From Erythrobacter insulae (lineage in GTDB: Bacteria > Pseudomonadota > Alphaproteobacteria > Sphingomonadales > Sphingomonadaceae), in NCBI RefSeq assembly GCF_007004095.1, contig NZ_VHJK01000001.1, positions 2,174,501 to 2,238,500 on the forward strand: DNA of 64,000 nt, written 5' to 3'. Below the pieces are notes generated by a model that saw nothing but the letters and a program-made list of their open reading frames with translations, was not told the DNA's origin and ran no database searches. Position 1 is the first letter of the stretch; the number at the start of each line of letters is the position of its first letter. Below, one piece after another: positions 1 to 64,000 of this stretch. A program made the position numbers and the translations under genes.

Positions 1-1
1 G

Positions 2-40
2 CTGCTTCACCACTGGCGCAAGGTGAAGAAGGCGGGATAG
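2..40 (+). CDS. possible C-terminal tail of an unidentified gene (partial)
   Basis: Frame 2 reads LLHHWRKVKKAG followed by TAG. It could be the last codons of a rightward gene convergent with rsmA. Only 12 residues are visible, so no family can be named and the frame may be chance. From 41 to 173 I see no gene. A short GC-rich inverted repeat (83-88 with 98-103) could belong to a weak terminator, but no T-run follows it. Confidence 0.22.
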   Translation: MLHHWRKVKKAG

Positions 41-173
41 GGCACTATTCAAGCTCGCTCAGGTAAAGGATCAAATCCGATCGGCCCCTTTTACCAGGGG
101 GCCCGTCCTGGTGAGCCTGAACACGGCCGCGTGTCGCCGCCAATCTTTGCCAGACAGAGGGTGATCCAAATCC

Positions 174-1004
174 CTAACGCAAAGTGTTCAGAGTACGGGC
201 CAAAGCGACAAACTCGGCGACACTCAGCGTCTCGGCTCGGCGGGTTTCATCAATGCCAAGGCTGCTCAGCGCTTCGCACGCGCCGGGCACACCCTTCAGG
301 CTCTGGCGCAGCATTTTGCGGCGCTGGCCAAAGGCTGCTTCGGTCAGGCGCTCAAGCGTCCTTGCCGGTACACCTTCGGGTGCATCTGCCGGAGTAACAT
401 GCACAATCGCGCTCATCACCTTGGGCGGCGGTGTAAAGGCGCTGCGGTGGACTTTCATCGCCAATTTCGCAGAGCTGCGCCACTGGGCCAGCACGGCAAG
501 GCGGCCATAGGCGCTGGTGTTTTCTTTCGACACGATCCGTTCGGCGACCTCGCGCTGGAACATCAGTGTAAGAGACAGCCATTGCGGCGGCCAATTCTCT
601 CCCGATAGCCATTTCACGAACAAGGCTGTACCAACATTATAGGGCAGATTGGAAAGGACATGGAACGGCGCACCGCCCATGATCGCTCCATGGTCCAGCT
701 TCATCGCATCGCCGTGAATCACGGTAAGCTGACCGGGAAATGCCTCGGAAAGCTCTTCGAGAGCGGGCAGGCAGCGCGCGTCCATCTCGATCGCGGTGAC
801 TTTTGCACCAGCGCGGAGCAAGGCGCGCGTCAGCCCTCCGGGGCCAGGGCCAACCTCCAGCACGTTTGCTCCCGCCAGATCACCGGGCAGGGCGGCGATG
901 CGGTTGAGCAATTGTTCATCGAGCAGGAAGTTTTGGCCCAGCGCTTTTGACGCAGATAGTCCGTGGCGCGCGATTGTCTCTCGGATCGGGGGCAGGTCAT
1001 CCAT
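174..1004 (-). CDS. rsmA: 16S rRNA (adenine(1518)-N(6)/adenine(1519)-N(6))-dimethyltransferase RsmA
   Basis: Predicted to dimethylate two adjacent adenines in the 3' helix of 16S rRNA using S-adenosylmethionine, a late step of 30S maturation. The 276-residue protein shows the Rossmann SAM motif GPGPGG at residues 52-57 and the catalytic NLPY motif at 119-122. A typical N-terminal segment (KALGQNFL) precedes them. Length is normal for KsgA/RsmA. I chose the ATG at 1004 over an upstream in-frame ATG (1097), because the extra 31 residues lie inside pdxA and look like read-through of another frame. The start overlaps the pdxA stop by 8 bp, which indicates translational coupling. It is last in a leftward lptD-surA-pdxA-rsmA block, an order well known in proteobacteria. 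Confidence 0.96.
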   Translation of the reverse strand: MDDLPPIRETIARHGLSASKALGQNFLLDEQLLNRIAALPGDLAGANVLEVGPGPGGLTRALLRAGAKVTAIEMDARCLPALEELSEAFPGQLTVIHGDAMKLDHGAIMGGAPFHVLSNLPYNVGTALFVKWLSGENWPPQWLSLTLMFQREVAERIVSKENTSAYGRLAVLAQWRSSAKLAMKVHRSAFTPPPKVMSAIVHVTPADAPEGVPARTLERLTEAAFGQRRKMLRQSLKGVPGACEALSSLGIDETRRAETLSVAEFVALARTLNTLR

Positions 1005-2022
1005 GCGCAGTGCTTGCCTGCCGTGCCGATGCGCATGCCCCGGCCATGCGCAGTGCCGCGCACATCGCCCCGGCATCCGCGATGCCCCGGTCCGCAATAT
1101 CGAAAGCGGTTCCGTGGTCGGGAGAGGTGCGGATTATCGGCAGGCCCAGCGTCACATTCACGCCTTCATCAAACTCCAACGCCTTAAGCGGGATCAACGC
1201 CTGATCATGGTACATGCAAAGCGCCGCGTCGTATGTTTTGCGGATGCGCGGTGTGAACAGCGCATCACCTGGCACGGGACCGATTACGTCCAATCCCTCG
1301 CTGCGCAGGGTGGCAATGGCAGGCTCGATAATGCGCGCTTCCTCATTACCGAACTGCCCATCTTCGCCGGAATGCGGATTAAGCCCGGCGATTGCGAGGC
1401 GCGGGGCTTTGATCCCGAAATCCCGGCTGAGGCCGCTTGCAACAATGCGGGCCCGATGCGTGATCAGATCACTGGTCAGCTGCTTGGGGACTTCTGAAAG
1501 TGCGATATGAACTGTCAGCGGGACTGTCCGCAAAGATGGCCCGGCGAGCATCATCACAGCGTCTTTCTCTGAAAGGTTGCACGCCCTGGCAAGGAATTCG
1601 GTTTGCCCCGGAAAATCAAAGCCCACCTCCATCAAAGCCGCCTTGGCGACAGGAGCGGTAACCAGACCGGCTGCTTCGCCGCGTCCAGCGAAACGGGTGG
1701 CCCATTCCAAAGAGGTGAGGGCCAATTTCGCGCCCAACCGAGTGGGCTTCCCGGGCGTGTAGGGAACATCCAGTCCCGCCATCACCGGCAGGCCGGCATG
1801 AAACGCCATCGGCGCTTCGTGTGGCTGGGCAATCGGAATTATTGGACAATCAAACCCGTATCTTTGCGCCGCACCGCGAAGGACTTCGACACCGCCGACC
1901 ACAAAAAACGGATAGGCGGAGGCCTCGCTGCGCAGCTTTAGATAGCTGCGCACGATGATCTCCGGCCCGATTCCCGCCGGATCGCCTAGCGATACCGCCA
2001 GCGGGAACGGGGTCACAGTCAT
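997..2022 (-). CDS. pdxA: 4-hydroxythreonine-4-phosphate dehydrogenase PdxA
   Basis: NAD-dependent enzyme of the DXP-dependent vitamin B6 pathway. It oxidises 4-phosphohydroxy-L-threonine, and the decarboxylated product is used by PdxJ to make pyridoxine 5'-phosphate. The 341-residue protein begins with the family hallmark GDPAGIGPE (residues 13-21). Towards the C-terminus it has the conserved YHDQALIPLK stretch with a metal-ligand His. The length matches PdxA. It sits 9 bp downstream of surA and overlaps rsmA by 8 bp, so it is probably co-transcribed with both. The ATG at 2022 has no strong Shine-Dalgarno, which fits coupling to surA. Confidence 0.96.
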   Translation of the reverse strand: MTVTPFPLAVSLGDPAGIGPEIIVRSYLKLRSEASAYPFFVVGGVEVLRGAAQRYGFDCPIIPIAQPHEAPMAFHAGLPVMAGLDVPYTPGKPTRLGAKLALTSLEWATRFAGRGEAAGLVTAPVAKAALMEVGFDFPGQTEFLARACNLSEKDAVMMLAGPSLRTVPLTVHIALSEVPKQLTSDLITHRARIVASGLSRDFGIKAPRLAIAGLNPHSGEDGQFGNEEARIIEPAIATLRSEGLDVIGPVPGDALFTPRIRKTYDAALCMYHDQALIPLKALEFDEGVNVTLGLPIIRTSPDHGTAFDIADRGIADAGAMCAALRMAGACASARQASTAHG

Positions 2023-2031
2023 TCGGAGGGC

Positions 2032-3378
2032 TCAGTTATACTCGATATAGGCATCGTTACGAAGATCGCGCAGATAACGCTGAGCGCGTTTGTCGATACG
2101 CTCTTCTTCGATCTGATTCATGATCTGCTCAAATGTCGGCGCGCCGGAATCCTGAGGGTCATCGCGGCCACAAAGCATGAGCACGCGCACACCATCCTGC
2201 GGGCTACCGAACGGCCGCGTGGTTTGGCCCAGTTGCAGCTGCATTACCATATTGCGCAGTTGCTCGGGCAGGCGGCTCGCCTGGATTTGATTGTTTTCGA
2301 CCACCGACGCACCAAGCTCTGTCTGAGCCCGCTCGGCATCGGCGCAGCCGCGCAGTGTATCGACAAACCCTGCAAATTGAGCGACCTTTGCATCCGCTTC
2401 TTCTTGCGTCACATCCGGTTCAAATGTGATGGCGATCTGTTTCAGGTTCAAAATCGCATTGTTGGGATCGGCCATCAAAACCTGACGTTTATTGGTCAGG
2501 TACAGGATTGAAAAGCCGCCTGGAATCTCGATCGGGCCACTTAACTGACCCGGTTGCATCTGGCGTACCGAAGCGGCGAGCTGGGGCGGCAATTGCCCCA
2601 GACGGATCCAGCCAAGATCGCCGCCGACCACTGCGGTTGTGGCTTCGGAATATTGGCGTGCATAGGCGACAAAGCTGCCGCCTTGGCCAAGCTGTTCCAT
2701 GATCGCTGCTGCGTTACGTTCGACTGCAGCGCGATTTTCCGGCGTGGCCGAAAGATAGATTTCGCTGAGCTGATATTCATCGGTTCCGCGCGATTCTTCC
2801 AACCTTTTCAGAACTTCGTTCACCTCTTCGGCGGACACGTTCACGAACGGCGTGATGTTACGGCGCAGCAGGTTTTCCCACGCGAGCTCGCCTTCGATCT
2901 GACGTTTCAACGCAGCGGCAGACGATCCGATCGATTCCAGGTACACGCCCATCTGTTCGGGGTCCTGGCTGAAATTCTGCGCAGCCAGGCGATTGTATGT
3001 CTGTTCAATCTGAGCGCGGCTGACCGGCATTTCCTGGGCCTGAGCAGCCTGAACTTTCAGAGTTTCATCAATCAGATTGCGCAAAATCTGTTCGCGCAGC
3101 CGCTCAAGGTCTTCAGGTCTGAACTGATTCTGCGATGCGGATGTGACCAGCGCAACGCGTTGATTGATATCCGTCCGGGTAATGACATAGCCATTCACCA
3201 CTGCCGTCGCAGAACGCTCACGCGGCTGCTCTGTGCCGATCACTGCGACGTTATCTGGCAACCCGATCGAATTGCCAGCGCCGGTTTGAGCCTGTGTCTG
3301 CGCACCTGTTGGAAAAGCGGTAAAGCTCATCAATCCAGCAGCCATTACAGCGGTACAGTTTCTCGAAAAAACCTTCAT
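2032..3378 (-). CDS. surA: periplasmic peptidyl-prolyl isomerase / chaperone SurA
   Basis: Periplasmic chaperone predicted to escort outer-membrane beta-barrel proteins, including LptD encoded just upstream. The 448-residue product starts with a signal peptide ending near PTGAQTQAQ. A SurA N-terminal helical domain follows (roughly residues 60-190). A parvulin-type domain comes next, with the typical GGDLGWIRLGQLP stretch, then a second, more divergent parvulin-like segment containing two cysteines. I prefer the ATG at 3378; a GTG two codons upstream (3384) is an alternative. It lies 219 nt downstream of lptD, so it may have its own promoter besides read-through. The surA-lptD link is widely conserved. 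Confidence 0.92.
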   Translation of the reverse strand: MKVFSRNCTAVMAAGLMSFTAFPTGAQTQAQTGAGNSIGLPDNVAVIGTEQPRERSATAVVNGYVITRTDINQRVALVTSASQNQFRPEDLERLREQILRNLIDETLKVQAAQAQEMPVSRAQIEQTYNRLAAQNFSQDPEQMGVYLESIGSSAAALKRQIEGELAWENLLRRNITPFVNVSAEEVNEVLKRLEESRGTDEYQLSEIYLSATPENRAAVERNAAAIMEQLGQGGSFVAYARQYSEATTAVVGGDLGWIRLGQLPPQLAASVRQMQPGQLSGPIEIPGGFSILYLTNKRQVLMADPNNAILNLKQIAITFEPDVTQEEADAKVAQFAGFVDTLRGCADAERAQTELGASVVENNQIQASRLPEQLRNMVMQLQLGQTTRPFGSPQDGVRVLMLCGRDDPQDSGAPTFEQIMNQIEEERIDKRAQRYLRDLRNDAYIEYN

Positions 3379-3597
3379 CGTCACGTAATAAATCCCGATT
3401 CAATTTGTCGCGTTTTTAGCGATTTGGTGTGTTTGCGCGGCCCCTATCGCGCGTGATCATCTGGTCTGCCTTGCGCTGGCTGAACGAAGGCTGAGTGCAC
3501 CCGTCACGACCGTTTGTATGGGCCTTTAACGCGTTTTTGCGGTGCTGCCAATTCGTGAAGCGCAGCTGTGCCCTGATCTGTCACGGGGCCTTGCCTG

Positions 3598-5865
3598 TTA
3601 CTGGAAACCGAGGTTTCGCAGGGCGAAGAACAGTTGGAAGGTGTTGCCGCGTTCGGCATCGCCTGCGGTAATGAAATCGCGCCGCCATGTCAGACCCATT
3701 TCGATGCAGTCATCCTGATAGGCAACGCCGAGCCGCGTACGGATCGGTTCGAAACCGTCAGGCGCAAAGGTCGGGTCTTCATCCGCACCGGTAAGGTTGA
3801 ACACGCCCGAGCCGAAGGCGGACCAATTGCGATTGAAGGCCACGCGCGCCGCGACGCGAAATTCCTCTCGGTCCTGCAAATCTTCGACTGTTTGAATATC
3901 ACGGTTCAGCCGCAAATAACCGACTTCGAAATAGGTGCGCTGCGATCCGATGGTCGCATCGATTTCATTGCGGCGGATCGCGAGGTTATCTTTGTCGAGG
4001 CGGAAACGGTGTGTGAATTGCAGGTAATCCCGATATCTCACCTCTGTCCGCCCGACAAAATCGGACACTTTCTCTGACAGACCTGTGCCGTCAGGGAAAA
4101 CCTCACGCTGATCATCAAGGCGGTAGGATTGACCGACGGTGGTTTTGACCCGCCAACCCGGCTTGGTCAGCGACCAGTCGATGCCCCACGTGACCCGCGC
4201 GCCGTCCTCTACCCGGTCATATCCGGGGAAACGGTTGAGTGCGAACAGGTTGGAATCTTCCAGATCAATTGCCCGCGCATCTTCATTGGGAACCGCCAGA
4301 TTGCGGATTTTGGGGCTGGCGACAATTTGGACACGCGGCGTAAGCACCTGTGTGCCGCCAAACGCTTCGCCAACAAACGGCCATTCGACATCCATCGCAG
4401 CCGTGGCGATACCGCGCCCGGTCCAGCCTTCATTACCGCGGTAGATTTCTGTCTGCGTGGAAAGCGAATTTTGCGTGTGATAGACATCGCCTCGCAGCAA
4501 GCCGGTGAATGTCACCACCTGCCCAAGACCGGTCAGCTTTCGCAGATCCCAGCGCGCACCTGCAAAGGCACGCTGGGTATCCTGACCATCATTTCGGATC
4601 AAACCGAGCGTGTTGGCCTGAAGCTCGAATTTTCCGCCGAGAACCGGTTCGTCGATGCGCTTGCGATAATCGAGCGCGGGGATCGCCACCGGAATTTGGC
4701 CTTGCTCGGCATTGATCCGCAAAGTCTGCGTCGCCCATCCAGCCAGCGAAAAATACGAATCATCGTCAATCCGCTCCAGATTGATGGTCGAACGCAGCCG
4801 GTCATCACGGCTGAGATCGTAACGGCGCAGGAATGTGCGATCACTCGCAACGCGGAGCGATCCGGTAAGGCTCCATTCCGGAGAGAATTGAAATCTGCCG
4901 TTGGCAAACAGATAGCCGCGCGGATCGCTTTCGGTTGTGGGGACGCCGGTGAAATCGGCGACGCGGCTGGATACGGTTGCAAATCCGGTGACTTGATAAG
5001 CACCCTTTTCGGTAAGGTGCCGCCATTGACCGCGCGCCATAGGGGCCACGGAAGTGAAAACCGATGCGCCCAGACTTAAATCCTGATTATCGGAAATACG
5101 CCAATAATAATCACCCGACAGTTCAAGCCCGTTGACTTCGGTGATCCGCAAATCGGGTACGAGAAAACCGGATTCCGCGCCGCCATCGGTGCGCAAGGAA
5201 AGGCCGGGCAGCGGCAAAATGCGCGCGCCGAACAATTCAAGCATCGCGCCTTTGAACATCACGCGGTTTTCATCCGGATCGAATGTTACGCGGTCGGCTG
5301 TCACGCGCCAGCTGGGGTTTTTCGCGCAGCCATCTTCGGCAGTTACCGCGCAGGCGGTGTACGCCGCGTCGGTCAAAACCACTGTGCCATCTTCCCCGCG
5401 CCCGCCAGAGCGCGCGGCAAGCCGCCCCCCGGCGCGAAGGGCAAGCAAAAGGTCGTCCATCGCGCCGGCTTCGAACTTGTCGTTGAGCTCAAGACTTTCG
5501 GTGTAAAGCTGATTGCCGCGATCATCGACAAACCGGATATTGCCGGTCGCAAGGATTTGCCCGGACCCTCGATCCCACACAATCTGATCGGCGCGAACCG
5601 AACCGTCTTCGCCGCGCAGGATCACATCGCCGCGCGCGGTTACGGTGTCGCTCTCATTATCATAGGCGAGCTGCTGCGCTTCAAACTCCAATTGCTCCCC
5701 TTCAAGCAATTGGGCCGGGTTGTCTGTTTCCTGCTGTGTTGCAGCGGCAGACGGGGTTTGCGTCTGAGCCAGGGCAGATGCCGCGTTCAGGCACGTTGAA
5801 GCGCCCATGATCGCGATAGCGACCGGGCTTGCTTTACAGTGCCAATTTGTGCCGAGCGTGACCAA
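3598..5865 (-). CDS. lptD: LPS-assembly protein LptD
   Basis: Outer-membrane beta-barrel that inserts lipopolysaccharide into the outer leaflet together with LptE. After a signal peptide ending in ASALAQ, an OstA/LptA-like jellyroll occupies about residues 60-130 (for example TARGDVILRGEDG). A cysteine-containing YTAC...DGC...P.W segment typical of LptD follows, then a long barrel domain. The protein ends near an aromatic residue (RNLGFQ), as barrels often do. The start is uncertain: TTG at 5865 has an upstream GGAAGG, TTG at 5889 extends the frame, and the first ATG is at 5808. It is first in the leftward block and divergent from pepA (6093), so promoters for both should lie in 5866-6092. 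Confidence 0.93.
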   Translation of the reverse strand: MVTLGTNWHCKASPVAIAIMGASTCLNAASALAQTQTPSAAATQQETDNPAQLLEGEQLEFEAQQLAYDNESDTVTARGDVILRGEDGSVRADQIVWDRGSGQILATGNIRFVDDRGNQLYTESLELNDKFEAGAMDDLLLALRAGGRLAARSGGRGEDGTVVLTDAAYTACAVTAEDGCAKNPSWRVTADRVTFDPDENRVMFKGAMLELFGARILPLPGLSLRTDGGAESGFLVPDLRITEVNGLELSGDYYWRISDNQDLSLGASVFTSVAPMARGQWRHLTEKGAYQVTGFATVSSRVADFTGVPTTESDPRGYLFANGRFQFSPEWSLTGSLRVASDRTFLRRYDLSRDDRLRSTINLERIDDDSYFSLAGWATQTLRINAEQGQIPVAIPALDYRKRIDEPVLGGKFELQANTLGLIRNDGQDTQRAFAGARWDLRKLTGLGQVVTFTGLLRGDVYHTQNSLSTQTEIYRGNEGWTGRGIATAAMDVEWPFVGEAFGGTQVLTPRVQIVASPKIRNLAVPNEDARAIDLEDSNLFALNRFPGYDRVEDGARVTWGIDWSLTKPGWRVKTTVGQSYRLDDQREVFPDGTGLSEKVSDFVGRTEVRYRDYLQFTHRFRLDKDNLAIRRNEIDATIGSQRTYFEVGYLRLNRDIQTVEDLQDREEFRVAARVAFNRNWSAFGSGVFNLTGADEDPTFAPDGFEPIRTRLGVAYQDDCIEMGLTWRRDFITAGDAERGNTFQLFFALRNLGFQ

Positions 5866-6092
5866 CCCTGCGACCTTCCAACCGTGCAAAATTTTTGCTC
5901 GGTATTTTCCAACCGGGCGTCATGTCTTGCCTATTGCACCGCTCGCGCTTAATCGCAATCGCCATTCAAGGACCGGAGCGCCGGGACCGATCAACCGAGC
6001 CGGGCGTTCGGTAGTATGTCGGCAGGGTTGCGATAAGCAGGCGATCTCTGGCCCTATGCTATTAACGTCTGATCCATTTCGCGGGAGCCTCC

Positions 6093-7547
6093 ATGCAAAT
6101 CCAATTCATCGATAAACATCCATCCGGTGTGCGCCTTTCCGCTCGGATCGTGAACCACAAGGGCACGCTGTCCGATCTTGATGCTGCAATCGTTGATGGA
6201 GCCAAGGCTTCGCGCTTTGCAGGCCGGACCGGTCAGGTGTTTGAAGGGTTCACCATGGTCGATGGCAATGTGCGCCGGATCGCGCTTGCCGGGGCCGGCG
6301 ACACTGACGGTAAAACGCGCCGTTTGAACGTTGAAAAAGCGGGCGCTGCGCTGATCGCGAAATATCTGCGGTCAGGCGAAACGGATATGGTCGTTGACCT
6401 TGGTCATGCCGATCTTTCGAGCGACGAGGCTGCTGCCGCGCTGCTGGCAATGCGCCTGCGGGCTTGGCATTATGATCAATACCGCACGACACTTGCCAAG
6501 GAAAAACAGGCAACGCTGACCAGTGTGCATGTTGTAAACGCGCCCGAAGGAACCGAGGACGCGTGGCAGGAACAATCCGCCATCGCCAAGGGTGTGGAGT
6601 TTACCAAACGCCTGATCACGGAACCCGCGAACGTTTTGTATCCAGAAAGTTTCGTTGAGCGCTGCCGCGAGGCGTTTGCGGGGACCGGTGCAGAGATCAC
6701 CGTGCTCGACGAAGATGACATGGAAAAGCTCGGCATGGGCGCATTGCTGGGCGTGGGTCAGGGTTCGGTGCGCGAATCCCGTATGCTGGCGATCCGCTGG
6801 AATGGCGGAGGCGATGAAAAGCCGACCGTGCTGGTGGGTAAAGGCGTTACCTTCGACACTGGCGGCATTTCGTTGAAACCGCCTCCCGGCATGGAAGACA
6901 TGAAATGGGATATGGGCGGCGCTGGCGCGGTTGCCGGCGGGATGTTGTCGATCGTCTCGCGCAAGGCGAAGGCCAATGTCGTCGCTGTCATGGGCCTTGT
7001 AGAAAACATGCCCGATGGCAATGCGCAGCGGCCCGGCGATGTTGTGACCACCATGAGCGGGCAGACAGTCGAAGTGCTCAACACCGATGCCGAGGGGCGT
7101 CTGGTGCTTTGCGATGCGCTGCATTGGGCTCAGGAAGAATACAAGCCCGCGCGGATCATTGATCTTGCGACTTTGACCGGCGCGATGATCATCGCACTGG
7201 GGCATGAGCATGGCGGCTTGTTTTCGAACGATGATACTCTGGCAGAGCAGCTTAGCGAAGCGGGCTTTGCCACCGGTGATAAGCTGTGGCGTCTGCCAAT
7301 CGGCCCGGCCTATGACAAACTGATCGACAGCCCGATCGCGGACATCAAGAATGTTGGCCCGCGTCCGGCCGGTTCGATCACCGCCGCGCAGTTCCTGCAT
7401 CGCTTCATCAAAAAAGGTACGCCTTGGGCGCACCTCGACATTGCGGGCATGGTATTCTCCGACAAGCCGGGTCACACTTGGGATAAGGGCGCGACCGGAT
7501 ACGGCGCACGCTTGCTCGACCGGCTGATCAAAGACGTAGCGGAGTAA
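6093..7547 (+). CDS. pepA: leucyl aminopeptidase (M17 family)
   Basis: Cytosolic two-metal aminopeptidase that removes N-terminal residues during peptide turnover. The 484-residue protein contains the M17 signature NTDAEGRL at residues 330-337 and the metal-binding segment [14 protein letters not shown]. The first ~150 residues form the less conserved N-terminal domain. The ATG at 6093 is preceded by GGGAG at a good distance. It begins a rightward run with the DUF2256 gene, holC and a lipoprotein gene. In many proteobacteria pepA likewise sits next to lptD-type genes and holC. Some PepA homologues also bind DNA (XerC/D accessory role); nothing here shows whether this one does. Confidence 0.95.
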
Positions 7548-7560
7548 ATTCGTGGGGCGG

Positions 7561-7704
7561 ATGCGCAAGAAATCTGATCTGCCCTCGAAAATCTGCGAGA
7601 CTTGCGGGCTGCCATTTACGTGGCGCAAGAAGTGGGAACGGGATTGGGATAGCGTGCGCTATTGCTCGGAGCGGTGCAGACGTTCAAAAAGCAAATCGGC
7701 ATGA
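7561..7704 (+). CDS. small zinc-ribbon protein of the DUF2256 family
   Basis: A 47-residue protein with two CxxC-like pairs: CETCGLPF near the N-terminus and CSERC near the C-terminus, separated by a tryptophan-rich stretch ([10 protein letters not shown]). This is the pattern of DUF2256, a tiny presumed zinc-binding family of unknown function. The ATG at 7561 is preferred; GTG at 7552 is in frame three codons earlier. It lies 13 nt after pepA, and its TGA overlaps the holC ATG (ATGA), so the two are probably translationally coupled. It is easily missed because of its size. Confidence 0.8.
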
Positions 7705-8135
7705 TTATCGATTTCTGGCAGCTCTCCCGTGATCCGGCGGACAAAGTGTGCGCGTTGATTGCGCAACGCGTGCTTGGTTCCGGTGAACGCTTGTTGATCG
7801 TCAGCAAGGATGCAGATCAGCGTCAGGCTATTGCCAAAGCAATGTGGAAGGCAGAACCGGCCAGTTTTCTCGCCAATGCCGAAGCTGGCGGCATCAGCGA
7901 TGACCGCCAGCCCATTCTGCTTTCCGAAACCACACAGGCCGCCAACAGCGCCAGCCACGTCATTTATGCCGATGGAGAGTACCGCGAAGCCGATGGTTTT
8001 GCGCGCACTTTCCTGTTGTTTAATGATACCACTGTCGAAGCCGCGCGCGCCACGTGGCGCGCGCTTGATGGGAAAGACGGTCTGGAACGGTCATTCTTTC
8101 GGCAGGATGGCGGCAAATGGATCAAAGTTGCCTGA
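7701..8135 (+). CDS. holC: DNA polymerase III subunit chi (HolC)
   Basis: Accessory subunit of the replicative polymerase clamp loader that bridges to SSB. The 144-residue product starts [12 protein letters not shown] and has the family-like pattern of a short alpha/beta domain. Conserved stretches include [11 protein letters not shown] and the C-terminal W.....G.W.K.A. I placed the start at ATG 7701, although the frame is open further upstream (from 7662), because only this start gives the expected HolC N-terminus and it overlaps the preceding stop codon by the ATGA arrangement. Placement after pepA is the conserved neighbourhood in proteobacteria. Confidence 0.88.
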
Positions 8136-8151
8136 GAACAAGGATTTCACG

Positions 8152-8658
8152 ATGCGCAGACACATAATGCCGCTGATGGCGATGGCCGCGCTCTGCGCCT
8201 GCGGGGCAGAGACTTCGGACACCGTCACCTCCGAAGACGGGCAGGAAGGCGAATATTCGATCGACAGCGATTCGGGCGAAGCGACGGCTACGATAGATAC
8301 GCCCGAAGGCACCGCGACTTTCCGTTCGGGCGCAGATGTGCCGGTTGATCTGCCAAGCGGCTTTGCGCTTTACCCCGGTGCCACCGTCACCTCCAATAGC
8401 CGGTTTGATCAGGAAACCGGGACCAAAGTCGTTTTGCTGTCATTCGAAAGTGACGACAGCCCCGAGGCTATCGCTGATTTCTATCGGGAAAGTGCGAATA
8501 AAGCAGGGTTCGAGATTCTGGTCGATGCGACAATGAATGGCGGTGTTTTGATCACTGGCAAAGGCAAGTCGGGCGGTGTGTTCACGCTCAGCACGTCCAC
8601 CCAGGATGGCAAAACTTCGGCGCAATTGACCACCGGACTGGGCGAGGTTGCCCCTTGA
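8152..8658 (+). CDS. putative lipoprotein, function unknown
   Basis: A 168-residue protein with a short basic N-terminus, a hydrophobic stretch and a lipobox-like LCAC (ALCACGAE), which suggests an envelope lipoprotein. The mature part starts with an acidic, Ser/Thr-rich linker. A small domain follows with a motif like DDSPEAIADFYRESANKAGFE, as in proteins annotated only as hypothetical. I do not recognise a named family. The frame is open far upstream, but ATG 8152 gives the signal sequence. It lies 16 nt downstream of holC, so it may share its transcript. Confidence 0.75.
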   Translation: MRRHIMPLMAMAALCACGAETSDTVTSEDGQEGEYSIDSDSGEATATIDTPEGTATFRSGADVPVDLPSGFALYPGATVTSNSRFDQETGTKVVLLSFESDDSPEAIADFYRESANKAGFEILVDATMNGGVLITGKGKSGGVFTLSTSTQDGKTSAQLTTGLGEVAP

Positions 8659-8759
8659 GCCGACAGCAAAAGCTTGAACTGGCGGGCCTGCGGGGCTAAG
8701 CGCGCGCCGGAAATCACCCCCGGCGCAAATCTGCGCATATCTATCCAAGGAAACATATC

Positions 8760-9182
8760 ATGGCGGTTACCCGCACTTTTTCGATCATCAAGCCTGACGC
8801 GACCCGCCGCAACCTGACCGGTGCGGTTACCGCGATGCTTGAAGAAGCTGGCCTTCGTGTTGTCGCGTCAAAGCGTATCCACATGAGCCGCGAACAGGCC
8901 GAAGGCTTTTACGCCGTTCATGCAGAACGTCCGTTTTTCGGTGAACTCGTCGATTTCATGATGAGCGAGCCAGTGGTTGTTCAGGTTCTCGAAGGCGAAG
9001 ACGCCGTCACGCGCAACCGCGACATCATGGGCGCGACGAACCCTGCGGACGCAGCCGAAGGCACCATCCGCAAAGTGCACGCTTTGTCGATCGGTGAAAA
9101 CACCGTCCACGGCAGCGACAGCGAAGAGAACGCGAAGATCGAAATCGACTTCTTCTTCAATGAAGATGAAATCGTCGGCTAA
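8760..9182 (+). CDS. ndk: nucleoside-diphosphate kinase
   Basis: Transfers the gamma-phosphate of ATP to nucleoside diphosphates through a phosphohistidine intermediate, balancing NTP and dNTP pools. The 140-residue sequence opens with the classic [15 protein letters not shown] start (here [14 protein letters not shown]). It carries the active-site stretch HGSDSEENA, with catalytic His at residue 117. Length is normal. A clear AAGGA ribosome-binding site precedes the ATG. It stands 101 nt after the lipoprotein gene, so it may have its own promoter. Confidence 0.98.
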
Positions 9183-9190
9183 ACCAGGAC

Positions 9191-9688
9191 ATGGAAGTAC
9201 CGACCATTCTTCAGATGGCAACATTTGCTATCGCACTGGTCGGTGCAGTCCTCGGGATTATAAATACTTGGAACGCGGTCGCAGATCGTAAACCTAATGC
9301 CCGCGTACGCTTTCTCAATGTGCGCTTTGTAAACGAGATGGAGCACCTCGGATATTCGATAGAAGTGACTAATCTAAGTTCATTTCCTCTTACCATAAAC
9401 GAAGTCGGTTTCTCACTAACACCCCGGTGGTCCTCGGAAATTGAACGACTTGTTCTTCTACCGGATGATCAGTTTGGCGCTTCACTGCCGAAAAAGATTG
9501 AGCCTCGTGAGCAAGCTGACTTCCGAATGGTGGGCAAGATCAAAGGTCGTTCGCCGAAAATGATAAAATCGGTTTACGCTAAAACCGCTTGCGGGAATGT
9601 ATTTCGAACAAATTCCGAACTTGTGAAGCAGATCGCAAAACAGTCTTCGAATGCGCCGTCATCCGAAGGGCAATTTCGACTAGATTGA
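9191..9688 (+). CDS. hypothetical protein with one N-terminal membrane helix
   Basis: A 165-residue orphan-like protein. Residues ~8-28 form one hydrophobic helix (ATFAIALVGAVLGIINTW). The remainder is rich in beta-forming residues and could be an extramembrane Ig-like or sandwich domain. I do not recognise the family. Codon choice differs from its neighbours, with more ATA, CTA, AGT and TTT and generally AT-richer third positions, consistent with recent acquisition. It starts 8 nt after ndk and overlaps the convergent sulfotransferase gene by 9 bp at the 3' end. Confidence 0.6.
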   Translation: MEVPTILQMATFAIALVGAVLGIINTWNAVADRKPNARVRFLNVRFVNEMEHLGYSIEVTNLSSFPLTINEVGFSLTPRWSSEIERLVLLPDDQFGASLPKKIEPREQADFRMVGKIKGRSPKMIKSVYAKTACGNVFRTNSELVKQIAKQSSNAPSSEGQFRLD

Positions 9689-10882
9689 GGCAAACTGCGC
9701 CAATTGTGCCGAATGCGCGCGGTGATGTCCGCTCTCGCTTGCGGCCATTTCGCGGCGCATTGCTTTGAGCGCTTGCGGTGTCAGCTCGATGTCCAGATCG
9801 GCGTAAGTGCGCGTGATCTCGCCTTCCCAATCGGCGTTCAGCGCGTCAAATTGCAGGCGGGCAACAGGTCCGGCCCAGGTTTTGAGCGCAGCGGCCATCC
9901 GTGCCTCGCGCAGCGCAAGTTTGCGGCGCCATTCGGTTTCGATCCAGTCGAGATCGCAGGCGTCGCACTGGATCGCCATCTGGTTCGCCACCAGTGATAC
10001 CGCACTGCGAAGAACTGCGCTGCTATCACGCTCGGCCAGGACAAGTTTTGCATCCGGGAATTGCGCCAGCAAGGTCGATAGGTCTTCGCTGAAGGCGGGG
10101 ACTTTCAGAACGCGCGGACGGTCCGCCAATCCTCTGTGGGCTGCATCGCTGCGCAGCATCCTGCCAAATTCGCGGTAAATCGGCGTCGGGTCGCGCGCTT
10201 CGCTGAATGCTGAATAGGACGGGATTCGCCATTGGGATTCGTAAATGGAATGGTTCAGCGCCGCTGCGATCCAGCCAAGCTCTTCTTCAACCTCGCCGCT
10301 CGCCATCGGATGGATCACGTCGATCCACGGATTGATCCGGCGCATCATCATCAGATCGAATGCGCCCTTGATCCGCCGGATATCGGGAAAGCTGGGTACA
10401 GGATGCGCCGCATCGCAGTAACGGGTCGCGGAATGCGCCGGGTCAGCGGCAAGCAATTTGTGGATGCGCGTGGTGCCGCTGCGCATATGGCCAATCACGA
10501 TGATCGGCGGGGCGAGCTTTGTCGTCAGCAGATCAGGTTTCTCCGCCCATACAGCGCCAAAGCGCAGGCGATTTTTGATGGCGCGGGTCAATTGTCCCCA
10601 TGCCATCGCCCGGCCCATGGGGTTGAGGCCCGCCTCCGCTTCAAGAGCAGCAACCAGTTTTTCCAGCCGCAGCCGGAAATCCACGACATCCTCGGGGGAA
10701 CGCGCTGCGATTTCCGCGTCTCCGGCCCGCTCGCCAAGGCTTTTGGCTGCGACCTGCCATAAATCATGCGGATCGAGGGAAGGGGGCGGCAGCCAGCCTT
10801 TGGTCCATGCCTGCGCGAGCCAGCCATTCGACCTGTCGACAAGAGGGGCACGGGCAAGGGGGTGGGAGCGTTCTGGAAGCAC
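9680..10882 (-). CDS. sulfotransferase family protein
   Basis: Predicted PAPS-dependent sulfotransferase of the type often annotated Sulfotransfer_3 in marine alphaproteobacteria; the acceptor is unknown. The 5'-phosphosulfate-binding loop is visible as GHMRSGTT (residues 131-138 with the start used here). It is followed by the usual helix (RIHKLLAADP) and, further on, a KVP.FSEDL...FPDAKLV segment that resembles the 3'-phosphate-binding region. The start is uncertain. GTG at 10882, 5 nt after the purN stop, avoids a long overlap; an ATG at 10963 would extend the protein by 27 residues into purN. It probably shares the purM-purN transcript. Confidence 0.85.
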   Translation of the reverse strand: MLPERSHPLARAPLVDRSNGWLAQAWTKGWLPPPSLDPHDLWQVAAKSLGERAGDAEIAARSPEDVVDFRLRLEKLVAALEAEAGLNPMGRAMAWGQLTRAIKNRLRFGAVWAEKPDLLTTKLAPPIIVIGHMRSGTTRIHKLLAADPAHSATRYCDAAHPVPSFPDIRRIKGAFDLMMMRRINPWIDVIHPMASGEVEEELGWIAAALNHSIYESQWRIPSYSAFSEARDPTPIYREFGRMLRSDAAHRGLADRPRVLKVPAFSEDLSTLLAQFPDAKLVLAERDSSAVLRSAVSLVANQMAIQCDACDLDWIETEWRRKLALREARMAAALKTWAGPVARLQFDALNADWEGEITRTYADLDIELTPQALKAMRREMAASESGHHRAHSAQLAQFASI

Positions 10883-10887
10883 GATGT

Positions 10888-11865
10888 TCAGAACATATCC
10901 GCGATATCTTGAAGTTTCGTTAGCTTTGCAGGGGCGACGCTGCGCCAGCTGCGCTGCAACCATTGCTCGACATGTGCCCAGTCAACGCCGGGACGATTGA
11001 GGATCAGCCCGATCCAGCCGCTTGCCCCGTAATAGGCCGGTTTGAAATACACCTCCGGCTGCGCTTCGATCAGGCCCAGCAATTCATCCATTCCGCTGGT
11101 CTTCACAAGGACGGCGATATGCTCGCTGCCGTGATGTTGATCGTTGAAATGGGCAAAGAACTTGCCTGATTTCTCGCTACCGACACGGAACCCGGGCGAG
11201 CCATGACTGTCGCGGCAATGCGCTTCGGGAAGGGTGAGGGCGAGCGCGCGAATTCTGTCATAAAGGTAATCGGGGTTGTATCCGCGAGAGACATAGTCAG
11301 CGATGGCGCGCGGATAGAGTTGATGTTCGGCAAATTTGACCCGATCGGCCAGACTATCAGGTGTCTCATCCGCGCGTATGGCCACGCGTACCTGCGCCAG
11401 CACCTCGCCTGCGTCGAGTTCGGGCGTCACGACATGGACGCTGGCACCGGCGTGGCTGTCTCCAGCCGCGATGGCGCGGGCATAGGTGTCCAGCCCTTTG
11501 TATTTCGGCAGTAGGGAGGGATGGATGTTGAGAATGCGACTTTCCCAGCGCCGGACAAATTCATCCGAAAGGATTCGCATATACCCTGCGAGGATCAGGT
11601 ACTGAGCACCTGATGCAAGAAGGGCTTTCTCCATTGCGGCGTCATGCACATCGCGAGAATGGCCTTTGTGCGAATGAACGAAGGTTTCGATCCCCTCCGC
11701 CGCCGCGATTTCCAATCCGCTCGCATCCGGATTGTTGCTGGCGACAAGCACCACATCATACGGGCTGCCATCAATCAGGCTGGCATAGAGCAAGGCGGCC
11801 ATATTCGTGCCGCTGCCTGATATAAAGATCGCGACCTTGGCTTTGTGGAGGCTCGCCTCAGCCAA
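10888..11865 (-). CDS. purN: phosphoribosylglycinamide formyltransferase PurN fused to a C-terminal MmcQ/YjbR-like domain
   Basis: Residues 1-~200 are a complete PurN, which uses 10-formyl-tetrahydrofolate to formylate GAR in purine synthesis. SGSGTN at 16-21 binds phosphate, and the catalytic Asn, His and Asp are seen as N113, H115 and D151. Residues ~201-322 form a second domain with the MmcQ/YjbR (DUF419) pattern: [11 protein letters not shown], then FRVG...FFAHF, then ALV/AVLVK, and [15 protein letters not shown]. YjbR-like domains have a CyaY-like fold and no clear enzymatic role. I chose TTG 11865, which overlaps the purM stop by 8 bp with GGGAAG upstream. An ATG at 11973 would lie deep inside purM. 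The fusion is continuous with no frameshift. Confidence 0.9.
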
Positions 11866-12979
11866 GATGGGTGGCTTCCCAGCTTTCTGTCGCAGACCAC
11901 GTGCCCTGTGATCCGCGCACAGTGCAGCCTTTTGCGCCGGCCTCGATTGTGCCGACGCGAACCACGGTTTCACCGGCGTCGCTCAGGCGCGCAGCTACAG
12001 ATTCGGCCTGCTGGGCTTCAACCGCGATCACCATCCCGACGCCGCAATTGAATGTACGCGCCATCTCTGCCGGTTCGATATGACCCTGCGCCTGTAGAAA
12101 CGCCATCAAACGCGGTTGACCCCAGCTATTGGCATCAATCATCGCATGTGCGCCATCGGGCAAGATCCGCGGGATGTTTTCCAACAGACCGCCACCGGTG
12201 ATATGCGCAAGCCCGTTGATGGAGCCGTCGCGGATGACCGGCAGCAGGCTTTTCGCATAGATACGGGTTGGTTCAATCAGAGCATCGATCAGCAACCGTT
12301 CCTGATCAAAAATCGCAGGTCGATCAAGCTTCCAGCCGAAATCGGCGGCAAGTCGGCGGACCAGCGAATATCCGTTGGAATGGACACCTGAAGACGCAAG
12401 GCCGAGCAGGACATTGCCCGGCGCAACCTTTTCACCGGTCAATTGCTCTCCGCGTTCAACCGCGCCCACGCAGAAACCGGCCAAATCGTAATCGCCCGCC
12501 GCATACATTCCCGGCATTTCGGCAGTCTCGCCGCCGATCAGCGCGCAGCCTGCCTGTTTGCAGCCTTCTGCGATACCGGCCACGACCCGCTCTGCAACGC
12601 CGTTTTCAAGATGACCGGTCGCGAAATAATCGAGGAAGAACAGCGGCTCTGCGCCCTGAACAATCAGATCGTTGACGCACATCGCAACCAGATCAATGCC
12701 GACTGAGTCGTGCCGGTCATGATCAATCGCCAGTTTCAATTTTGTCCCGACGCCGTCATTGGCCGCGACCAGAAGCGGATCTTTGTAACCTGCAGCCTTG
12801 GGATCGAAGAATCCACCAAACCCGCCCAGATCGCTCGTCGCACCGGGCCGGGCGGTCGCTTTTGCAAGCGGCGCGATGGCTTTTACCAGGGCATTTCCCG
12901 CGTCAATCGAAACGCCGGCATCAGCATAAGTGTACCCGCTTGAGCCTGTTTTGCCCTCGGAAGGTGTGTCAGAAGTCAT
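11858..12979 (-). CDS. purM: phosphoribosylformylglycinamidine cyclo-ligase
   Basis: AIR synthetase, the fifth step of purine biosynthesis, which closes the imidazole ring of FGAM with ATP. The 373-residue protein shows the expected [12 protein letters not shown] start and [10 protein letters not shown], a [11 protein letters not shown] stretch, and the [13 protein letters not shown] motif. Length is slightly above the bacterial norm because of a short N-terminal extension. It is the first gene of a leftward purM-purN(-sulfotransferase) run. It is divergent from the exported protein gene at 13066, with 86 nt between that must hold both promoters. Confidence 0.97.
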
Positions 12980-13065
12980 ACAATCCCCAAAATCATGCCC
13001 ATGCGTTTAGCGTTTCCCGCTTGGAATTCCACTCGCCTTTAGGCAAAAGGCCGCTGATTTCCCCG

Positions 13066-14376
13066 ATGACAGTGATTAGCACTCATCCTGGCCCTTCTAA
13101 AGAGGCCCTCAAACGTTCAAGCGGTGCACCGTGGTTGCAGCGCATTCTGGCGGCCGTGATCGCGTTTGCGCTGTTGAGCGGCGGATACGCGTTCGTCCTG
13201 GCGCAGGTTTCCGGCGACCGGGGAATCGCCCCGACGGCATCATCATCCGACATCGAAGTTCGCGGCATCGAAGTGGACGAACGCGCCGATACCGCCGTCG
13301 AAGCACGCGAGAAAGCATGGCGCTCTGCTCAGCGTCAGGCATGGCAAAAGGTTGATGGCCCGCCGCTATCCGATGGCCAGCTTGCCAGTATGGTGTCCTC
13401 CATCGTTATCCAGCGGGAACGCATCGGCCCGAAACGCTATATTGCCACGCTCGGCGTGATCTTTGATCGCCAGCGCGCGGCGCGGTATCTGGGCGGGTCC
13501 GCCACTGCGCGATCATCCGCGCCCATGCTGTTAATCCCGGTCACCGCGAGCGCGGGCGCATACACCGCATTTGAAATGCGCAATCCATGGCAGCGGGCCT
13601 GGGCCGATTTCAATCCCGGCTCCAGCCGCATCGACTATGTCCGGCCATCGGGCGCGGGCGGAGATTCGCTGCTTTTGAATTACGGACAAACAGGACGCCG
13701 CAGCCGGGCATGGTGGCGATCAACGCTGGATCAATTTGGTGCAGCGGATGCGTTGGTGCCGATTGCGCGGCTGGATTATCAATTTCCGGGCGGTCCAATC
13801 AAAGGGACATTTACGGCGCGTTATGGCCCCGATTCGCGGGTGCTCGAAACATTTGAGCTGAACGCTGAGGGTCCATCGGGCCTCTCGGCTATGCTGGGCG
13901 AGGCGGTTGAGCGTATGGATGCAGCATACGAAGCGGCGCTTGCCACCGGCAAACTGCAACCGGATCCCACGCTGCGGCTCGGCGGGGCGGGGGAAGTTGA
14001 CCCCGCGATCGCCCGGCTGATCGAGCTTGGCCGCGCGATCCGTTCGCGCGAGGCAGCGGTACGGCAGGCTAAAGAAGCCGCCGCTGCGCCGCAGACAGAT
14101 GCTCAGCAACCGGGAGTTGCCGCGCCGCCTGCCGCTGCGGTGAACACATTTGTGGTTCAGTTCACAACCCCCAATGCGGTCACATTCGATGCGTCTCTAT
14201 CAGGCGTGCGCGGCGCCGCCGGTGTTCGCGGACTGTCCGTGAGCAGCACCGCGATTGGCGGCACTTCGGTCATGAGCGTGACCTATGCAGGCTCCCTTGA
14301 TCAGCTTGCAGCCGCGCTGCGAGCGCGCGGCTTTGCTGTCACTCAAGGTGCAAACGCGCTCGCCATAAGTCGCTGA
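13066..14376 (+). CDS. exported/membrane-anchored protein with a C-terminal HMA-like domain, function unknown
   Basis: A 436-residue protein with one N-terminal hydrophobic helix (ILAAVIAFALLSGGYAFVLA, about residues 26-45). The extracytoplasmic part resembles DUF2066-type proteins, with an EVRGIEVDERADTAVEAREKA segment and PMLLIPVTAS. A Pro/Ala linker leads to about 75 C-terminal residues that look like a ferredoxin-like, heavy-metal-associated type fold, but no CxxC is present, so metal binding is doubtful. ATG 13066 is the first start outside the purM-overlapping region. It lies 13 nt before hdaA, which suggests an operon. The same neighbours (purM, hdaA) are, as I recall, typical of sphingomonads. 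Confidence 0.7.
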   Translation: MTVISTHPGPSKEALKRSSGAPWLQRILAAVIAFALLSGGYAFVLAQVSGDRGIAPTASSSDIEVRGIEVDERADTAVEAREKAWRSAQRQAWQKVDGPPLSDGQLASMVSSIVIQRERIGPKRYIATLGVIFDRQRAARYLGGSATARSSAPMLLIPVTASAGAYTAFEMRNPWQRAWADFNPGSSRIDYVRPSGAGGDSLLLNYGQTGRRSRAWWRSTLDQFGAADALVPIARLDYQFPGGPIKGTFTARYGPDSRVLETFELNAEGPSGLSAMLGEAVERMDAAYEAALATGKLQPDPTLRLGGAGEVDPAIARLIELGRAIRSREAAVRQAKEAAAAPQTDAQQPGVAAPPAAAVNTFVVQFTTPNAVTFDASLSGVRGAAGVRGLSVSSTAIGGTSVMSVTYAGSLDQLAAALRARGFAVTQGANALAISR

Positions 14377-14389
14377 GGCGGCGCAGCGC

Positions 14390-15031
14390 ATGGCCAAGGC
14401 TTCCCATCCCACTTCGCAGATTGCGCTGCCGCTTGCTTCTGCGGGCGCGGCCGAGCCGCAGCGGATTGTGGTCGGTAATGCCAATGCACATGTGATCGAG
14501 GCATTGCGGGATCCATCCCGCTGGCCGTTTCATACCGCCGTGCTGACGGGGCCAGAGCGTTCGGGCAAAAGTGTGCTTGGCCGCTGGGCCGGGGCAAACG
14601 GGATTGCGGTTATCGATCAGGCAGATTCCATGGACGAGACCGATCTGTTTCACCGTTGGAACGCCAGCCAGAAAGGTGGATCGAAGGCGGGAGAGCCCTT
14701 ATTGTTGATCGCCAATGCGCAGCCGTGGAAGATCGCCTTGCCCGATCTTGCCTCGCGGCTTGGCGGGTCATTGCAGCTGGAAATAGGCGAACCTGATGAT
14801 GCCATGGCGGCTCAATTGATCGAGGCCATGGCGGAGCAACGCGCGCTATCCTTGGCTGATGGCGCTGCGGATTACCTGGGCCCGCGCACAGAGCGCAGTT
14901 TTGCTGCGCTCGAGAAACTCGTTGCGGCGATTGACCGCATCAGCCTTGAACGTCAGGCCCCTGCCACCATGTCTATCTGGCGCGCCGCATTAGAAGCTGT
15001 GCAAGGCCCCGAACAACAAAAGTTGTTTTAA
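14390..15031 (+). CDS. hdaA: DnaA-homologous regulator HdaA (regulatory inactivation of DnaA)
   Basis: A short DnaA-like AAA+ protein (213 residues) without the DnaA DNA-binding domain. A Walker A motif GPERSGKS is at residues 54-61. The N-terminus carries SQIALPL (residues 9-15), matching the QL(S/x)LPL-type motif by which Hda proteins bind the beta sliding clamp. In alphaproteobacteria HdaA stimulates DnaA-ATP hydrolysis after initiation to prevent re-replication. A canonical Walker B/sensor arrangement is only weakly visible (LLLIANAQPW). It is coupled to the exported protein upstream, with cysE 41 nt downstream. Confidence 0.85.
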   Translation: MAKASHPTSQIALPLASAGAAEPQRIVVGNANAHVIEALRDPSRWPFHTAVLTGPERSGKSVLGRWAGANGIAVIDQADSMDETDLFHRWNASQKGGSKAGEPLLLIANAQPWKIALPDLASRLGGSLQLEIGEPDDAMAAQLIEAMAEQRALSLADGAADYLGPRTERSFAALEKLVAAIDRISLERQAPATMSIWRAALEAVQGPEQQKLF

Positions 15032-15072
15032 CCCCTGCTTGCATCACACCGGGATTGGTGGGAGAAAAACCT

Positions 15073-15798
15073 ATGTTTAACGGTCTGAAATCCTATCTGG
15101 ACTCGATCCGCGCCCGCGATCCGGCACCCCGTTCGCGCTGGGAAATCTTGCTGTATCCCGGTGTGCTTGCGGTTGGTCTTCATCGCATCGCGCATTGGCT
15201 GTTTGAGGCAAAACTGTATTTCCTCGCCCGGTTTGTGAACCATTTTTCACGCATTTTGACCGCGATCGATATTCACCCCGGCGCAACCATCGGCAAAAAT
15301 TTCTTCATCGACCATGGCTTTACTGTCATCGGGGAGACCGCCGAGATCGGTGATAATGTCACGATCTATCAGTGCGTTACATTGGGCGGGACCAATCCCA
15401 CCAATGGCCAGGGCGGCAAACGCCATCCGACGTTGGAGGACCATGTCATCATCGGTTCGGGCGCGCAGATTATTGGTCCGATCACCTTGGGAGAGCGTTC
15501 GCGCGTCGGCGCCAGCGCGGTTGTCATGGAAGATGTGCCAGCCGGCGCAACCATGGTCGGTTTCAAGGCGCGCTCTACACTTGTTCCGGCCGAAGAATGG
15601 ATCAAGGAATTCATCCCCTACGGCACGACGCCCGATTGCGAGGATGCGGACGGGAACCGGGTTGATTGCATCGAAAAGCTCGAAGGTGAATTGGCCGTAA
15701 TGCGTGCAGAAATTGCCGAGCTGAAATCTGGCGCTTCACAAACGCCTGAACAGACTGCGTTTGATCTTGATCCGAAGAAAAGCGGGACCGGCAACTGA
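15073..15798 (+). CDS. cysE: serine O-acetyltransferase (short form, EpsC/CysE)
   Basis: Transfers acetyl from acetyl-CoA to serine, giving O-acetylserine for cysteine synthesis. The 241-residue protein has the left-handed beta-helix hexapeptide repeats: IHPGATIGKNFFIDHG, then VIGETAEIGDNVTIYQ, VTLGG, and IIGSGAQIIGPITLG. It lacks the long N-terminal domain of E. coli CysE, as in the SAT family common in alphaproteobacteria. ATG 15073 is preferred because GGTGGGAG lies just upstream; TTG 15055 is in frame. The C-terminal tail is charged and variable. The stop TGA overlaps the ATG of the next gene. Confidence 0.93.
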   Translation: MFNGLKSYLDSIRARDPAPRSRWEILLYPGVLAVGLHRIAHWLFEAKLYFLARFVNHFSRILTAIDIHPGATIGKNFFIDHGFTVIGETAEIGDNVTIYQCVTLGGTNPTNGQGGKRHPTLEDHVIIGSGAQIIGPITLGERSRVGASAVVMEDVPAGATMVGFKARSTLVPAEEWIKEFIPYGTTPDCEDADGNRVDCIEKLEGELAVMRAEIAELKSGASQTPEQTAFDLDPKKSGTGN

Positions 15799-16166
15799 TG
15801 GGCGCAGGCATCAGGCCGGGGGCAAGCGGGCAGATCGTAGCGTTTCCGGGCAAGTCGGGCGGTCAGATCGGGTTTGAACGGATCGAACTGCAACGCATTA
15901 TGGACCTGTATGGCCGCATGGTCGCATCGGGCCAATGGCGCGATTACGCGATGGATTTTGATCGGCATTGCGCCAGTTTCTCCGCGTTTCGTCGCACGGC
16001 AGAGCGGCCTCAGGCACGGGTAGAAAAACGCCCCTCCCTGCGCAATAAACAAGGCATGTGGACCCTTTTCGGGGAACACGGTCAGGTGCTCAAACGCGGG
16101 CACGAGCTCAACAATGTCCTTGCCCCGATGGAACGCCGCCTGCTGAAAGCGGTGGACGGGAATTAA
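15798..16166 (+). CDS. DUF2794 family protein
   Basis: A 122-residue soluble protein with the conserved alphaproteobacterial DUF2794 pattern: RIELQRIMDLYGRMVASG, then WRDYAMDF, FSAFRR, EKRPSL, and QVLKRGHELNNVL. Function is unknown. The ATG shares its A with the stop codon of cysE (TGATG), indicating translational coupling. It ends 4 nt from the convergent membrane-protein gene; no clear terminator hairpin fits in that space. Confidence 0.8.
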   Translation: MGAGIRPGASGQIVAFPGKSGGQIGFERIELQRIMDLYGRMVASGQWRDYAMDFDRHCASFSAFRRTAERPQARVEKRPSLRNKQGMWTLFGEHGQVLKRGHELNNVLAPMERRLLKAVDGN

Positions 16167-16170
16167 ATGG

Positions 16171-17349
16171 TTATGCCGGGGCAGCGGCGCTGCTGTTCGC
16201 CGGAGAAGTGGTAGCGGGCAGTTTGTCCTGAACGCTTTCCGGGATCACCGACACAATCGCATGGCGGATCGGTTGCCAGAACGCTGAAAGGCTGAGCAAC
16301 CCGGAGCCAATCACCAACGCTGTCAGCGCAAAGTTCAGCTCAACCGCGCCAAATTGCCGGAACAGAAATGTCAGCGCGAACAAGACATAGGCGAGGGCGG
16401 AAACAAGCAGCGCGCGGCGATCAATCGCCACCGCAATCAATCCGAACCCGATATACACTGCCAGCACGCTGACTGCGGCACCAAAGGCGATATTGTCTCC
16501 ATCGGTGACGCCGATCAGGGCAAAGATCGGATGCGCGATCATAGGCGCGGCCAGCAGATGCAGCCAGAAGGCCACATCGCTGCGGCGGCTGGTGCGTTCC
16601 CGGTCTGAAATGTCCCACCGCATGGCCAATGCGAATACCCCAAGACCAGCCAGAAATACGAGCGAAAGCACGACAGTCTCAGAGACGTTATCGGGCCCAA
16701 TACCCGCCACGATCAGCCCGACGATAGTGCCCGCAACCGCCGCAGCGCCCGCTGCAACGGTGATCGGCACCATAAACCGGCGCCAATGCAGATACGCGCC
16801 GCCTGCGGCAACCAAAGCCGCAAACGAGATTACAACCGCGCCAAGACGTTCATTGCCGCTCTCAACCATCAGGAAACCCACGCCCAGAACGGCGGCGAAC
16901 ACGCCGCCGACAAAGGCAAGCAACAACAGGATCGAAGGCAGTGCCATGCGGCGTTTGTTGGTAAAGAATTCTGCGAGCGGCCAGGCGGTTATCGCGACCA
17001 GCAATCCCGCAAATGATATGGCAGTCGCCTGATTAAGATCGCTGGCATCGCGCCATGCCTGCATCTGCTCTGTCGTGGGATCGGGTGTCGCGCGGTACAA
17101 ATCCCAATAATCCTGCGCCGGGGCAATGATGCCTGCCAGCGCCTGGCCAATCGCACCCACAGCAAGCAGCAGGATCACGATCCCGATCGCCACGAAGATA
17201 TCGTTGAAGCTGTTGATGAGGCGGAAATTCTCTTCCGAAGAGCGCGGCAATTCGCGTTGCCTGCTCATATGATTGCGGAAATCCTGTGCCGCTTGCGGGG
17301 TCAATACGCCTGCGTCCACCGCAGAATTGATATCGTCTTCGCTATACAC
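16171..17349 (-). CDS. polytopic inner-membrane protein, function unknown
   Basis: A 392-residue protein. The first ~55 residues are soluble and acidic (EDDINSAVDAGVLTPQAAQDF). About eight to nine hydrophobic helices follow (for example IVILLLAVGAIGQALAGI and VVLSLVFLAGLGVFALAM), ending in an Ala/Ser/Pro-rich tail. No transporter or enzyme signature is recognised. I prefer GTG 17349, which has GGGAG nine nt upstream, over the longer frame that begins at 17385. It has its own promoter region, since a strong terminator (17445-17478) separates it from the upstream SDR gene. Confidence 0.75.
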   Translation of the reverse strand: MYSEDDINSAVDAGVLTPQAAQDFRNHMSRQRELPRSSEENFRLINSFNDIFVAIGIVILLLAVGAIGQALAGIIAPAQDYWDLYRATPDPTTEQMQAWRDASDLNQATAISFAGLLVAITAWPLAEFFTNKRRMALPSILLLLAFVGGVFAAVLGVGFLMVESGNERLGAVVISFAALVAAGGAYLHWRRFMVPITVAAGAAAVAGTIVGLIVAGIGPDNVSETVVLSLVFLAGLGVFALAMRWDISDRERTSRRSDVAFWLHLLAAPMIAHPIFALIGVTDGDNIAFGAAVSVLAVYIGFGLIAVAIDRRALLVSALAYVLFALTFLFRQFGAVELNFALTALVIGSGLLSLSAFWQPIRHAIVSVIPESVQDKLPATTSPANSSAAAPA

Positions 17350-17444
17350 GGCATTGTTCTCCCATTGGCTGCAAACTAGGCCCACTGTATTACTGAGTCA
17401 ATACAGCTGAGGCGAGGCCATTTGCGCCGTAAGGGACCAAAAGA

Positions 17445-17478
17445 AAAGCCCCCCGCACATCGCTGTGCGGGGGGCTTT
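17445..17478 (-). terminator. strong intrinsic terminator of the SDR gene
   Basis: A perfect 15-bp stem (17445-17459 with 17464-17478), GC-rich at its core, closes a 4-nt loop. On the minus strand the stem is flanked by T residues (…CTTTTCTT). It lies 22 nt past the stop codon of the leftward SDR gene and upstream of the membrane-protein gene. Confidence 0.85.
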
Positions 17479-17500
17479 GAATGGGTTGAGCTTTGAAAGC

Positions 17501-18430
17501 TTATCCGCGTGCGCTTGCAGGGCCGGTGCCGGTGACTTTCTGCATCGCTTTCAGGATCGCGCCAGATTGCTCGCTGCCCGATTGCGGGGCGACGAGGTTG
17601 GTGAACGAGCTGATATCGTCCCAGCGATCGGCAAAGCCTTCGACAGTGCGCTGGCCATCCGGCAGCCATACGGCGTCGTTCATGACGACCCATGACGAAT
17701 GGTAGCCGCCGGCACCAGCGCCGACGATGGCGTTGGTCGGTGCATCTTCGCTGACGAGGTAAAGCGCGGCAGGAACCACATTTTCCGGCGCGAACAGTTT
17801 AAAGGCTTCTTCGGGGAAGAGGTCTTCGGTCATGCGCGTGCCAGCAACCGGCGAAAGCGAGTTGCAACGGATGTTGTATTTTGCGCCTTCAAGCTGAAGC
17901 GTTTTGGTCAAACCGGCAAGGCCGAGTTTGGCCGCGCCATAATTTGCCTGGCCAAAGTTGCCGAACAGGCCGGTCGACGAAGCTGTCATCAGCACGCGGC
18001 CATAGCCTTGCTCGCGGAAGGTTTCCCAGCATGCCTTGGTCACGAATGCAGAACCGGTCAGGTGCACTTTGAGAACAAACTCAAAATCGTCCGGGGTCAT
18101 TTTCGCGAAAGTCTTGTCGCGCAGAACGCCGGCATTGTTGATGAGAACGTGCACGCCGCCCCATTTTTGCTTGGCGTCGGCGACCATTTTTTCCATCTGG
18201 TCATATTCAGTGACGGAGCCACCGTTCGAAACAGCTTCGCCGCCGGCTTTTTCGATTTCTTCGACAACCTGCAGCGCCATGTCGGAATGGCCGGTGCCGT
18301 CGCGCGATCCGCCAAGGTCATTGACGACGACTTTCGCGCCGCGCTTGGCCAGCTCAAGCGCGTAGGCGCGGCCCAGACCGCCGCCTGCACCAGTGACGAT
18401 GGCAACCTTATCTTTGAAATCGATGCTCAT
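17501..18430 (-). CDS. short-chain dehydrogenase/reductase, 3-hydroxyacyl-CoA dehydrogenase-like
   Basis: NAD(P)-dependent SDR of 309 residues. The cofactor-binding TGAGGGLG is at residues 14-21, followed by a NDLGG acidic-site segment, NNAG, and the active-site Ser (MTASSTG) and YxxxK (NYGAAK). The long insertion after the first strand and the C-terminal extension resemble the dehydrogenase domain of the peroxisomal multifunctional enzyme type 2 family, which acts on 3-hydroxyacyl-CoA in beta-oxidation. The substrate is inferred, not shown. Start ATG 18430 has GGAAGG upstream. A strong terminator follows it. Confidence 0.9.
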
Positions 18431-18595
18431 GATGGAATCCTTCCGTCCGTTTTATCTATCGTTTTGTGATGCGCGGGCTTTACGCTCGCGTAAACTTCTA
18501 TGAGGCGCTGCGTGGCAGGAAATGTGCTGCGTTGCAACAGGCCGATTGGCGATGCGTGCGCGCCGTAGGGTCACGTCGCAAGGTACATCGCCGGA

Positions 18596-19279
18596 CTAGA
18601 GCGCTTCAAGGGCGGAAATGAGGCCATCGAGCGAATCAATCACCGCGTCCGCGCCCAATTCATGCGGCGGTTTGTCGCAATAACCATACGATGCCCCGAT
18701 CACGGGCACACCGGCAGCCTTGGCCGCTCTTACGTCGTATGTGGAATCCCCGACAAAAGCGAAGCTGCCTCCGCCGCATCGTTTCCGGGCTTCGATGACG
18801 GGGTCGGGATGCGGTTTGGACAGATATTGGCCATCCGCGCCCTTTCCCATGCTGTCCCCGCCGATCACCGTTTCAAATGGCTCGATAAAGTCGATTTGAG
18901 TCAGGATCGAGCGGGCAAAATCTTCGAATTTGTTCGTCACAACGGCGACTTTTACGCCGCGCGCTTTCAGTTCCGCCACGATTTCGCGGGCGTGCGGGTA
19001 CGGTGCCGAATGCACCGCGTTGTGATCGGCATAATAGACCAGCATCTTTTTGTAGAGCGCGTGGAAATCGTCTTTGGGCATTCCGCCTTGCTGATCCACG
19101 GCCCGCGCCAGCATGATTTTTGCGCCGCCGCCGATCAAATCCTTGCTGCTTTCCAAAGGCGCAGGGTCAAAGCCGCCCAATTCCAAAGCATGGTTCACCG
19201 CCGCGCCCAAATCGCGGAACGTATCCAACAAAGTGCCATCGAGATCGAAGCCAATTGCGCTAAACGGAAAATCAGTCAT
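18596..19279 (-). CDS. gph: phosphoglycolate phosphatase-like HAD hydrolase
   Basis: HAD-superfamily phosphatase of 227 residues. Motif I is DLDGTLLDT (nucleophile and acid Asp) near the N-terminus, motif II is VVTNK, and motif IV is FVGDSTYDVRAAKAAG. It probably removes phosphate from 2-phosphoglycolate formed in DNA 3'-end repair or oxygenase side reactions. Related HADs act on other sugar phosphates, so the substrate is not certain. It is divergent from glmU with 73 nt between. It is 164 nt upstream of nothing on its own strand except the SDR promoter region, so it is probably monocistronic. Confidence 0.85.
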   Translation of the reverse strand: MTDFPFSAIGFDLDGTLLDTFRDLGAAVNHALELGGFDPAPLESSKDLIGGGAKIMLARAVDQQGGMPKDDFHALYKKMLVYYADHNAVHSAPYPHAREIVAELKARGVKVAVVTNKFEDFARSILTQIDFIEPFETVIGGDSMGKGADGQYLSKPHPDPVIEARKRCGGGSFAFVGDSTYDVRAAKAAGVPVIGASYGYCDKPPHELGADAVIDSLDGLISALEAL

Positions 19280-19352
19280 GGGGACGAGGTGCGCGAACGT
19301 TCTTCATTCTGCAAGCATTTGATGGCAAGCGCGCACAAACGATAAAAATGCT

Positions 19353-20735
19353 ATGGATATTCGCATGACAGATTTTGCCGCCATCATCCTTGCTGCGGGC
19401 AAGGGCACTCGTATGAAAAGCGACCTTCACAAGGTGCTCCACCCGATTGCGGGCAAACCGATGTTGATGCACCTGCTCGACAGTTTTGCCGGACTTTCGC
19501 CGCAGCGCACGGTTGTGGTCGTGGGCGATCGGCGTGAACAGATCGATGCAGCACTTGAGGGGCGCGGTATCACAACCGCCATGCAAGATCCGCAGCTGGG
19601 CACCGCCCATGCTGCGCTTCAGGCTAAAGATGCGCTCTCGGGTTTTTCTGGCAACATTCTGATTTGTTTCGGCGATTGCCCAATGGTTGAGGCCGAAACA
19701 GTCCGCAAATTGACCGCTGCTCTGGACGGCGGAGCCAAAGTCGCTGTGCTGGGCTTTCGTCCCGAAGACCCGCTCGCCTATGGCCGGATCATCGCGCAAG
19801 GTGATGGCACCGTAGTCAAAATGGTTGAGTTCAAAGACGCGAGCGAAACGGAACGCGCGGTCAACCTGTGCAATTCCGGTCTGATCGTGGCGCATTCGGA
19901 CGATATGTGGCCGCTGCTGGATGCGGTGGACAACAACAATGCACAGGGCGAATATTATCTGCCCGATGTCGCCACAAACGCGATTGCGCGCGGCGACAAG
20001 GTCGTGGTCGTGGAAACCGGAGCGGATGAAGTCGCGGGGATCAATTCACGGTCCGAACTCGCAGGAGCAGAACAGCGCTGGCAAGCGGCGCGGCGTGAAC
20101 AGGCCATGGCGGATGGTGCGACGCTGAAAGCGCCCGATACCGTGTTTTTCAGCCACGATACGCAGCTGGGCCGCGATGTAACGGTTGAACCGCATGTTGT
20201 CTTCGGACCCGGCGTTAAAGTCGCAAACGGTGTCCATATCAAAGCCTATACGCACCTAGAGGGAGCGGATCTCGCCACCGGCGTTCAGGTCGGACCATTT
20301 GCGCGGCTGCGCCCTGGGGCTGTGCTCGAAGAAAACAGCTTTGTCGGCAATTTTGTCGAGATGAAAAAAGCGACCTTGGGCAAAGGCGCCAAAGCCAGCC
20401 ATCTGTCCTATATCGGCGATGCCACCGTTGGCGCAAATGCGAATATCGGAGCGGGTACGATCACCTGCAATTACGATGGCTATTTCAAATATCACACCAC
20501 CATTGGCGAGCGCGCCTTTATCGGTTCGAACAGCGCGTTGGTCGCGCCGGTCACAATCGGCGCCGATGCGATTGTGGCGGCTGGCAGCACGGTCAGCCGC
20601 GATGTCGGTGCGGGCGAACTGCGCATGGTCCGCGCAGAGCAGCTGGTCAAACAGGGGTGGGCCGACCGTTTCCATGACACCATGAAAAAGAAGAAAGCGG
20701 CGGCGAAGAAAGACGGACCCTCAAAGGACCCGTGA
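19353..20735 (+). CDS. glmU: bifunctional UDP-N-acetylglucosamine pyrophosphorylase / glucosamine-1-phosphate N-acetyltransferase
   Basis: Makes UDP-GlcNAc, precursor of peptidoglycan and lipid A. The N-terminal uridyltransferase half has the nucleotide-binding LAAGKGTRMKSDLHKVLHP and the QLGTAHA and NLCNSG segments. The C-terminal half is a left-handed beta-helix acetyltransferase (VGPFARLRPGA, NFVEMKKA, SHLSYIGDA, NIGAGTITCNYDG). Length is normal at 460 residues, with a lysine-rich tail. ATG 19365 (MTDFAAIIL) is an equally plausible start four codons later; neither has a good ribosome-binding site. The stop overlaps the next gene by GTGA. Confidence 0.97.
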   Translation: MDIRMTDFAAIILAAGKGTRMKSDLHKVLHPIAGKPMLMHLLDSFAGLSPQRTVVVVGDRREQIDAALEGRGITTAMQDPQLGTAHAALQAKDALSGFSGNILICFGDCPMVEAETVRKLTAALDGGAKVAVLGFRPEDPLAYGRIIAQGDGTVVKMVEFKDASETERAVNLCNSGLIVAHSDDMWPLLDAVDNNNAQGEYYLPDVATNAIARGDKVVVVETGADEVAGINSRSELAGAEQRWQAARREQAMADGATLKAPDTVFFSHDTQLGRDVTVEPHVVFGPGVKVANGVHIKAYTHLEGADLATGVQVGPFARLRPGAVLEENSFVGNFVEMKKATLGKGAKASHLSYIGDATVGANANIGAGTITCNYDGYFKYHTTIGERAFIGSNSALVAPVTIGADAIVAAGSTVSRDVGAGELRMVRAEQLVKQGWADRFHDTMKKKKAAAKKDGPSKDP

Positions 20736-21004
20736 TCGACCCACCGCCAACCTGCTGGCTCTGCGGCCGTCCGTTTGAAACGCTGCTTCAGTGGCATCAT
20801 CCGGTGCCAAAATCGAAGAAAGGGCGCGGCACTGTTCCGGTCCATCCGATTTGCCACAAAACGATCCATGCGAATTTCACCAACGCCGAGCTTGCACGGA
20901 TCGGTGATGATGTCGCCGCGATCCGGGACCACCCTGTGATCGGCAAATTTGTTCGGTGGATCGCATCCAAACCGCCTGATTTCCATGCTCCGACGCGCCG
21001 GTAG
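20732..21004 (+). CDS. small HNH-endonuclease-like protein
   Basis: A 90-residue protein with CWLCGRP, a WHHPVPKS segment, and VHPICHKTIHANFTN. This is the Cys4/His pattern of an HNH-type beta-beta-alpha metal fold. Proteins this small may be nucleases or only metal-binding relics; no partner domain is present. GTG 20732 overlaps the glmU stop (GTGA), implying coupled translation. The conserved position behind glmU in related sphingomonads is from memory and is not proof of a shared function. Confidence 0.78.
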   Translation: MIDPPPTCWLCGRPFETLLQWHHPVPKSKKGRGTVPVHPICHKTIHANFTNAELARIGDDVAAIRDHPVIGKFVRWIASKPPDFHAPTRR

Positions 21005-21074
21005 ACGCGCATCATCCGGGAACCATTGCGCCGCGTAACTGCTGATAGAGTAATCAGGCAAAGGGATAACGATC

Positions 21075-21722
21075 ATGGGTTTGGCGAAATGGATTGCAGC
21101 AGGGACAGGCATTGCCGCCGTTGGCGCGATTGCTGTGTTTGCGCAGTACCGCGATATTGAAAAGCCGGCTTACGAAATCGTCATCGCCGACAATGAATTT
21201 GAACTGCGCCAATACAAACCGATGGTCGTTGCCGAGGTTACCCATACCGGCAATCGCCGCCGCGCAAGCGGTGAGAGTTTCCGCCGGTTGGCCGCGTATA
21301 TCTTTGGCGAAGACCGGCCCGAGGGCGGCGAGGATATCGCCATGACATCTCCCGTCATCACCAACCGCGTCGATCAGAACGAATCCATCGCCATGACGTC
21401 TCCCGTAATTCAGGAGGAAACCGGTGAAGGCACGTGGCGGATGCGATTTGTCATGCCGGACAAATACACGCTCGATACGCTTCCCGCTGCGCCGGACGAT
21501 ATCACTTTGACAGAGGTGGCCGGACGGCGAATGGCCGCTGTGCAGTTTAATGGCAATGGCGGCGACGGTGACCTTGCGGTTATGCAGGCCAAGTTGATGG
21601 AATGGATTCAACGCCAAAACCTGAATGTTATCGGAGGCGTTGAATATGCATTTTATGATGCGCCCATGGTGCCCGGACAATTCCGCCGTAACGAGGTTTT
21701 GGTCGAAGTAGCGGCCGATTAG
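21075..21722 (+). CDS. SOUL-family heme-binding protein, membrane-anchored
   Basis: A 215-residue protein with an N-terminal helix (WIAAGTGIAAVGAIAVFA) that serves as signal or anchor, followed by a SOUL/HEBP domain. That domain shows YEIVIADNEFELRQY, the twice-repeated IAMTSPV motif, and WRMRFVMPDKYTLDTLP. Family members bind haem or tetrapyrroles; the physiological role in bacteria is unsettled. ATG 21075 follows GATAACGATC without a strong Shine-Dalgarno. Its TAG stop lies in the loop of a hairpin. Confidence 0.9.
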   Translation: MGLAKWIAAGTGIAAVGAIAVFAQYRDIEKPAYEIVIADNEFELRQYKPMVVAEVTHTGNRRRASGESFRRLAAYIFGEDRPEGGEDIAMTSPVITNRVDQNESIAMTSPVIQEETGEGTWRMRFVMPDKYTLDTLPAAPDDITLTEVAGRRMAAVQFNGNGGDGDLAVMQAKLMEWIQRQNLNVIGGVEYAFYDAPMVPGQFRRNEVLVEVAAD

Positions 21723-21738
21723 ACCATTATCGGCCGCT
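21710..21738 (+). terminator. hairpin overlapping the SOUL gene stop codon, possible bidirectional terminator
   Basis: A perfect 10-bp stem (21710-21719 with 21729-21738) encloses a 9-nt loop that begins with the SOUL stop codon TAG. It is followed on the plus strand by GTTTCC, only a weak T tract. It sits between convergent genes (SOUL and DUF1153), so it could serve both. Confidence 0.5.
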
Positions 21739-21754
21739 GTTTCCGGGCAAAATT

Positions 21755-21994
21755 CTACGCCTCTTCGAGCGACTTCTTGGAATTGGGAATGTGACCAAGC
21801 TCGCGCTCCCATTGTTCAAACTCGCTTCTGCTGAGCAGATAGCGGTTGCGTGCTTCATGGAAACTGATGACCCGATCATGGACCGCTTGGACCACATCGG
21901 CCTTTTTTGATTTCGACCAGTAAACGCGGTGCGATTTTGGCAGTCCATACTGCTTGATCGCATCGGCGATGGAAATATCACGGGGGTAAGCCAC
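21755..21994 (-). CDS. DUF1153 family protein (SciP-like, possible CtrA-pathway regulator)
   Basis: A 79-residue helical protein with the DUF1153 pattern: RVYWSKSKKADVVQAVHD, then ISFHEARNRYLLS, then EFEQWEREL. This is a helix-turn-helix-like fold shared with Caulobacter SciP, which binds CtrA and blocks its activity. The match is to the family; this may be a second paralogue rather than the SciP orthologue. I chose GTG 21994 because AAGGAG lies 8 nt upstream; TTG 22033 would extend it. A CtrA-like half-site pair lies about 110 nt upstream of the start. Confidence 0.75.
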   Translation of the reverse strand: MAYPRDISIADAIKQYGLPKSHRVYWSKSKKADVVQAVHDRVISFHEARNRYLLSRSEFEQWERELGHIPNSKKSLEEA

Positions 21995-22103
21995 TGTATT
22001 CACTCCTTCATCAAGGTCTAATTCAAGCCCCAAATTTACAACGCCCTCTGTTGCTGAAGGAAGGATCGCGCTCTCAAACTTAATCTGGCCCTATCAAACA
22101 TGG

Positions 22104-22118
22104 TTAAGATTGCGTTGA
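22104..22118. promoter_or_regulatory. possible CtrA-type binding site
   Basis: TTAA at 22104-22107 and TTGA at 22115-22118 are separated by 7 nt, one mismatch from the TTAA-N7-TTAA CtrA consensus of alphaproteobacteria. It lies upstream of the leftward DUF1153 gene. Such short sites occur by chance, so support is weak. Confidence 0.25.
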
Positions 22119-22208
22119 TGACACTCTACGTTGCTGGCGCGCGACGAAGCGATGGCAGAGTGTCGGACTGGCTTACAGCTACCGTTTGGTCAGTATGAAA
22201 AAGGCATG

Positions 22209-22239
22209 AAAAAGGGCGGCCCGGATCACCGGACCGCCC
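22209..22239 (-). terminator. intrinsic terminator of the S9 peptidase gene
   Basis: Arms 22214-22224 and 22229-22239 form an 11-bp GC-rich stem with one internal mismatch and an ATCA loop. On the minus strand the hairpin is followed by TTTTT (22213-22209). It lies 27 nt past the stop codon of the leftward peptidase gene. Confidence 0.85.
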
Positions 22240-22265
22240 CATTGATTTCGCCTCGATTCGGCCGA

Positions 22266-24446
22266 TCAGCCGCCGGATTTTTCATCCATCAGCTGCTGCA
22301 TCAGATAAACGTATTGCAGCGCCTGAAGTTTGGCGCGCTGTTCATTATCAACGCCGCCCGAATGTCCCCCGGTCATATCTTCAAAGTAATAATAGGGCTG
22401 ACCCAGAGCTTTCAGTTTGGCTGCGCCTTTACGCGCGTGGGCGGGGTGGGTGCGATCATCGGCTGTGGAGGCCCACAGGAACGGGGTGGGGTAATCCACG
22501 CCTTCGGTGATCTTTTGATACGGCGAATATTCTTCGATCCATTTGCGCTGTTCTTCGATGCGCGGATCGCCATATTCGCCAATCCACGATGCGCCCCTGC
22601 CGATCAGGTGATAGCGCAGCATATCGAACAGCGGGATCGCGACTATTGCCGCGTTGAACAGATCGGGCCGCTGCGTGATAGCAGTACCGACCAGCAAGCC
22701 GCCTTGCGAGCCGCCCTGAATGCCGAGATGCTCGGGCGCGGTGAACCCGCGATCGACAAGATCCTGACCCACGGCGATGAAATCATCCCAGGTCCGCTGT
22801 TTGTTTTCGCGGATCGCAGTCTGGTGCCAGTTCGGCCCGAATTCTCCGCCGCCGCGCAGGTTGGCGAGCACATAGGCGCCGCCTTTCTCAAGCCACAGTT
22901 TGCCGGTCGATCCAAGATATCCGGGCAAGCGCGGGATCTGGAACCCTCCATACCCGCTCATCAGGATGGCGGTGCTGCCATCCATTTCCATGCCTTTAGG
23001 TTTCACCACGAAATACGGGATTTTCGTCCCGTCGGCGCTGGTCGCTTCATGCTGTTCAACATCCATGCCGGCCTTGTCGAAATAGCTGGGGCTGGTTTTG
23101 AGCACAGTCGGCGCGGCCGTGCCGTCCGAATAATACAGCGTCGTCGGGTTGAGGAAATCGGTGACCGTAAACATGATCTGGTCGGTTTCATCAGAAGACG
23201 CCGCAATGGCAACGGTGGCGTTATCGGGCAGATCAACTTGCTCGCTAACCCAGGAACCGCCCGCCGCGTTGCTCTGATAATTGAATTTCAAAACCTTGCC
23301 GACGACATTGTCGAGCAAGCCAACGAACAGTGAATTGCCCGTGATGGCGCCGCCGCGTTTGGTCTGGCGTTCACCAGGCGCCCAGACGAGCGTTTTGGCG
23401 GCACCATTGGGGTTTGCTTTCCATTCTTCCAGATCAACCGCAACGAGGCTGTCTGCGGGGAATGTCTGGCCGTCCGCTTCCCAATCCACATCCGTTGAAT
23501 ACAACAAGTGGCCATCGACGATCCCGTAAGGCGATGCCTTCTTTGGGATATCCAGCTTCACCCACTCGCCGTCTTTTTCGACGAAATATTCGCTTTCGTG
23601 GAAGCTGATACCGCGAAACGCGGTGCGCGCGTGAATGGTGCCTTCATTGTCGCGCAGCAGGCTGGCTCCGGCCCACACGTCGCTCGATTCTCCGCGAAAA
23701 ATTTCCGGGGCATCGGACAGCGCGGTTCCGCGTTTCCACACCCGGCTGGTAAAGGCGTATTCGCTATCTGTGAGAGTGCCTTCGCCAAAATCGCGGCCAA
23801 CCAGCAGCGTGTCTTCGTCGATCCATTGAATGCCGCCCTGGCTTTTTTCTTCGATGGCAAAGCCGCCTTCGACGAAGGTTTTGGTCGTCGTGTCAAATTC
23901 GCGCATGATGGTCGCGTCTTCACCGCCATCGGACAGCGCGATCATGCATTTGGTGCGGGCAGGGGGCAGGCAGGTTGACCCTTTATAGACCCATTCCTTG
24001 CCTTCGGCTGCGGCCAGAGCATCCACATCTAGAACGGTTTCCCACTCCGGCTCATCGCTTTGATAGCTGTCCAACGTGGTACGGCGCAGCAGGCCTTTCG
24101 GGTTTTCCTTGTCTTGCCAGAAATTGTACAATCCATCCGGGCGAAAGCTGACAAAAGGAATGCGGTCTTCGCTGTCGTAAATTGCCAGCGCTTCGGCTTT
24201 CAATTGTTCAAAGCGCGGGTCGGTTTCCAACGCGGCCAGTGTCAGTTTGTTTTCATTCTCGACCCAGCCAAGCGCTTCGTCGCTGCGCGCTTCTTCGAGC
24301 CAGATATACGGATCCTGTTCGGGGCCGGGCACGCCATCGGCGGGTGTTTCGGTCTTATGGTCATCGGCGTGGGCGCCGGTTGCGGCTGTTACGGTCATGG
24401 CAGCAGCCAAGCCCCATGCAATTGCTTTGGTCGAGACAAGCTTCAA
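22266..24446 (-). CDS. prolyl oligopeptidase family (S9) serine peptidase, exported
   Basis: Predicted periplasmic or secreted peptidase of 726 residues. A signal peptide (WGLAAAMTVTAATGAHA) is followed by a seven-bladed beta-propeller, then an alpha/beta-hydrolase domain from about residue 500. The catalytic Ser is in GGSQGG (S580), the Asp is in TADDRTHP (D663/D664) and the His is in GGHSGG (H695). It probably cleaves after proline in short peptides. I chose TTG 24446, which has AAAGGAGAGG four to five nt upstream and yields a clean signal peptide; the longer frame to 24548 adds an unlikely leader. A terminator follows at 22209-22239. Confidence 0.92.
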   Translation of the reverse strand: MKLVSTKAIAWGLAAAMTVTAATGAHADDHKTETPADGVPGPEQDPYIWLEEARSDEALGWVENENKLTLAALETDPRFEQLKAEALAIYDSEDRIPFVSFRPDGLYNFWQDKENPKGLLRRTTLDSYQSDEPEWETVLDVDALAAAEGKEWVYKGSTCLPPARTKCMIALSDGGEDATIMREFDTTTKTFVEGGFAIEEKSQGGIQWIDEDTLLVGRDFGEGTLTDSEYAFTSRVWKRGTALSDAPEIFRGESSDVWAGASLLRDNEGTIHARTAFRGISFHESEYFVEKDGEWVKLDIPKKASPYGIVDGHLLYSTDVDWEADGQTFPADSLVAVDLEEWKANPNGAAKTLVWAPGERQTKRGGAITGNSLFVGLLDNVVGKVLKFNYQSNAAGGSWVSEQVDLPDNATVAIAASSDETDQIMFTVTDFLNPTTLYYSDGTAAPTVLKTSPSYFDKAGMDVEQHEATSADGTKIPYFVVKPKGMEMDGSTAILMSGYGGFQIPRLPGYLGSTGKLWLEKGGAYVLANLRGGGEFGPNWHQTAIRENKQRTWDDFIAVGQDLVDRGFTAPEHLGIQGGSQGGLLVGTAITQRPDLFNAAIVAIPLFDMLRYHLIGRGASWIGEYGDPRIEEQRKWIEEYSPYQKITEGVDYPTPFLWASTADDRTHPAHARKGAAKLKALGQPYYYFEDMTGGHSGGVDNEQRAKLQALQYVYLMQQLMDEKSGG

Positions 24447-24676
24447 AAGTCCTCTCCTTTGGGAAAAATCTACGCTTAGTGTGGGGCCCGCGCCGGTGAA
24501 TGTGAAGCGGAAAAGCGCGTTTTGGCCCATGAGTTTCGATGAACGCATTTGCGCGGGCCAAAGTCCGTTTTTCAGACGCGTTACGAAGCTTTACACGTCA
24601 AGGTAAATGCCCGTTAACAGTTTCACGCTTACCTGTTGGTCAGCGCCCGCAGAGGCGAAGGACAACGAGGGTAAAA

Positions 24677-25153
24677 ATGAACACTTCAAACACCGCGAAT
24701 GCCGAAACAGGTGTGGCAACAAAATTGTGGATCGCGGGTGTCAGCGTCCCTGTGACCGTTTTATGGGTGACGGAAAGCCATGCAGAGATCGTAACGCCCG
24801 GCGGCCTTGATCTGGCAAGCAACCAGCTCACCGCGCTGATCATGCGCGATTTTTTGAGTATGCCGATGCGCGTTGTCGCGCAGACTGATCAGAATGCGGT
24901 GCTCCATTTTGTCCAAAGACCGCATCCATCCGTGCTCGAATTGATTGATCGTGATCTTATCAAAGCGGGCATCGGCCGGTTGAGAGATATGCTGGAGGAG
25001 CGCGCAGTGCCCGACAACGCTCATGCCGATCTTGAATCGTGGCAGGCACGGGCCGACCGGGACGATAGCGCGGCGCATATCCAATTTCGCGAAAGGGTGA
25101 ACTCGCTTCGCGCATACCGCGTATCAGAGCCATTAAGCGCCGCTTTCGCCTGA
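24677..25153 (+). CDS. hypothetical protein
   Basis: A 158-residue soluble protein with no signal peptide or membrane helix. It has a mixed alpha/beta N-terminal half (LWIAGVSVPVTVLWVTESHAEI) and a charged helical C-terminal half. I do not recognise a family. ATG 24677 has GAGG six nt upstream; the frame continues upstream to 24539 but without a ribosome-binding site. It is divergent from the S9 peptidase, and a terminator shared with atpC follows. Confidence 0.6.
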   Translation: MNTSNTANAETGVATKLWIAGVSVPVTVLWVTESHAEIVTPGGLDLASNQLTALIMRDFLSMPMRVVAQTDQNAVLHFVQRPHPSVLELIDRDLIKAGIGRLRDMLEERAVPDNAHADLESWQARADRDDSAAHIQFRERVNSLRAYRVSEPLSAAFA

Positions 25154-25184
25154 TCAGGGATAACAGTGCGGCAAGGCGACACAA

Positions 25185-25214
25185 AAAAGGGCGGCCCACA
25201 AAAGCCGCCCTTTT
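25185..25214. terminator. bidirectional terminator between the hypothetical gene and the atp operon
   Basis: An 11-bp perfect stem (25185-25195 with 25204-25214) encloses an 8-nt loop. A-runs on the left and T-runs on the right mean that either strand gives a hairpin followed by U residues. It sits between two convergent stop codons. Confidence 0.85.
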
Positions 25215-25236
25215 CGTATGCAAGATCGTGAGGCGC

Positions 25237-25494
25237 TTACGCTTCGACGTGCTCAGCCAAAACAGTCAGACCGTTTTCACCGACTTCGGCAAATCCGCCG
25301 CGCACTTCGATAAGCTCAGGTGCGCCGCCATCAGTCTTAAAGACCTGAACCGCGCCATCACGGATTGTGGACATGAAAGGCGCGTGGCCTTCCAAAACGC
25401 CAAATTCGCCTTCGGAGCCGGGAACGACGACCATGTGGACGTCTTCGCTACGGACCTGCCGCGCAGGGGTTACGAGTTCGAAGTGAAGAGCCAT
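25237..25494 (-). CDS. atpC: ATP synthase F1 subunit epsilon
   Basis: Short form of the epsilon subunit (85 residues), essentially only the N-terminal beta-sandwich domain: [10 protein letters not shown], then [19 protein letters not shown], then [18 protein letters not shown]. The C-terminal helical hairpin that inhibits ATP hydrolysis in E. coli is missing. This is common in alphaproteobacteria, where a separate zeta inhibitor exists. It is last in the atpHAGDC operon, 5 nt after atpD. Confidence 0.95.
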
Positions 25495-25499
25495 CAGAC

Positions 25500-27014
<1,515 letters not shown>

Positions 27015-27884
27015 CTACAGCGCTTCCGCGCCAGCAATAATTTCGATCAGTTCGGTTGTAATCGCGGCCTGACGGCGGCGGTTATATTCGATGTTGAGAT
27101 CCTTGATGAGGTCGCCTGCGTTGCGCGTCGCGTTATCCATCGCAGTCATCGAAGCGCCTTGTTCTGATGCTTCGCGTTCAAGCAATGCCCCGAACAGCTG
27201 CGTTTTTACATAACGCGGCAGCAATTCTTCGAGGATTTCCTCTTCGCCCGGTTCATATTCAACCACCGCGCCGCCATCGTCCGATGCTTCGGGTGAGGGG
27301 ACAGGGATCAGCTGATTAACGGTCGGGTCCTGAACCAGGGCCGACTGGAATGTCGGATAGATCAGATGCGCGATGTCAAACTTGCCGTCTTCGAACATGC
27401 CGATCAACTCGGCAGCGATCGCATCGGCTTCTTCGAAACCGGGCGTCTTTACCGTGCTGGTGTCGAAATGCTTGCCGATATGGCTCGCATAATCCCGTTT
27501 GAGCGGGGCGCGGCCTTTTTTGCCGACAAGGTAGAATTCAACGTCTTTGCCTTCGGCCAGAAGCGCGCTGGCTTTGGCTTTCGCAGCTTTGACGATGTTC
27601 GAGTTCAAGCCGCCGCACAGGCCTTTGTCCGTGTTGACCACGACCAGAAGGTTGCGTTTGTCCGATCCGGTCCCGCGCAGCAGGATCGGTGCGCTGTCGC
27701 CCGAAACCTTGCCAGCAAGAGAGGCCATTACGGCGCTCAAACGTTCGGCATAGGGCCGACCAGCTTCTGCAGCAGCCTGCGCACGGCGCAATTTCGCCGC
27801 TGCGACCATCTGTTTGGCCTTGGTGATCTTCTGGGTCGATTTAACCGACCCGATCCGATCTTTAAGTTCCTTCAATGAGGGCAC
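27015..27884 (-). CDS. atpG: ATP synthase F1 subunit gamma
   Basis: Central rotor shaft of F1. The 289-residue protein starts with the conserved [16 protein letters not shown] and has the [11 protein letters not shown] stretch. It ends with the coiled helix [17 protein letters not shown]...[17 protein letters not shown], which contacts the catalytic hexamer. The start is GTG 27884, preceded by AAAGGAG. It lies 12 nt downstream of atpA. Confidence 0.97.
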
Positions 27885-27896
27885 TGAGGCGCTCCT

Positions 27897-29438
<1,542 letters not shown>

Positions 29439-29459
29439 TTAAGCCTTTGTGGCTTCTAT

Positions 29460-30014
29460 TTAGGCTTTCATTGCCTGAGCAAGCGAGTTGAGACGGGTGC
29501 GGATCGAGGCATCAATGCGCTGCGAACCGATTGTGACGACGAGACCGCCGAGCAGATCGGGATCTACATCGGCAGAAAGCATTACAGTGCGACCTTCACG
29601 TGCAGTCAGTTTCGCCTTGAGAGCGGCGATCTGGCTGTCCGAAAGAGGATGCGCGCTGGAAACAGTGGCGGTAACCTCGCCGCGCTGGGCAGCGGCAATG
29701 GTTCGAAAAGCGGCGATAATGTTGCCAAGCGCCGAAAGGCGGCGGTTGGAAGCAAGCACACCGAGAAAACTGGTGGTCAGCTCAGCCAGGCCGAGATGTT
29801 TTGCAACCGCAGCGATCGCTTGGCCTTGGGCGGAGCGGGAAAGCTGAGGGTTGGTGGTCGCATCGCGAAGATCAGCTGATTCGTTCAAGGCCTCGCTCAA
29901 TTTGGCAAGATCAGTCTCGACAGCGGTGACCGTTCCGGCCTCGCTTGCGAGTTCGAATAAAGCTGAGGCGTAACGGCCTGCTAGGCTAGACTGAATACCG
30001 GCGGAAATATCCAC
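29460..30014 (-). CDS. atpH: ATP synthase F1 subunit delta
   Basis: Links the F1 head to the peripheral stalk (OSCP homologue). The 184-residue protein begins [18 protein letters not shown] and ends with the conserved [27 protein letters not shown] 30014 is the start, with AAGGA 11 nt upstream. It is first in the leftward atpHAGDC operon; the Fo genes (atpIBEF) are not in this window, a split usual for alphaproteobacteria. The promoter should lie in 30015-30207, shared as a divergent region with the dioxygenase gene. Confidence 0.95.
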
Positions 30015-30207
30015 GCGCTTTGACGTCCTTATAGGAGCTGTGAAAAATAACGATGCATCGCTCTACATGGTGGAGGCCCGATCAAGGGCTCTCCTGCAAA
30101 GCTGGCGCGCGCCTAGCAATGTCTATCTGATTCCGCAAGCGGAGCGGGGCGGGATTATTGATGCTTTGCCAGAAAGGCTTGTGTTATATTCCGTAATATG
30201 GCATCTA

Positions 30208-30223
30208 CTTACCGAACGGTAAG
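30208..30223. promoter_or_regulatory. perfect palindrome, candidate repressor operator of the dioxygenase gene
   Basis: CTTACCG-AA-CGGTAAG: two 7-nt arms in exact inverted repeat with a 2-nt spacer. It lies 20 nt upstream of the dioxygenase ATG and just downstream of a possible -10 (TATATT at 30185-30190). Position and symmetry fit a TetR-type repressor site; no such regulator gene is nearby. Confidence 0.55.
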
Positions 30224-30242
30224 AGAGATTTGGGAGAGAATC

Positions 30243-31070
30243 ATGCAACTGACACCAATGGCACCGAAATGCGGCGTCGAAGTATCTGGCGTATCACTCG
30301 CATCATGCAGCGATGCAGAGATGGAGCAGATCAAGCAGACGATTTACGAGCACGGGGTCGCGGTTTTCCGCGATCAGGATTTCTCGCCTGAGGATCACAT
30401 AAATTTTGGCCGCCGGTGGGGCGGGATTGATGTGAACAATTATTTCCCGCTGAACGAAGCGTTTCCGGAAATCGCCCTGGTGAAAAAAGAAGCGCACGAA
30501 TCCACCAATATCGGCGGGGCATGGCATACCGACCATTCCTACGATCAAATCCCGGCGATGGGATCGGTGTTGGTGGCCCGCGATTTACCGCCCAGCGGCG
30601 GTGATACCGAATGGGCGCATATGGGCGCCGCCTACGACGCGCTGAGTGACGAGATCAAAGCCGAGATCGAAAACCTCGAAGCATTCCACACCGCCGACCA
30701 TGTTTATAAGGCCGATGGCCTGTATGCGCAGACCGACATGGGTAAAAACCTGCGTGGTCAGGATCTGAAAACGGGGGCGATCCATCCTGTGGTGATCCGT
30801 CATCCGCAAACAGGCCGCAAGCTGCTTTATGTCAACGGCGGCTTTACAATCCATTTTGTCGGTCAGACGCGCGAAGAAAGTATGCCGCTGCTGCAAAAAT
30901 TGCTCGATGCGGCGGTGATGGATGACAATCGCTGCCGGCTTCAATGGAAGCCGGGTACCGTGGCGATCTGGGACAACCGGACCAGCTGGCACAATGCGAT
31001 CAACGATTACGCAGGTCACCGCCGCGAAATGCACCGCATCACCCTGTCGGGCGAGGCGCTGGCGGCTTAA
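30243..31070 (+). CDS. TauD/TfdA-family 2-oxoglutarate and Fe(II)-dependent dioxygenase
   Basis: Predicted non-haem iron oxygenase of 275 residues. The facial triad is visible as H95 and D97 (WHTDHS) and a distal H250 (SWHNAI), with a 2-oxoglutarate-binding Arg in HRREMHR (R261 or R265). Family members hydroxylate taurine, 2,4-D, alkyl sulfates or other small acids; the substrate here is unknown. ATG 30243 has GGGAGAG upstream; an open extension to 30198 runs through the palindromic operator and is unlikely to be translated. It is monocistronic, with its own terminator. Confidence 0.9.
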   Translation: MQLTPMAPKCGVEVSGVSLASCSDAEMEQIKQTIYEHGVAVFRDQDFSPEDHINFGRRWGGIDVNNYFPLNEAFPEIALVKKEAHESTNIGGAWHTDHSYDQIPAMGSVLVARDLPPSGGDTEWAHMGAAYDALSDEIKAEIENLEAFHTADHVYKADGLYAQTDMGKNLRGQDLKTGAIHPVVIRHPQTGRKLLYVNGGFTIHFVGQTREESMPLLQKLLDAAVMDDNRCRLQWKPGTVAIWDNRTSWHNAINDYAGHRREMHRITLSGEALAA

Positions 31071-31101
31071 GCGTCAAAATCAATTCGCTAACATGCGCTG
31101 G

Positions 31102-31132
31102 AGGGCGGAGAACTAGGGTTCTTCGCCCTTTT
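31102..31132 (+). terminator. intrinsic terminator of the dioxygenase gene
   Basis: A 12-bp stem (31102-31113 with 31118-31129, one G-U pair) has a TAGG loop and is followed by TTTT. It begins 32 nt after the dioxygenase stop. The loop overlaps the stop codon of the convergent protease gene, so the same DNA ends that reading frame. Confidence 0.8.
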
Positions 31133-32759
31133 GCGTTCCAGCATTGATCGAAGCCTCGCAGGTGTAGACCAGCCTTTCGTTCGGGCGATCCGGCAATTGC
31201 GCGATTACGCCGGATTGTTGTTCCCCAAGAACGCGCGCGCCGTCGGTTACACCGCAGGCGGGCGGGGTGTAGGCGCGGCGCGCATCGCGGGCGGCGTCCA
31301 TATCGGCGCGGCTGAGCAGGAAGCGGTCGGTGCGGAAAATCCGGGTCTGCGGATCGTAGGTGTTGACCGAAACGGCGGCTTCATTGTTCGGGACAAAGAC
31401 GCGCGCCCATTCTCCGCCGGTCATTCCATATTGTGTGCGACCATTGACGCAGCCATCGGCAGCCCATGAAAATTCGACATCATCGGTGCGCGCGCCGGTG
31501 ATGCGGCTGCGTTCGGGGGCGAGGGTGCAAATCATCGAACCGTCACCGGCAAAGGATATCGGCTGCCCGTCGCTGTCCGCCGTGCCGCCTTCGGCCTGAT
31601 CCAGAGCCGCTGCTACGCGGTCTTCGATTTCAGCATATCCGGGCCGCGACACCCAGATCAAAATGGTCGCTATAAATGCGGCTCCAGCGGCCCCGGCGGC
31701 GATCATCGCCCGGCTTTGCGCCGCTGAATTTGCGGCCTGATCGCTGCGTCCTTGAGCGCGAAGCTGTGTCGCGGCGTAGCCCGCTCCGATCCCGATCAAC
31801 AGCAATATGAGTGCGATCGCCATGGCGTCATCGCGCTCTTCCATCACTTCGATCTGCGCTTTCAAACGGGCTTCTGAACGGGCTTCCCGCCGAGCCTCTT
31901 CACGCGTGTCGATCAACGCCTGTGCCTCTGCGCGTTGGGCATCAAAGCGTGCGCGCTCGGCTGCGTTCAGCTCTTCGATAGAGCGGCAGGGCAGGGCATT
32001 GGTGCGCGGCTCAATGCCGTTGTCGCGCAGGAACGGGAGCAATTCGCGCAAGGATACCGCAAAATAGAATTCGGCATCCGATCCGTTCGAGTCCGCGCCG
32101 AATGAGTTCACACCAAGAACGCGCCCGCAGCCATCCAGCAACGGTCCGCCGGAATTGCCGCGCGCAATCGGTGCGGTGTGCAGGATTGTATCAAACTGGC
32201 GGCTGGGGCGTTCCCCAGACAGAAAACCGCGGCTTTTCACCGGCGGCTGAGCGGTAAAGATATCGCTCATCTCCAGCCCTTGAGCCAGATCGACATTCAT
32301 CGGGTAGCCAACGGCGGAAACCTCGCCCAATCCGGCTGTCGCCCCGCCAGCCATCGTCAGCGGGGGCAGACGCAGATCGCTCCCGACAATCTCCAGCAGC
32401 GCCAAATCATTACGCGGGCTTACCGCGATCGGGCGGACAAACGCGCTGCCTGTGCCTTCGCTTGGCACGATCCCGATGCGCAAAGTGTCATCTTGCAAGG
32501 CTTCGCGGATAACGTGCGCGTTGGTCACAATCTGGTTGGAAGTAACGGCAAAACCGCTGCCGTGGGTGACCGGCACCAATTCCTCGCCCGCTTGATTGAC
32601 CAACACCACGCGGACCACTCCGCGAGAAGCCGCATCGACATCTCCGGCATCAGCAAAGGCCGGAGCAGCGACAATACCGAGCAGGAGTGCCACAATTGCG
32701 CCGACTGCCGTGGCAATCAAATGAGATAGACGGGGTGAAACGTGCGAAGTGTGGGTCAT
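31113..32759 (-). CDS. trypsin-like serine protease with two C-terminal membrane helices
   Basis: A 548-residue protein. Residues ~14-37 are a signal or anchor helix. Residues ~45-245 are an S1C (DegP-like) protease domain with an intact triad: H82 (TNAHVI), D118 (RNDLALL) and S203 (ARGNSGGPL). No PDZ domain follows. Instead residues ~262-311 form a charged coiled coil. Two hydrophobic helices come next (~313-332 and ~351-371), then a ~170-residue C-terminal domain with several Cys and Trp residues. The order suggests a protease tethered to the inner membrane with a separate sensing or binding domain. It is divergent from a small exported protein gene. Confidence 0.82.
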   Translation of the reverse strand: MTHTSHVSPRLSHLIATAVGAIVALLLGIVAAPAFADAGDVDAASRGVVRVVLVNQAGEELVPVTHGSGFAVTSNQIVTNAHVIREALQDDTLRIGIVPSEGTGSAFVRPIAVSPRNDLALLEIVGSDLRLPPLTMAGGATAGLGEVSAVGYPMNVDLAQGLEMSDIFTAQPPVKSRGFLSGERPSRQFDTILHTAPIARGNSGGPLLDGCGRVLGVNSFGADSNGSDAEFYFAVSLRELLPFLRDNGIEPRTNALPCRSIEELNAAERARFDAQRAEAQALIDTREEARREARSEARLKAQIEVMEERDDAMAIALILLLIGIGAGYAATQLRAQGRSDQAANSAAQSRAMIAAGAAGAAFIATILIWVSRPGYAEIEDRVAAALDQAEGGTADSDGQPISFAGDGSMICTLAPERSRITGARTDDVEFSWAADGCVNGRTQYGMTGGEWARVFVPNNEAAVSVNTYDPQTRIFRTDRFLLSRADMDAARDARRAYTPPACGVTDGARVLGEQQSGVIAQLPDRPNERLVYTCEASINAGTQKGEEP

Positions 32760-32862
32760 TGTGACAGCGTGTTACGACTTCATCATTGCCCTTGCAAAGC
32801 AAAGCAGCGAAGGTGCCGGAATAATCGATGGTTTTTTGCGCTCTTTGCTGATTGGGATTGAG

Positions 32863-33510
32863 ATGATGTCTCGGCTTTTCAATATTTTAATTTCGTCTGG
32901 CGCGCTCGCGCTGGCCAGTGCACCTGCGGCGGCGGACGATAACCTGATCGAATTTGCGATTGAAAGCGGACGTTTTGCTTTGCCAATGCCCGATGGCTTT
33001 TGCCTGCCCGAAGATGAATTTGCCGAACTGGCAGAGGAATATGCCAGCGGCGATACCCGCAATATCACGCCGGTCGATGTTCAGCGCTGCGGCACGTTTG
33101 AGAATGATTATATATTGATCAAAAGCCCGCGCGGTCTGGCTGCGATCACTCAATCCAAAGAAGAATTCATCGCAGGTCTGGCTGCTGAACTGGAAAAGCA
33201 GGATCTACGCCGGAAAGGCGAGAAACGCGGATACACCGATATGCGCGATTCGACCGAAGGCGACCGGGATATCGATCTGATTGATTTCGGGTATCGCGGG
33301 GCCGACGATCAGTGCGCCTATCTGGGCGGGCAATTGCTGGTGACGTTTTCCGATGGGAAAGAAGAAATGGTTCATGTCGGATCATGCGGCACCGTGATCG
33401 GCAATCGGCACATGTTCGTCCATTCCTATGCACGCATGACCAGCGGGGCCACCGTCGAACAGATGAAAGCGCGCAGCCGGGCAATATCCGAAACGATTTT
33501 GGCGAAATAG
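32863..33510 (+). CDS. exported hypothetical protein
   Basis: A 215-residue protein with a signal peptide (LFNILISSGALALASAPAAA) and a soluble mature part containing four cysteines that could pair in the periplasm. I recognise no family. ATG 32863 is followed at once by a second ATG; the frame extends upstream to 32749, overlapping the protease gene, but the signal peptide fixes the start. It may be functionally linked to the divergent protease because they share a ~100-nt promoter region; this is inference. Confidence 0.68.
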   Translation: MMSRLFNILISSGALALASAPAAADDNLIEFAIESGRFALPMPDGFCLPEDEFAELAEEYASGDTRNITPVDVQRCGTFENDYILIKSPRGLAAITQSKEEFIAGLAAELEKQDLRRKGEKRGYTDMRDSTEGDRDIDLIDFGYRGADDQCAYLGGQLLVTFSDGKEEMVHVGSCGTVIGNRHMFVHSYARMTSGATVEQMKARSRAISETILAK

Positions 33511-33603
33511 CCCGGCCTATGCCCTCCTGTTAATGCCAGCCGGTTTAGGATTGAGCGCAAGGTTCGGGATGCGATCTTGGCCAAAAGCCTTCAATGTCGG
33601 CGC

Positions 33604-34674
33604 ATGACAAACATTCGCACGCATTCCGGCATTCTTTCAGCCAACCCGTCCGGCGTTCTATCCGATGATGACCGCTGGCAAATCGCGCTCGCAAAAGACC
33701 GGCGGTATGATGGCGCATTCGTAACGGGGGTCCATTCGACCGGTATTTATTGCCGCCCAAGCTGCCCGGCGCGGCCGCCGCTGCGTAAAAATGTGAAGTT
33801 TTACGCAGATGCGGCGGGCGCAGAGGCGGCGGGGCTTCGGGCCTGCAAAAGATGCGCACCCGATACGCAAAGCGCAGAAGAAGCCTGCGTGCTCGCCGCG
33901 ATTGCCGCGATCAGGGCCGATGGCCCTCTGACATTGGGCCAGCTGGCCGATCTAACCGGCTATTCACCGACGCATTTTCAACGTCTGTTCAAACGCACTG
34001 TCGGGATTTCGCCTGCTGCATTTGCGCGTGCTTTGCGCGAAGAGAAAGTGCGCGCCGCGCTTCAGCGGGGTGCCAACGTAACCGATGCGCTGTATGATGC
34101 AGGCTACGGCGCACCATCGCGCTTTTATGCGGATACGAAAGGCCGATTGGGCATGCAGGCACGTGACTGGCGCGATGGCGGGAAAGGCCGCACCATCCAT
34201 TGGAGTGTCATGGCCACATCATTGGGTCAGGTGCTGGTCGCGGCCACCGGAAAAGGAGTGTGCTGCGTCTCTTTTAACGAGGGCGAGGCGCAGCTGCGCG
34301 CACGTTTTCCCAATGCAGAGCTGATTGCGGGCGGCGAAGACTTTCAGGCGCTATTCAAAACCGTTATCGCGGCGGTGGAAGACCCCGCAAACGATGCCTC
34401 TGCCATTCCGCTTGATGTAAAAGGCACTGCGTTCCAGCAGCGCGTCTGGCAGGCTTTGCGCGAAATCCCCCCCGGCGAAACACGCAGTTACGGCGAACTT
34501 GCCGCCGCTCTGGGCAATCCCAATGCGAGCCGCGCGGTAGGCGGCGCAAACGGCGCAAACAACATCGCGGTGCTGATCCCATGCCACCGCGTTGTGCGCG
34601 CTGGCGGGGCAATTGGCGGCTATGCCTATGGAACCGAGATCAAAGCGGAATTGCTCAAACGCGAACAGCGATAA
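33604..34674 (+). CDS. ada: bifunctional Ada: AraC-type regulator and O6-methylguanine-DNA methyltransferase
   Basis: Adaptive-response protein of 356 residues. The N-terminal zinc methylphosphotriester domain has the Cys set YCRPSC and ACKRC. A central AraC-type helix-turn-helix follows (LGQLADLTGYSPTHFQRLFKR). The C-terminal suicide methyltransferase has IPCHRV with acceptor Cys at residue 327. It repairs O6-methylguanine and methylphosphotriesters and activates alkylation-response genes when methylated. The start is either ATG 33604 (used) or TTG 33577. No alkB or aidB neighbours are present. Confidence 0.95.
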   Translation: MTNIRTHSGILSANPSGVLSDDDRWQIALAKDRRYDGAFVTGVHSTGIYCRPSCPARPPLRKNVKFYADAAGAEAAGLRACKRCAPDTQSAEEACVLAAIAAIRADGPLTLGQLADLTGYSPTHFQRLFKRTVGISPAAFARALREEKVRAALQRGANVTDALYDAGYGAPSRFYADTKGRLGMQARDWRDGGKGRTIHWSVMATSLGQVLVAATGKGVCCVSFNEGEAQLRARFPNAELIAGGEDFQALFKTVIAAVEDPANDASAIPLDVKGTAFQQRVWQALREIPPGETRSYGELAAALGNPNASRAVGGANGANNIAVLIPCHRVVRAGGAIGGYAYGTEIKAELLKREQR

Positions 34675-34687
34675 AAGCATATCGCGC

Positions 34688-36127
34688 TTATCCGGCGGGT
34701 TCTTCCGGCCGTGTCATGAAGCCCAGATCAGGCGATGCGAAACGCCCGATATTGGGCGATATACTGGGCAGTTCGCTGTTTGAAACACCGAACCATTTTG
34801 CCAGCGTCGCCGAATATTCATCGACCGACGTGGTCGGCAGCAACCGGCCCCGTCCCACCTGATCGGCGGTTTCAACCGACACCGACGGCGCGCGTCCGTA
34901 AAACCGTCCGCCATTCACTCCGCCGCCCATCACAAAATGGAAGCTGCCCCAGCCATGGTCAGACCCGTCGCCATTCGATGCAAGCGTGCGGCCAAAATCC
35001 GAAGCGGTAAAGGTCGTCACCTGATCGGCCACGCCCAATTCGGCAGTGGCGCGGTAAAAAGCGTCCATCGCCGCATCGACCCCGGCCAGCAGGCCTTCAT
35101 GTTGACCGATCAACCCATCGTGATTGTCGAAACCGCCAGCCGCAACCATAAACACCTGACGCGTCACGCCCAGCGAACGGCGCGAGGCGATGAGTTGAGC
35201 GACCGTGCGCAGTTGATCCGCGAGCCCGTTGCCGGTCCCAAAATCGGTCGCGACATTCGCATTGCTCAGGGCGTCATTCACAAATTGGCCGTATTGGATC
35301 GAACGATCATTGATATGGGCATGATCGGCGGCGAAGATATTGCCAGAGCCGCTGCGCAGGATCTGATCCAGAGCGCCCGCTGCTGCGCTTGAATTGTAAA
35401 GGCGGTTGCGGCGCAGGGGCCGGAACAATGTCGCCCCGCTGGATGATACTTGATAGGGAACAGCCTGATCCCCGCTCAGGAAGACGGCGTTGCCGCTGGC
35501 ATTGATGGCGGTGAACATTGCATTGGTGTTGGCCGACAAGGCCAGATCGCCCATCCGTCCGCCCCATCCTGTTTGCGACCCTTCGGGCTGCGAGCTTTGC
35601 CAGGTCGATTGCTGATCATTGTGCGAAAACAGTTTTGGCGGACGCGGGACGGAATTGTTATCGTACTGTGCGCGGGTCAGCGGGGCGACCAGCGGGCCGA
35701 CATTCAACAAAGGCGCCATCACACCTCCGTCAAACCGCGCTTTCAAACGGGGCATCGTCGGCGCGAGGGCATAGGTTATGTCATCGGTCAGGGTCTGATC
35801 ATCGGGCGTGGTCAAAACCGTGTTCGCCAGCGCGGCACGGGCCAGAGCGATCCCGCCGCCCTGTTCCGATCCGCCGCCGCCGCGAATGCTTGAATAGCGC
35901 GCATAATTCGCGGCATCGAACGGGATCAGAGTGTTGCTGTGATCATTGCCGCCATACAGAAACACGCAAACGAGGGCCTTGTACCCGCCGGTGTTTGAGA
36001 ATGCGGCTGCTTCGCCAAGGCCCGCAAGACCCATGGCGTACGATGACGCTGCCCCCATGGCCGCCAATTGGCTGGACCGGCGGATAAAAGCGCGGCGGGA
36101 AAGTTCGGCGGTTTTGCCAATATACAT
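34688..36127 (-). CDS. DUF1501 family protein with Tat signal
   Basis: A 479-residue protein. The N-terminus has a clear twin-arginine motif (LSRRAFIRRS) followed by a hydrophobic Ala/Gly stretch, so export of a folded protein is expected. The body matches DUF1501 (alkaline-phosphatase-like fold): CVFLYGGNDHSNTLIPFD, and near the end DFGRTLASNGDGSDHGWG. Function is unestablished. It lies 12 nt downstream of the DUF1800 gene, with AAGGAGG before the ATG. The two families are almost always found as neighbours, which suggests they act together. Confidence 0.92.
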   Translation of the reverse strand: MYIGKTAELSRRAFIRRSSQLAAMGAASSYAMGLAGLGEAAAFSNTGGYKALVCVFLYGGNDHSNTLIPFDAANYARYSSIRGGGGSEQGGGIALARAALANTVLTTPDDQTLTDDITYALAPTMPRLKARFDGGVMAPLLNVGPLVAPLTRAQYDNNSVPRPPKLFSHNDQQSTWQSSQPEGSQTGWGGRMGDLALSANTNAMFTAINASGNAVFLSGDQAVPYQVSSSGATLFRPLRRNRLYNSSAAAGALDQILRSGSGNIFAADHAHINDRSIQYGQFVNDALSNANVATDFGTGNGLADQLRTVAQLIASRRSLGVTRQVFMVAAGGFDNHDGLIGQHEGLLAGVDAAMDAFYRATAELGVADQVTTFTASDFGRTLASNGDGSDHGWGSFHFVMGGGVNGGRFYGRAPSVSVETADQVGRGRLLPTTSVDEYSATLAKWFGVSNSELPSISPNIGRFASPDLGFMTRPEEPAG

Positions 36128-36139
36128 CGCTGCGCCTCC

Positions 36140-37972
36140 TTATTTCTGGATCAGATAATCGGTGGAGGCCATGATCAGCAGCACGCCGATATGCACCCGG
36201 CGTAGCTTGTCGGCATCGCTGCTGGATGCGTCGATCGTGACATCGTCCATCGCTGTCTTGATCGTATCGCGCAGGCCCGTGCTCAATTGATTTCCGGTAA
36301 GCAACAGATCGAGCCGGTCGAGCAATGCCTGACTGTCATCGGCAATGGCCACTTCCGCTGAATAGTTCAGCTCAAGGTCGGTAAACAGGAAGCTGGACGT
36401 ATCCACCGCACGTTCCATAAAGTTCACGTAACCGGCCACGGAGGTTTCGTTGACCAGTTGAAATTCGGGCGCGAGCAGATTGTTCGCAGCCGCCTGTGAC
36501 CCGTTGGGGAAATAGGTTGGCCGGAAAAAGTTAAACACCGATGGCGGGCGCAAGGGCGATTGGCCCAGCCTGTTCGCCGGGTCGGAAAAATCGCGCAATT
36601 CCCAATTTCCGCTGACCGAGCTTGCGCCGAATGTTCGGGTCAACTGGATAAATCGCAGCATCGGTTCGCGCAGTTTCCCAAAGCCGGGATTGGTAACATT
36701 CGCCGGATCAAGAGCTTCGTCGTCCAGCAGGATCGCTTTGAAGACCGCTCTTAAATCGCCGCGAACGCCGTTGCCATTGTTGGCGAATGTTTCGGCCACG
36801 CGCTGAACGTAGGCGGGCGAGGGGTTGCTCGTCACAAGACGCTGGATCATCTGCTTGCCAAAGAACGGGCCGACATTGGGATGCTGAAACAAATGGTCGA
36901 GAGCCAGTTTCAAACTGTCCGCTGCATTGGTTCCGGCCGGGATCGTCAGACCCAGAAAGCTTTTTTCGTCGTCGGAATGATACCCTTCGCTGCGCGGCCG
37001 GACCCACCGCGATGGATCGGCGGTCATGGGCTGACGGGCGTAATCGGCATCGGGTATCTGGCGGTTTGGACTATCGAAGGCCGGGGTGAACCCGATACCG
37101 GTATAGTCATAATCATAACCGGTGAAGACCTTGGAAATGCCGGTCACGTCATCATTGTCATACGTTTCGATCGGGGCGCCGCCGGATAATTTCCGGGTTC
37201 CGTCTGGATTAAGTTCGAACAGTCCGATGGAAAACAGCTGCATGATTTCGCGGCCATAGTTTTCATCCGGCACACGTCCGCTGCGCGGGTCCGCTTTACG
37301 GTTGCCGCGCGTGTTCAGGAACACGCCCATCGCCGGATTGAGGGTGATATCCTCTATCAGGTTGCGAAAATTGCCGAATGCGTTGGTGTTGAGAATATCC
37401 CAATATTCGCCAATCGCCGGGCTGCGCCAATTGATGCTGACACTGTTGAAAGACACCACGAAAAACTCGGACAGAGCCAGCGCCGCGCGTTTGCGAACAC
37501 TGCTGCCGCCAGAGAGCAATTGTGACCAGATCATCTGATCGCCGGTCCGGCGGCTGTCGTAATTCCGGTCGGCGTCAACCTGGTCATAACCGCGGCTGGA
37601 GAAGAATTGCCGGGCGGATTGCGAATTGGGGGCGTTCATCTGACGATTGAGCCAGGGTTCAAAGCCTTCGTCGCGCAATTGCCGGATAGCGCCTTCGCCT
37701 GCGCCGAGTGAAGCCTGCTGAAGAAAGCGGGAGGCCTGCGCATCATCTTCGGGTTTGCGGGCTTCGGGCGGTGCGTTGGGGACGGTGCCGCCGCCTGTTG
37801 CTGTGCCTCCGCCGGATGTCCCTCCGCCGCCGCACGCCGCCGTAGCCAGCGCAGCTGCGGCGATGCCAGCGGCTTTCGCGCCCGAGATTGAACCGGTGTC
37901 ATCACCGCTGAATTCGATCTCATCAGCGGTATCATCGATTTCGGTCGAAACCGCATCCAAATGTGTCGTCAT
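36140..37972 (-). CDS. DUF1800 family protein
   Basis: A 610-residue protein, the regular partner of DUF1501. An acidic N-terminus and an Ala-rich helix end in TAACGGGG, which resembles a lipoprotein cysteine but lacks the usual basic start and the Leu at -3. A Gly/Thr/Pro-rich linker follows. The DUF1800 domain then begins near ASRFLQQASLGAG and includes NYGREIMQLFSIG and PSVFNFFRPTYFPNG. Function is unknown. ATG 37972 has GAGGT upstream. The region in front (37973-38530) must hold the promoter. Confidence 0.9.
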   Translation of the reverse strand: MTTHLDAVSTEIDDTADEIEFSGDDTGSISGAKAAGIAAAALATAACGGGGTSGGGTATGGGTVPNAPPEARKPEDDAQASRFLQQASLGAGEGAIRQLRDEGFEPWLNRQMNAPNSQSARQFFSSRGYDQVDADRNYDSRRTGDQMIWSQLLSGGSSVRKRAALALSEFFVVSFNSVSINWRSPAIGEYWDILNTNAFGNFRNLIEDITLNPAMGVFLNTRGNRKADPRSGRVPDENYGREIMQLFSIGLFELNPDGTRKLSGGAPIETYDNDDVTGISKVFTGYDYDYTGIGFTPAFDSPNRQIPDADYARQPMTADPSRWVRPRSEGYHSDDEKSFLGLTIPAGTNAADSLKLALDHLFQHPNVGPFFGKQMIQRLVTSNPSPAYVQRVAETFANNGNGVRGDLRAVFKAILLDDEALDPANVTNPGFGKLREPMLRFIQLTRTFGASSVSGNWELRDFSDPANRLGQSPLRPPSVFNFFRPTYFPNGSQAAANNLLAPEFQLVNETSVAGYVNFMERAVDTSSFLFTDLELNYSAEVAIADDSQALLDRLDLLLTGNQLSTGLRDTIKTAMDDVTIDASSSDADKLRRVHIGVLLIMASTDYLIQK

Positions 37973-38107
37973 TCGACCTCAACCTCTCCCGGGCTTTCCC
38001 CCACCCTGTTCTCAGACCCTTTTTTCGCGGCCTTTTCCCTCGCCGATGCCGGTTGATGTGACGTGTCGGATTAAGGTTAATCCGGTTTAAGCCGTCCCGA
38101 CATTTGG

Positions 38108-38149
38108 CAGACGCATGCTATCAGACGCACGCCATCAGACGCACCCTAT
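38108..38149. repeat. three tandem copies of a 14-nt unit
   Basis: Units at 38108-38121, 38122-38135 and 38136-38149 share CAGACGCA and end in AT, with two to four variable positions between. A partial CA start follows. They lie about 135 nt upstream of the DUF1800 start codon. Confidence 0.85.
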
Positions 38150-38235
38150 CAACAGAAAGACGCGCTGCATCATTACAGCGGCGGGCTGAATCATTTTGCG
38201 GCTGAGACGAGTCTTCGATGGCTTAAACGGAGCGG

Positions 38236-38265
38236 GGGCAGTCGGCGGGCAGTCGGCGGGCAGTC
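38236..38265. repeat. tandem repeat of GGGCAGTCGGC
   Basis: Two exact 11-nt copies (38236-38246, 38247-38257) are followed by a partial third (GGGCAGTC, 38258-38265). It is a simple slippage-type array in non-coding DNA. Confidence 0.85.
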
Positions 38266-38481
38266 AGGCATCAGTCCGAGAGTGAGGAGCGCGAGGCCTG
38301 TGGTATGATGTGCGCGTTTTCCTACTCACGCCGCGTTAGCTAGACGAAAGTGGCTCTTTGACAGTGTGGGTTTGCGGATGATGATGCGTTTTGAAATCGC
38401 AATGCGTATGTTTCGTGTTGGCAATGTGTCACCCGTTTCCAACAACGCAAAATCTATACTTATCATGGGCTTGCTCTGTAT

Positions 38482-38519
38482 GACCTGCATGACACTTTGC
38501 CGGATGTGTCATGCAGGTC
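38482..38519. repeat. perfect 14-bp inverted repeat with 10-nt loop
   Basis: GACCTGCATGACAC (38482-38495) pairs exactly with 38506-38519 across TTTGCCGGAT. It starts 11 nt past the stop codon of the leftward GST gene. No U-tract follows on the minus strand, so it could be a factor-dependent 3' end, an mRNA-stabilising hairpin, or a protein-binding site. Confidence 0.85.
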
Positions 38520-38530
38520 CTACTTCGTTG

Positions 38531-39163
38531 TTAATCGAGTTTTGGCGGCAATCCGGGCTCGGCTTTGGCCATTGCGGTTTGATAGGCATCGCGGCTGCCG
38601 ATCCGCTGCAGATACGCTTTGAGATTGGGTAAATGATCAATCGTCATGCCATTGAATGCGCGGCTGGTGGTGAGTTGAAACACCATCATAATGTCGGCAG
38701 TCGTAAGCTGCGATCCGCCGAAATAATCCGCTTCGCCAAGGCGCCGCTCAATCTGCTCCCATGCATTGGTGACGCGCTTTGTCAGCGGCGGCGGCATTTC
38801 AGCGCCCACTGCACCAACGGCAATCTGCATCATGCCGTTGGTCATGAAAGTCGCATTGGCAAAATGGAACCAATACAGATGGTCAGCGAAATCAGCGTGG
38901 TCGGGCCCCGGCACCAAAGCGGTATCGGGCGCATATTTGCCGACGATATATTCAACGATGGCGCCGCTTTCACCGAGCTTTGTATCGCCATCCTCGATCA
39001 CCGGCGCGATTTGCATCGGATGGATCGCCTTTAGCTCGGGCGGCGCAAGCCGGGTTTCGGGATCGCGATTGTAAAGTTTCAGATCGTAATCGAGCCCCAG
39101 CTCCTCGCACAGCCAGACGATGCGTTCGGATTGCGAGATGCGTAAGTGGTGGATGGTCAGCAT
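38531..39163 (-). CDS. glutathione S-transferase family protein
   Basis: A 210-residue GST-like protein. The N-terminal thioredoxin fold is MLTIHHLRISQSERIVWLCEELGLDY, with the cis-Pro and Ser-rich glutathione site as MQIAPVIEDG...LGESGAIVEYI. The C-terminal all-helical domain contains TTADIMMVFQL. Probably a cytosolic detoxification enzyme; the substrate cannot be told. ATG 39163 has AAGGAG upstream; the open frame extends to 39307 without good starts. It lies 79 nt downstream of the S41-like gene. Confidence 0.9.
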   Translation of the reverse strand: MLTIHHLRISQSERIVWLCEELGLDYDLKLYNRDPETRLAPPELKAIHPMQIAPVIEDGDTKLGESGAIVEYIVGKYAPDTALVPGPDHADFADHLYWFHFANATFMTNGMMQIAVGAVGAEMPPPLTKRVTNAWEQIERRLGEADYFGGSQLTTADIMMVFQLTTSRAFNGMTIDHLPNLKAYLQRIGSRDAYQTAMAKAEPGLPPKLD

Positions 39164-39242
39164 ATGTGGGGCTCCTTGATTGATGGTCATCCGTCCTAGA
39201 GCCTGATGGCAGGTGATCAAGGCCGGTCTGTTCGGCCGCTGG

Positions 39243-40664
39243 CTATCGGGCTTCTTGCCCCAGCACCCAGTCAAGCACCGGGTCCTGACCGGAGGCATAT
39301 TGGGCAAAGGTGGGTTGAATAGGGTGATCGAGATTTAATTTGCCAATCGGCTTTGCATTGCGTTCGGCAGCGGAGAAACAATGCTCCGTCTCGGCACTTG
39401 AGCAACCGTTTTCCCAGTCATGATAACCGGTTGAATACGATATGAAATAGCCAGAATTGGGCAGTACAAAACTCTCACCCCGCTCGGCCCAGAATTGCAT
39501 CCGGTCGCCCATCGGCTGGCCGACCAGAACCATTCGGTCGCCCGTATTCTGTTTGATCAAAGCGGCCGCCACAATCGCAGCGGAGAAGGTTTGCGGGCCG
39601 ACCAGAACATAGGCTTTGCCATCGGTAGAAAGCGCTTCGCCAAGTCGCCGAGCGAAGGGCATCGCATTGCCCAGATCGCCGCCGGGGTTCCACCGCAGAT
39701 CGACGATCACGAACGGAAATCCGCCATCCGGTGCGCCAGACAGAGCTGCAACCAATTGGCTTTTTACCTCGTGCTCTGGATATTCAACCAGGTAATTGGA
39801 CCGGACATACATCCCGCCGCCCATCGGTACGGCCTTCACCAGATCGCCATCATCCCTAAGGGTCAGCGGCGCTTTGATGGCCTTTCCATCGACAACGCGG
39901 ACCCATTCTTCGCCTTCATCGGGCAGCGGTTCTGCGCGCAGTGCGTGATACGGGTGACGGTAGTAAAATTCGGTTTCCGCGACCGGCGGCAGCGCAGCCA
40001 GTTCATGCTCGGTTTGGGCCCCTGCGCGATCGCGAAGGATAACGGTGATGGTATCGGGATTGTCGGCGAGGCCTGCGGCATGAAGCAGGTCGGGCGAACG
40101 CAGGAAATTGAGCGCGGAATAGGTGCGCTGTGCCTCTGGTCCGCCGGAATATCGGGCCAGTCCGTTCATCACAGCGGTGATGTCATGGCCATCAATCGAG
40201 ACGAGTTCCTGGCCGAGCAGGCTTTTATTCGATTGATGCGCACGAACGGCGTAATACCCATCAGCAAAGGGGAAAAATTCAAGGCCAGAGCGATTGAACT
40301 GGCGGAACGCGGCGACGCTATCGCTGCCGGTGTGGGCGTTGTCGGCAAGCGCCATCAAGGCATGCGTTTCCATCAGGAATTGGGCCTCGTTCATCCCCGC
40401 TGCGCGGGCTTTTGCGTCGCTAAGCAGGCTAAGAAATTCTGCACGTTGTTCCGGGGAAAAGCTGCGGTCGTAATCGAGGATTGACGCCAGATATTGCAGG
40501 TCTTGCTGGCGGGCTTCTTGCGGTGTTGCCGGCGCAGCGAAATTGGCGGCTTGGACCGAGGGGCTAAACCGCAGCCATTGATCGATACGCGGCCAGAAAT
40601 AGACACCAAAAGCGACAGAAGCGATTAGCCAGACTGCCCCGAACCACTTCAAAAATCGCTTCAT
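39243..40664 (-). CDS. S41-like (C-terminal processing peptidase-type) exported protein
   Basis: A 473-residue protein with an N-terminal signal or anchor helix (WFGAVWLIASVAFGVYFW). A PDZ-like segment (LLGQELVSIDGHDITAV) is followed by a tail-specific-protease core: VIVDLRWNPGGDLGNA, then VLVGPQTFSAAIVAAALIKQ. The Ser of TFSAA is where S41 peptidases have the nucleophile. A following lysine in IKQN may not be the usual general base, so activity is unproven. ATG 40664 has GGGGGAT upstream. It stands between the photolyase-like gene and GST on the same strand. Confidence 0.75.
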   Translation of the reverse strand: MKRFLKWFGAVWLIASVAFGVYFWPRIDQWLRFSPSVQAANFAAPATPQEARQQDLQYLASILDYDRSFSPEQRAEFLSLLSDAKARAAGMNEAQFLMETHALMALADNAHTGSDSVAAFRQFNRSGLEFFPFADGYYAVRAHQSNKSLLGQELVSIDGHDITAVMNGLARYSGGPEAQRTYSALNFLRSPDLLHAAGLADNPDTITVILRDRAGAQTEHELAALPPVAETEFYYRHPYHALRAEPLPDEGEEWVRVVDGKAIKAPLTLRDDGDLVKAVPMGGGMYVRSNYLVEYPEHEVKSQLVAALSGAPDGGFPFVIVDLRWNPGGDLGNAMPFARRLGEALSTDGKAYVLVGPQTFSAAIVAAALIKQNTGDRMVLVGQPMGDRMQFWAERGESFVLPNSGYFISYSTGYHDWENGCSSAETEHCFSAAERNAKPIGKLNLDHPIQPTFAQYASGQDPVLDWVLGQEAR

Positions 40665-40717
40665 AACTTTATCCCCCGGCCATCAGACTATCGTGCCAGC
40701 GGGGCAAAGCAATGCGT

Positions 40718-42280
40718 TTAATCGCGGGCCCACCCTTTGCGGGCAGGGGTCAGGCTGTCTAGAAAGGCATCCGCGCTTTCCAGATAATCGGCGCGCTTTT
40801 GTTCATCCATCCGGTCCCAATTCGAATAGATCCGGCCAATCCGGTGATTGCTTTGGAGCCGGTCCCGGTGGCGGTCCATAAAATGCCAATAAAGCGGGTT
40901 GAACGGACACGCGCCTTCGCCGGTTTTCTTGCTGACGGAGTATGTGCACTCTTTGCAGTAATCGGACATCTTGTTGATGTAATTCCCGCTGGCGGCATAG
41001 GGTTTCGTCGCGAGGTTTCCGCCGTCTGCATATAGGATCATGCTGGAAACATTGGGCAATTCCACCCAATCATAAGCGTCAGCGTAAACGGCCAGATACC
41101 AATCTTGTACATCGCGCGGATTGATCCCGGCGAGCAGGCAAAAATTACCAAGCACCATCAGACGCTGGATATGGTGCGCGTGGGCATTGCTTTTGGTGGA
41201 CCGAATGCAATCGGCAAGGCACCGCATATCGGTTTCACCGGTCCAGAAAAACTCCGGCAAAGCGCGCTGGGCGTTCAGTTTGTTGTCGCTTTCCAGACCC
41301 GGCATATGGAGCCAGTAGAACCCGCGAATATATTCGCGCCAGCCGATGATCTGGCGGATAAAACCCTCGACCGAATTGAGCGGTGCTGTGCCATCTTCGT
41401 AAGCCTGCTCGGCGCGCTGGCACAGCTCCAACGGATCGAGCAATCCGCAATTGATGCTGGTTGAAAGCATAGAGTGGAACATATCGTCCGACCCGTGAAC
41501 CATCGCGTCCTGATACGGGCCGAATTTCTCGATGCGCTCGGCAAAGAATGCGTCGGCGGCCTGTTCGGCCTCTGAGCGGTTCACCGGCCATTGGAACGGT
41601 TCAAGATCGCCAAAGTGATCGCCGAATTTCTCACTGACCAGAGCGATCACTTCGCGGGTTATTTCGTCAGGTTCAAACTTTGGCACCGGCGGCGGATCAA
41701 GGTTATCCTTGGGCGGTTCGCGATTGTCCTTGTCGTAATTCCAATCGCCGCCTTTGGGCTTGCCATCGCCGGTCATCAAAATACCGGTTTTCTTGCGCAT
41801 CTCGCGATAGAAATGCTCCATCGTCAGATGTTTGCGGCCCTCGGCCCAATCGCGAAACTCCTGATGCGAACAAAGGAAACGATCATCGGGCAGAATTTCG
41901 ACTTCGCAGGCGAATTTGTCCGGCCATTCCTCAATCGCTTGTTGAACGCGCCATTCGCTGGCTTCGGTAATGTGAACCGCGCGCGGTTCATGCCGCTCAA
42001 TCGCTCGCGCGACTTCGCCCGTGAAGCTGCCGGAATTGTCTTTATCGGTCAGTTCCACATAATCGACCGTCCACCCCGCTTCGCGCAATTCGGCAGCGAA
42101 GTGGCGCATTGCAGAAAAAATCAGCACAATCTTTTGCTTGTGGTGTTTGACATAAGTCGCCTCGTCCCAGACCTCCATCATCAGGATGACGGTATCATCT
42201 TTGGTGCGGCCTTTGATTGCGGCAAGGGTGCGGGTCAATTGGTCGCCGAGGACGGGGACGAGGATCGGTTGATTGGACAT
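40718..42280 (-). CDS. iron-sulfur cryptochrome/photolyase-related protein (FeS-BCP/PhrB type)
   Basis: A 520-residue member of the deoxyribodipyrimidine photolyase-related family that includes bacterial (6-4) photolyases with a 4Fe-4S cluster. Visible features are the N-terminal antenna-type domain (PILVPVLGDQLT), the helical FAD domain (VEGFIRQIIGWREYIRGFYW and NAHAHHIQRLMVLGNF), and C-terminal cysteines (DYCKECTYS, GACPFNPLYW) with an upstream Cys in LADCIRS. It repairs (6-4) photoproducts or senses blue light. ATG 42280 is preferred to a TTG two codons earlier. Confidence 0.92.
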   Translation of the reverse strand: MSNQPILVPVLGDQLTRTLAAIKGRTKDDTVILMMEVWDEATYVKHHKQKIVLIFSAMRHFAAELREAGWTVDYVELTDKDNSGSFTGEVARAIERHEPRAVHITEASEWRVQQAIEEWPDKFACEVEILPDDRFLCSHQEFRDWAEGRKHLTMEHFYREMRKKTGILMTGDGKPKGGDWNYDKDNREPPKDNLDPPPVPKFEPDEITREVIALVSEKFGDHFGDLEPFQWPVNRSEAEQAADAFFAERIEKFGPYQDAMVHGSDDMFHSMLSTSINCGLLDPLELCQRAEQAYEDGTAPLNSVEGFIRQIIGWREYIRGFYWLHMPGLESDNKLNAQRALPEFFWTGETDMRCLADCIRSTKSNAHAHHIQRLMVLGNFCLLAGINPRDVQDWYLAVYADAYDWVELPNVSSMILYADGGNLATKPYAASGNYINKMSDYCKECTYSVSKKTGEGACPFNPLYWHFMDRHRDRLQSNHRIGRIYSNWDRMDEQKRADYLESADAFLDSLTPARKGWARD

Positions 42281-42405
42281 GCCCAATGAATGATCGAAAG
42301 GGCAATAAGTGCCTTCGTTAGCGAGTTATTCGCTTGTTGCGTGATCCGCCAGCAGTCCTGCGATGCTTTTTAAACCCTTGCATTTTCGATGATGCAACCT
42401 TGCGG

Positions 42406-44571
42406 TCAGACAAAACTGTAGGGATCAATATCCACACCCACGCGGACACCCGGCGGAAAATTGTGAGCATCGAGCCATTCTCGCAAGGTCGCCTGCAAAT
42501 TTGCGCTTCGGCGCGCATTGACGAGAAAGCGGTATCGGTATCGTCCGCGCAGCAACGCGAGAGGCGCGGGCGCGGGCCCAAGTATGTACAGATCATCGCG
42601 GTCGGGGCGGGTATCGCCTAGCCTCGCGGCTGCCGCGCGCGCTTCTTTTTCATCCTCGCTGGACAAGATGATCGCCGCCCACCGGCCAAATGGCGGGGCA
42701 CCGGCATCGCGGCGCGCCTCTGTTTCAGCGGCGTAGAACGCATCACGATCACCGTTGGCCAAGGCTGCGATGACAGGAGCATCCGGGTGGCGCGTCTGGA
42801 TCAAGACTTCGCCGGGTTTCGATCCGCGTCCCGCGCGCCCCGCGACCTGCGCGACCTGTTGATAGGTGCGCTCTGCCGCGCGCAGATCGCCCCCTTCAAG
42901 GCCAAGATCGGCATCCACCACACCCACCAATGTCAGGTCGGGAAAGTGAAACCCTTTCGTGACCAGCTGTGTACCGACAATCACATCTATCGCCTTGGCC
43001 TCTGCCTGCGCGATAAAGGCCGCGGCGCGTTCCGGATTACCAAGTGTATCGGAAGTGGCCACGGCAACGCGGGCTTCGGGAAACAGCTCACCAACTTCAT
43101 CGGCGATCCGTTCAACCCCGGGGCCGCAAGCGACCAGGCAATCGCTTTCACCGCAGTCTGGGCAGGCGTCGGGAACCTGCGTTTCAAGCCCGCAATGGTG
43201 GCATGCAAGGCGGGCGGACAATCGGTGTTCGACCAGCCAAGCGCTGCAATTGGGGCATTGGAAACGGTGTCCGCAATTGCGGCACAGAGTGAGCGGGGCA
43301 TAGCCGCGCCGGTTGAGGAACAAGAGTGATTGCTCCCCCTTTTCCAGCCTCAGTTCGAGCGCGCGGATGATTGGCGCGGATAACCAGCGGCCCGATGCGG
43401 GTTTTTCATCAGTCAGATTGACCAATTTGATTTCCGGCAATTGCGCCCCGCCAAATCGGCTCGGCAGCTCCATCAATTCATATGTGCCGGTTGAAGCCAT
43501 ATGCAGACTTTCAAGCGCCGGGGTCGCGCTGGCGAGGATCACCGGAATACTTTCAAACCGGGCCCGCATAACCGAGACATCGCGGGCATTATAGCGCACG
43601 CCATCATCCTGTTTGAAGCTGACCTCGTGCGCTTCATCCACCACGATCAGGCCAAGATTGGCATAAGGCAGAAACAGCGCGGAGCGCGCGCCGACAATCA
43701 CCTGCGCGGTCCCATTGCTGATGGCGCGCCACGCTCTGCGGCGCTCGGTCGATTTCAGCGAGGAATGCCACAAAACCGGCGGCGTGCCGAAGCGCTTTTC
43801 AAATCGGACCAGAAAATTCTCGGTCAGCGCGATTTCGGGCAGCAGGACGAGAACCTGCCGGCCCAGACGGATCGCTTCGGCAACGGGTTCAAAATAGGTT
43901 TCGGTCTTGCCCGATCCTGTGACGCCATCCAGCAGAACGGGCGCATAATCTTGCGCTTGCACTTTCTTTACCAGCCGGTTTGCCACCTCCAGTTGATCAT
44001 CGGACAATGCAGGCTGATGAAAATCTGGGTCCGCTGCGGGGTAGGGGCGGTCGATGGCGACGGTGACCGGTTCAATCACGCCCTGATTGACCAGTCCGCG
44101 CAAGACCCCTTCGGATACACCGGCGATGGCCGCCAGTTCGCGGATAATGCCCTGTTCCCCCTCGAGAGCATCAATCGCTGCGGCGCGTTGCGGAGTCATG
44201 CGTTCGGGTGTGCCGCCGCTAAGCCGGTATTCGGTGGTGGTCATTGGTCCGCCCAGCGCGCCGCCGCTGGACAAAACCATCCGTGCGACACTGGCCAGAG
44301 CCGCGCAATAATATTCGGCGGTCCATTCGATTAACCGGCGCAGTGGCTGTGAGAGTGGCGGCACATCGACCACCTCGAGGATGGGGCGAAGTTTGCTCGC
44401 ATCGACCTGTGCACCGGGCAAACGGCCATTATCCCAGACGATCCCGGTCACTTTTCGCGGACCCAAAGGCGCAATCACCACGGAGCCGGGCTCGATTGGC
44501 ATACGCTCGGGCACGGTGTAATCCAGTGGGCCGAGCGCTGCATTAAGAACAAGAAGTCTGACGCGGTTCAT
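42406..44571 (-). CDS. priA: primosomal replication restart helicase PriA
   Basis: 3'-5' superfamily 2 helicase that reloads the replisome at stalled forks. The 721-residue protein has Walker A GVTGSGKT at 216-223 and DEAH at 312-315. Eight cysteines form the zinc-binding insert (CRNCGHRFQCPNC through CPDCGESD). Helicase motifs V and VI are in the second half (GTQLVTKGFHFPDL, QVAGRAGRG). The length is normal. It is divergent from the DUF4197 gene, with about 50 nt in which the two starts must share a promoter region. Confidence 0.97.
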   Translation of the reverse strand: MNRVRLLVLNAALGPLDYTVPERMPIEPGSVVIAPLGPRKVTGIVWDNGRLPGAQVDASKLRPILEVVDVPPLSQPLRRLIEWTAEYYCAALASVARMVLSSGGALGGPMTTTEYRLSGGTPERMTPQRAAAIDALEGEQGIIRELAAIAGVSEGVLRGLVNQGVIEPVTVAIDRPYPAADPDFHQPALSDDQLEVANRLVKKVQAQDYAPVLLDGVTGSGKTETYFEPVAEAIRLGRQVLVLLPEIALTENFLVRFEKRFGTPPVLWHSSLKSTERRRAWRAISNGTAQVIVGARSALFLPYANLGLIVVDEAHEVSFKQDDGVRYNARDVSVMRARFESIPVILASATPALESLHMASTGTYELMELPSRFGGAQLPEIKLVNLTDEKPASGRWLSAPIIRALELRLEKGEQSLLFLNRRGYAPLTLCRNCGHRFQCPNCSAWLVEHRLSARLACHHCGLETQVPDACPDCGESDCLVACGPGVERIADEVGELFPEARVAVATSDTLGNPERAAAFIAQAEAKAIDVIVGTQLVTKGFHFPDLTLVGVVDADLGLEGGDLRAAERTYQQVAQVAGRAGRGSKPGEVLIQTRHPDAPVIAALANGDRDAFYAAETEARRDAGAPPFGRWAAIILSSEDEKEARAAAARLGDTRPDRDDLYILGPAPAPLALLRGRYRYRFLVNARRSANLQATLREWLDAHNFPPGVRVGVDIDPYSFV

Positions 44572-44622
44572 GATTCATCCGCAATATGGGCGCGGCAGGG
44601 TGCATACGACAAGGAGCAGGTG

Positions 44623-45327
44623 ATGGATATGAACGGGCTTAATCGAACAAATCTTGGGCGGCGCGCGATTATCAGGGGCGCGATGGGCGGTGCGGCTGTG
44701 CTTGTATTGCCCGCATGTTCGACAATTCCGGGCTTCAGCCTGACCGAGGCCGTGCGCCGGTTGTTGCTGCTTTCAAGCGAACGGGCGTTTGCCCGGTTGA
44801 CGGCGCCAGACGGATATTGGGATGAACAGGTTGCGCGGCTCGGCTTGAATAACTTGCTCGGTACGCGCGGCGATGTCCTGTCGCGGATCCTAACCTCAAC
44901 ATTATTCAAAAACAGGCTGGAAGATGCGTTCGCCGATATCGCTATCGAAGGGTCTTATCGAGCCGCGCCCGTTGTGACCGAGGCCGTTCGCGTGATTGGG
45001 ATCGGCAATGCGATCGCGTTGGTGAGAGGCGGACCAAAAGCTGCGACCGCTGCGCTGCGCGGGGAGCTGGGCGGACGGTTGATCGAGGCGATGGTCCCCG
45101 AATTGGGAGAAGCAATTGAAATCGCATCCGATCCCTTGGTCGGTCAATTGATCGACGCTGCGACCGGAACCGATATCAGCGGGATTGCCAGGCGGCTTGC
45201 AGGAAATATCGACGATGCGATCTGGACGGAAATCGGCAATGAAGAGGCGGTCATCCGCGCAAACCCGCAGGCCACGCGTGATCCGGTGTTGATTGGCGTG
45301 TTTGGCGCAGGCGCGGTAAACCGGTAA
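44623..45327 (+). CDS. DUF4197 family protein, probable Tat-type lipoprotein
   Basis: A 234-residue protein with a twin-arginine-like leader (LGRRAIIRGAMGG) and a possible lipid-attachment Cys in LPACST. The body fits DUF4197: a helical domain with YWDEQVARLG, LTSTLFKNRLEDAF and IDDAIWTEIGNEEAVIRANP near the C-terminus. Function is unknown. ATG 44623 follows AAGGAG by 6 nt; a GTG lies one codon earlier. It ends 4 nt from the convergent DUF2490 gene. Confidence 0.82.
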   Translation: MDMNGLNRTNLGRRAIIRGAMGGAAVLVLPACSTIPGFSLTEAVRRLLLLSSERAFARLTAPDGYWDEQVARLGLNNLLGTRGDVLSRILTSTLFKNRLEDAFADIAIEGSYRAAPVVTEAVRVIGIGNAIALVRGGPKAATAALRGELGGRLIEAMVPELGEAIEIASDPLVGQLIDAATGTDISGIARRLAGNIDDAIWTEIGNEEAVIRANPQATRDPVLIGVFGAGAVNR

Positions 45328-45331
45328 AGTT

Positions 45332-46006
45332 TCAGAACCGCGCTGTAACTCCGAAATTTGCGACATGATCCATTCGATCTTCGCCGCTGCGTACGACATA
45401 TTGGTTGAGATATCCCGGCGTAAACGAAACGCCTTTGGCGACCGGAAAGGATACGCCTGCAAAGTTACGCCATAATGCCACCCCTCCGCGGTTAAAGCGG
45501 GTTTCGTTCACGCCGATAAACGGCTCTGTATAGAGGACAAGGTTGGTCTTCTCGCTGATCGGCGCGGTCAGTTGCACCTGGTTGCGATACCGCAGGCCGG
45601 TTTCGCCATCTTCTTCAAAGAAGCGCTGTTCAAAACGGTTACGCGACGTAAGCTTCACACCGTCTTCGGTGTTGATCAGTGTCAACGTGACCTCCTGATA
45701 AATGCGGTGTTCGTTGATTTGAGCCGGGCCGACCGGATCGGTCAGGATATAGGCGTAACCACCGCCAACCGTCGCCGTTTCGTTCAACCGATATCCAACG
45801 AAGGACCGCAGCAGCAATTGGCCCAGTCGGTCGGCATCTTGGGTAAAACGCTCCTGCGCCTCGGCACGCACAAACCAATCCCCGTCCTTGTCCAGATCGA
45901 CAAAAATGAACTGTCCGCCCCAGACATTAAAATCGTCTTCTGTCGCAGCGGCAGGAGAGGCGAATACCGCTGCAATCGCGGCGGCGAAGAGGAGAATTCG
46001 TTGCAT
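45332..46006 (-). CDS. DUF2490 family outer-membrane-like protein
   Basis: A 224-residue protein with a cleavable signal peptide (QRILLFAAAIAAVFASPAAA). A series of amphipathic beta strands follows, with alternating aromatic residues (FNVWGGQFIF, FVGYRLNETATVGGGYAYI), and it ends in Phe (FGVTARF), the pattern of a small outer-membrane beta barrel. DUF2490 members have no assigned function. Start ATG 46006 is fixed by the signal peptide. Confidence 0.8.
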   Translation of the reverse strand: MQRILLFAAAIAAVFASPAAATEDDFNVWGGQFIFVDLDKDGDWFVRAEAQERFTQDADRLGQLLLRSFVGYRLNETATVGGGYAYILTDPVGPAQINEHRIYQEVTLTLINTEDGVKLTSRNRFEQRFFEEDGETGLRYRNQVQLTAPISEKTNLVLYTEPFIGVNETRFNRGGVALWRNFAGVSFPVAKGVSFTPGYLNQYVVRSGEDRMDHVANFGVTARF

Positions 46007-46192
46007 TTCATAAAATCCCGTTTGATCCCGATATTGCCATTGAAGCAATGTAATAACATAACTTAAGCGTGTTAAGCAGGTTCCCGATCAAAAATACAGT
46101 GCGCTAATGGCTAAGCGTGGGTGGCCTCGCACCCGGCGCTGTGCCATCCCGTGTCTCAACGAATCGCGACACATTACGGGAGGCACTTTGCC

Positions 46193-46846
46193 ATGAAATT
46201 CTTTGCTGACACCGCCGAGATTGACGAGATCAAGGATCTGGCCGCAACCGGCCTGCTTGATGGTGTCACGACAAACCCGTCATTGATTGCTAAATCCGGG
46301 CGGGATTTCATGGAAGTGACCAAGGAAATCTGCGGTCTGACGGATGGACCGGTTAGCGCCGAGGTCGTCGCGCTCGATCATGCAACCATGATGAAAGAGG
46401 CCGAAGTCCTGCGCAAGATCGCAGACAATGTTTGCATCAAGGTCCCGCTGACGGTTGATGGTCTTAAGACGTGCAAAGCGCTGAGCAATGATGGCACTAT
46501 GGTCAACGTCACGCTGTGCTTTTCCGCAAATCAGGCGCTGCTCGCGGCAAAGGCCGGGGCGACATTCATTTCGCCATTCGTGGGCCGTCACGACGATAAC
46601 GGCTTTGACGGGATGGACCTGATCGAAGACATTCGTCTGATTTACGACAATTACGGTTTTGAAACCGAAATCCTCGTCGCCAGTGTCCGCCATGTCACCC
46701 ACGTGCTCGAAGCGGCCAAAATCGGAGCGGATGTAATGACCGCGCCGCCAAAGGTGATCCATGCGTTGTTCAAACATGTTCTCACCGACAAGGGCATTGA
46801 AGGTTTCCTGAAAGATTGGGAAAAAACGGGACAAACAATCGGTTGA
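46193..46846 (+). CDS. fsa: transaldolase-family protein (TalC / fructose-6-phosphate aldolase type)
   Basis: A 217-residue short transaldolase. The N-terminus is the diagnostic [13 protein letters not shown], with GVTTNPSLI at ~24-32. The Schiff-base Lys is K83 in CIKVPLT. SFVGR-like residues appear as [16 protein letters not shown]. Enzymes of this subfamily act either as transaldolase in the pentose phosphate pathway or as fructose-6-phosphate aldolase; the sequence alone does not decide. ATG 46193 has a GGGAGG upstream. It lies 17 nt before cobT. Confidence 0.9.
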
Positions 46847-46863
46847 TCCCTACCTGATCCACG

Positions 46864-48705
46864 ATGGCTGAAGAATCCCCTCTCGATATATTCAAACAGG
46901 CTTTGACCGGAGCTTCGCGAGCAATCGCGAAAGATGCCGAGGTTGAAGTCGCCTGGAGCGCGGATGTGCCGGGTGCGGCAGGCAATCGTTTCCGCGTGCC
47001 ATTGCCGGCGCGCGATTTGCCTGAGGATCAGGTCACCGAGGCGCGCGGATTTGCCGATAGTTTCGCGCTCAAGCTGCGGCATCACAACGCCGGACTGCAC
47101 GCGGTCAATGCACCCCCGGAACCGGTCGCACGCGCATGTTATGATGCGATCGAGCAGGTCCGGTACGAGGCGTTGGGCGCAAACCGGTTTGGCGGGATCA
47201 AATCCAATCTCGATGCGGCCTTGAAAAACCGCATCGCAAGCGATGATATCTTGCGGGCGCAAGATTCCAGCGAGGTTCCGCTGGAGACCGCTTTGTCATT
47301 GATCCTGCGCGAGCGTTTGACCGGAGAGCCCATTCCAGAGCGCGCTGAAGCCGGGATCGGTCTGGTGCGTGGCGCAATCGAGGACAAGGTTGGCAAAAAT
47401 TTCGCCGATCTGTTCGACCAGCTTGGCGATCAGGAGGGCTTTCAAAAACTCGCGCTGGATATGCTGCGCGATCTCGATCTAACCCGCCCGACCGACACTC
47501 CTGACGAAAACGAGAGCAACGAAGACGGCGACGAGGATGACGGGTCCAACGAAGATCAGCCCAGCGACGAGCAGCAGGACGGAGATGCTGATCCGCAAAG
47601 CGCCGAAATGGCTGGCGAAATGGCCGAAGGCGAAGGCGAGGGCGACGCTGACAGCGACATGTCCGCCGACGAAGAAATGCAGGAAGGTGAGCCGGGTGAA
47701 GACGGCGATGCCTCCAATGCTCCGATCCGCCCGAACCGTCCGCAAGCCGACATTCCAGACGGGCTGGATTATAAATACTTCACCAACCAGTTTGACGAGG
47801 AAATCGCAGCGCCCGAGCTGTGCGATGCAGAAGAACTTGATCGGCTGCGCGCCTATCTCGATAGCCAGCTAACGGGGCTTCAGGGCGTCGTGACGCGCCT
47901 CGCCAACCGTTTGCAGCGCCGATTGATGGCGCAACAAAACCGCAGCTGGGATTTCGATCAGGAAGAAGGTGTGCTCGACGCGGCTCGTCTTTCCCGCGTC
48001 GTCGTATCTCCCGGCACCGCGCTGTCTTACAAGGTTGAGCGCGATGTCGATTTCAAGGATACAGTCGTCACGCTGCTGATCGACAATTCCGGTTCGATGC
48101 GTGGCCGCCCGATCAGCATGGCCGCGATCAGCGCGGACATTCTGGCGCGCACTCTGGAACGGTGCGGGGTCAAGACGGAGATCCTCGGTTTTACCACCCG
48201 CGCATGGAAAGGCGGCCAATCGCGCGAGGCGTGGTTGGCCGATGGCAAGCCGCAAAATCCCGGTCGTCTCAATGATTTGCGGCACATCATTTACAAACAG
48301 GCTGATGAGCCATGGCGCCGTGCGCGCCGCAATCTCGGCCTGATGATGCGCGAAGGCTTGCTAAAAGAAAACATCGACGGAGAGGCATTGATGTGGGCGC
48401 ACAGCCGCCTGATTTACCGCCCCGAAGAACGCCGCATCCTGATGGTGATTTCCGACGGCGCGCCGGTCGATGACAGCACTCTAAGCGTGAACAGCGCAGG
48501 ATATCTCGAAGCGCATCTGCGCGGGGTGATCGAATGGATCGAAAACGTATCCCCCATCCAACTCGTCGCCATCGGTATCGGCCACGATGTGACGCGATAT
48601 TATCGGCGCGCGGTGACGATCATGGATGTCGAACAACTGGGCGGCACGATCATGGAACAGCTCGCGGAATTGTTCGAGGACGAGAAGGGCAAGGGGCGGC
48701 GGTGA
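46864..48705 (+). CDS. cobT: cobaltochelatase subunit CobT
   Basis: AAA+-associated subunit of the aerobic cobalt chelatase, which normally works with CobS and CobN to insert cobalt into hydrogenobyrinic acid a,c-diamide. In the 613-residue protein, residues ~1-210 are the N-terminal domain. About residues 212-300 are a highly acidic linker of Asp/Glu/Gly. The C-terminal VWA domain has the MIDAS motif DNSGS at 407-411. No cobS, cobN or other cobalamin genes are in the window, so the chelatase role is inferred from the family only. It follows the transaldolase by 17 nt and overlaps the next small gene. Confidence 0.93.
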
Positions 48706-48926
48706 TAAAAGCTCAGGCTGAAAAAGCGATTCGCCAAATGTGCATTGAGTGGGCGAAAGAGATGGGTCTTGATCGAAAAGACTACTCCACAGCGAGCTTT
48801 GTTGAGTTTTGGCAATGGGCCCAGTCAAATTACTCATCCTATTTCAAATTCCGCACTTCGACAGGCGTCAGGTATGACGTTGAAAAGTGGTTTGAAGATG
48901 AAATGGGGCAGAAGGGTTTTGAATGA
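48702..48926 (+). CDS. small hypothetical protein
   Basis: A 74-residue protein rich in Trp, Tyr and Phe ([20 protein letters not shown]), with no signal peptide. It starts at a GTG that overlaps the cobT stop (GTGA) behind GGGG, and ends 2 nt before the nitroreductase ATG, so it is flush within a run of co-directional genes. Base composition is AT-richer than its neighbours. No family is recognised. Confidence 0.55.
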
Positions 48927-48927
48927 A

Positions 48928-49590
48928 ATGAACGTAACCGAAGCCGTCAAATCCCGCCGCTCTGTCCGCATGTTCACCGATCAGCCGGTTGAGCTGGAAA
49001 AAATCCGCCGCGTTATGGACACTGCGCGCTGGGCGCCTTCGGGCTGCAATTACCAGCCGTGGGAGGCCGCCATACTCACCGGCCAGCCGCTCAAAGACCT
49101 TCAGGCCAAGATCACCACCACGCCGCCGCAGGCCGCCGAATATGACTGGACCGCGCCCGGCCAAGAGGACGAATATAAACAGCGCCTCAATGCCGTGTCG
49201 AAAGGCATGTTTGGTTCGATGAATATCGCCCGCGATGATGGCGAGGGGCGGATGAAGGCAATGATGCGCAACGCCACCAGCTTTGATGCGCCGGTTGTCA
49301 TGCTCACATACTTTCCGCGCCTGATGAAAGAGGCGCAGTGGTCTGACACCGGCATGTGGCTGCAAACGGTGGCGTTGCTGCTGCGCGAGGAAGGGCTGGA
49401 TAGCTGTTTTCAGGAATATATGGCGCTTTATGCCAATGTGATCCGCGATCATCTTGGCCTCGACCATGAACGCTATATGCTGTTTTGCGGCATGGCGATT
49501 GGATACCGCGACGCGCAAGCACCGCTCAACAATTATGATCGAGAACGGGTCGCGCTAGATGAACAAGTGAAATTCATCGGCTGGGAATAA
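48928..49590 (+). CDS. nitroreductase family protein
   Basis: FMN-dependent oxidoreductase of 220 residues. It has the characteristic VKSRRSVRMFTDQPV start (FMN phosphate contacts) and ARWAPSGCNYQPW. The C-terminal GMAIGYRD stretch is typical of nitroreductases (PnbA/NfsB-like). It lacks the features of BluB, so the nearness to cobT is probably fortuitous. ATG 48928 lies just past the preceding stop. No terminator was seen in 49591-49792, a 202-nt gap before the CHAT gene. Confidence 0.88.
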   Translation: MNVTEAVKSRRSVRMFTDQPVELEKIRRVMDTARWAPSGCNYQPWEAAILTGQPLKDLQAKITTTPPQAAEYDWTAPGQEDEYKQRLNAVSKGMFGSMNIARDDGEGRMKAMMRNATSFDAPVVMLTYFPRLMKEAQWSDTGMWLQTVALLLREEGLDSCFQEYMALYANVIRDHLGLDHERYMLFCGMAIGYRDAQAPLNNYDRERVALDEQVKFIGWE

Positions 49591-49792
49591 CGGGCGGTAA
49601 ACGCCGAAAATCGCAAGCAAATGGCATATATCGCCGATCATTTTGCCCAAAGTGATCAATCATGCGGTTTTTTACAATCCACGACTCGACTCGGCCCGTA
49701 TGAAGGCCTTTAAGAACAGGAAGCATTAGGCGTCGCACTCTGATGCGCTGGCGGACGGTCGCGGCGCTGTAGTCCTTGGGGGGGACTTATCT

Positions 49793-52700
49793 GTGAGACG
49801 AATTGCGTTCGGAATTATCACTACGCTCGGTGCATCTGCAATTGTGGGGGCGGCGCTTTCGGCACAAACGTCATCCGTTCTAACCCGCGACAGTTTCCCG
49901 ATTGGCGATGGCAGCGGTATTTTGTGCCAGGTGCAGGATCGCAGCGTCGAAAACCCCGCCAAAGGCAGCATCTTCGATCGCCGCTGGGCGGTGGTTTGCA
50001 GAGACAACCCGCAGCCGATTGCCGAAGTTTTCGCGTTCAAGAATTACACGCCGGCGGCCGCGGCCAAGCTGGGTGATATGCGCCGGTTCCCGGTAACGTG
50101 TCCCGATGCTTTGACCGGTGACGTAGCCGGAATTGCCGGATCGCGCAAAAGCACCTGTGCGGTGGATGATACGGGGCTTGGATGGAGTTCTATCACCGTC
50201 AATGCAGCTGGAATGACCTATGTCGCAGAAGGTTTTTCCGCGTTTGACGACGCGACGATCCTGGCGCTTAAATCGGTGCTTGATAACCGCATCGCCCAAG
50301 GCACGATTGACGCTGCATCCACATCGGTTTCCGATCCGCTATCCTTTGCGCGGGTACAGGCAGAATCGCTTAAACCCGAACAGGCTTTGGCCGAGGGCTA
50401 TCGCCGCAATCTGGGCGGCGAATATGCTGAGGCAGCGGCCTATTTCGAGACGCTTCAACAGCGGCTTGAGGATAGCGGCGAATCCGATATCAATCCGGGC
50501 GAATTCTTCGTCAATCGCGCGCTGCAAAAAAGCAATCTGGGCGAATTCAGTGTTGCGACGCGCCTGTTCGAGCAAGCAAGCGACCTGACCGCCGATGATC
50601 CGATTGCCGGGCGCCTTCAGCGCAATTTCGAAGCAATCCATCTGCTTAATCAGGGACTTGTCTCTCAAGCGGTCGATCGTTTGGGTCAGCAGGTAGAGGG
50701 CCGGGCGCTGGGCGCCGCCGAGGAAAACGGCAAGCTCGCGATCACCCTGCCTTTGTCGGAGAGCATCAATCAATCCCAAGCCGGCAGTTCGCTGCTTGGC
50801 ATTGTTGATGAGCTGAAATTGACCGATCCAGAGCGGGCGCAGATCATTGATGCGCAGGCGCTGCAAATTCGCGGGACAGCGCTTAGGATAAATGGTGATT
50901 ACGAAGGCGCGACGCGGGATCTGGTTGCCGCCTTCAGGCAGGCGGTCGAAGTGCGCGATGGCCGGGTGACATCGATCACGAGATTGCGTTCACAAGTGCT
51001 GGCCGATCTTGCCCTGATCGCGGAACGTGAAGGGCGCGAAGGCGATGCCGAAACCTATCTTCGCAACAGTTTGTCTCTGGTCGAGGCCCAATATCCCGAG
51101 CGGCGCGCAGTCAGCGCCGTTGAGGCGCGCCTCGCAGCGTTTCTGCTGCGCCAAAGCCGCGACGATGAAGCGATGGACCTGTATCGTAAAGTGATTGATC
51201 GGGCAGTTGGAAAGCGCAACGCGGTGACCGGTTTTGCGAACCAGCTAAACCCGTATTACCGGGCGCTTGCGCCGCGCGTTTCAAACGACCCGGACGCCGC
51301 CGAAGCGTTCTTTAAGGCCGCGCAGGTGCTGGTGCGGCCCGGCGTTGCCGAAACGCAAGCGATCCTTGCCCGTGAACTCAGCGCAAATTCCGATGAGGCC
51401 GCCCGCCTGTTTCGGCAATCGATTGATCTTGGCCGCGATATCGAGCGTTTGCGGATGCGGTTTCAAACGCTGATCAAGGGCGCGCAATCGGAATTGGTAC
51501 AGCAACAATTGAATGAACTTTCGGTCCAGATCGAAAATCTGGAACGCGCGCAATTGAACACGCAGGTGCAGCTTAACGATTATCCGCAATACCGCGTGGT
51601 TGCGCCGCCATCGTTGGAATTGGCGGATTTCCGCGCTGCTCTTAAACCGGGAGAGGCCTATGCGCGGCTCGCGATGGTCGGCGGCGATATTTTCATGTTC
51701 TATGCCGATCGCGGCACGGCCAAGGCGTACCAGGTCGATCTGTCAATTGAGGACATGGAATATCAGGTCGATCTGATCCGGGCTTCGATTTCCAGCTTTG
51801 AAGGGGGGCAATATGTGACCTACCCCTTTGAAGTGCGCGAGGCGCGCAATTTGTACAAATCGCTGTTCGCTCCGATCGCGGGTGACCTTGCCAATGTCGA
51901 TCATCTGATTTTTGAACCGGATGGAGCGCTGCTGCGTTTGCCGGTCGATATCCTTGTATCCGATGATGTGTCGGTCGAATTGTACGAAACCAGAAGCGAT
52001 GATCCAGACGCCGATCCGTTCGATTTTACCGGGGTCAACTGGATGGCGAAAAACATGAATGTCAGCACGGCCGTATCGGCGCAGGCGTTTGTGGATTCCC
52101 GCAAAGTCGAACGGTCAAATGCGGCGCGTCAATATCTGGGCATGGGGCAAAACGTCCCGGTTGGAGATGCACTCCCGCGTCAGGCAGCGAGCCAGCGCGG
52201 ATCAAGCGGTTTGCCCGATGGCCTTGATTGCGGATGGGGCAGCGCGCTGTGGAACAGTCCGATTGACGATACCGAACTGGTGATCGCATCAAACCTGATC
52301 GGACAATCGCAATCCCAGCTGATTACGGGCGCCAGCTTCACTGACGATCAGATCATTGCCAAGGAAGACCTTGACGAATTTCGCGTGCTGCATTTTGCGA
52401 CGCACGGTCTGGTGACGCCGCCCAATCCGAACTGCCCGGCAAAGCCCGCTTTGTTGACGTCGTTCGGCAGCGGGGATTCCGATGGCCTGCTGTCTTTCGA
52501 AGAGATTTTCGACCTCAATCTGAACGCCGATATCGTGATCCTTTCCGCCTGTGACACGGCAGGAGAGGCTAGCATCGAGGCTACCCGTGCGGCGGGCATT
52601 GCAAGCGGCGGCGGCACCGCGCTGGATGGTTTGGTGCGCGCTTTCATCGGGGCTGGCGGCCGGGCCGTGCTGGCCAGCCATTGGCCTGCGCCTGATGATT

Positions 52701-52933
52701 ATGATGCGACCGAACGCCTGATGGCGGAAATGTTCAGGCGCGGTAAGACTGAAAATATCGGGGATGCGCTGCGGCAATCGCAGACGATCCTGATGAACGA
52801 AGCCGATACATCGCACCCCTATTATTGGGCGGGATTTGCCGTGATTGGCGATGCGGCTCGACCGCTGCTTTCCGATGATGCGTCCTTCGCCGAAAGCGGC
52901 GCGGCGCCATTTCAACCGGTGATCGGACAATGA
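49793..52933 (+). CDS. exported TPR-CHAT caspase-like protease
   Basis: A 1046-residue protein. Residues 1-~25 are a signal peptide (FGIITTLGASAIVGAALSA). An N-terminal region with Cys pairs follows. Residues ~195-600 are helical TPR-like repeats, ending in a coiled stretch (LVQQQLNELSVQIENLE). Residues ~615-1030 are a CHAT domain with the caspase-like dyad: H871 in HFATHG and C920 in LSACDTA. FIGAGGRAVLASHW and the C-terminal HPYYWAGFAVIG are typical. CHAT proteases of the TPR class cut after basic or acidic residues in bacterial signalling and defence; here the signal peptide points to the periplasm. GTG 49793 follows a G-rich ribosome site. TpsB and TpsA genes follow directly. Confidence 0.9.
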   Translation: MRRIAFGIITTLGASAIVGAALSAQTSSVLTRDSFPIGDGSGILCQVQDRSVENPAKGSIFDRRWAVVCRDNPQPIAEVFAFKNYTPAAAAKLGDMRRFPVTCPDALTGDVAGIAGSRKSTCAVDDTGLGWSSITVNAAGMTYVAEGFSAFDDATILALKSVLDNRIAQGTIDAASTSVSDPLSFARVQAESLKPEQALAEGYRRNLGGEYAEAAAYFETLQQRLEDSGESDINPGEFFVNRALQKSNLGEFSVATRLFEQASDLTADDPIAGRLQRNFEAIHLLNQGLVSQAVDRLGQQVEGRALGAAEENGKLAITLPLSESINQSQAGSSLLGIVDELKLTDPERAQIIDAQALQIRGTALRINGDYEGATRDLVAAFRQAVEVRDGRVTSITRLRSQVLADLALIAEREGREGDAETYLRNSLSLVEAQYPERRAVSAVEARLAAFLLRQSRDDEAMDLYRKVIDRAVGKRNAVTGFANQLNPYYRALAPRVSNDPDAAEAFFKAAQVLVRPGVAETQAILARELSANSDEAARLFRQSIDLGRDIERLRMRFQTLIKGAQSELVQQQLNELSVQIENLERAQLNTQVQLNDYPQYRVVAPPSLELADFRAALKPGEAYARLAMVGGDIFMFYADRGTAKAYQVDLSIEDMEYQVDLIRASISSFEGGQYVTYPFEVREARNLYKSLFAPIAGDLANVDHLIFEPDGALLRLPVDILVSDDVSVELYETRSDDPDADPFDFTGVNWMAKNMNVSTAVSAQAFVDSRKVERSNAARQYLGMGQNVPVGDALPRQAASQRGSSGLPDGLDCGWGSALWNSPIDDTELVIASNLIGQSQSQLITGASFTDDQIIAKEDLDEFRVLHFATHGLVTPPNPNCPAKPALLTSFGSGDSDGLLSFEEIFDLNLNADIVILSACDTAGEASIEATRAAGIASGGGTALDGLVRAFIGAGGRAVLASHWPAPDDYDATERLMAEMFRRGKTENIGDALRQSQTILMNEADTSHPYYWAGFAVIGDAARPLLSDDASFAESGAAPFQPVIGQ

Positions 52934-52974
52934 TTGCGGTGATGAAAGCAGGTGCCCGCCAACAGGATCCAAAA

Positions 52975-54723
52975 ATGAAATCAATTTTGCGTTCGTCCCT
53001 TTCCGTGCTTGCTTCAATTTGGGCCTTGTCCTCGGTTGCGGCGCAGGCCCAGACCCGCGAGGAAATTCAACGTGACCTGCTTGACCCTAGTCTTCAGGCG
53101 CAAGGTCAATCTGTCGCCGTAGACAGTGAAGTGACCCGTCCTGCCTGCCCGCTGGCCGGTGAAGAGTTTGCAGATCTCAAATTCACTTTCACTGGCGCCA
53201 ATTTCACCGGTTTGGAAGCGATTGGCAGCGATTTTGTCGCGCCCGCATATCTTGATCTGATCGGTAATGAGCTGTCGGTGGCGGCGATCTGCGATATCCG
53301 CGATCAGGCATCGGATATCCTGCGCGATGCCGGTTATCTGGCGGTTGTGCGAGTGCCGGTTCAGGAAATTGACGATGGGCGCGTGGATTTCAATATCGTT
53401 CTGGCCCGAATGACCGGGGTGCAAATCCGCGGTGATGCGGGCAATTCGGCCAAGGCGCTGCAGCAATATGTGAACAAGCTGACCGAGCAACCCGTTTTCA
53501 ACGTCAATCAGGCCGAACGGTATTTGCTTCTTGCACGCGATATTCCCGGTCTCGATGTGCGTCTGTTGATGCAGCCTGCTCCGCCAGAAAGCGGAGCGCG
53601 GCCCGGCGATGTGATCGGTATCTTCAACGTGATCCGTGATCCGGTGCAATTTGATGCAACGGTGCAAAATTTCGGTTCGCAATCGGTCGGGCGGGTCGGA
53701 GCATTTGGAAGAGTGCGGTTCAACGGTCTTACCGGGCTTGCCGATCAGACCACGATCAGTCTGTATTCGACCGCCGATATTCAAGAACAAAATGTGGTCC
53801 AGATCGGCCATGACATGAAGCTTGGCGGGGACGGTTTTACGCTGGGCGGCAATCTGACTTTTGCGTGGTCCCAGCCGGATATCGTCGGCGATGATTTGTT
53901 CGAGTCCGAGACATTTATCGGTACAATCTATGCGGCTTATCCATTTAAACGCACGCAGACTTCGAACATTTATGGCCGGATCGGGTTCGAGCTGATCGAT
54001 CAAGAAGTCGAGTTTAGCGGGCTTGCTTTGACCGAGGATCAATTGCGGATCGGATTTGCCCGGATCGAGTTCAACTCGATCGATGCGGCAAGCCTCGGCG
54101 GGGCTGGGGGCTATTCCTCGATCGAACCCAAGTTCGGGCTCGCCGGCGCGGTTGAAATGCGACAGGGCCTCGGCGTGCTCGGGGCAAGCGAAGCGTGCGG
54201 CGTTGGTTTCGTCAATTGCATCGCGCCAAACGTGGTTCCGCCATCGCGGCTGGATGGTGACCCCACGGGATTTGTCGTCAGAGGCGAAGCGCAGATCGAT
54301 TACCGGCCTTCGCCCGAATTCCTGATCCGGATGCGGCCCCGGTTCCAATATTCACCCGACGCGCTGCTCGGTTATGAACAAGTGTCCGGCGGCAATTACA
54401 CCTCCGGTCGCGGCTTTGATCCGGGCGCAGTCATTGGCGACAGCGGTTTTGGGGGTCAAATTGAATTGGCCTATGGATCGCTGGTCCCTCAGGTACCCGG
54501 CGGCAGGGCGTTTCAGCCATACGTCTTCTTTGATTTGATGTCGGTCAGCATAAACAATCTGCCGGGCCAGCAGGACATATCCTCGCTTGGCGGCGGACTG
54601 CGCGCATCGCTCGGGCGGTCCATCTATCTGGATGTTTTTGGTGCAGTTCCGCTGGAACGCGCGCCTTTTCAGGTTGAGCGCGGAGACTTCCGTTTGCTCG
54701 CCACTCTTTCGGTGCAGCTTTGA
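52975..54723 (+). CDS. two-partner secretion transporter TpsB (ShlB/FhaC/HecB family)
   Basis: Outer-membrane Omp85-superfamily transporter predicted to export the adjacent TpsA. The 582-residue product has a signal peptide (LSVLASIWALSSVAAQA). Two POTRA-like domains lie within ~50-210 (for example ILRDAGYLAVVRVPVQEI). A 16-stranded barrel follows. The family motif appears as SGRGFDPGAVIGDSG, corresponding to the conserved VRGY/GRGF loop tip. The last strand ends in LLATLSVQL. I chose ATG 52975 because it begins the signal peptide; ATG 52930 overlaps the CHAT stop (ATGA) and would add 15 residues. It is coupled to the CHAT gene. Confidence 0.92.
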   Translation: MKSILRSSLSVLASIWALSSVAAQAQTREEIQRDLLDPSLQAQGQSVAVDSEVTRPACPLAGEEFADLKFTFTGANFTGLEAIGSDFVAPAYLDLIGNELSVAAICDIRDQASDILRDAGYLAVVRVPVQEIDDGRVDFNIVLARMTGVQIRGDAGNSAKALQQYVNKLTEQPVFNVNQAERYLLLARDIPGLDVRLLMQPAPPESGARPGDVIGIFNVIRDPVQFDATVQNFGSQSVGRVGAFGRVRFNGLTGLADQTTISLYSTADIQEQNVVQIGHDMKLGGDGFTLGGNLTFAWSQPDIVGDDLFESETFIGTIYAAYPFKRTQTSNIYGRIGFELIDQEVEFSGLALTEDQLRIGFARIEFNSIDAASLGGAGGYSSIEPKFGLAGAVEMRQGLGVLGASEACGVGFVNCIAPNVVPPSRLDGDPTGFVVRGEAQIDYRPSPEFLIRMRPRFQYSPDALLGYEQVSGGNYTSGRGFDPGAVIGDSGFGGQIELAYGSLVPQVPGGRAFQPYVFFDLMSVSINNLPGQQDISSLGGGLRASLGRSIYLDVFGAVPLERAPFQVERGDFRLLATLSVQL

Positions 54724-54802
54724 TCGCCCTCGCTGCGATCAGCCACACCAGAATTCACCGCGAAGAGCGGACAGCGTCAGTGCATGACGTTTGGGGAACA
54801 AA

Positions 54803-57800
54803 ATGATGAACGCGAAGAACAGCGCCGCACAGAATGTCCGTAAGGTTACGGAAGGAACCCATGCGACCCGGCGAAAACGCTGGCTCGGTTCCGGTTCGAT
54901 CCTCGCCGCAGCAATTGCGATGACAGCGACGCTTTCCGATCCGGCAGCGGCGCAATCCGGCCCCGTGATGTCATCACGCGTCACCATGGATCAACCCATG
55001 GCGCGCAGCGCGCCTGCGACTGTGCAACAATTGAATGCGCTCGCCAATCGGCCAAATGCGGGCCAGCCTCCTGTGCAGACGCGCACATTGCCGACCCCGA
55101 TCGCGACCGAGCGGATGATGATAGAACGGGGCGTAACGCTAAGCGCGCCGGCGCTGCCTCAAGCTGAGAGTGCACCGCCTTCGCAGCCTGCAGAGCTGAA
55201 CATCCAGCCGACAGGTATCGCTTCTGCTTCAGGGCCGGTTACAGCTGCATCGAGCACGCCGGCAACGCTGCCGGGTGACACAAACACGACCGGCATCAAC
55301 GTTCTTGCCGAAGCCAATTACTTCGCCGGCGAGGTTGATTTCATCCCCGGCGCGGCGGTGGATATCGTTAACATCTTCGTCAACGAGGCGATCATCAATT
55401 GGACGACCAATGCGGCTGGATCGGTAGGCAACACGGTCGATTTTCTTCCGGCAGGCGGCAACCTGCTGTTTACGAGCGATTTGAGCAATTACACCGTCCT
55501 GAACCGGATTTTCACGCCCGGTCTTGACAGCGCGATACGCATCGACGGCAATATCACCAGCAATGCATTGTCGGGATCACGGGGCGGTAACATCTGGTTT
55601 TACAGCCCGGGCGGGATCATCGTCGGTTCGACTGCGACATTTGATATCGGCAGTCTGATCCTGACCAGCAGCGAGCTCAGCGCGATAACTGGAATTGTCG
55701 ATTTTGCCGGCGTCGCAGAGCCAAATACGGCGGTAATCATCGAGGGCGGTGCGTCGATAGATGCGCTCAATGATGTGCTTATTCTTGCACCGCGCATCGA
55801 ACAAGGCGGGACCGTTCGAGCAGGCGACAAGATTGGTTATGTGGGCGCAGAAGAAGCGCGTGTAACCTTTGCCGAAGGCTTGTTCGAAGTCCTGGTGACA
55901 GTCGGGACGTCGGATGAAAACGGGATCGTTCACACCGGATCGAGCGGCGGGCCGACTCTGGTTGACGATCAAAACCGCGGAATAAGCTTTTTCGTTCAGG
56001 GGCAGGATGCCGCCGTGAACATGCTGGTTGGCGGAAACATCGGGTATGACGATGCCTCTGTCGCCACTGCCAGCAATGGCGTGATCTTTCTGGAAGCGGG
56101 CGACGGGTCGGTCGCGAATTCGGGCAACATCACTCTGGGTGCGGGTAATTATAACTCGGACCTGTTTGTAGGTGCCACAGGTGCAATTTCGATTGCCGCT
56201 GATGGGCAGGGCTCGGACATCAATTTCGGGTCCATTGATCAGAACGTCAATGTCAGCGCCTTTGCCGAACAACAGATCTCAATTGCCGCCACGTCCGGCG
56301 CGAACATAGCGGCCAACGGCAATTTCAGCGCGACAGCGGGCGACGGACCGAATGGCGGCATAATCAACCTGACGGTTGACGATGCGGGCCGCGATGATGC
56401 GGTCAGCATAAGCGGCCTTATTGTCGAGGGGGACTTGCGGCTGAGGGTCGATGCCAACGGTATCAATGATACTGCTCCGACCGGAGTGGGCGGCGATGCG
56501 GTGGGCGGGACGATCAATATCAATGTCTCTCAAGGCGGCGAATTGATCTCTGGCGCCGAATTGGAACTCTTTGCAGGCGCGCAGGCTGGCTATGGAGGTT
56601 TCCAGGCAGGGTCTGCCACCGCCGGGACGATCAATCTCACACTCGATGGCCAGAACAGCAGCATCGAAGCGGCAACTTTCATCTCGCTTACTGCGACGGC
56701 GGATGCCGCAGAGGACCCGTTCGGCAGTTTTTCACCTGTACCGCCGCAAATCGGCAGCGATTCCCTGGGTGGTACGGCCAACTTAAATCTTAATGGCGGC
56801 CTGATTTCCGCGCCGTCCTTGGGGATTGTTGTCGATGCTGTCGCCACAGCGGGTTCGCAGGGCGCTGCTACTCCGCCAAACGATGCAACGGGCGGCACAG
56901 TTACAATCAACAATGCGGCCAATTTGGACCTTCAATTCCTTGGTGTTTCGACCGACGCCGCTGGCGCAGCTGGTGGCAGGGGCAATTTCTTTGAAGACGG
57001 GTCTGTTGGCGGGACCGGTACCGGCGGCACGATCATCCTCAACAGCACCGTCGATATTCCCAATGTGATCGATCTCTTCCTTACCGCTCGCGGTACAGGC
57101 GGCGATGGCGGCGAAGGCGGCTTTAGCGGCGCTGGCGGCGCAGGCGGCGCCGGGCAGGGCGGCGATATCACCTTCACAATCGGCGGCGCGGGCGCGCTGC
57201 TTGGTAATGCTGCGGATGTGTTTATCGATACCGGCGCGGCGGGCGGTGCTGGCGGTGTTGGCGGCACAGAAGCATCCTTGACCGATAGCGGCGATGGCGG
57301 CGCGGGCGGGACGGCAACTGGCGGTACGTCTGCTTTCATCATCGCCGGTACGGGTGCGACCTTCACCTACAATTCCGACGAGTTTGCCTTGCGTTCAGAT
57401 GCAATTGGCGGCGCGGGCGGTGCTGGTGCATTCAATTTCAGCGGTTTAAGCGCGGGCACTGGCGGCGCAGGTGGCGACGGGACCGGCGGCACCGTTTCGG
57501 TCGAAGCGCAAACCGGCGCGACGCTCGATCTGACCGGGTTCAGCGGGTTTTTCAGCCTGTTTGCCTCGGGTAACGGAGGAACCGGCGGCGTCGGCGGCGG
57601 CATCGATATGGGCAGCGGCGGGATCGCCGGAAATGGCGGAGCTGGCGGGTCGGGTGTCGGCGGTTCGCCTTTATTGATCGCGGCGGGCGGAACGATTTCC
57701 AGCCCCGATCTGATAAACCTTTCAGCAGGCGGCAGCGGCGGTACCGGAGGCATCGGCGGCGATGACGGTCTGACGGTAATTGGCGCGCAGGGGAATGGCG

Positions 57801-60800
57801 GCTCTGGCGTTGGCGGCACTCCTTCGATCCTGACCTTCGATGGCAGTCCCGGCATAATCTCTCTTGGCGATGTGTCGATTGATGCGAGCGCATTTGGCGG
57901 TGCCGGAACCGTGACGGGCACGACCACTGGCGGTCAGATTTCGATTATCGACGGTTCGGCTGATCCGGCGGGCCTGATTACGATGGCGTCGCTTTTCGTG
58001 ACAACAAGCGGCGTAGCTGCGCCTGCGAGCGGACCGTCACTTATCATCGAAAGCGACAGCGGCCCCATCACCGTTACCGGCAATGTTTCAGCGGACGTCA
58101 CCGGCGATATCGCGTTTAATTTTGATGGCGATGGACAATTTGTAGTCGGCAACAACGCCGATCTTATCGCTGGCGGCGATATCACGGCGGCGCATCTGAA
58201 CAACGCATCCGGCGTCATCTCGATCAGCGTGGGCAATGACTTTACCGCAAGCGCCGGGGGCGATTTCGCTGCTGGCGACGCGACGATCATCGATGCAACG
58301 CGCGAAGTGTCGATCACTGCGCAAAATATTGCATTTGATCGGATCGTGGCCGGAAATGACAATATTTTCGACGCTGGCGAATTCGCGCTGACGCTCAATG
58401 CGACGAATGGAAGCATTACCAGCGGATCAATCGGATCGCTTACCTCGCTCTCCGGCGTTGATCTGGATGCGACGCAGGCCATTAATGTTGGCGATATTCT
58501 GGTCAATGATGGCCAGATCCTGATCGATGCTGGCACAACTTTGAATGCTGGCACCGTCCGGGTGACCCAGGGCGGCGGTGTCAGCGTTGAATCGGTTGTG
58601 ATCAATTCAGGCGGTGACATGGTGCTGGGCGATACGCGCGCTCAGGATAATTTGACCATCACCAGCGGCGGCTCTTTGACGACCGGCTCGCTCACGGGGG
58701 TGGGGGTTGTCGCCACCGCGACAGGCGCGGTTGATGTTGGCGATGTTTCCAACTTTAGCGGTGTCGCCAACGGGCAGAATATCGTTATCAGCGGTGCCTC
58801 GATCGCCATCGACAGCGCGGTAGCGAACACATCGGCGGGCAATGCGGTTACGCTAACCGCGACATCGGGTGACATTACGATTGGCACCGTTGATGCCAAT
58901 GGCTCTTTGACCGTTGATGCGCCGGGCAATGTGAACTTTGGTGATCTGGCCGCTTTGGGCGTATTCATCACCTCTGGTGCGAATGTAACCGGCACATTTG
59001 CGAGCAGTGATCGTGCGATCAATTCCGGCAGCCCGCGCGATGTCCAAATCACGGCGACCGGCGATGTCTCTGTATCGTCATTCAGCACGGTGAATGATGT
59101 CGAGATCACAGCAGCATCTTTTGCGACTGACGCGATCACGACCGGCTTTAACATCAATGGCGTTGCAAGCGACGTGATCATTGATGTGGCCGGCCTTACC
59201 GACATTGGGCAGGCGGACATTCAGGGTGATCTGATCGTGACCGCGGCAGAGATTTTGCTCGGGACCATCGGGGTCGCTGGGACGACTGATCTTGTCAGCA
59301 CTGTCGGCGATATCGGGATTACGGACCTAACCACCGATCAGGATATCCTGATCAGTTCTGCAGCAGCGGCCAATATCGGTTCGCTGGCAAAGCGGGGCAC
59401 GGATACTATTGGTAACGAGACATTCAATGTGTCCGCAGTGACCGATATTGTGGTTTCCGGATCGATTGATGGTCACGATAACATTGTGCTCAATGCAGGT
59501 GGGTTGATCGATGCAGCGCAGCTGATCGCGTTTGACAATGTGACTGCGACAGCCGGAACGTCCATCGATATTGCGGCTATTACCACCACCGATACAGGTG
59601 ATGTGAGCCTGACTGGTCCAACCATTTCGCTGGGTAACAGCACGATTGACGGAACGCTGACAGCCAATGCGGCTGGGGGTAATCTGACGATTGGCGATGT
59701 CACCACAACCGGTGCGATTGATCTGGATGCAACCGGGATTGTGAGCTTTGGCGTGATCACCACCGGTGGCAGCATCAACGCCAATGGTGGGTCTGGAATC
59801 CTCGGTGGGTCCGCCCTTAAGACCGGCACAGATTCCCTCGGCAATGAAAGCATGACCTTCATTTCCGGCGGTGACATCACGTTAAGCGGGACAATTGATA
59901 CGCACGATAACATCGTGATCGATGCGGGCGGGACGGTCGATGCAAACCTGCTTCAGGCGTTTGACAACATCACCGTCACGACAACCGGGCTGATCGATAT
60001 CGCCGATATGGTCACCACCAATACGGGCAATGTAATCCTGACCGGTGGCAGCGTAATCGTGACAGATGCGACCGTGAATGGCAGCTTTGCAGCGACCAGC
60101 ACAATCGGTGCCATCGCATTCAACGGCACAGTCAGCCCGGATAACGGCCTTTCGGCCAATTCAGCGACCGACATCACATTTGCCACTCTCGATATCACGA
60201 ACGGGCTGCTTGAATTGATCGCGGCTGGTGACATTTCCGGTGTAAATGCGATCAACAGCGCTCCGGCAGGCAGCGGCGGATCGGACAGCACCGTCCTGAC
60301 AGCGGGCGGCAACATCACCCTTACCGGTATCGCGCAATCAGTCGATGACAGTGTCACTCTTAACGCAGGCGGCAATCTGACTGTTGCAGCGATTGACGCA
60401 GCTGACACGCTGAGCGCGATTGCGACCGGCGCTGTGCAGGTCGGCACTGCGACGACTGCCAATAGCGGGTCCGTATCGACTTTCCGGGGCACATCGGTGG
60501 CGTTGGATAATGGCCAATTGGCTGGCTTCCTCGTTCTGGATGCGACCGCTGGCAACGTCGATAGCATCGGTGTGATCAGTTCGGGCAATCAGACGAGTGT
60601 TGATGCAACGGGTGTCGTGAGCCTGAATTCGCTGACCGCCAACGGTTTGACCAATATTACCGCTGGCAGCGGGGTTGATTCCGGCGATATTTCTGTGACG
60701 TCCGGCTCTCTTACGATCACGGCCACAGGCGGCAACACCGTGGTAAACGACGTATCGTCTGCGGGTAACCTGAACCTCAACATCACAGGTAATCTGACCA

Positions 60801-63800
60801 CCGGCGCGCTTTCGTCAAACTCGGTCAGTCCGGGTCTTTCTGTGACGGTATCGGGCGATGCCGATATCGGATCGGCGACTTCGAATGTATCCAGCCTTGC
60901 ATTGCTCGATATTAATGTCGGCGGCGCGCTGAGCGGCGGGGACTTTACCGGCGGCGGTGTGACCACTCTTGATGCGACCAGCATCAATGTCGGCGCGGTA
61001 GAATCTGTGAACGCGCAGATCACTCTCACTTCAAGCGTTGGCGAAATTACGACCGGCGATCTTACGTCGGGACTGACGACAGCGGTTAATTCGGCGACAA
61101 CTGCCACCCTTGGCAATGTTTTGGCGGGCGCCAGTTTCTCGCTGACGACACCGGGCGATGCGCAGATGGGTGATCTTGATGCTAACGCCAGCGCCAATTT
61201 CGACATTGGCGGCAATCTGATTGCTGGCAATCTGATCGCACGCGCGACCAGCCCCGGTTTTGACATGACGGTTGGAGGCAATGCGACGGTCGGATCGATC
61301 GTTTCCAATGGCCTGCTGCTGGTTGATGTGGCGGGCGACCTTATCGGCACGGATTTCACCGGTGCGGCTCTTACCGATATCAGCGGCGCGAGCGTAACGT
61401 TGAATTCGCTGACCAATGGCAACATTACCAGCATTGCCTCGACGATCGGAAACGTAACGATCGAAGCGCTCGACATTAGCAGCAATCTGACCATCACTGC
61501 GGCCGCTATCTCGGATATCGGCGATGTCATCACGACCGGTTCTGCGACCATCGGCGGCGCGTCTGTGATCCTCGATACCGGTGATGTGACCAACACGCTT
61601 ACGCTGAACGCCGCAAGCGGGGACATCGCTGGTACCGGAGCGATTGCTGTTGGCGGCCTGATTGATTTGGACGCAGCCGGCAATATCGGTTTTGGATCGC
61701 TCGATGCGGGTGCAGCATTCACAGCCAATGCTGGCGGTGACATTGCTTTCAATTCGGCATCGGCAGTTTCAACCCTGACTTTTGTTGCGGGCGCAGATAT
61801 CATTTTTTCCGCGCTTTCGGGTGATAACACGGTGAGCCTGGACGCAGCGGGCGCGATTGTTGGCGGTGATGTCACCACCGATCAGCTTACCTCCAGTTCA
61901 AGCTTTACAGCGGGCACATCGGTTACCCTGGGCGATGTCACCACGCGCATCCTTACCGTGAACGCAGGGACCGATATCACCCTGGGCGCGGTTGACGCGC
62001 TGGGCCGGGACATTCGCGGGATTGCGATTGACCTGACGGCGGCCGGGAATGTCGATTTTGCATCGCTTACCTCTGGTCGCGGCATCGACATCGGCAGCGC
62101 CACGATCTCGGGCGGAGATATTGTGTCTGACAATGGTGTTACCATTGCGGCAGAAGTTCTTGATCTGGGGAATGTCTCGGTAACCGAACTCGGGCCGGTC
62201 ACAATTGAATCGACAGCGGGCGATTTGAGTATCGGCAATGTTGAAAGCAACACGTTTGGGATCTCGCTCACATCGGCTGCGGCGCTCACTGCGGGTGATC
62301 TGACGGTAAATGGCACGGCCAATTCATCGGATATCACGGTGACATCGCTGGGCAATGCCACCATCGGAGATGCAACGGCGGGCAATCAATTGTCGCTCGA
62401 TGTTACGGGCAATCTTGTTGCTGGAAACCTTGTTTCAAACGTGATCAGCCCCGGCACTGTTGTGACCGTAGGCGGCGACGCGGCGATTGCATCTTTCGAT
62501 GCGCTTTTGGGTCCAGCGACGTTCACGATTGGCGGCGCGCTAAGCGGCGGAACCCTCGCGTCTGATGGCGTGCTCACGCTGAATGCGGCTTCGATAGATG
62601 TCGCTGGAGCAATTTCGCGTACGCAATCTGTCATCGCCGCAGCGACCACAGGCGATGCAACAATCGGCAACGCGCAGGCGAATTTCGACATCTCCGTAAC
62701 GGCAAATAACGGCACACCGACGCTTGGTTCGTTTACAGCGGGAGATGACATTTCCCTGACCGGATCGTCGGTCACGCTTGGCGCTGGAAACATTGTTGGT
62801 AATCTGACCCTCACGTCTTTGAATGCCGATGTCACACTGCTGCTGGACGGCGCAGAAAGCATTACGGTGGGCGGGCAAACGATTTTGGATGCGGCAGGCG
62901 ACATTGTCGTCACGCATACCAACAATGCAGCTGGCACTCTCTCGCTTGATGTGATCGGCAATATCAACGCCTTGGCCAATGGATCGATTGATGCATCCGC
63001 AGGGTCGATCCTGTCCGGTTTCGAAGTGTTCCTGCTGGCATCTGGTTCAATCGGCGTCGATGATGTGCGGGCGATCCCCGGCATCATAATCGAAGGCGGC
63101 GGCAGCGTTACAGTGAACAACGCATCGGCAACCGGCCCGCAGGGCGTCTCCAACATTCGCGGTATTTCGATAAGCGCCGGACGGGATCCGTTTGCGGCTT
63201 CGGTCTTGAGCTTCGATAATTTCGCCGATGCGACAATTACGGGGACGGTCGATTCCTATGGTGACGTGGCCGTGCGTGCAGGCGGAGCGGCGATTTTTGC
63301 GACCGGATCGGCGACCCGCGCGAATGACCGGATCTTTGTCGAGACCGGCGATGATATCATCGTGGAAACAGGCGCCACATTGACAAGCGCGATCAATCCT
63401 TTGTTCGCGCCTGATCCAAGCCTGCCATTCAACGGAGCCGGCGCGATTGAGCTTAATGCAGGCGGTGTGATCGACCTGCTCAGCGTTCCGGCAACACCGA
63501 TTGCGTCGCTGGTGATCGACGGCACACTGAACGCCAATACAGGCGCGGTCATTGCCAGCGCCAATGCGATTGACGGCCTCGATGGCATGATCATGGCAAG
63601 CTCGATCGCGCTTGATATCAACGATGCGCCGGGTGCAGGCGGATTTCAGGACAATGATGCAGGACTGCTCTCGGCAAGCTGTTTGGAAGGCAATATCTGC
63701 CTTGGAAATATCATGGCCGATAACGTCATCGAGATTGGCCAGAACAGCAACAATAACGTGATCCAGCTGATTATTCAGCAAGGGGCAGTGAACGCGAACG

Positions 63801-64000
63801 ATATTCGTATTACCACGCGCAACGATATTGTGATGGGAACCGATGGCATCGCGACCACGTTGAACGCCTCGAATTCGTTTAGAGTGCGCAGCCTGATCGG
63901 CGATATCGATCTGCGCGATGCTGCGATTACCAGTAATGAAATTGCGATCGATGCGGCAGGCAGCCTGCTCGGTTCCGCGATCCTCAGCAGCACCGCAGAT
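54803..64000 (+). CDS. giant filamentous-haemagglutinin-like TpsA exoprotein (partial, open at window end)
   Basis: The frame runs 3066 codons with no stop to the last base, so the true protein is larger. Residues ~1-50 form an extended signal peptide with a basic start (ATRRKRWLGSGSILAAAIAMTA) and an AAAQSG cleavage region. Residues ~165-300 are a TPS secretion domain, with LLFTSDLSN...VLNRI, RIDGNITSN, and YSPGGIIVG at 267-275 where NPNG(I/L) is usual. A long beta-helix follows, made of GD(I/V)..., TTTG and VTLTA-like strands, with a Gly-rich island (~760-1040). CLEGNIC near 63690 is a Cys pair. It lies 79 nt downstream of tpsB, its presumed transporter. The role is probably adhesion or contact-dependent activity; no toxin end is visible. 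Confidence 0.9.
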   Translation, partial: MMNAKNSAAQNVRKVTEGTHATRRKRWLGSGSILAAAIAMTATLSDPAAAQSGPVMSSRVTMDQPMARSAPATVQQLNALANRPNAGQPPVQTRTLPTPIATERMMIERGVTLSAPALPQAESAPPSQPAELNIQPTGIASASGPVTAASSTPATLPGDTNTTGINVLAEANYFAGEVDFIPGAAVDIVNIFVNEAIINWTTNAAGSVGNTVDFLPAGGNLLFTSDLSNYTVLNRIFTPGLDSAIRIDGNITSNALSGSRGGNIWFYSPGGIIVGSTATFDIGSLILTSSELSAITGIVDFAGVAEPNTAVIIEGGASIDALNDVLILAPRIEQGGTVRAGDKIGYVGAEEARVTFAEGLFEVLVTVGTSDENGIVHTGSSGGPTLVDDQNRGISFFVQGQDAAVNMLVGGNIGYDDASVATASNGVIFLEAGDGSVANSGNITLGAGNYNSDLFVGATGAISIAADGQGSDINFGSIDQNVNVSAFAEQQISIAATSGANIAANGNFSATAGDGPNGGIINLTVDDAGRDDAVSISGLIVEGDLRLRVDANGINDTAPTGVGGDAVGGTININVSQGGELISGAELELFAGAQAGYGGFQAGSATAGTINLTLDGQNSSIEAATFISLTATADAAEDPFGSFSPVPPQIGSDSLGGTANLNLNGGLISAPSLGIVVDAVATAGSQGAATPPNDATGGTVTINNAANLDLQFLGVSTDAAGAAGGRGNFFEDGSVGGTGTGGTIILNSTVDIPNVIDLFLTARGTGGDGGEGGFSGAGGAGGAGQGGDITFTIGGAGALLGNAADVFIDTGAAGGAGGVGGTEASLTDSGDGGAGGTATGGTSAFIIAGTGATFTYNSDEFALRSDAIGGAGGAGAFNFSGLSAGTGGAGGDGTGGTVSVEAQTGATLDLTGFSGFFSLFASGNGGTGGVGGGIDMGSGGIAGNGGAGGSGVGGSPLLIAAGGTISSPDLINLSAGGSGGTGGIGGDDGLTVIGAQGNGGSGVGGTPSILTFDGSPGIISLGDVSIDASAFGGAGTVTGTTTGGQISIIDGSADPAGLITMASLFVTTSGVAAPASGPSLIIESDSGPITVTGNVSADVTGDIAFNFDGDGQFVVGNNADLIAGGDITAAHLNNASGVISISVGNDFTASAGGDFAAGDATIIDATREVSITAQNIAFDRIVAGNDNIFDAGEFALTLNATNGSITSGSIGSLTSLSGVDLDATQAINVGDILVNDGQILIDAGTTLNAGTVRVTQGGGVSVESVVINSGGDMVLGDTRAQDNLTITSGGSLTTGSLTGVGVVATATGAVDVGDVSNFSGVANGQNIVISGASIAIDSAVANTSAGNAVTLTATSGDITIGTVDANGSLTVDAPGNVNFGDLAALGVFITSGANVTGTFASSDRAINSGSPRDVQITATGDVSVSSFSTVNDVEITAASFATDAITTGFNINGVASDVIIDVAGLTDIGQADIQGDLIVTAAEILLGTIGVAGTTDLVSTVGDIGITDLTTDQDILISSAAAANIGSLAKRGTDTIGNETFNVSAVTDIVVSGSIDGHDNIVLNAGGLIDAAQLIAFDNVTATAGTSIDIAAITTTDTGDVSLTGPTISLGNSTIDGTLTANAAGGNLTIGDVTTTGAIDLDATGIVSFGVITTGGSINANGGSGILGGSALKTGTDSLGNESMTFISGGDITLSGTIDTHDNIVIDAGGTVDANLLQAFDNITVTTTGLIDIADMVTTNTGNVILTGGSVIVTDATVNGSFAATSTIGAIAFNGTVSPDNGLSANSATDITFATLDITNGLLELIAAGDISGVNAINSAPAGSGGSDSTVLTAGGNITLTGIAQSVDDSVTLNAGGNLTVAAIDAADTLSAIATGAVQVGTATTANSGSVSTFRGTSVALDNGQLAGFLVLDATAGNVDSIGVISSGNQTSVDATGVVSLNSLTANGLTNITAGSGVDSGDISVTSGSLTITATGGNTVVNDVSSAGNLNLNITGNLTTGALSSNSVSPGLSVTVSGDADIGSATSNVSSLALLDINVGGALSGGDFTGGGVTTLDATSINVGAVESVNAQITLTSSVGEITTGDLTSGLTTAVNSATTATLGNVLAGASFSLTTPGDAQMGDLDANASANFDIGGNLIAGNLIARATSPGFDMTVGGNATVGSIVSNGLLLVDVAGDLIGTDFTGAALTDISGASVTLNSLTNGNITSIASTIGNVTIEALDISSNLTITAAAISDIGDVITTGSATIGGASVILDTGDVTNTLTLNAASGDIAGTGAIAVGGLIDLDAAGNIGFGSLDAGAAFTANAGGDIAFNSASAVSTLTFVAGADIIFSALSGDNTVSLDAAGAIVGGDVTTDQLTSSSSFTAGTSVTLGDVTTRILTVNAGTDITLGAVDALGRDIRGIAIDLTAAGNVDFASLTSGRGIDIGSATISGGDIVSDNGVTIAAEVLDLGNVSVTELGPVTIESTAGDLSIGNVESNTFGISLTSAAALTAGDLTVNGTANSSDITVTSLGNATIGDATAGNQLSLDVTGNLVAGNLVSNVISPGTVVTVGGDAAIASFDALLGPATFTIGGALSGGTLASDGVLTLNAASIDVAGAISRTQSVIAAATTGDATIGNAQANFDISVTANNGTPTLGSFTAGDDISLTGSSVTLGAGNIVGNLTLTSLNADVTLLLDGAESITVGGQTILDAAGDIVVTHTNNAAGTLSLDVIGNINALANGSIDASAGSILSGFEVFLLASGSIGVDDVRAIPGIIIEGGGSVTVNNASATGPQGVSNIRGISISAGRDPFAASVLSFDNFADATITGTVDSYGDVAVRAGGAAIFATGSATRANDRIFVETGDDIIVETGATLTSAINPLFAPDPSLPFNGAGAIELNAGGVIDLLSVPATPIASLVIDGTLNANTGAVIASANAIDGLDGMIMASSIALDINDAPGAGGFQDNDAGLLSASCLEGNICLGNIMADNVIEIGQNSNNNVIQLIIQQGAVNANDIRITTRNDIVMGTDGIATTLNASNSFRVRSLIGDIDLRDAAITSNEIAIDAAGSLLGSAILSSTAD
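57098..57830 (+). repeat. Gly-Gly-rich island within the TpsA gene
   Basis: Codons here give repeated GGxGGxGG clusters (for example GGDGGEGGFSGAGGAGGAGQGG) about 40-50 residues apart, each followed by a short hydrophobic strand. The DNA is correspondingly rich in GGC. The spacing suggests long glycine loops projecting from successive beta-helix turns. Confidence 0.75.
59396..60090 (+). repeat. imperfect internal duplication in the TpsA gene, period 429 nt
   Basis: GTDTIGNETF at 59396 recurs as GTDSLGNESM at 59825, and about 80 following residues stay in register (SGSIDGHDNIVLNAGG against SGTIDTHDNIVIDAGG; AFDNVTATAG against AFDNITVTTTG). The distance is exactly 143 codons. Confidence 0.75.

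What the first reader, a model, noticed from the sequence alone, without database searches (positions are those of the whole stretch)
49793..64000. Three-gene locus: exported CHAT protease, TpsB transporter and giant TpsA
Seen: the CHAT gene ends where a tpsB frame can start (ATGA overlap) and tpsA follows 79 nt later, all co-directional. The CHAT protein has a signal peptide and an intact His871/Cys920 dyad. Known: classical two-partner secretion has only TpsB and TpsA; CHAT proteases are caspase relatives that cut specific partners. Inference: the protease processes or releases the exoprotein, or activates it on contact, making a three-partner system. An alternative is an inhibitory or immunity-type link. 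Cyanobacteria and sphingomonads may hold similar neighbourhoods, but I know of no described function.
Basis: partly seen in the sequence, partly recalled or inferred. Interest (0 to 1): 0.8.

Follow-up and report, generated by a model that had tools for sequence, protein, structure and literature searches.

The report
Secretion operon with its own protease
In this Erythrobacter-type bacterium and many relatives, the genes for a giant exported surface protein and its outer-membrane pore sit with a gene for an exported caspase-like protease, and the surface protein ends in a matching tail, which suggests that the protease cuts or releases it; no experiment has shown this yet.

Summary
Window 49793-52933 encodes an exported TPR-CHAT protein with an intact His871/Cys920 dyad; its stop overlaps tpsB (52930-54723) by ATGA; tpsA follows and runs past the window to about 68278. 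The link is not chance: in 196 Sphingomonadales genomes 51 of 103 CHAT matches lie within 20 kb of a TpsB match (about 2 expected), all 51 on the same strand, in two gene orders; linked CHATs form a clade of their own. Outside the order 15 of 81 are linked (0.6 expected). New here: CHAT-linked TpsA proteins end in a Cys pair, a linker and a near-terminal motif (PV[TS]GxGNxxLW or a variant): 41 of 45 complete TpsA at linked loci, 0 of 15 candidates beside CHAT-less TpsB. Fifteen loci insert a CHASE2-cyclase and an exported accessory gene. Best reading: a dedicated periplasmic caspase-fold protease that reads and cuts the tail of its own TpsA, as LapG does for CdrA, but with an unrelated protease encoded in the TPS operon. 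Cleavage is inferred, not shown. [quoted passage not shown] New variant of a known kind.

The parts
49793..52933 (+). Exported TPR-CHAT protein, 1046 aa (GTG start; stop TGA overlaps the tpsB ATG)
49793..49864 (+). Signal-peptide-like N-terminus (residues 1-24, likely cut after ALSA)
   Evidence: crude hydrophobicity rule; the cleavage position is my reading
49874..50287 (+). N-terminal beta-rich domain (about residues 28-165) with four invariant cysteines (45, 69, 103, 122), suggesting disulfides in the periplasm
   Evidence: invariant in the 21 aligned sequences; secondary structure (parts of this stretch have low pLDDT); disulfides inferred
50336..51592 (+). Helical TPR-like superhelix (about residues 182-600)
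   Evidence: model; TPR_12 2.3e-4 (below cut-off); kinesin light chain TPR by profile
51836..52852 (+). CHAT (caspase-fold) domain, residues 682-1020
   Evidence: PF12770
52403..52405 (+). Presumed catalytic His871 codon (FATHGL)
   Evidence: alignment
52550..52552 (+). Presumed catalytic Cys920 codon (ILSACDTA)
   Evidence: alignment
52930..54723 (+). TpsB (ShlB/FhaC-type outer-membrane transporter), 597 aa
   Evidence: PF03865 9.3e-16; TpsB tree
53182..53400 (+). POTRA_2 domain of TpsB
   Evidence: PF08479 2.2e-5
54803..64000 (+). TpsA, N-terminal 3066 codons from the ATG; continues beyond the window to about 68278 and ends ...NGCLLIDPASC - linker - PLLDEPVTGAGNEDFW - acidic tail
   Evidence: 27 acidic and 3 basic among the last 87 residues
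55448..56134 (+). TPS secretion domain of TpsA
   Evidence: PF05860 2.2e-9; HxuA 4i84 by profile and by fold

Best explanation
[quoted passage not shown] The CHAT protein is a caspase-fold cysteine protease of the separase/Csx29 type, made with a signal peptide and folded in the periplasm. TpsA is threaded through TpsB N-terminus first and is held there by a disulfide hook near its C-terminus, so that its short C-terminal tail stays in the periplasm. The TPR part of the CHAT protein docks on, or near, the near-terminal motif (PV[TS]GxGNxxLW and variants). The CHAT domain then cuts the tail, which releases or matures the surface-held TpsA. In the variants with a CHASE2-cyclase and an exported accessory protein, this step is probably sensed or gated across the inner membrane. 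Shown by computation: linkage, stop/start overlaps, conserved dyad, fold class, signal-peptide-like start, tail motif, co-evolution. Inferred: proteolysis, the substrate, the cut site, the periplasmic tail topology, the hook, release, and the role of the signalling genes.
For: (1) Linkage: 51 of 103 listed CHAT matches lie within 20 kb of a TpsB match, all 51 on the same strand, in 41 of the 65 CHAT-bearing genomes (about 1.9 expected). Outside Sphingomonadales 15 of 81, 13 on the same strand (0.6 expected). (2) Two gene orders, both with 4-nt stop/start overlaps: CHAT/tpsB 4 of 5 plus the window, tpsA/CHAT 17 of 25. (3) Linked CHATs form a clade of 50 rows (support 88; 48 at 100), and TpsBs a clade of 47 (100) with one CHAT-less row. 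CHAT and TpsB distances correlate, r 0.91 over 40 loci. (4) Tail motif in 41 of 45 complete linked TpsA, 0 of 15 complete candidates beside CHAT-less TpsB; 6 of 6 complete TpsA among the named loci (2 by the strict pattern, 4 by eye); a like end in a distant family (L204, GSGNEGLW). Tail variants, labelled by hand, need 5 changes on the CHAT tree against 20.0 for shuffled labels. (5) Dyad intact in 51 of 52 linked CHATs, the other being masked there. (6) Precedent: LapG cuts the TpsA CdrA near its C-terminus (passages). The window's genome has no LapG-type C93 match.
Against: No cleavage was observed, and a conserved dyad does not prove proteolysis; the unlinked CHATs keep it too (39 of 39). 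The motif patterns were written after reading the linked tails, so 41 of 45 is not an independent count; the zero in the controls and the 6 of 6 are the fairer parts, and some of the 15 control neighbours may not be true TpsA. The tail could be co-inherited rather than read by CHAT. The three CHAT-tpsA-tpsB loci (L009, L011, L040), L013 and L206 are CHAT-linked without the motif. L044 and L049 keep tpsB-CHAT with no tpsA beside them. Seven of 45 linked TpsA lack the hook pattern, and only 11 have a second Cys pair after the motif. 52 of 103 CHAT matches in the order (51 once G120 is counted as linked) and 66 of 81 outside it are not near TpsB. CHASE2 proteins also sit beside CHAT-less TpsB, mostly with an EAL output, so CHASE2 is not specific to CHAT.
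Confidence: 0.55

Rival explanations
1. The CHAT protein works as a sorting or anchoring enzyme: it cuts at the near-terminal motif and joins TpsA to a surface anchor, as caspase-fold PorU is thought to do in type IX secretion (PorU from memory).
Against: I noticed no anchor-making gene recurring in the gene maps (not searched for as such); the Cys pair already offers an anchor.
Confidence: 0.12
2. The CHAT protein is a quality-control or stress protease for stalled TpsA in the periplasm, or cuts another partner (TpsB, the exported accessory or the CHASE2 sensor) rather than the TpsA tail.
For: L044 and L049 keep tpsB-CHAT without an adjacent tpsA; CHAT and TpsB co-evolve; CHASE2-cyclase and accessory genes lie between CHAT and tpsB in 15 loci.
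Against: The tail motif tracks CHAT linkage; 37 of 52 linked loci show no CHASE2-accessory pair in the fetched stretch.
Confidence: 0.15
3. The CHAT protein is a non-proteolytic chaperone or plug that uses its TPR part to hold TpsA or TpsB.
For: The protein has a long TPR-like stretch with many conserved columns.
Against: His and Cys are kept in 51 of 52 linked proteins and in all 21 aligned sequences.
Confidence: 0.08
4. The three genes only share transcription; CHAT acts elsewhere.
For: Operon membership alone never proves a joint mechanism; half of the CHAT matches are not near TpsB.
Against: Two gene orders, a separate CHAT-tpsA-tpsB clade, linkage outside the order and cyanobacterial neighbourhoods, and a partner-specific tail.
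Confidence: 0.06
5. A contact-dependent inhibition or immunity-type system, as the first reader offered as an alternative.
For: TpsA proteins can carry toxins (known biology).
Against: The last 250 residues of TpsA match no Pfam family and the next gene is cysteinyl-tRNA synthetase, not a small immunity gene; the C-terminus is a short acidic tail shared across systems, not a variable toxin.
Confidence: 0.02

Closest known systems
CdrA/CdrB with LapG/LapD (Pseudomonas)
   Same: A periplasmic cysteine protease releases a TpsA by cutting near its C-terminus; a Cys hook is thought to hold the TpsA in the TpsB pore; a membrane receptor controls the protease (passages of PMC4694147, PMC11898600, PMC7616799 and PMC5422565).
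   Different: LapG is of the transglutaminase-like kind and is encoded with lapD, not in the TPS operon; here a caspase-fold TPR-CHAT protein is encoded inside the TPS operon. The window's genome has no C93 match. Where a membrane sensor gene is present it is a CHASE2-cyclase; LapD itself was not searched for.
FHA/FhaC with SphB1, DegP and CtpA (Bordetella)
   Same: A TpsA matured by proteolysis, with a C-terminal prodomain.
   Different: SphB1 is not encoded in the fha locus (PMC5422565, passage); DegP and CtpA were seen only in a search listing (PMC8263021).
HMW1A/HMW1B/HMW1C
   Same: A TPS system with a dedicated third gene.
   Different: The third partner is a glycosyltransferase that acts in the cytoplasm (passages of PMC3983070).
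Craspase TPR-CHAT (Csx29) and separase
   Same: TPR plus caspase-fold protease; best structural matches of the model.
   Different: Csx29 works with a CRISPR effector and separase cuts cohesin, neither being exported (from memory); here the protein is exported and tied to TPS.
DdvA (PDB 8rot, 'transmembrane anti-sigma factor')
   Different: An anti-sigma factor by its title; no paper on it was found.
HetF (cyanobacteria)
   Same: A bacterial CHAT protein with TPR repeats, a putative protease (passages of PMC8406250).
   Different: Has one transmembrane segment and acts in cell division and heterocyst formation; no TPS link in the passages.

Membership tests
Two-partner secretion (type Vb) | TpsB with POTRA domain and ShlB/FhaC barrel | tested here: met
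   PF03865 and PF08479 over cut-off
Two-partner secretion (type Vb) | TpsA with TPS secretion domain | tested here: met
   PF05860 2.2e-9 on the isolated piece; fold match to HxuA, EtpA, FHA and HMW1
Two-partner secretion (type Vb) | TpsA is secreted through its TpsB | not testable with these tools
   needs bench work
CHAT proteases (caspase fold) | CHAT domain with His/Cys dyad | tested here: met
   PF12770 2e-49; dyad
CHAT proteases (caspase fold) | proteolytic activity | not testable with these tools
   no activity data
LapG/CdrA release system | LapG-type C93 protease | tested here: not met
   no PF06035 match in the own genome
LapG/CdrA release system | Cys pair near the TpsA C-terminus | tested here: met
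   NGCLLIDPASC 97 residues from the end; pattern in 38 of 45 linked TpsA; that it forms a hook is inferred
LapG/CdrA release system | cut near the TpsA C-terminus by a periplasmic protease | not testable with these tools
   inferred only
LapG/CdrA release system | LapD receptor | not tested
   no search run
HMW1C-type third partner | glycosyltransferase gene beside tpsA/tpsB | tested here: not met
   the third gene is CHAT and the gene after tpsA is cysS
Craspase (type III-E CRISPR) | TPR-CHAT beside Cas7-11 | not tested
   PADLOC gave no family for the CHAT protein; no cas search was run
Contact-dependent inhibition | toxic C-terminus with an immunity gene | tested here: not met
   no Pfam family in the last 250 residues, next gene cysS; shared acidic tail

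The most novel reading that the evidence does not exclude
A distinct class of type Vb secretion in which each TpsA carries a C-terminal address read by its own periplasmic separase-like protease. Together with the CHASE2-cyclase and the exported accessory found in many copies, cutting of the tail reports the state of the surface fibre into the cell: a caspase-fold counterpart of the LapG/LapD switch, evolved separately and present in Alphaproteobacteria and, as neighbourhoods, in Cyanobacteria.
Probability: 0.2. Interest if true: 0.9.

Novelty: new variant of a known kind. Interest (0 to 1): 0.74.

Why it matters
[quoted passage not shown] Here a protease of the separase/Craspase fold is built into the operon in many alphaproteobacteria, with a candidate recognition tail on the substrate. 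That would give exported CHAT proteins, whose roles are to my knowledge mostly unknown, a testable substrate. It would also show a second, unrelated solution to controlled release of giant adhesins. A single mutant and one Western blot would go far to decide the main claim.

Tried and rejected
TpsA-CHAT fusion: a 2513-aa CHAT frame in G236 looked like a fusion, but in L203 tpsA ends at 6433 in another frame; the long frame is only open by composition. Exported accessory as a DUF928 relative: profile comparison negative. NCBIfam gave nothing for the three window proteins and PADLOC nothing for the window CHAT protein. Rho-independent terminators and sigma-70 promoters at 49400-54900: no more than in shuffles. 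CDI reading rejected (see rivals). The CAB clade has no tail motif; its TpsA ends resemble cyanobacterial ones (..GLPP..) by eye. CHASE2-cyclase beside CHAT-less TpsB: 15 of 40 loci match the profile, but the three ~780-aa matches that I checked are CHASE2-EAL proteins, not cyclases.

Limits: the chance figures assume uniform placement and 3.2 or 4.0 Mb genomes. Only 40 of 68 CHAT-less TpsB places were fetched; of the 15 complete neighbours some may not be true TpsA. The signal-peptide counts (45 of 52 linked, 27 of 39 unlinked) come from a crude rule. Trees are FastTree with local support only. Tail labels were set by hand. The literature claim rests in an open-licence library, and one search showed 20 of 189 papers. 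Cyanobacteria were seen only through plasmid records (8 loci opened out of 147 records). Absence from the VIA list excludes nothing.

Full report

Is the trio more than chance? In 196 Sphingomonadales genomes PF12770 gave 103 listed matches in 65 genomes and PF03865 gave 121 in 79 genomes. Of the 103 CHAT matches, 51 lie within 20 kb of a TpsB match, in 41 genomes, and all 51 are on the same strand. Uniform placement predicts about 1.9. A further CHAT at 24.9 kb (G120) appears linked as well, by a giant tpsA. Two main orders occur: CHAT upstream of tpsB (24 of 51) and downstream of it (27 of 51). In 240 genomes drawn from the class, 15 of 81 CHAT matches at E 1e-20 or better (window genome removed) are within 20 kb of TpsB, 13 on the same strand, against 0.6 expected. 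Among 28 named loci found by CHAT similarity, tpsB follows in all 26 whose contig is long enough; L100 and L108 are cut off.

Anatomy of the family. Gene maps of the 50 fetched linked loci and labels give, with the window: CHAT-tpsB-tpsA in 6; CHAT, CHASE2-cyclase and exported accessory, tpsB, tpsA in 15; tpsB-tpsA-CHAT in 25, plus G120; CHAT-tpsA-tpsB in 3; tpsB-CHAT without an adjacent tpsA in 2. The inserted genes are a CHASE2 plus guanylate/adenylate cyclase protein (Pfam over cut-off in both tested) and a roughly 250-aa exported protein without a Pfam family over cut-off, with two invariant cysteines in 17 sequences. Stop/start overlaps of the NTGA kind join CHAT to tpsB in 4 of 5 CHAT-tpsB-tpsA loci plus the window, and tpsA to CHAT in 17 of 25. 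In a 90-row CHAT-domain tree the linked proteins form one clade of 50 (support 88). Of these 48 are linked; L091 starts at a contig edge; L088 abuts a 2140-codon frame with a tail of a similar type, its TpsB not being in the fetched stretch. The three CHAT-tpsA-tpsB loci are a separate clade (100), which suggests that CHAT joined TPS more than once. In the 91-row TpsB tree one clade of 47 (100) holds 46 linked rows and one CHAT-less row, L180; the three CAB rows and L012/L013 lie outside it.

The tail. Reading the C-termini of linked TpsA proteins showed a repeated layout: a pair of cysteines of the type NxC(x4-9)C about 80-250 residues from the end, a linker that is often acidic or proline-rich, then a near-terminal motif. 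The motif is close to PLhD[DE]PVTGxGN[DE]DLW in the CHAT-first orders, D[DE]PVSG[SA]GNPAL in many CHAT-last loci, DDPV[AT]SGGDxxLY in others, and PLVGxxNEGL in L055 and L056. Counted over 51 loci, 45 have a complete TpsA by the rule: strict pattern 35, strict or loose 41, cysteine pattern 38. Over 40 fetched CHAT-less TpsB loci (of 68), 15 have a complete large neighbour: 0, 0 and 0. Four linked ones have no motif: L009, L011, L040 and L013. Because the patterns were written after seeing the linked tails, the fairer checks are sequences not used to write them. Six of six complete TpsA among the named loci have the layout, two by the strict pattern and four by eye. In three of four distant alphaproteobacterial loci the end carries a recognisable GNxxLW-like core by eye (L204 GSGNEGLW, L205 WGNEALW, L203 TGKDGLW), while L206 does not. 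L180, the CHAT-less row inside the TpsB clade, has a terminal Cys pair and no tail motif. Eleven linked TpsA carry a second Cys pair after the motif (counted by eye). Tail types, labelled by hand, need 5 changes on the CHAT tree against a mean of 20.0 in 200 shuffles (40 loci), and CHAT and TpsB distances correlate at r 0.91. In five of five genomes compared, paralogous systems have different CHATs and tail types. Shared ancestry of the three genes explains part of these last figures.

Mechanism. The closest worked-out case is CdrA of Pseudomonas aeruginosa: a TpsA thought to be held in CdrB by a cysteine hook and released by the periplasmic cysteine protease LapG, which is controlled by the membrane receptor LapD (passages). 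The present system has each formal element with unrelated parts: an exported cysteine protease, a TpsA with a Cys pair and a conserved tail, and in 15 linked loci a membrane CHASE2-cyclase with an exported accessory. The window's genome has no LapG-type protease match. I therefore infer that CHAT cuts the periplasmic tail of its cognate TpsA. The TPR part resembles kinesin light chain TPR domains by profile, some of which bind tryptophan-acidic peptides (PDB title 6f9i); a role in reading the GNDDLW end is a guess. Proteolysis, topology and release are not shown.

Signalling genes. The window's own genome holds a CHASE2-cyclase and accessory pair of the CHAT-operon type away from its CHAT gene, at L186 1050-3864 (profile E 6e-276 and 4e-76; Pfam CHASE2 and Guanylate_cyc). 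A few kb further on, the same stretch has a CHASE2-EAL gene, a FecR-like frame (by eye) and a second TpsB without an adjacent tpsA. Fourteen of the other 39 CHAT-less TpsB loci fetched match the CHASE2 profile too; of these I checked two (L158, L164) and both are CHASE2-EAL. So CHASE2 sensors with cyclase or EAL outputs go with TpsB more widely than with CHAT.

Wider distribution. On cyanobacterial plasmids, CHAT loci found with the CHAT-tpsA-tpsB type protein (147 records, 8 loci opened) have a filamentous-haemagglutinin-type gene in the stretch in 4 of 8, a ShlB gene in 2 of 8, CHASE2 in 6 of 8 and DUF928 in 6 of 8, as annotated. Four haemagglutinin-type tails read there differ from the motif here. 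Of four proteobacterial plasmid loci opened, Sphingobium pMSHV carries the five-gene form with annotated CHASE2 and ShlB and a Sphingomonas plasmid has a haemagglutinin-type gene followed by CHAT; those of Pseudosulfitobacter and Agrobacterium vitis show no TPS gene. Many CHAT genes are not linked: 30 of the 38 unlinked rows fall in one different clade, and 27 of 39 look exported by the crude rule.

Literature. No paper in the open library holds 'CHAT domain' with 'two-partner secretion', 'CHASE2' or 'filamentous hemagglutinin', nor 'CHAT domain-containing' with 'hemolysin secretion'. The 3 papers hold no 'CHAT domain'. One search showed 20 of 189 papers, and by title none is about CHAT proteases and TPS. 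One search lists 11 papers on CHAT domain, caspase, bacteria and protease; by title none is about TPS, and I read passages of one (HetF). [quoted passage not shown] Subscription papers could not be searched.

Verdict. The three-partner reading is largely right and is strengthened by the tail; the exact action of the protease is open. I rate it a new variant of a known kind.

Noticed in passing
L186 1050-3864 (own genome, C1 about 1859511-1862325): A CHASE2-cyclase and exported-accessory pair of the kind found inside five-gene CHAT loci, here without a CHAT match nearby, about 5 kb from a second TpsB (531 aa) that has no adjacent tpsA.
   Followed up: partly
L158, L164, L186 and other CHAT-less TpsB loci: A ~780-aa CHASE2-EAL protein is encoded divergently beside a ~550-aa TpsB; three of three checked are CHASE2-EAL, 15 of 40 loci match the CHASE2 profile. 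A c-di-GMP-linked TpsB system may deserve its own look.
   Followed up: partly
own genome C1:130228-131031 and C1:772555-772944: Two further CHAT genes, over 1 Mb from the nearest TpsB match.
   Followed up: no
L207 3-16121 and L060 11554-18000 (G120): A tpsA frame of at least 5373 codons, and in the next stretch a 2148-codon piece that ends in the tail motif; an extremely large exoprotein if they are one gene.
   Followed up: partly
L138 28187-31102; L036 14594-17970: A cytochrome c family gene and a heme-binding gene follow tpsA in five-gene loci (annotation; sequences); similar sequences follow the CHAT-less TpsB of L186 (by eye).
   Followed up: no
L101 9932-13057: The CHAT gene of this Qipengyuania MAG is split into two frames while its TpsA keeps the tail motif.
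   Followed up: no
L044, L049: tpsB-CHAT pairs without an adjacent tpsA; L049 has a close complete paralogue, L054, in the same genome.
   Followed up: partly
CHAT active site, linked versus unlinked: Most linked CHATs read CDTA at the Cys and many unlinked ones CNTA (by eye).
   Followed up: no
window 48745-49590: A nitroreductase-like ORF just upstream of CHAT; a similar one precedes CHAT in L021 (by eye).
   Followed up: no
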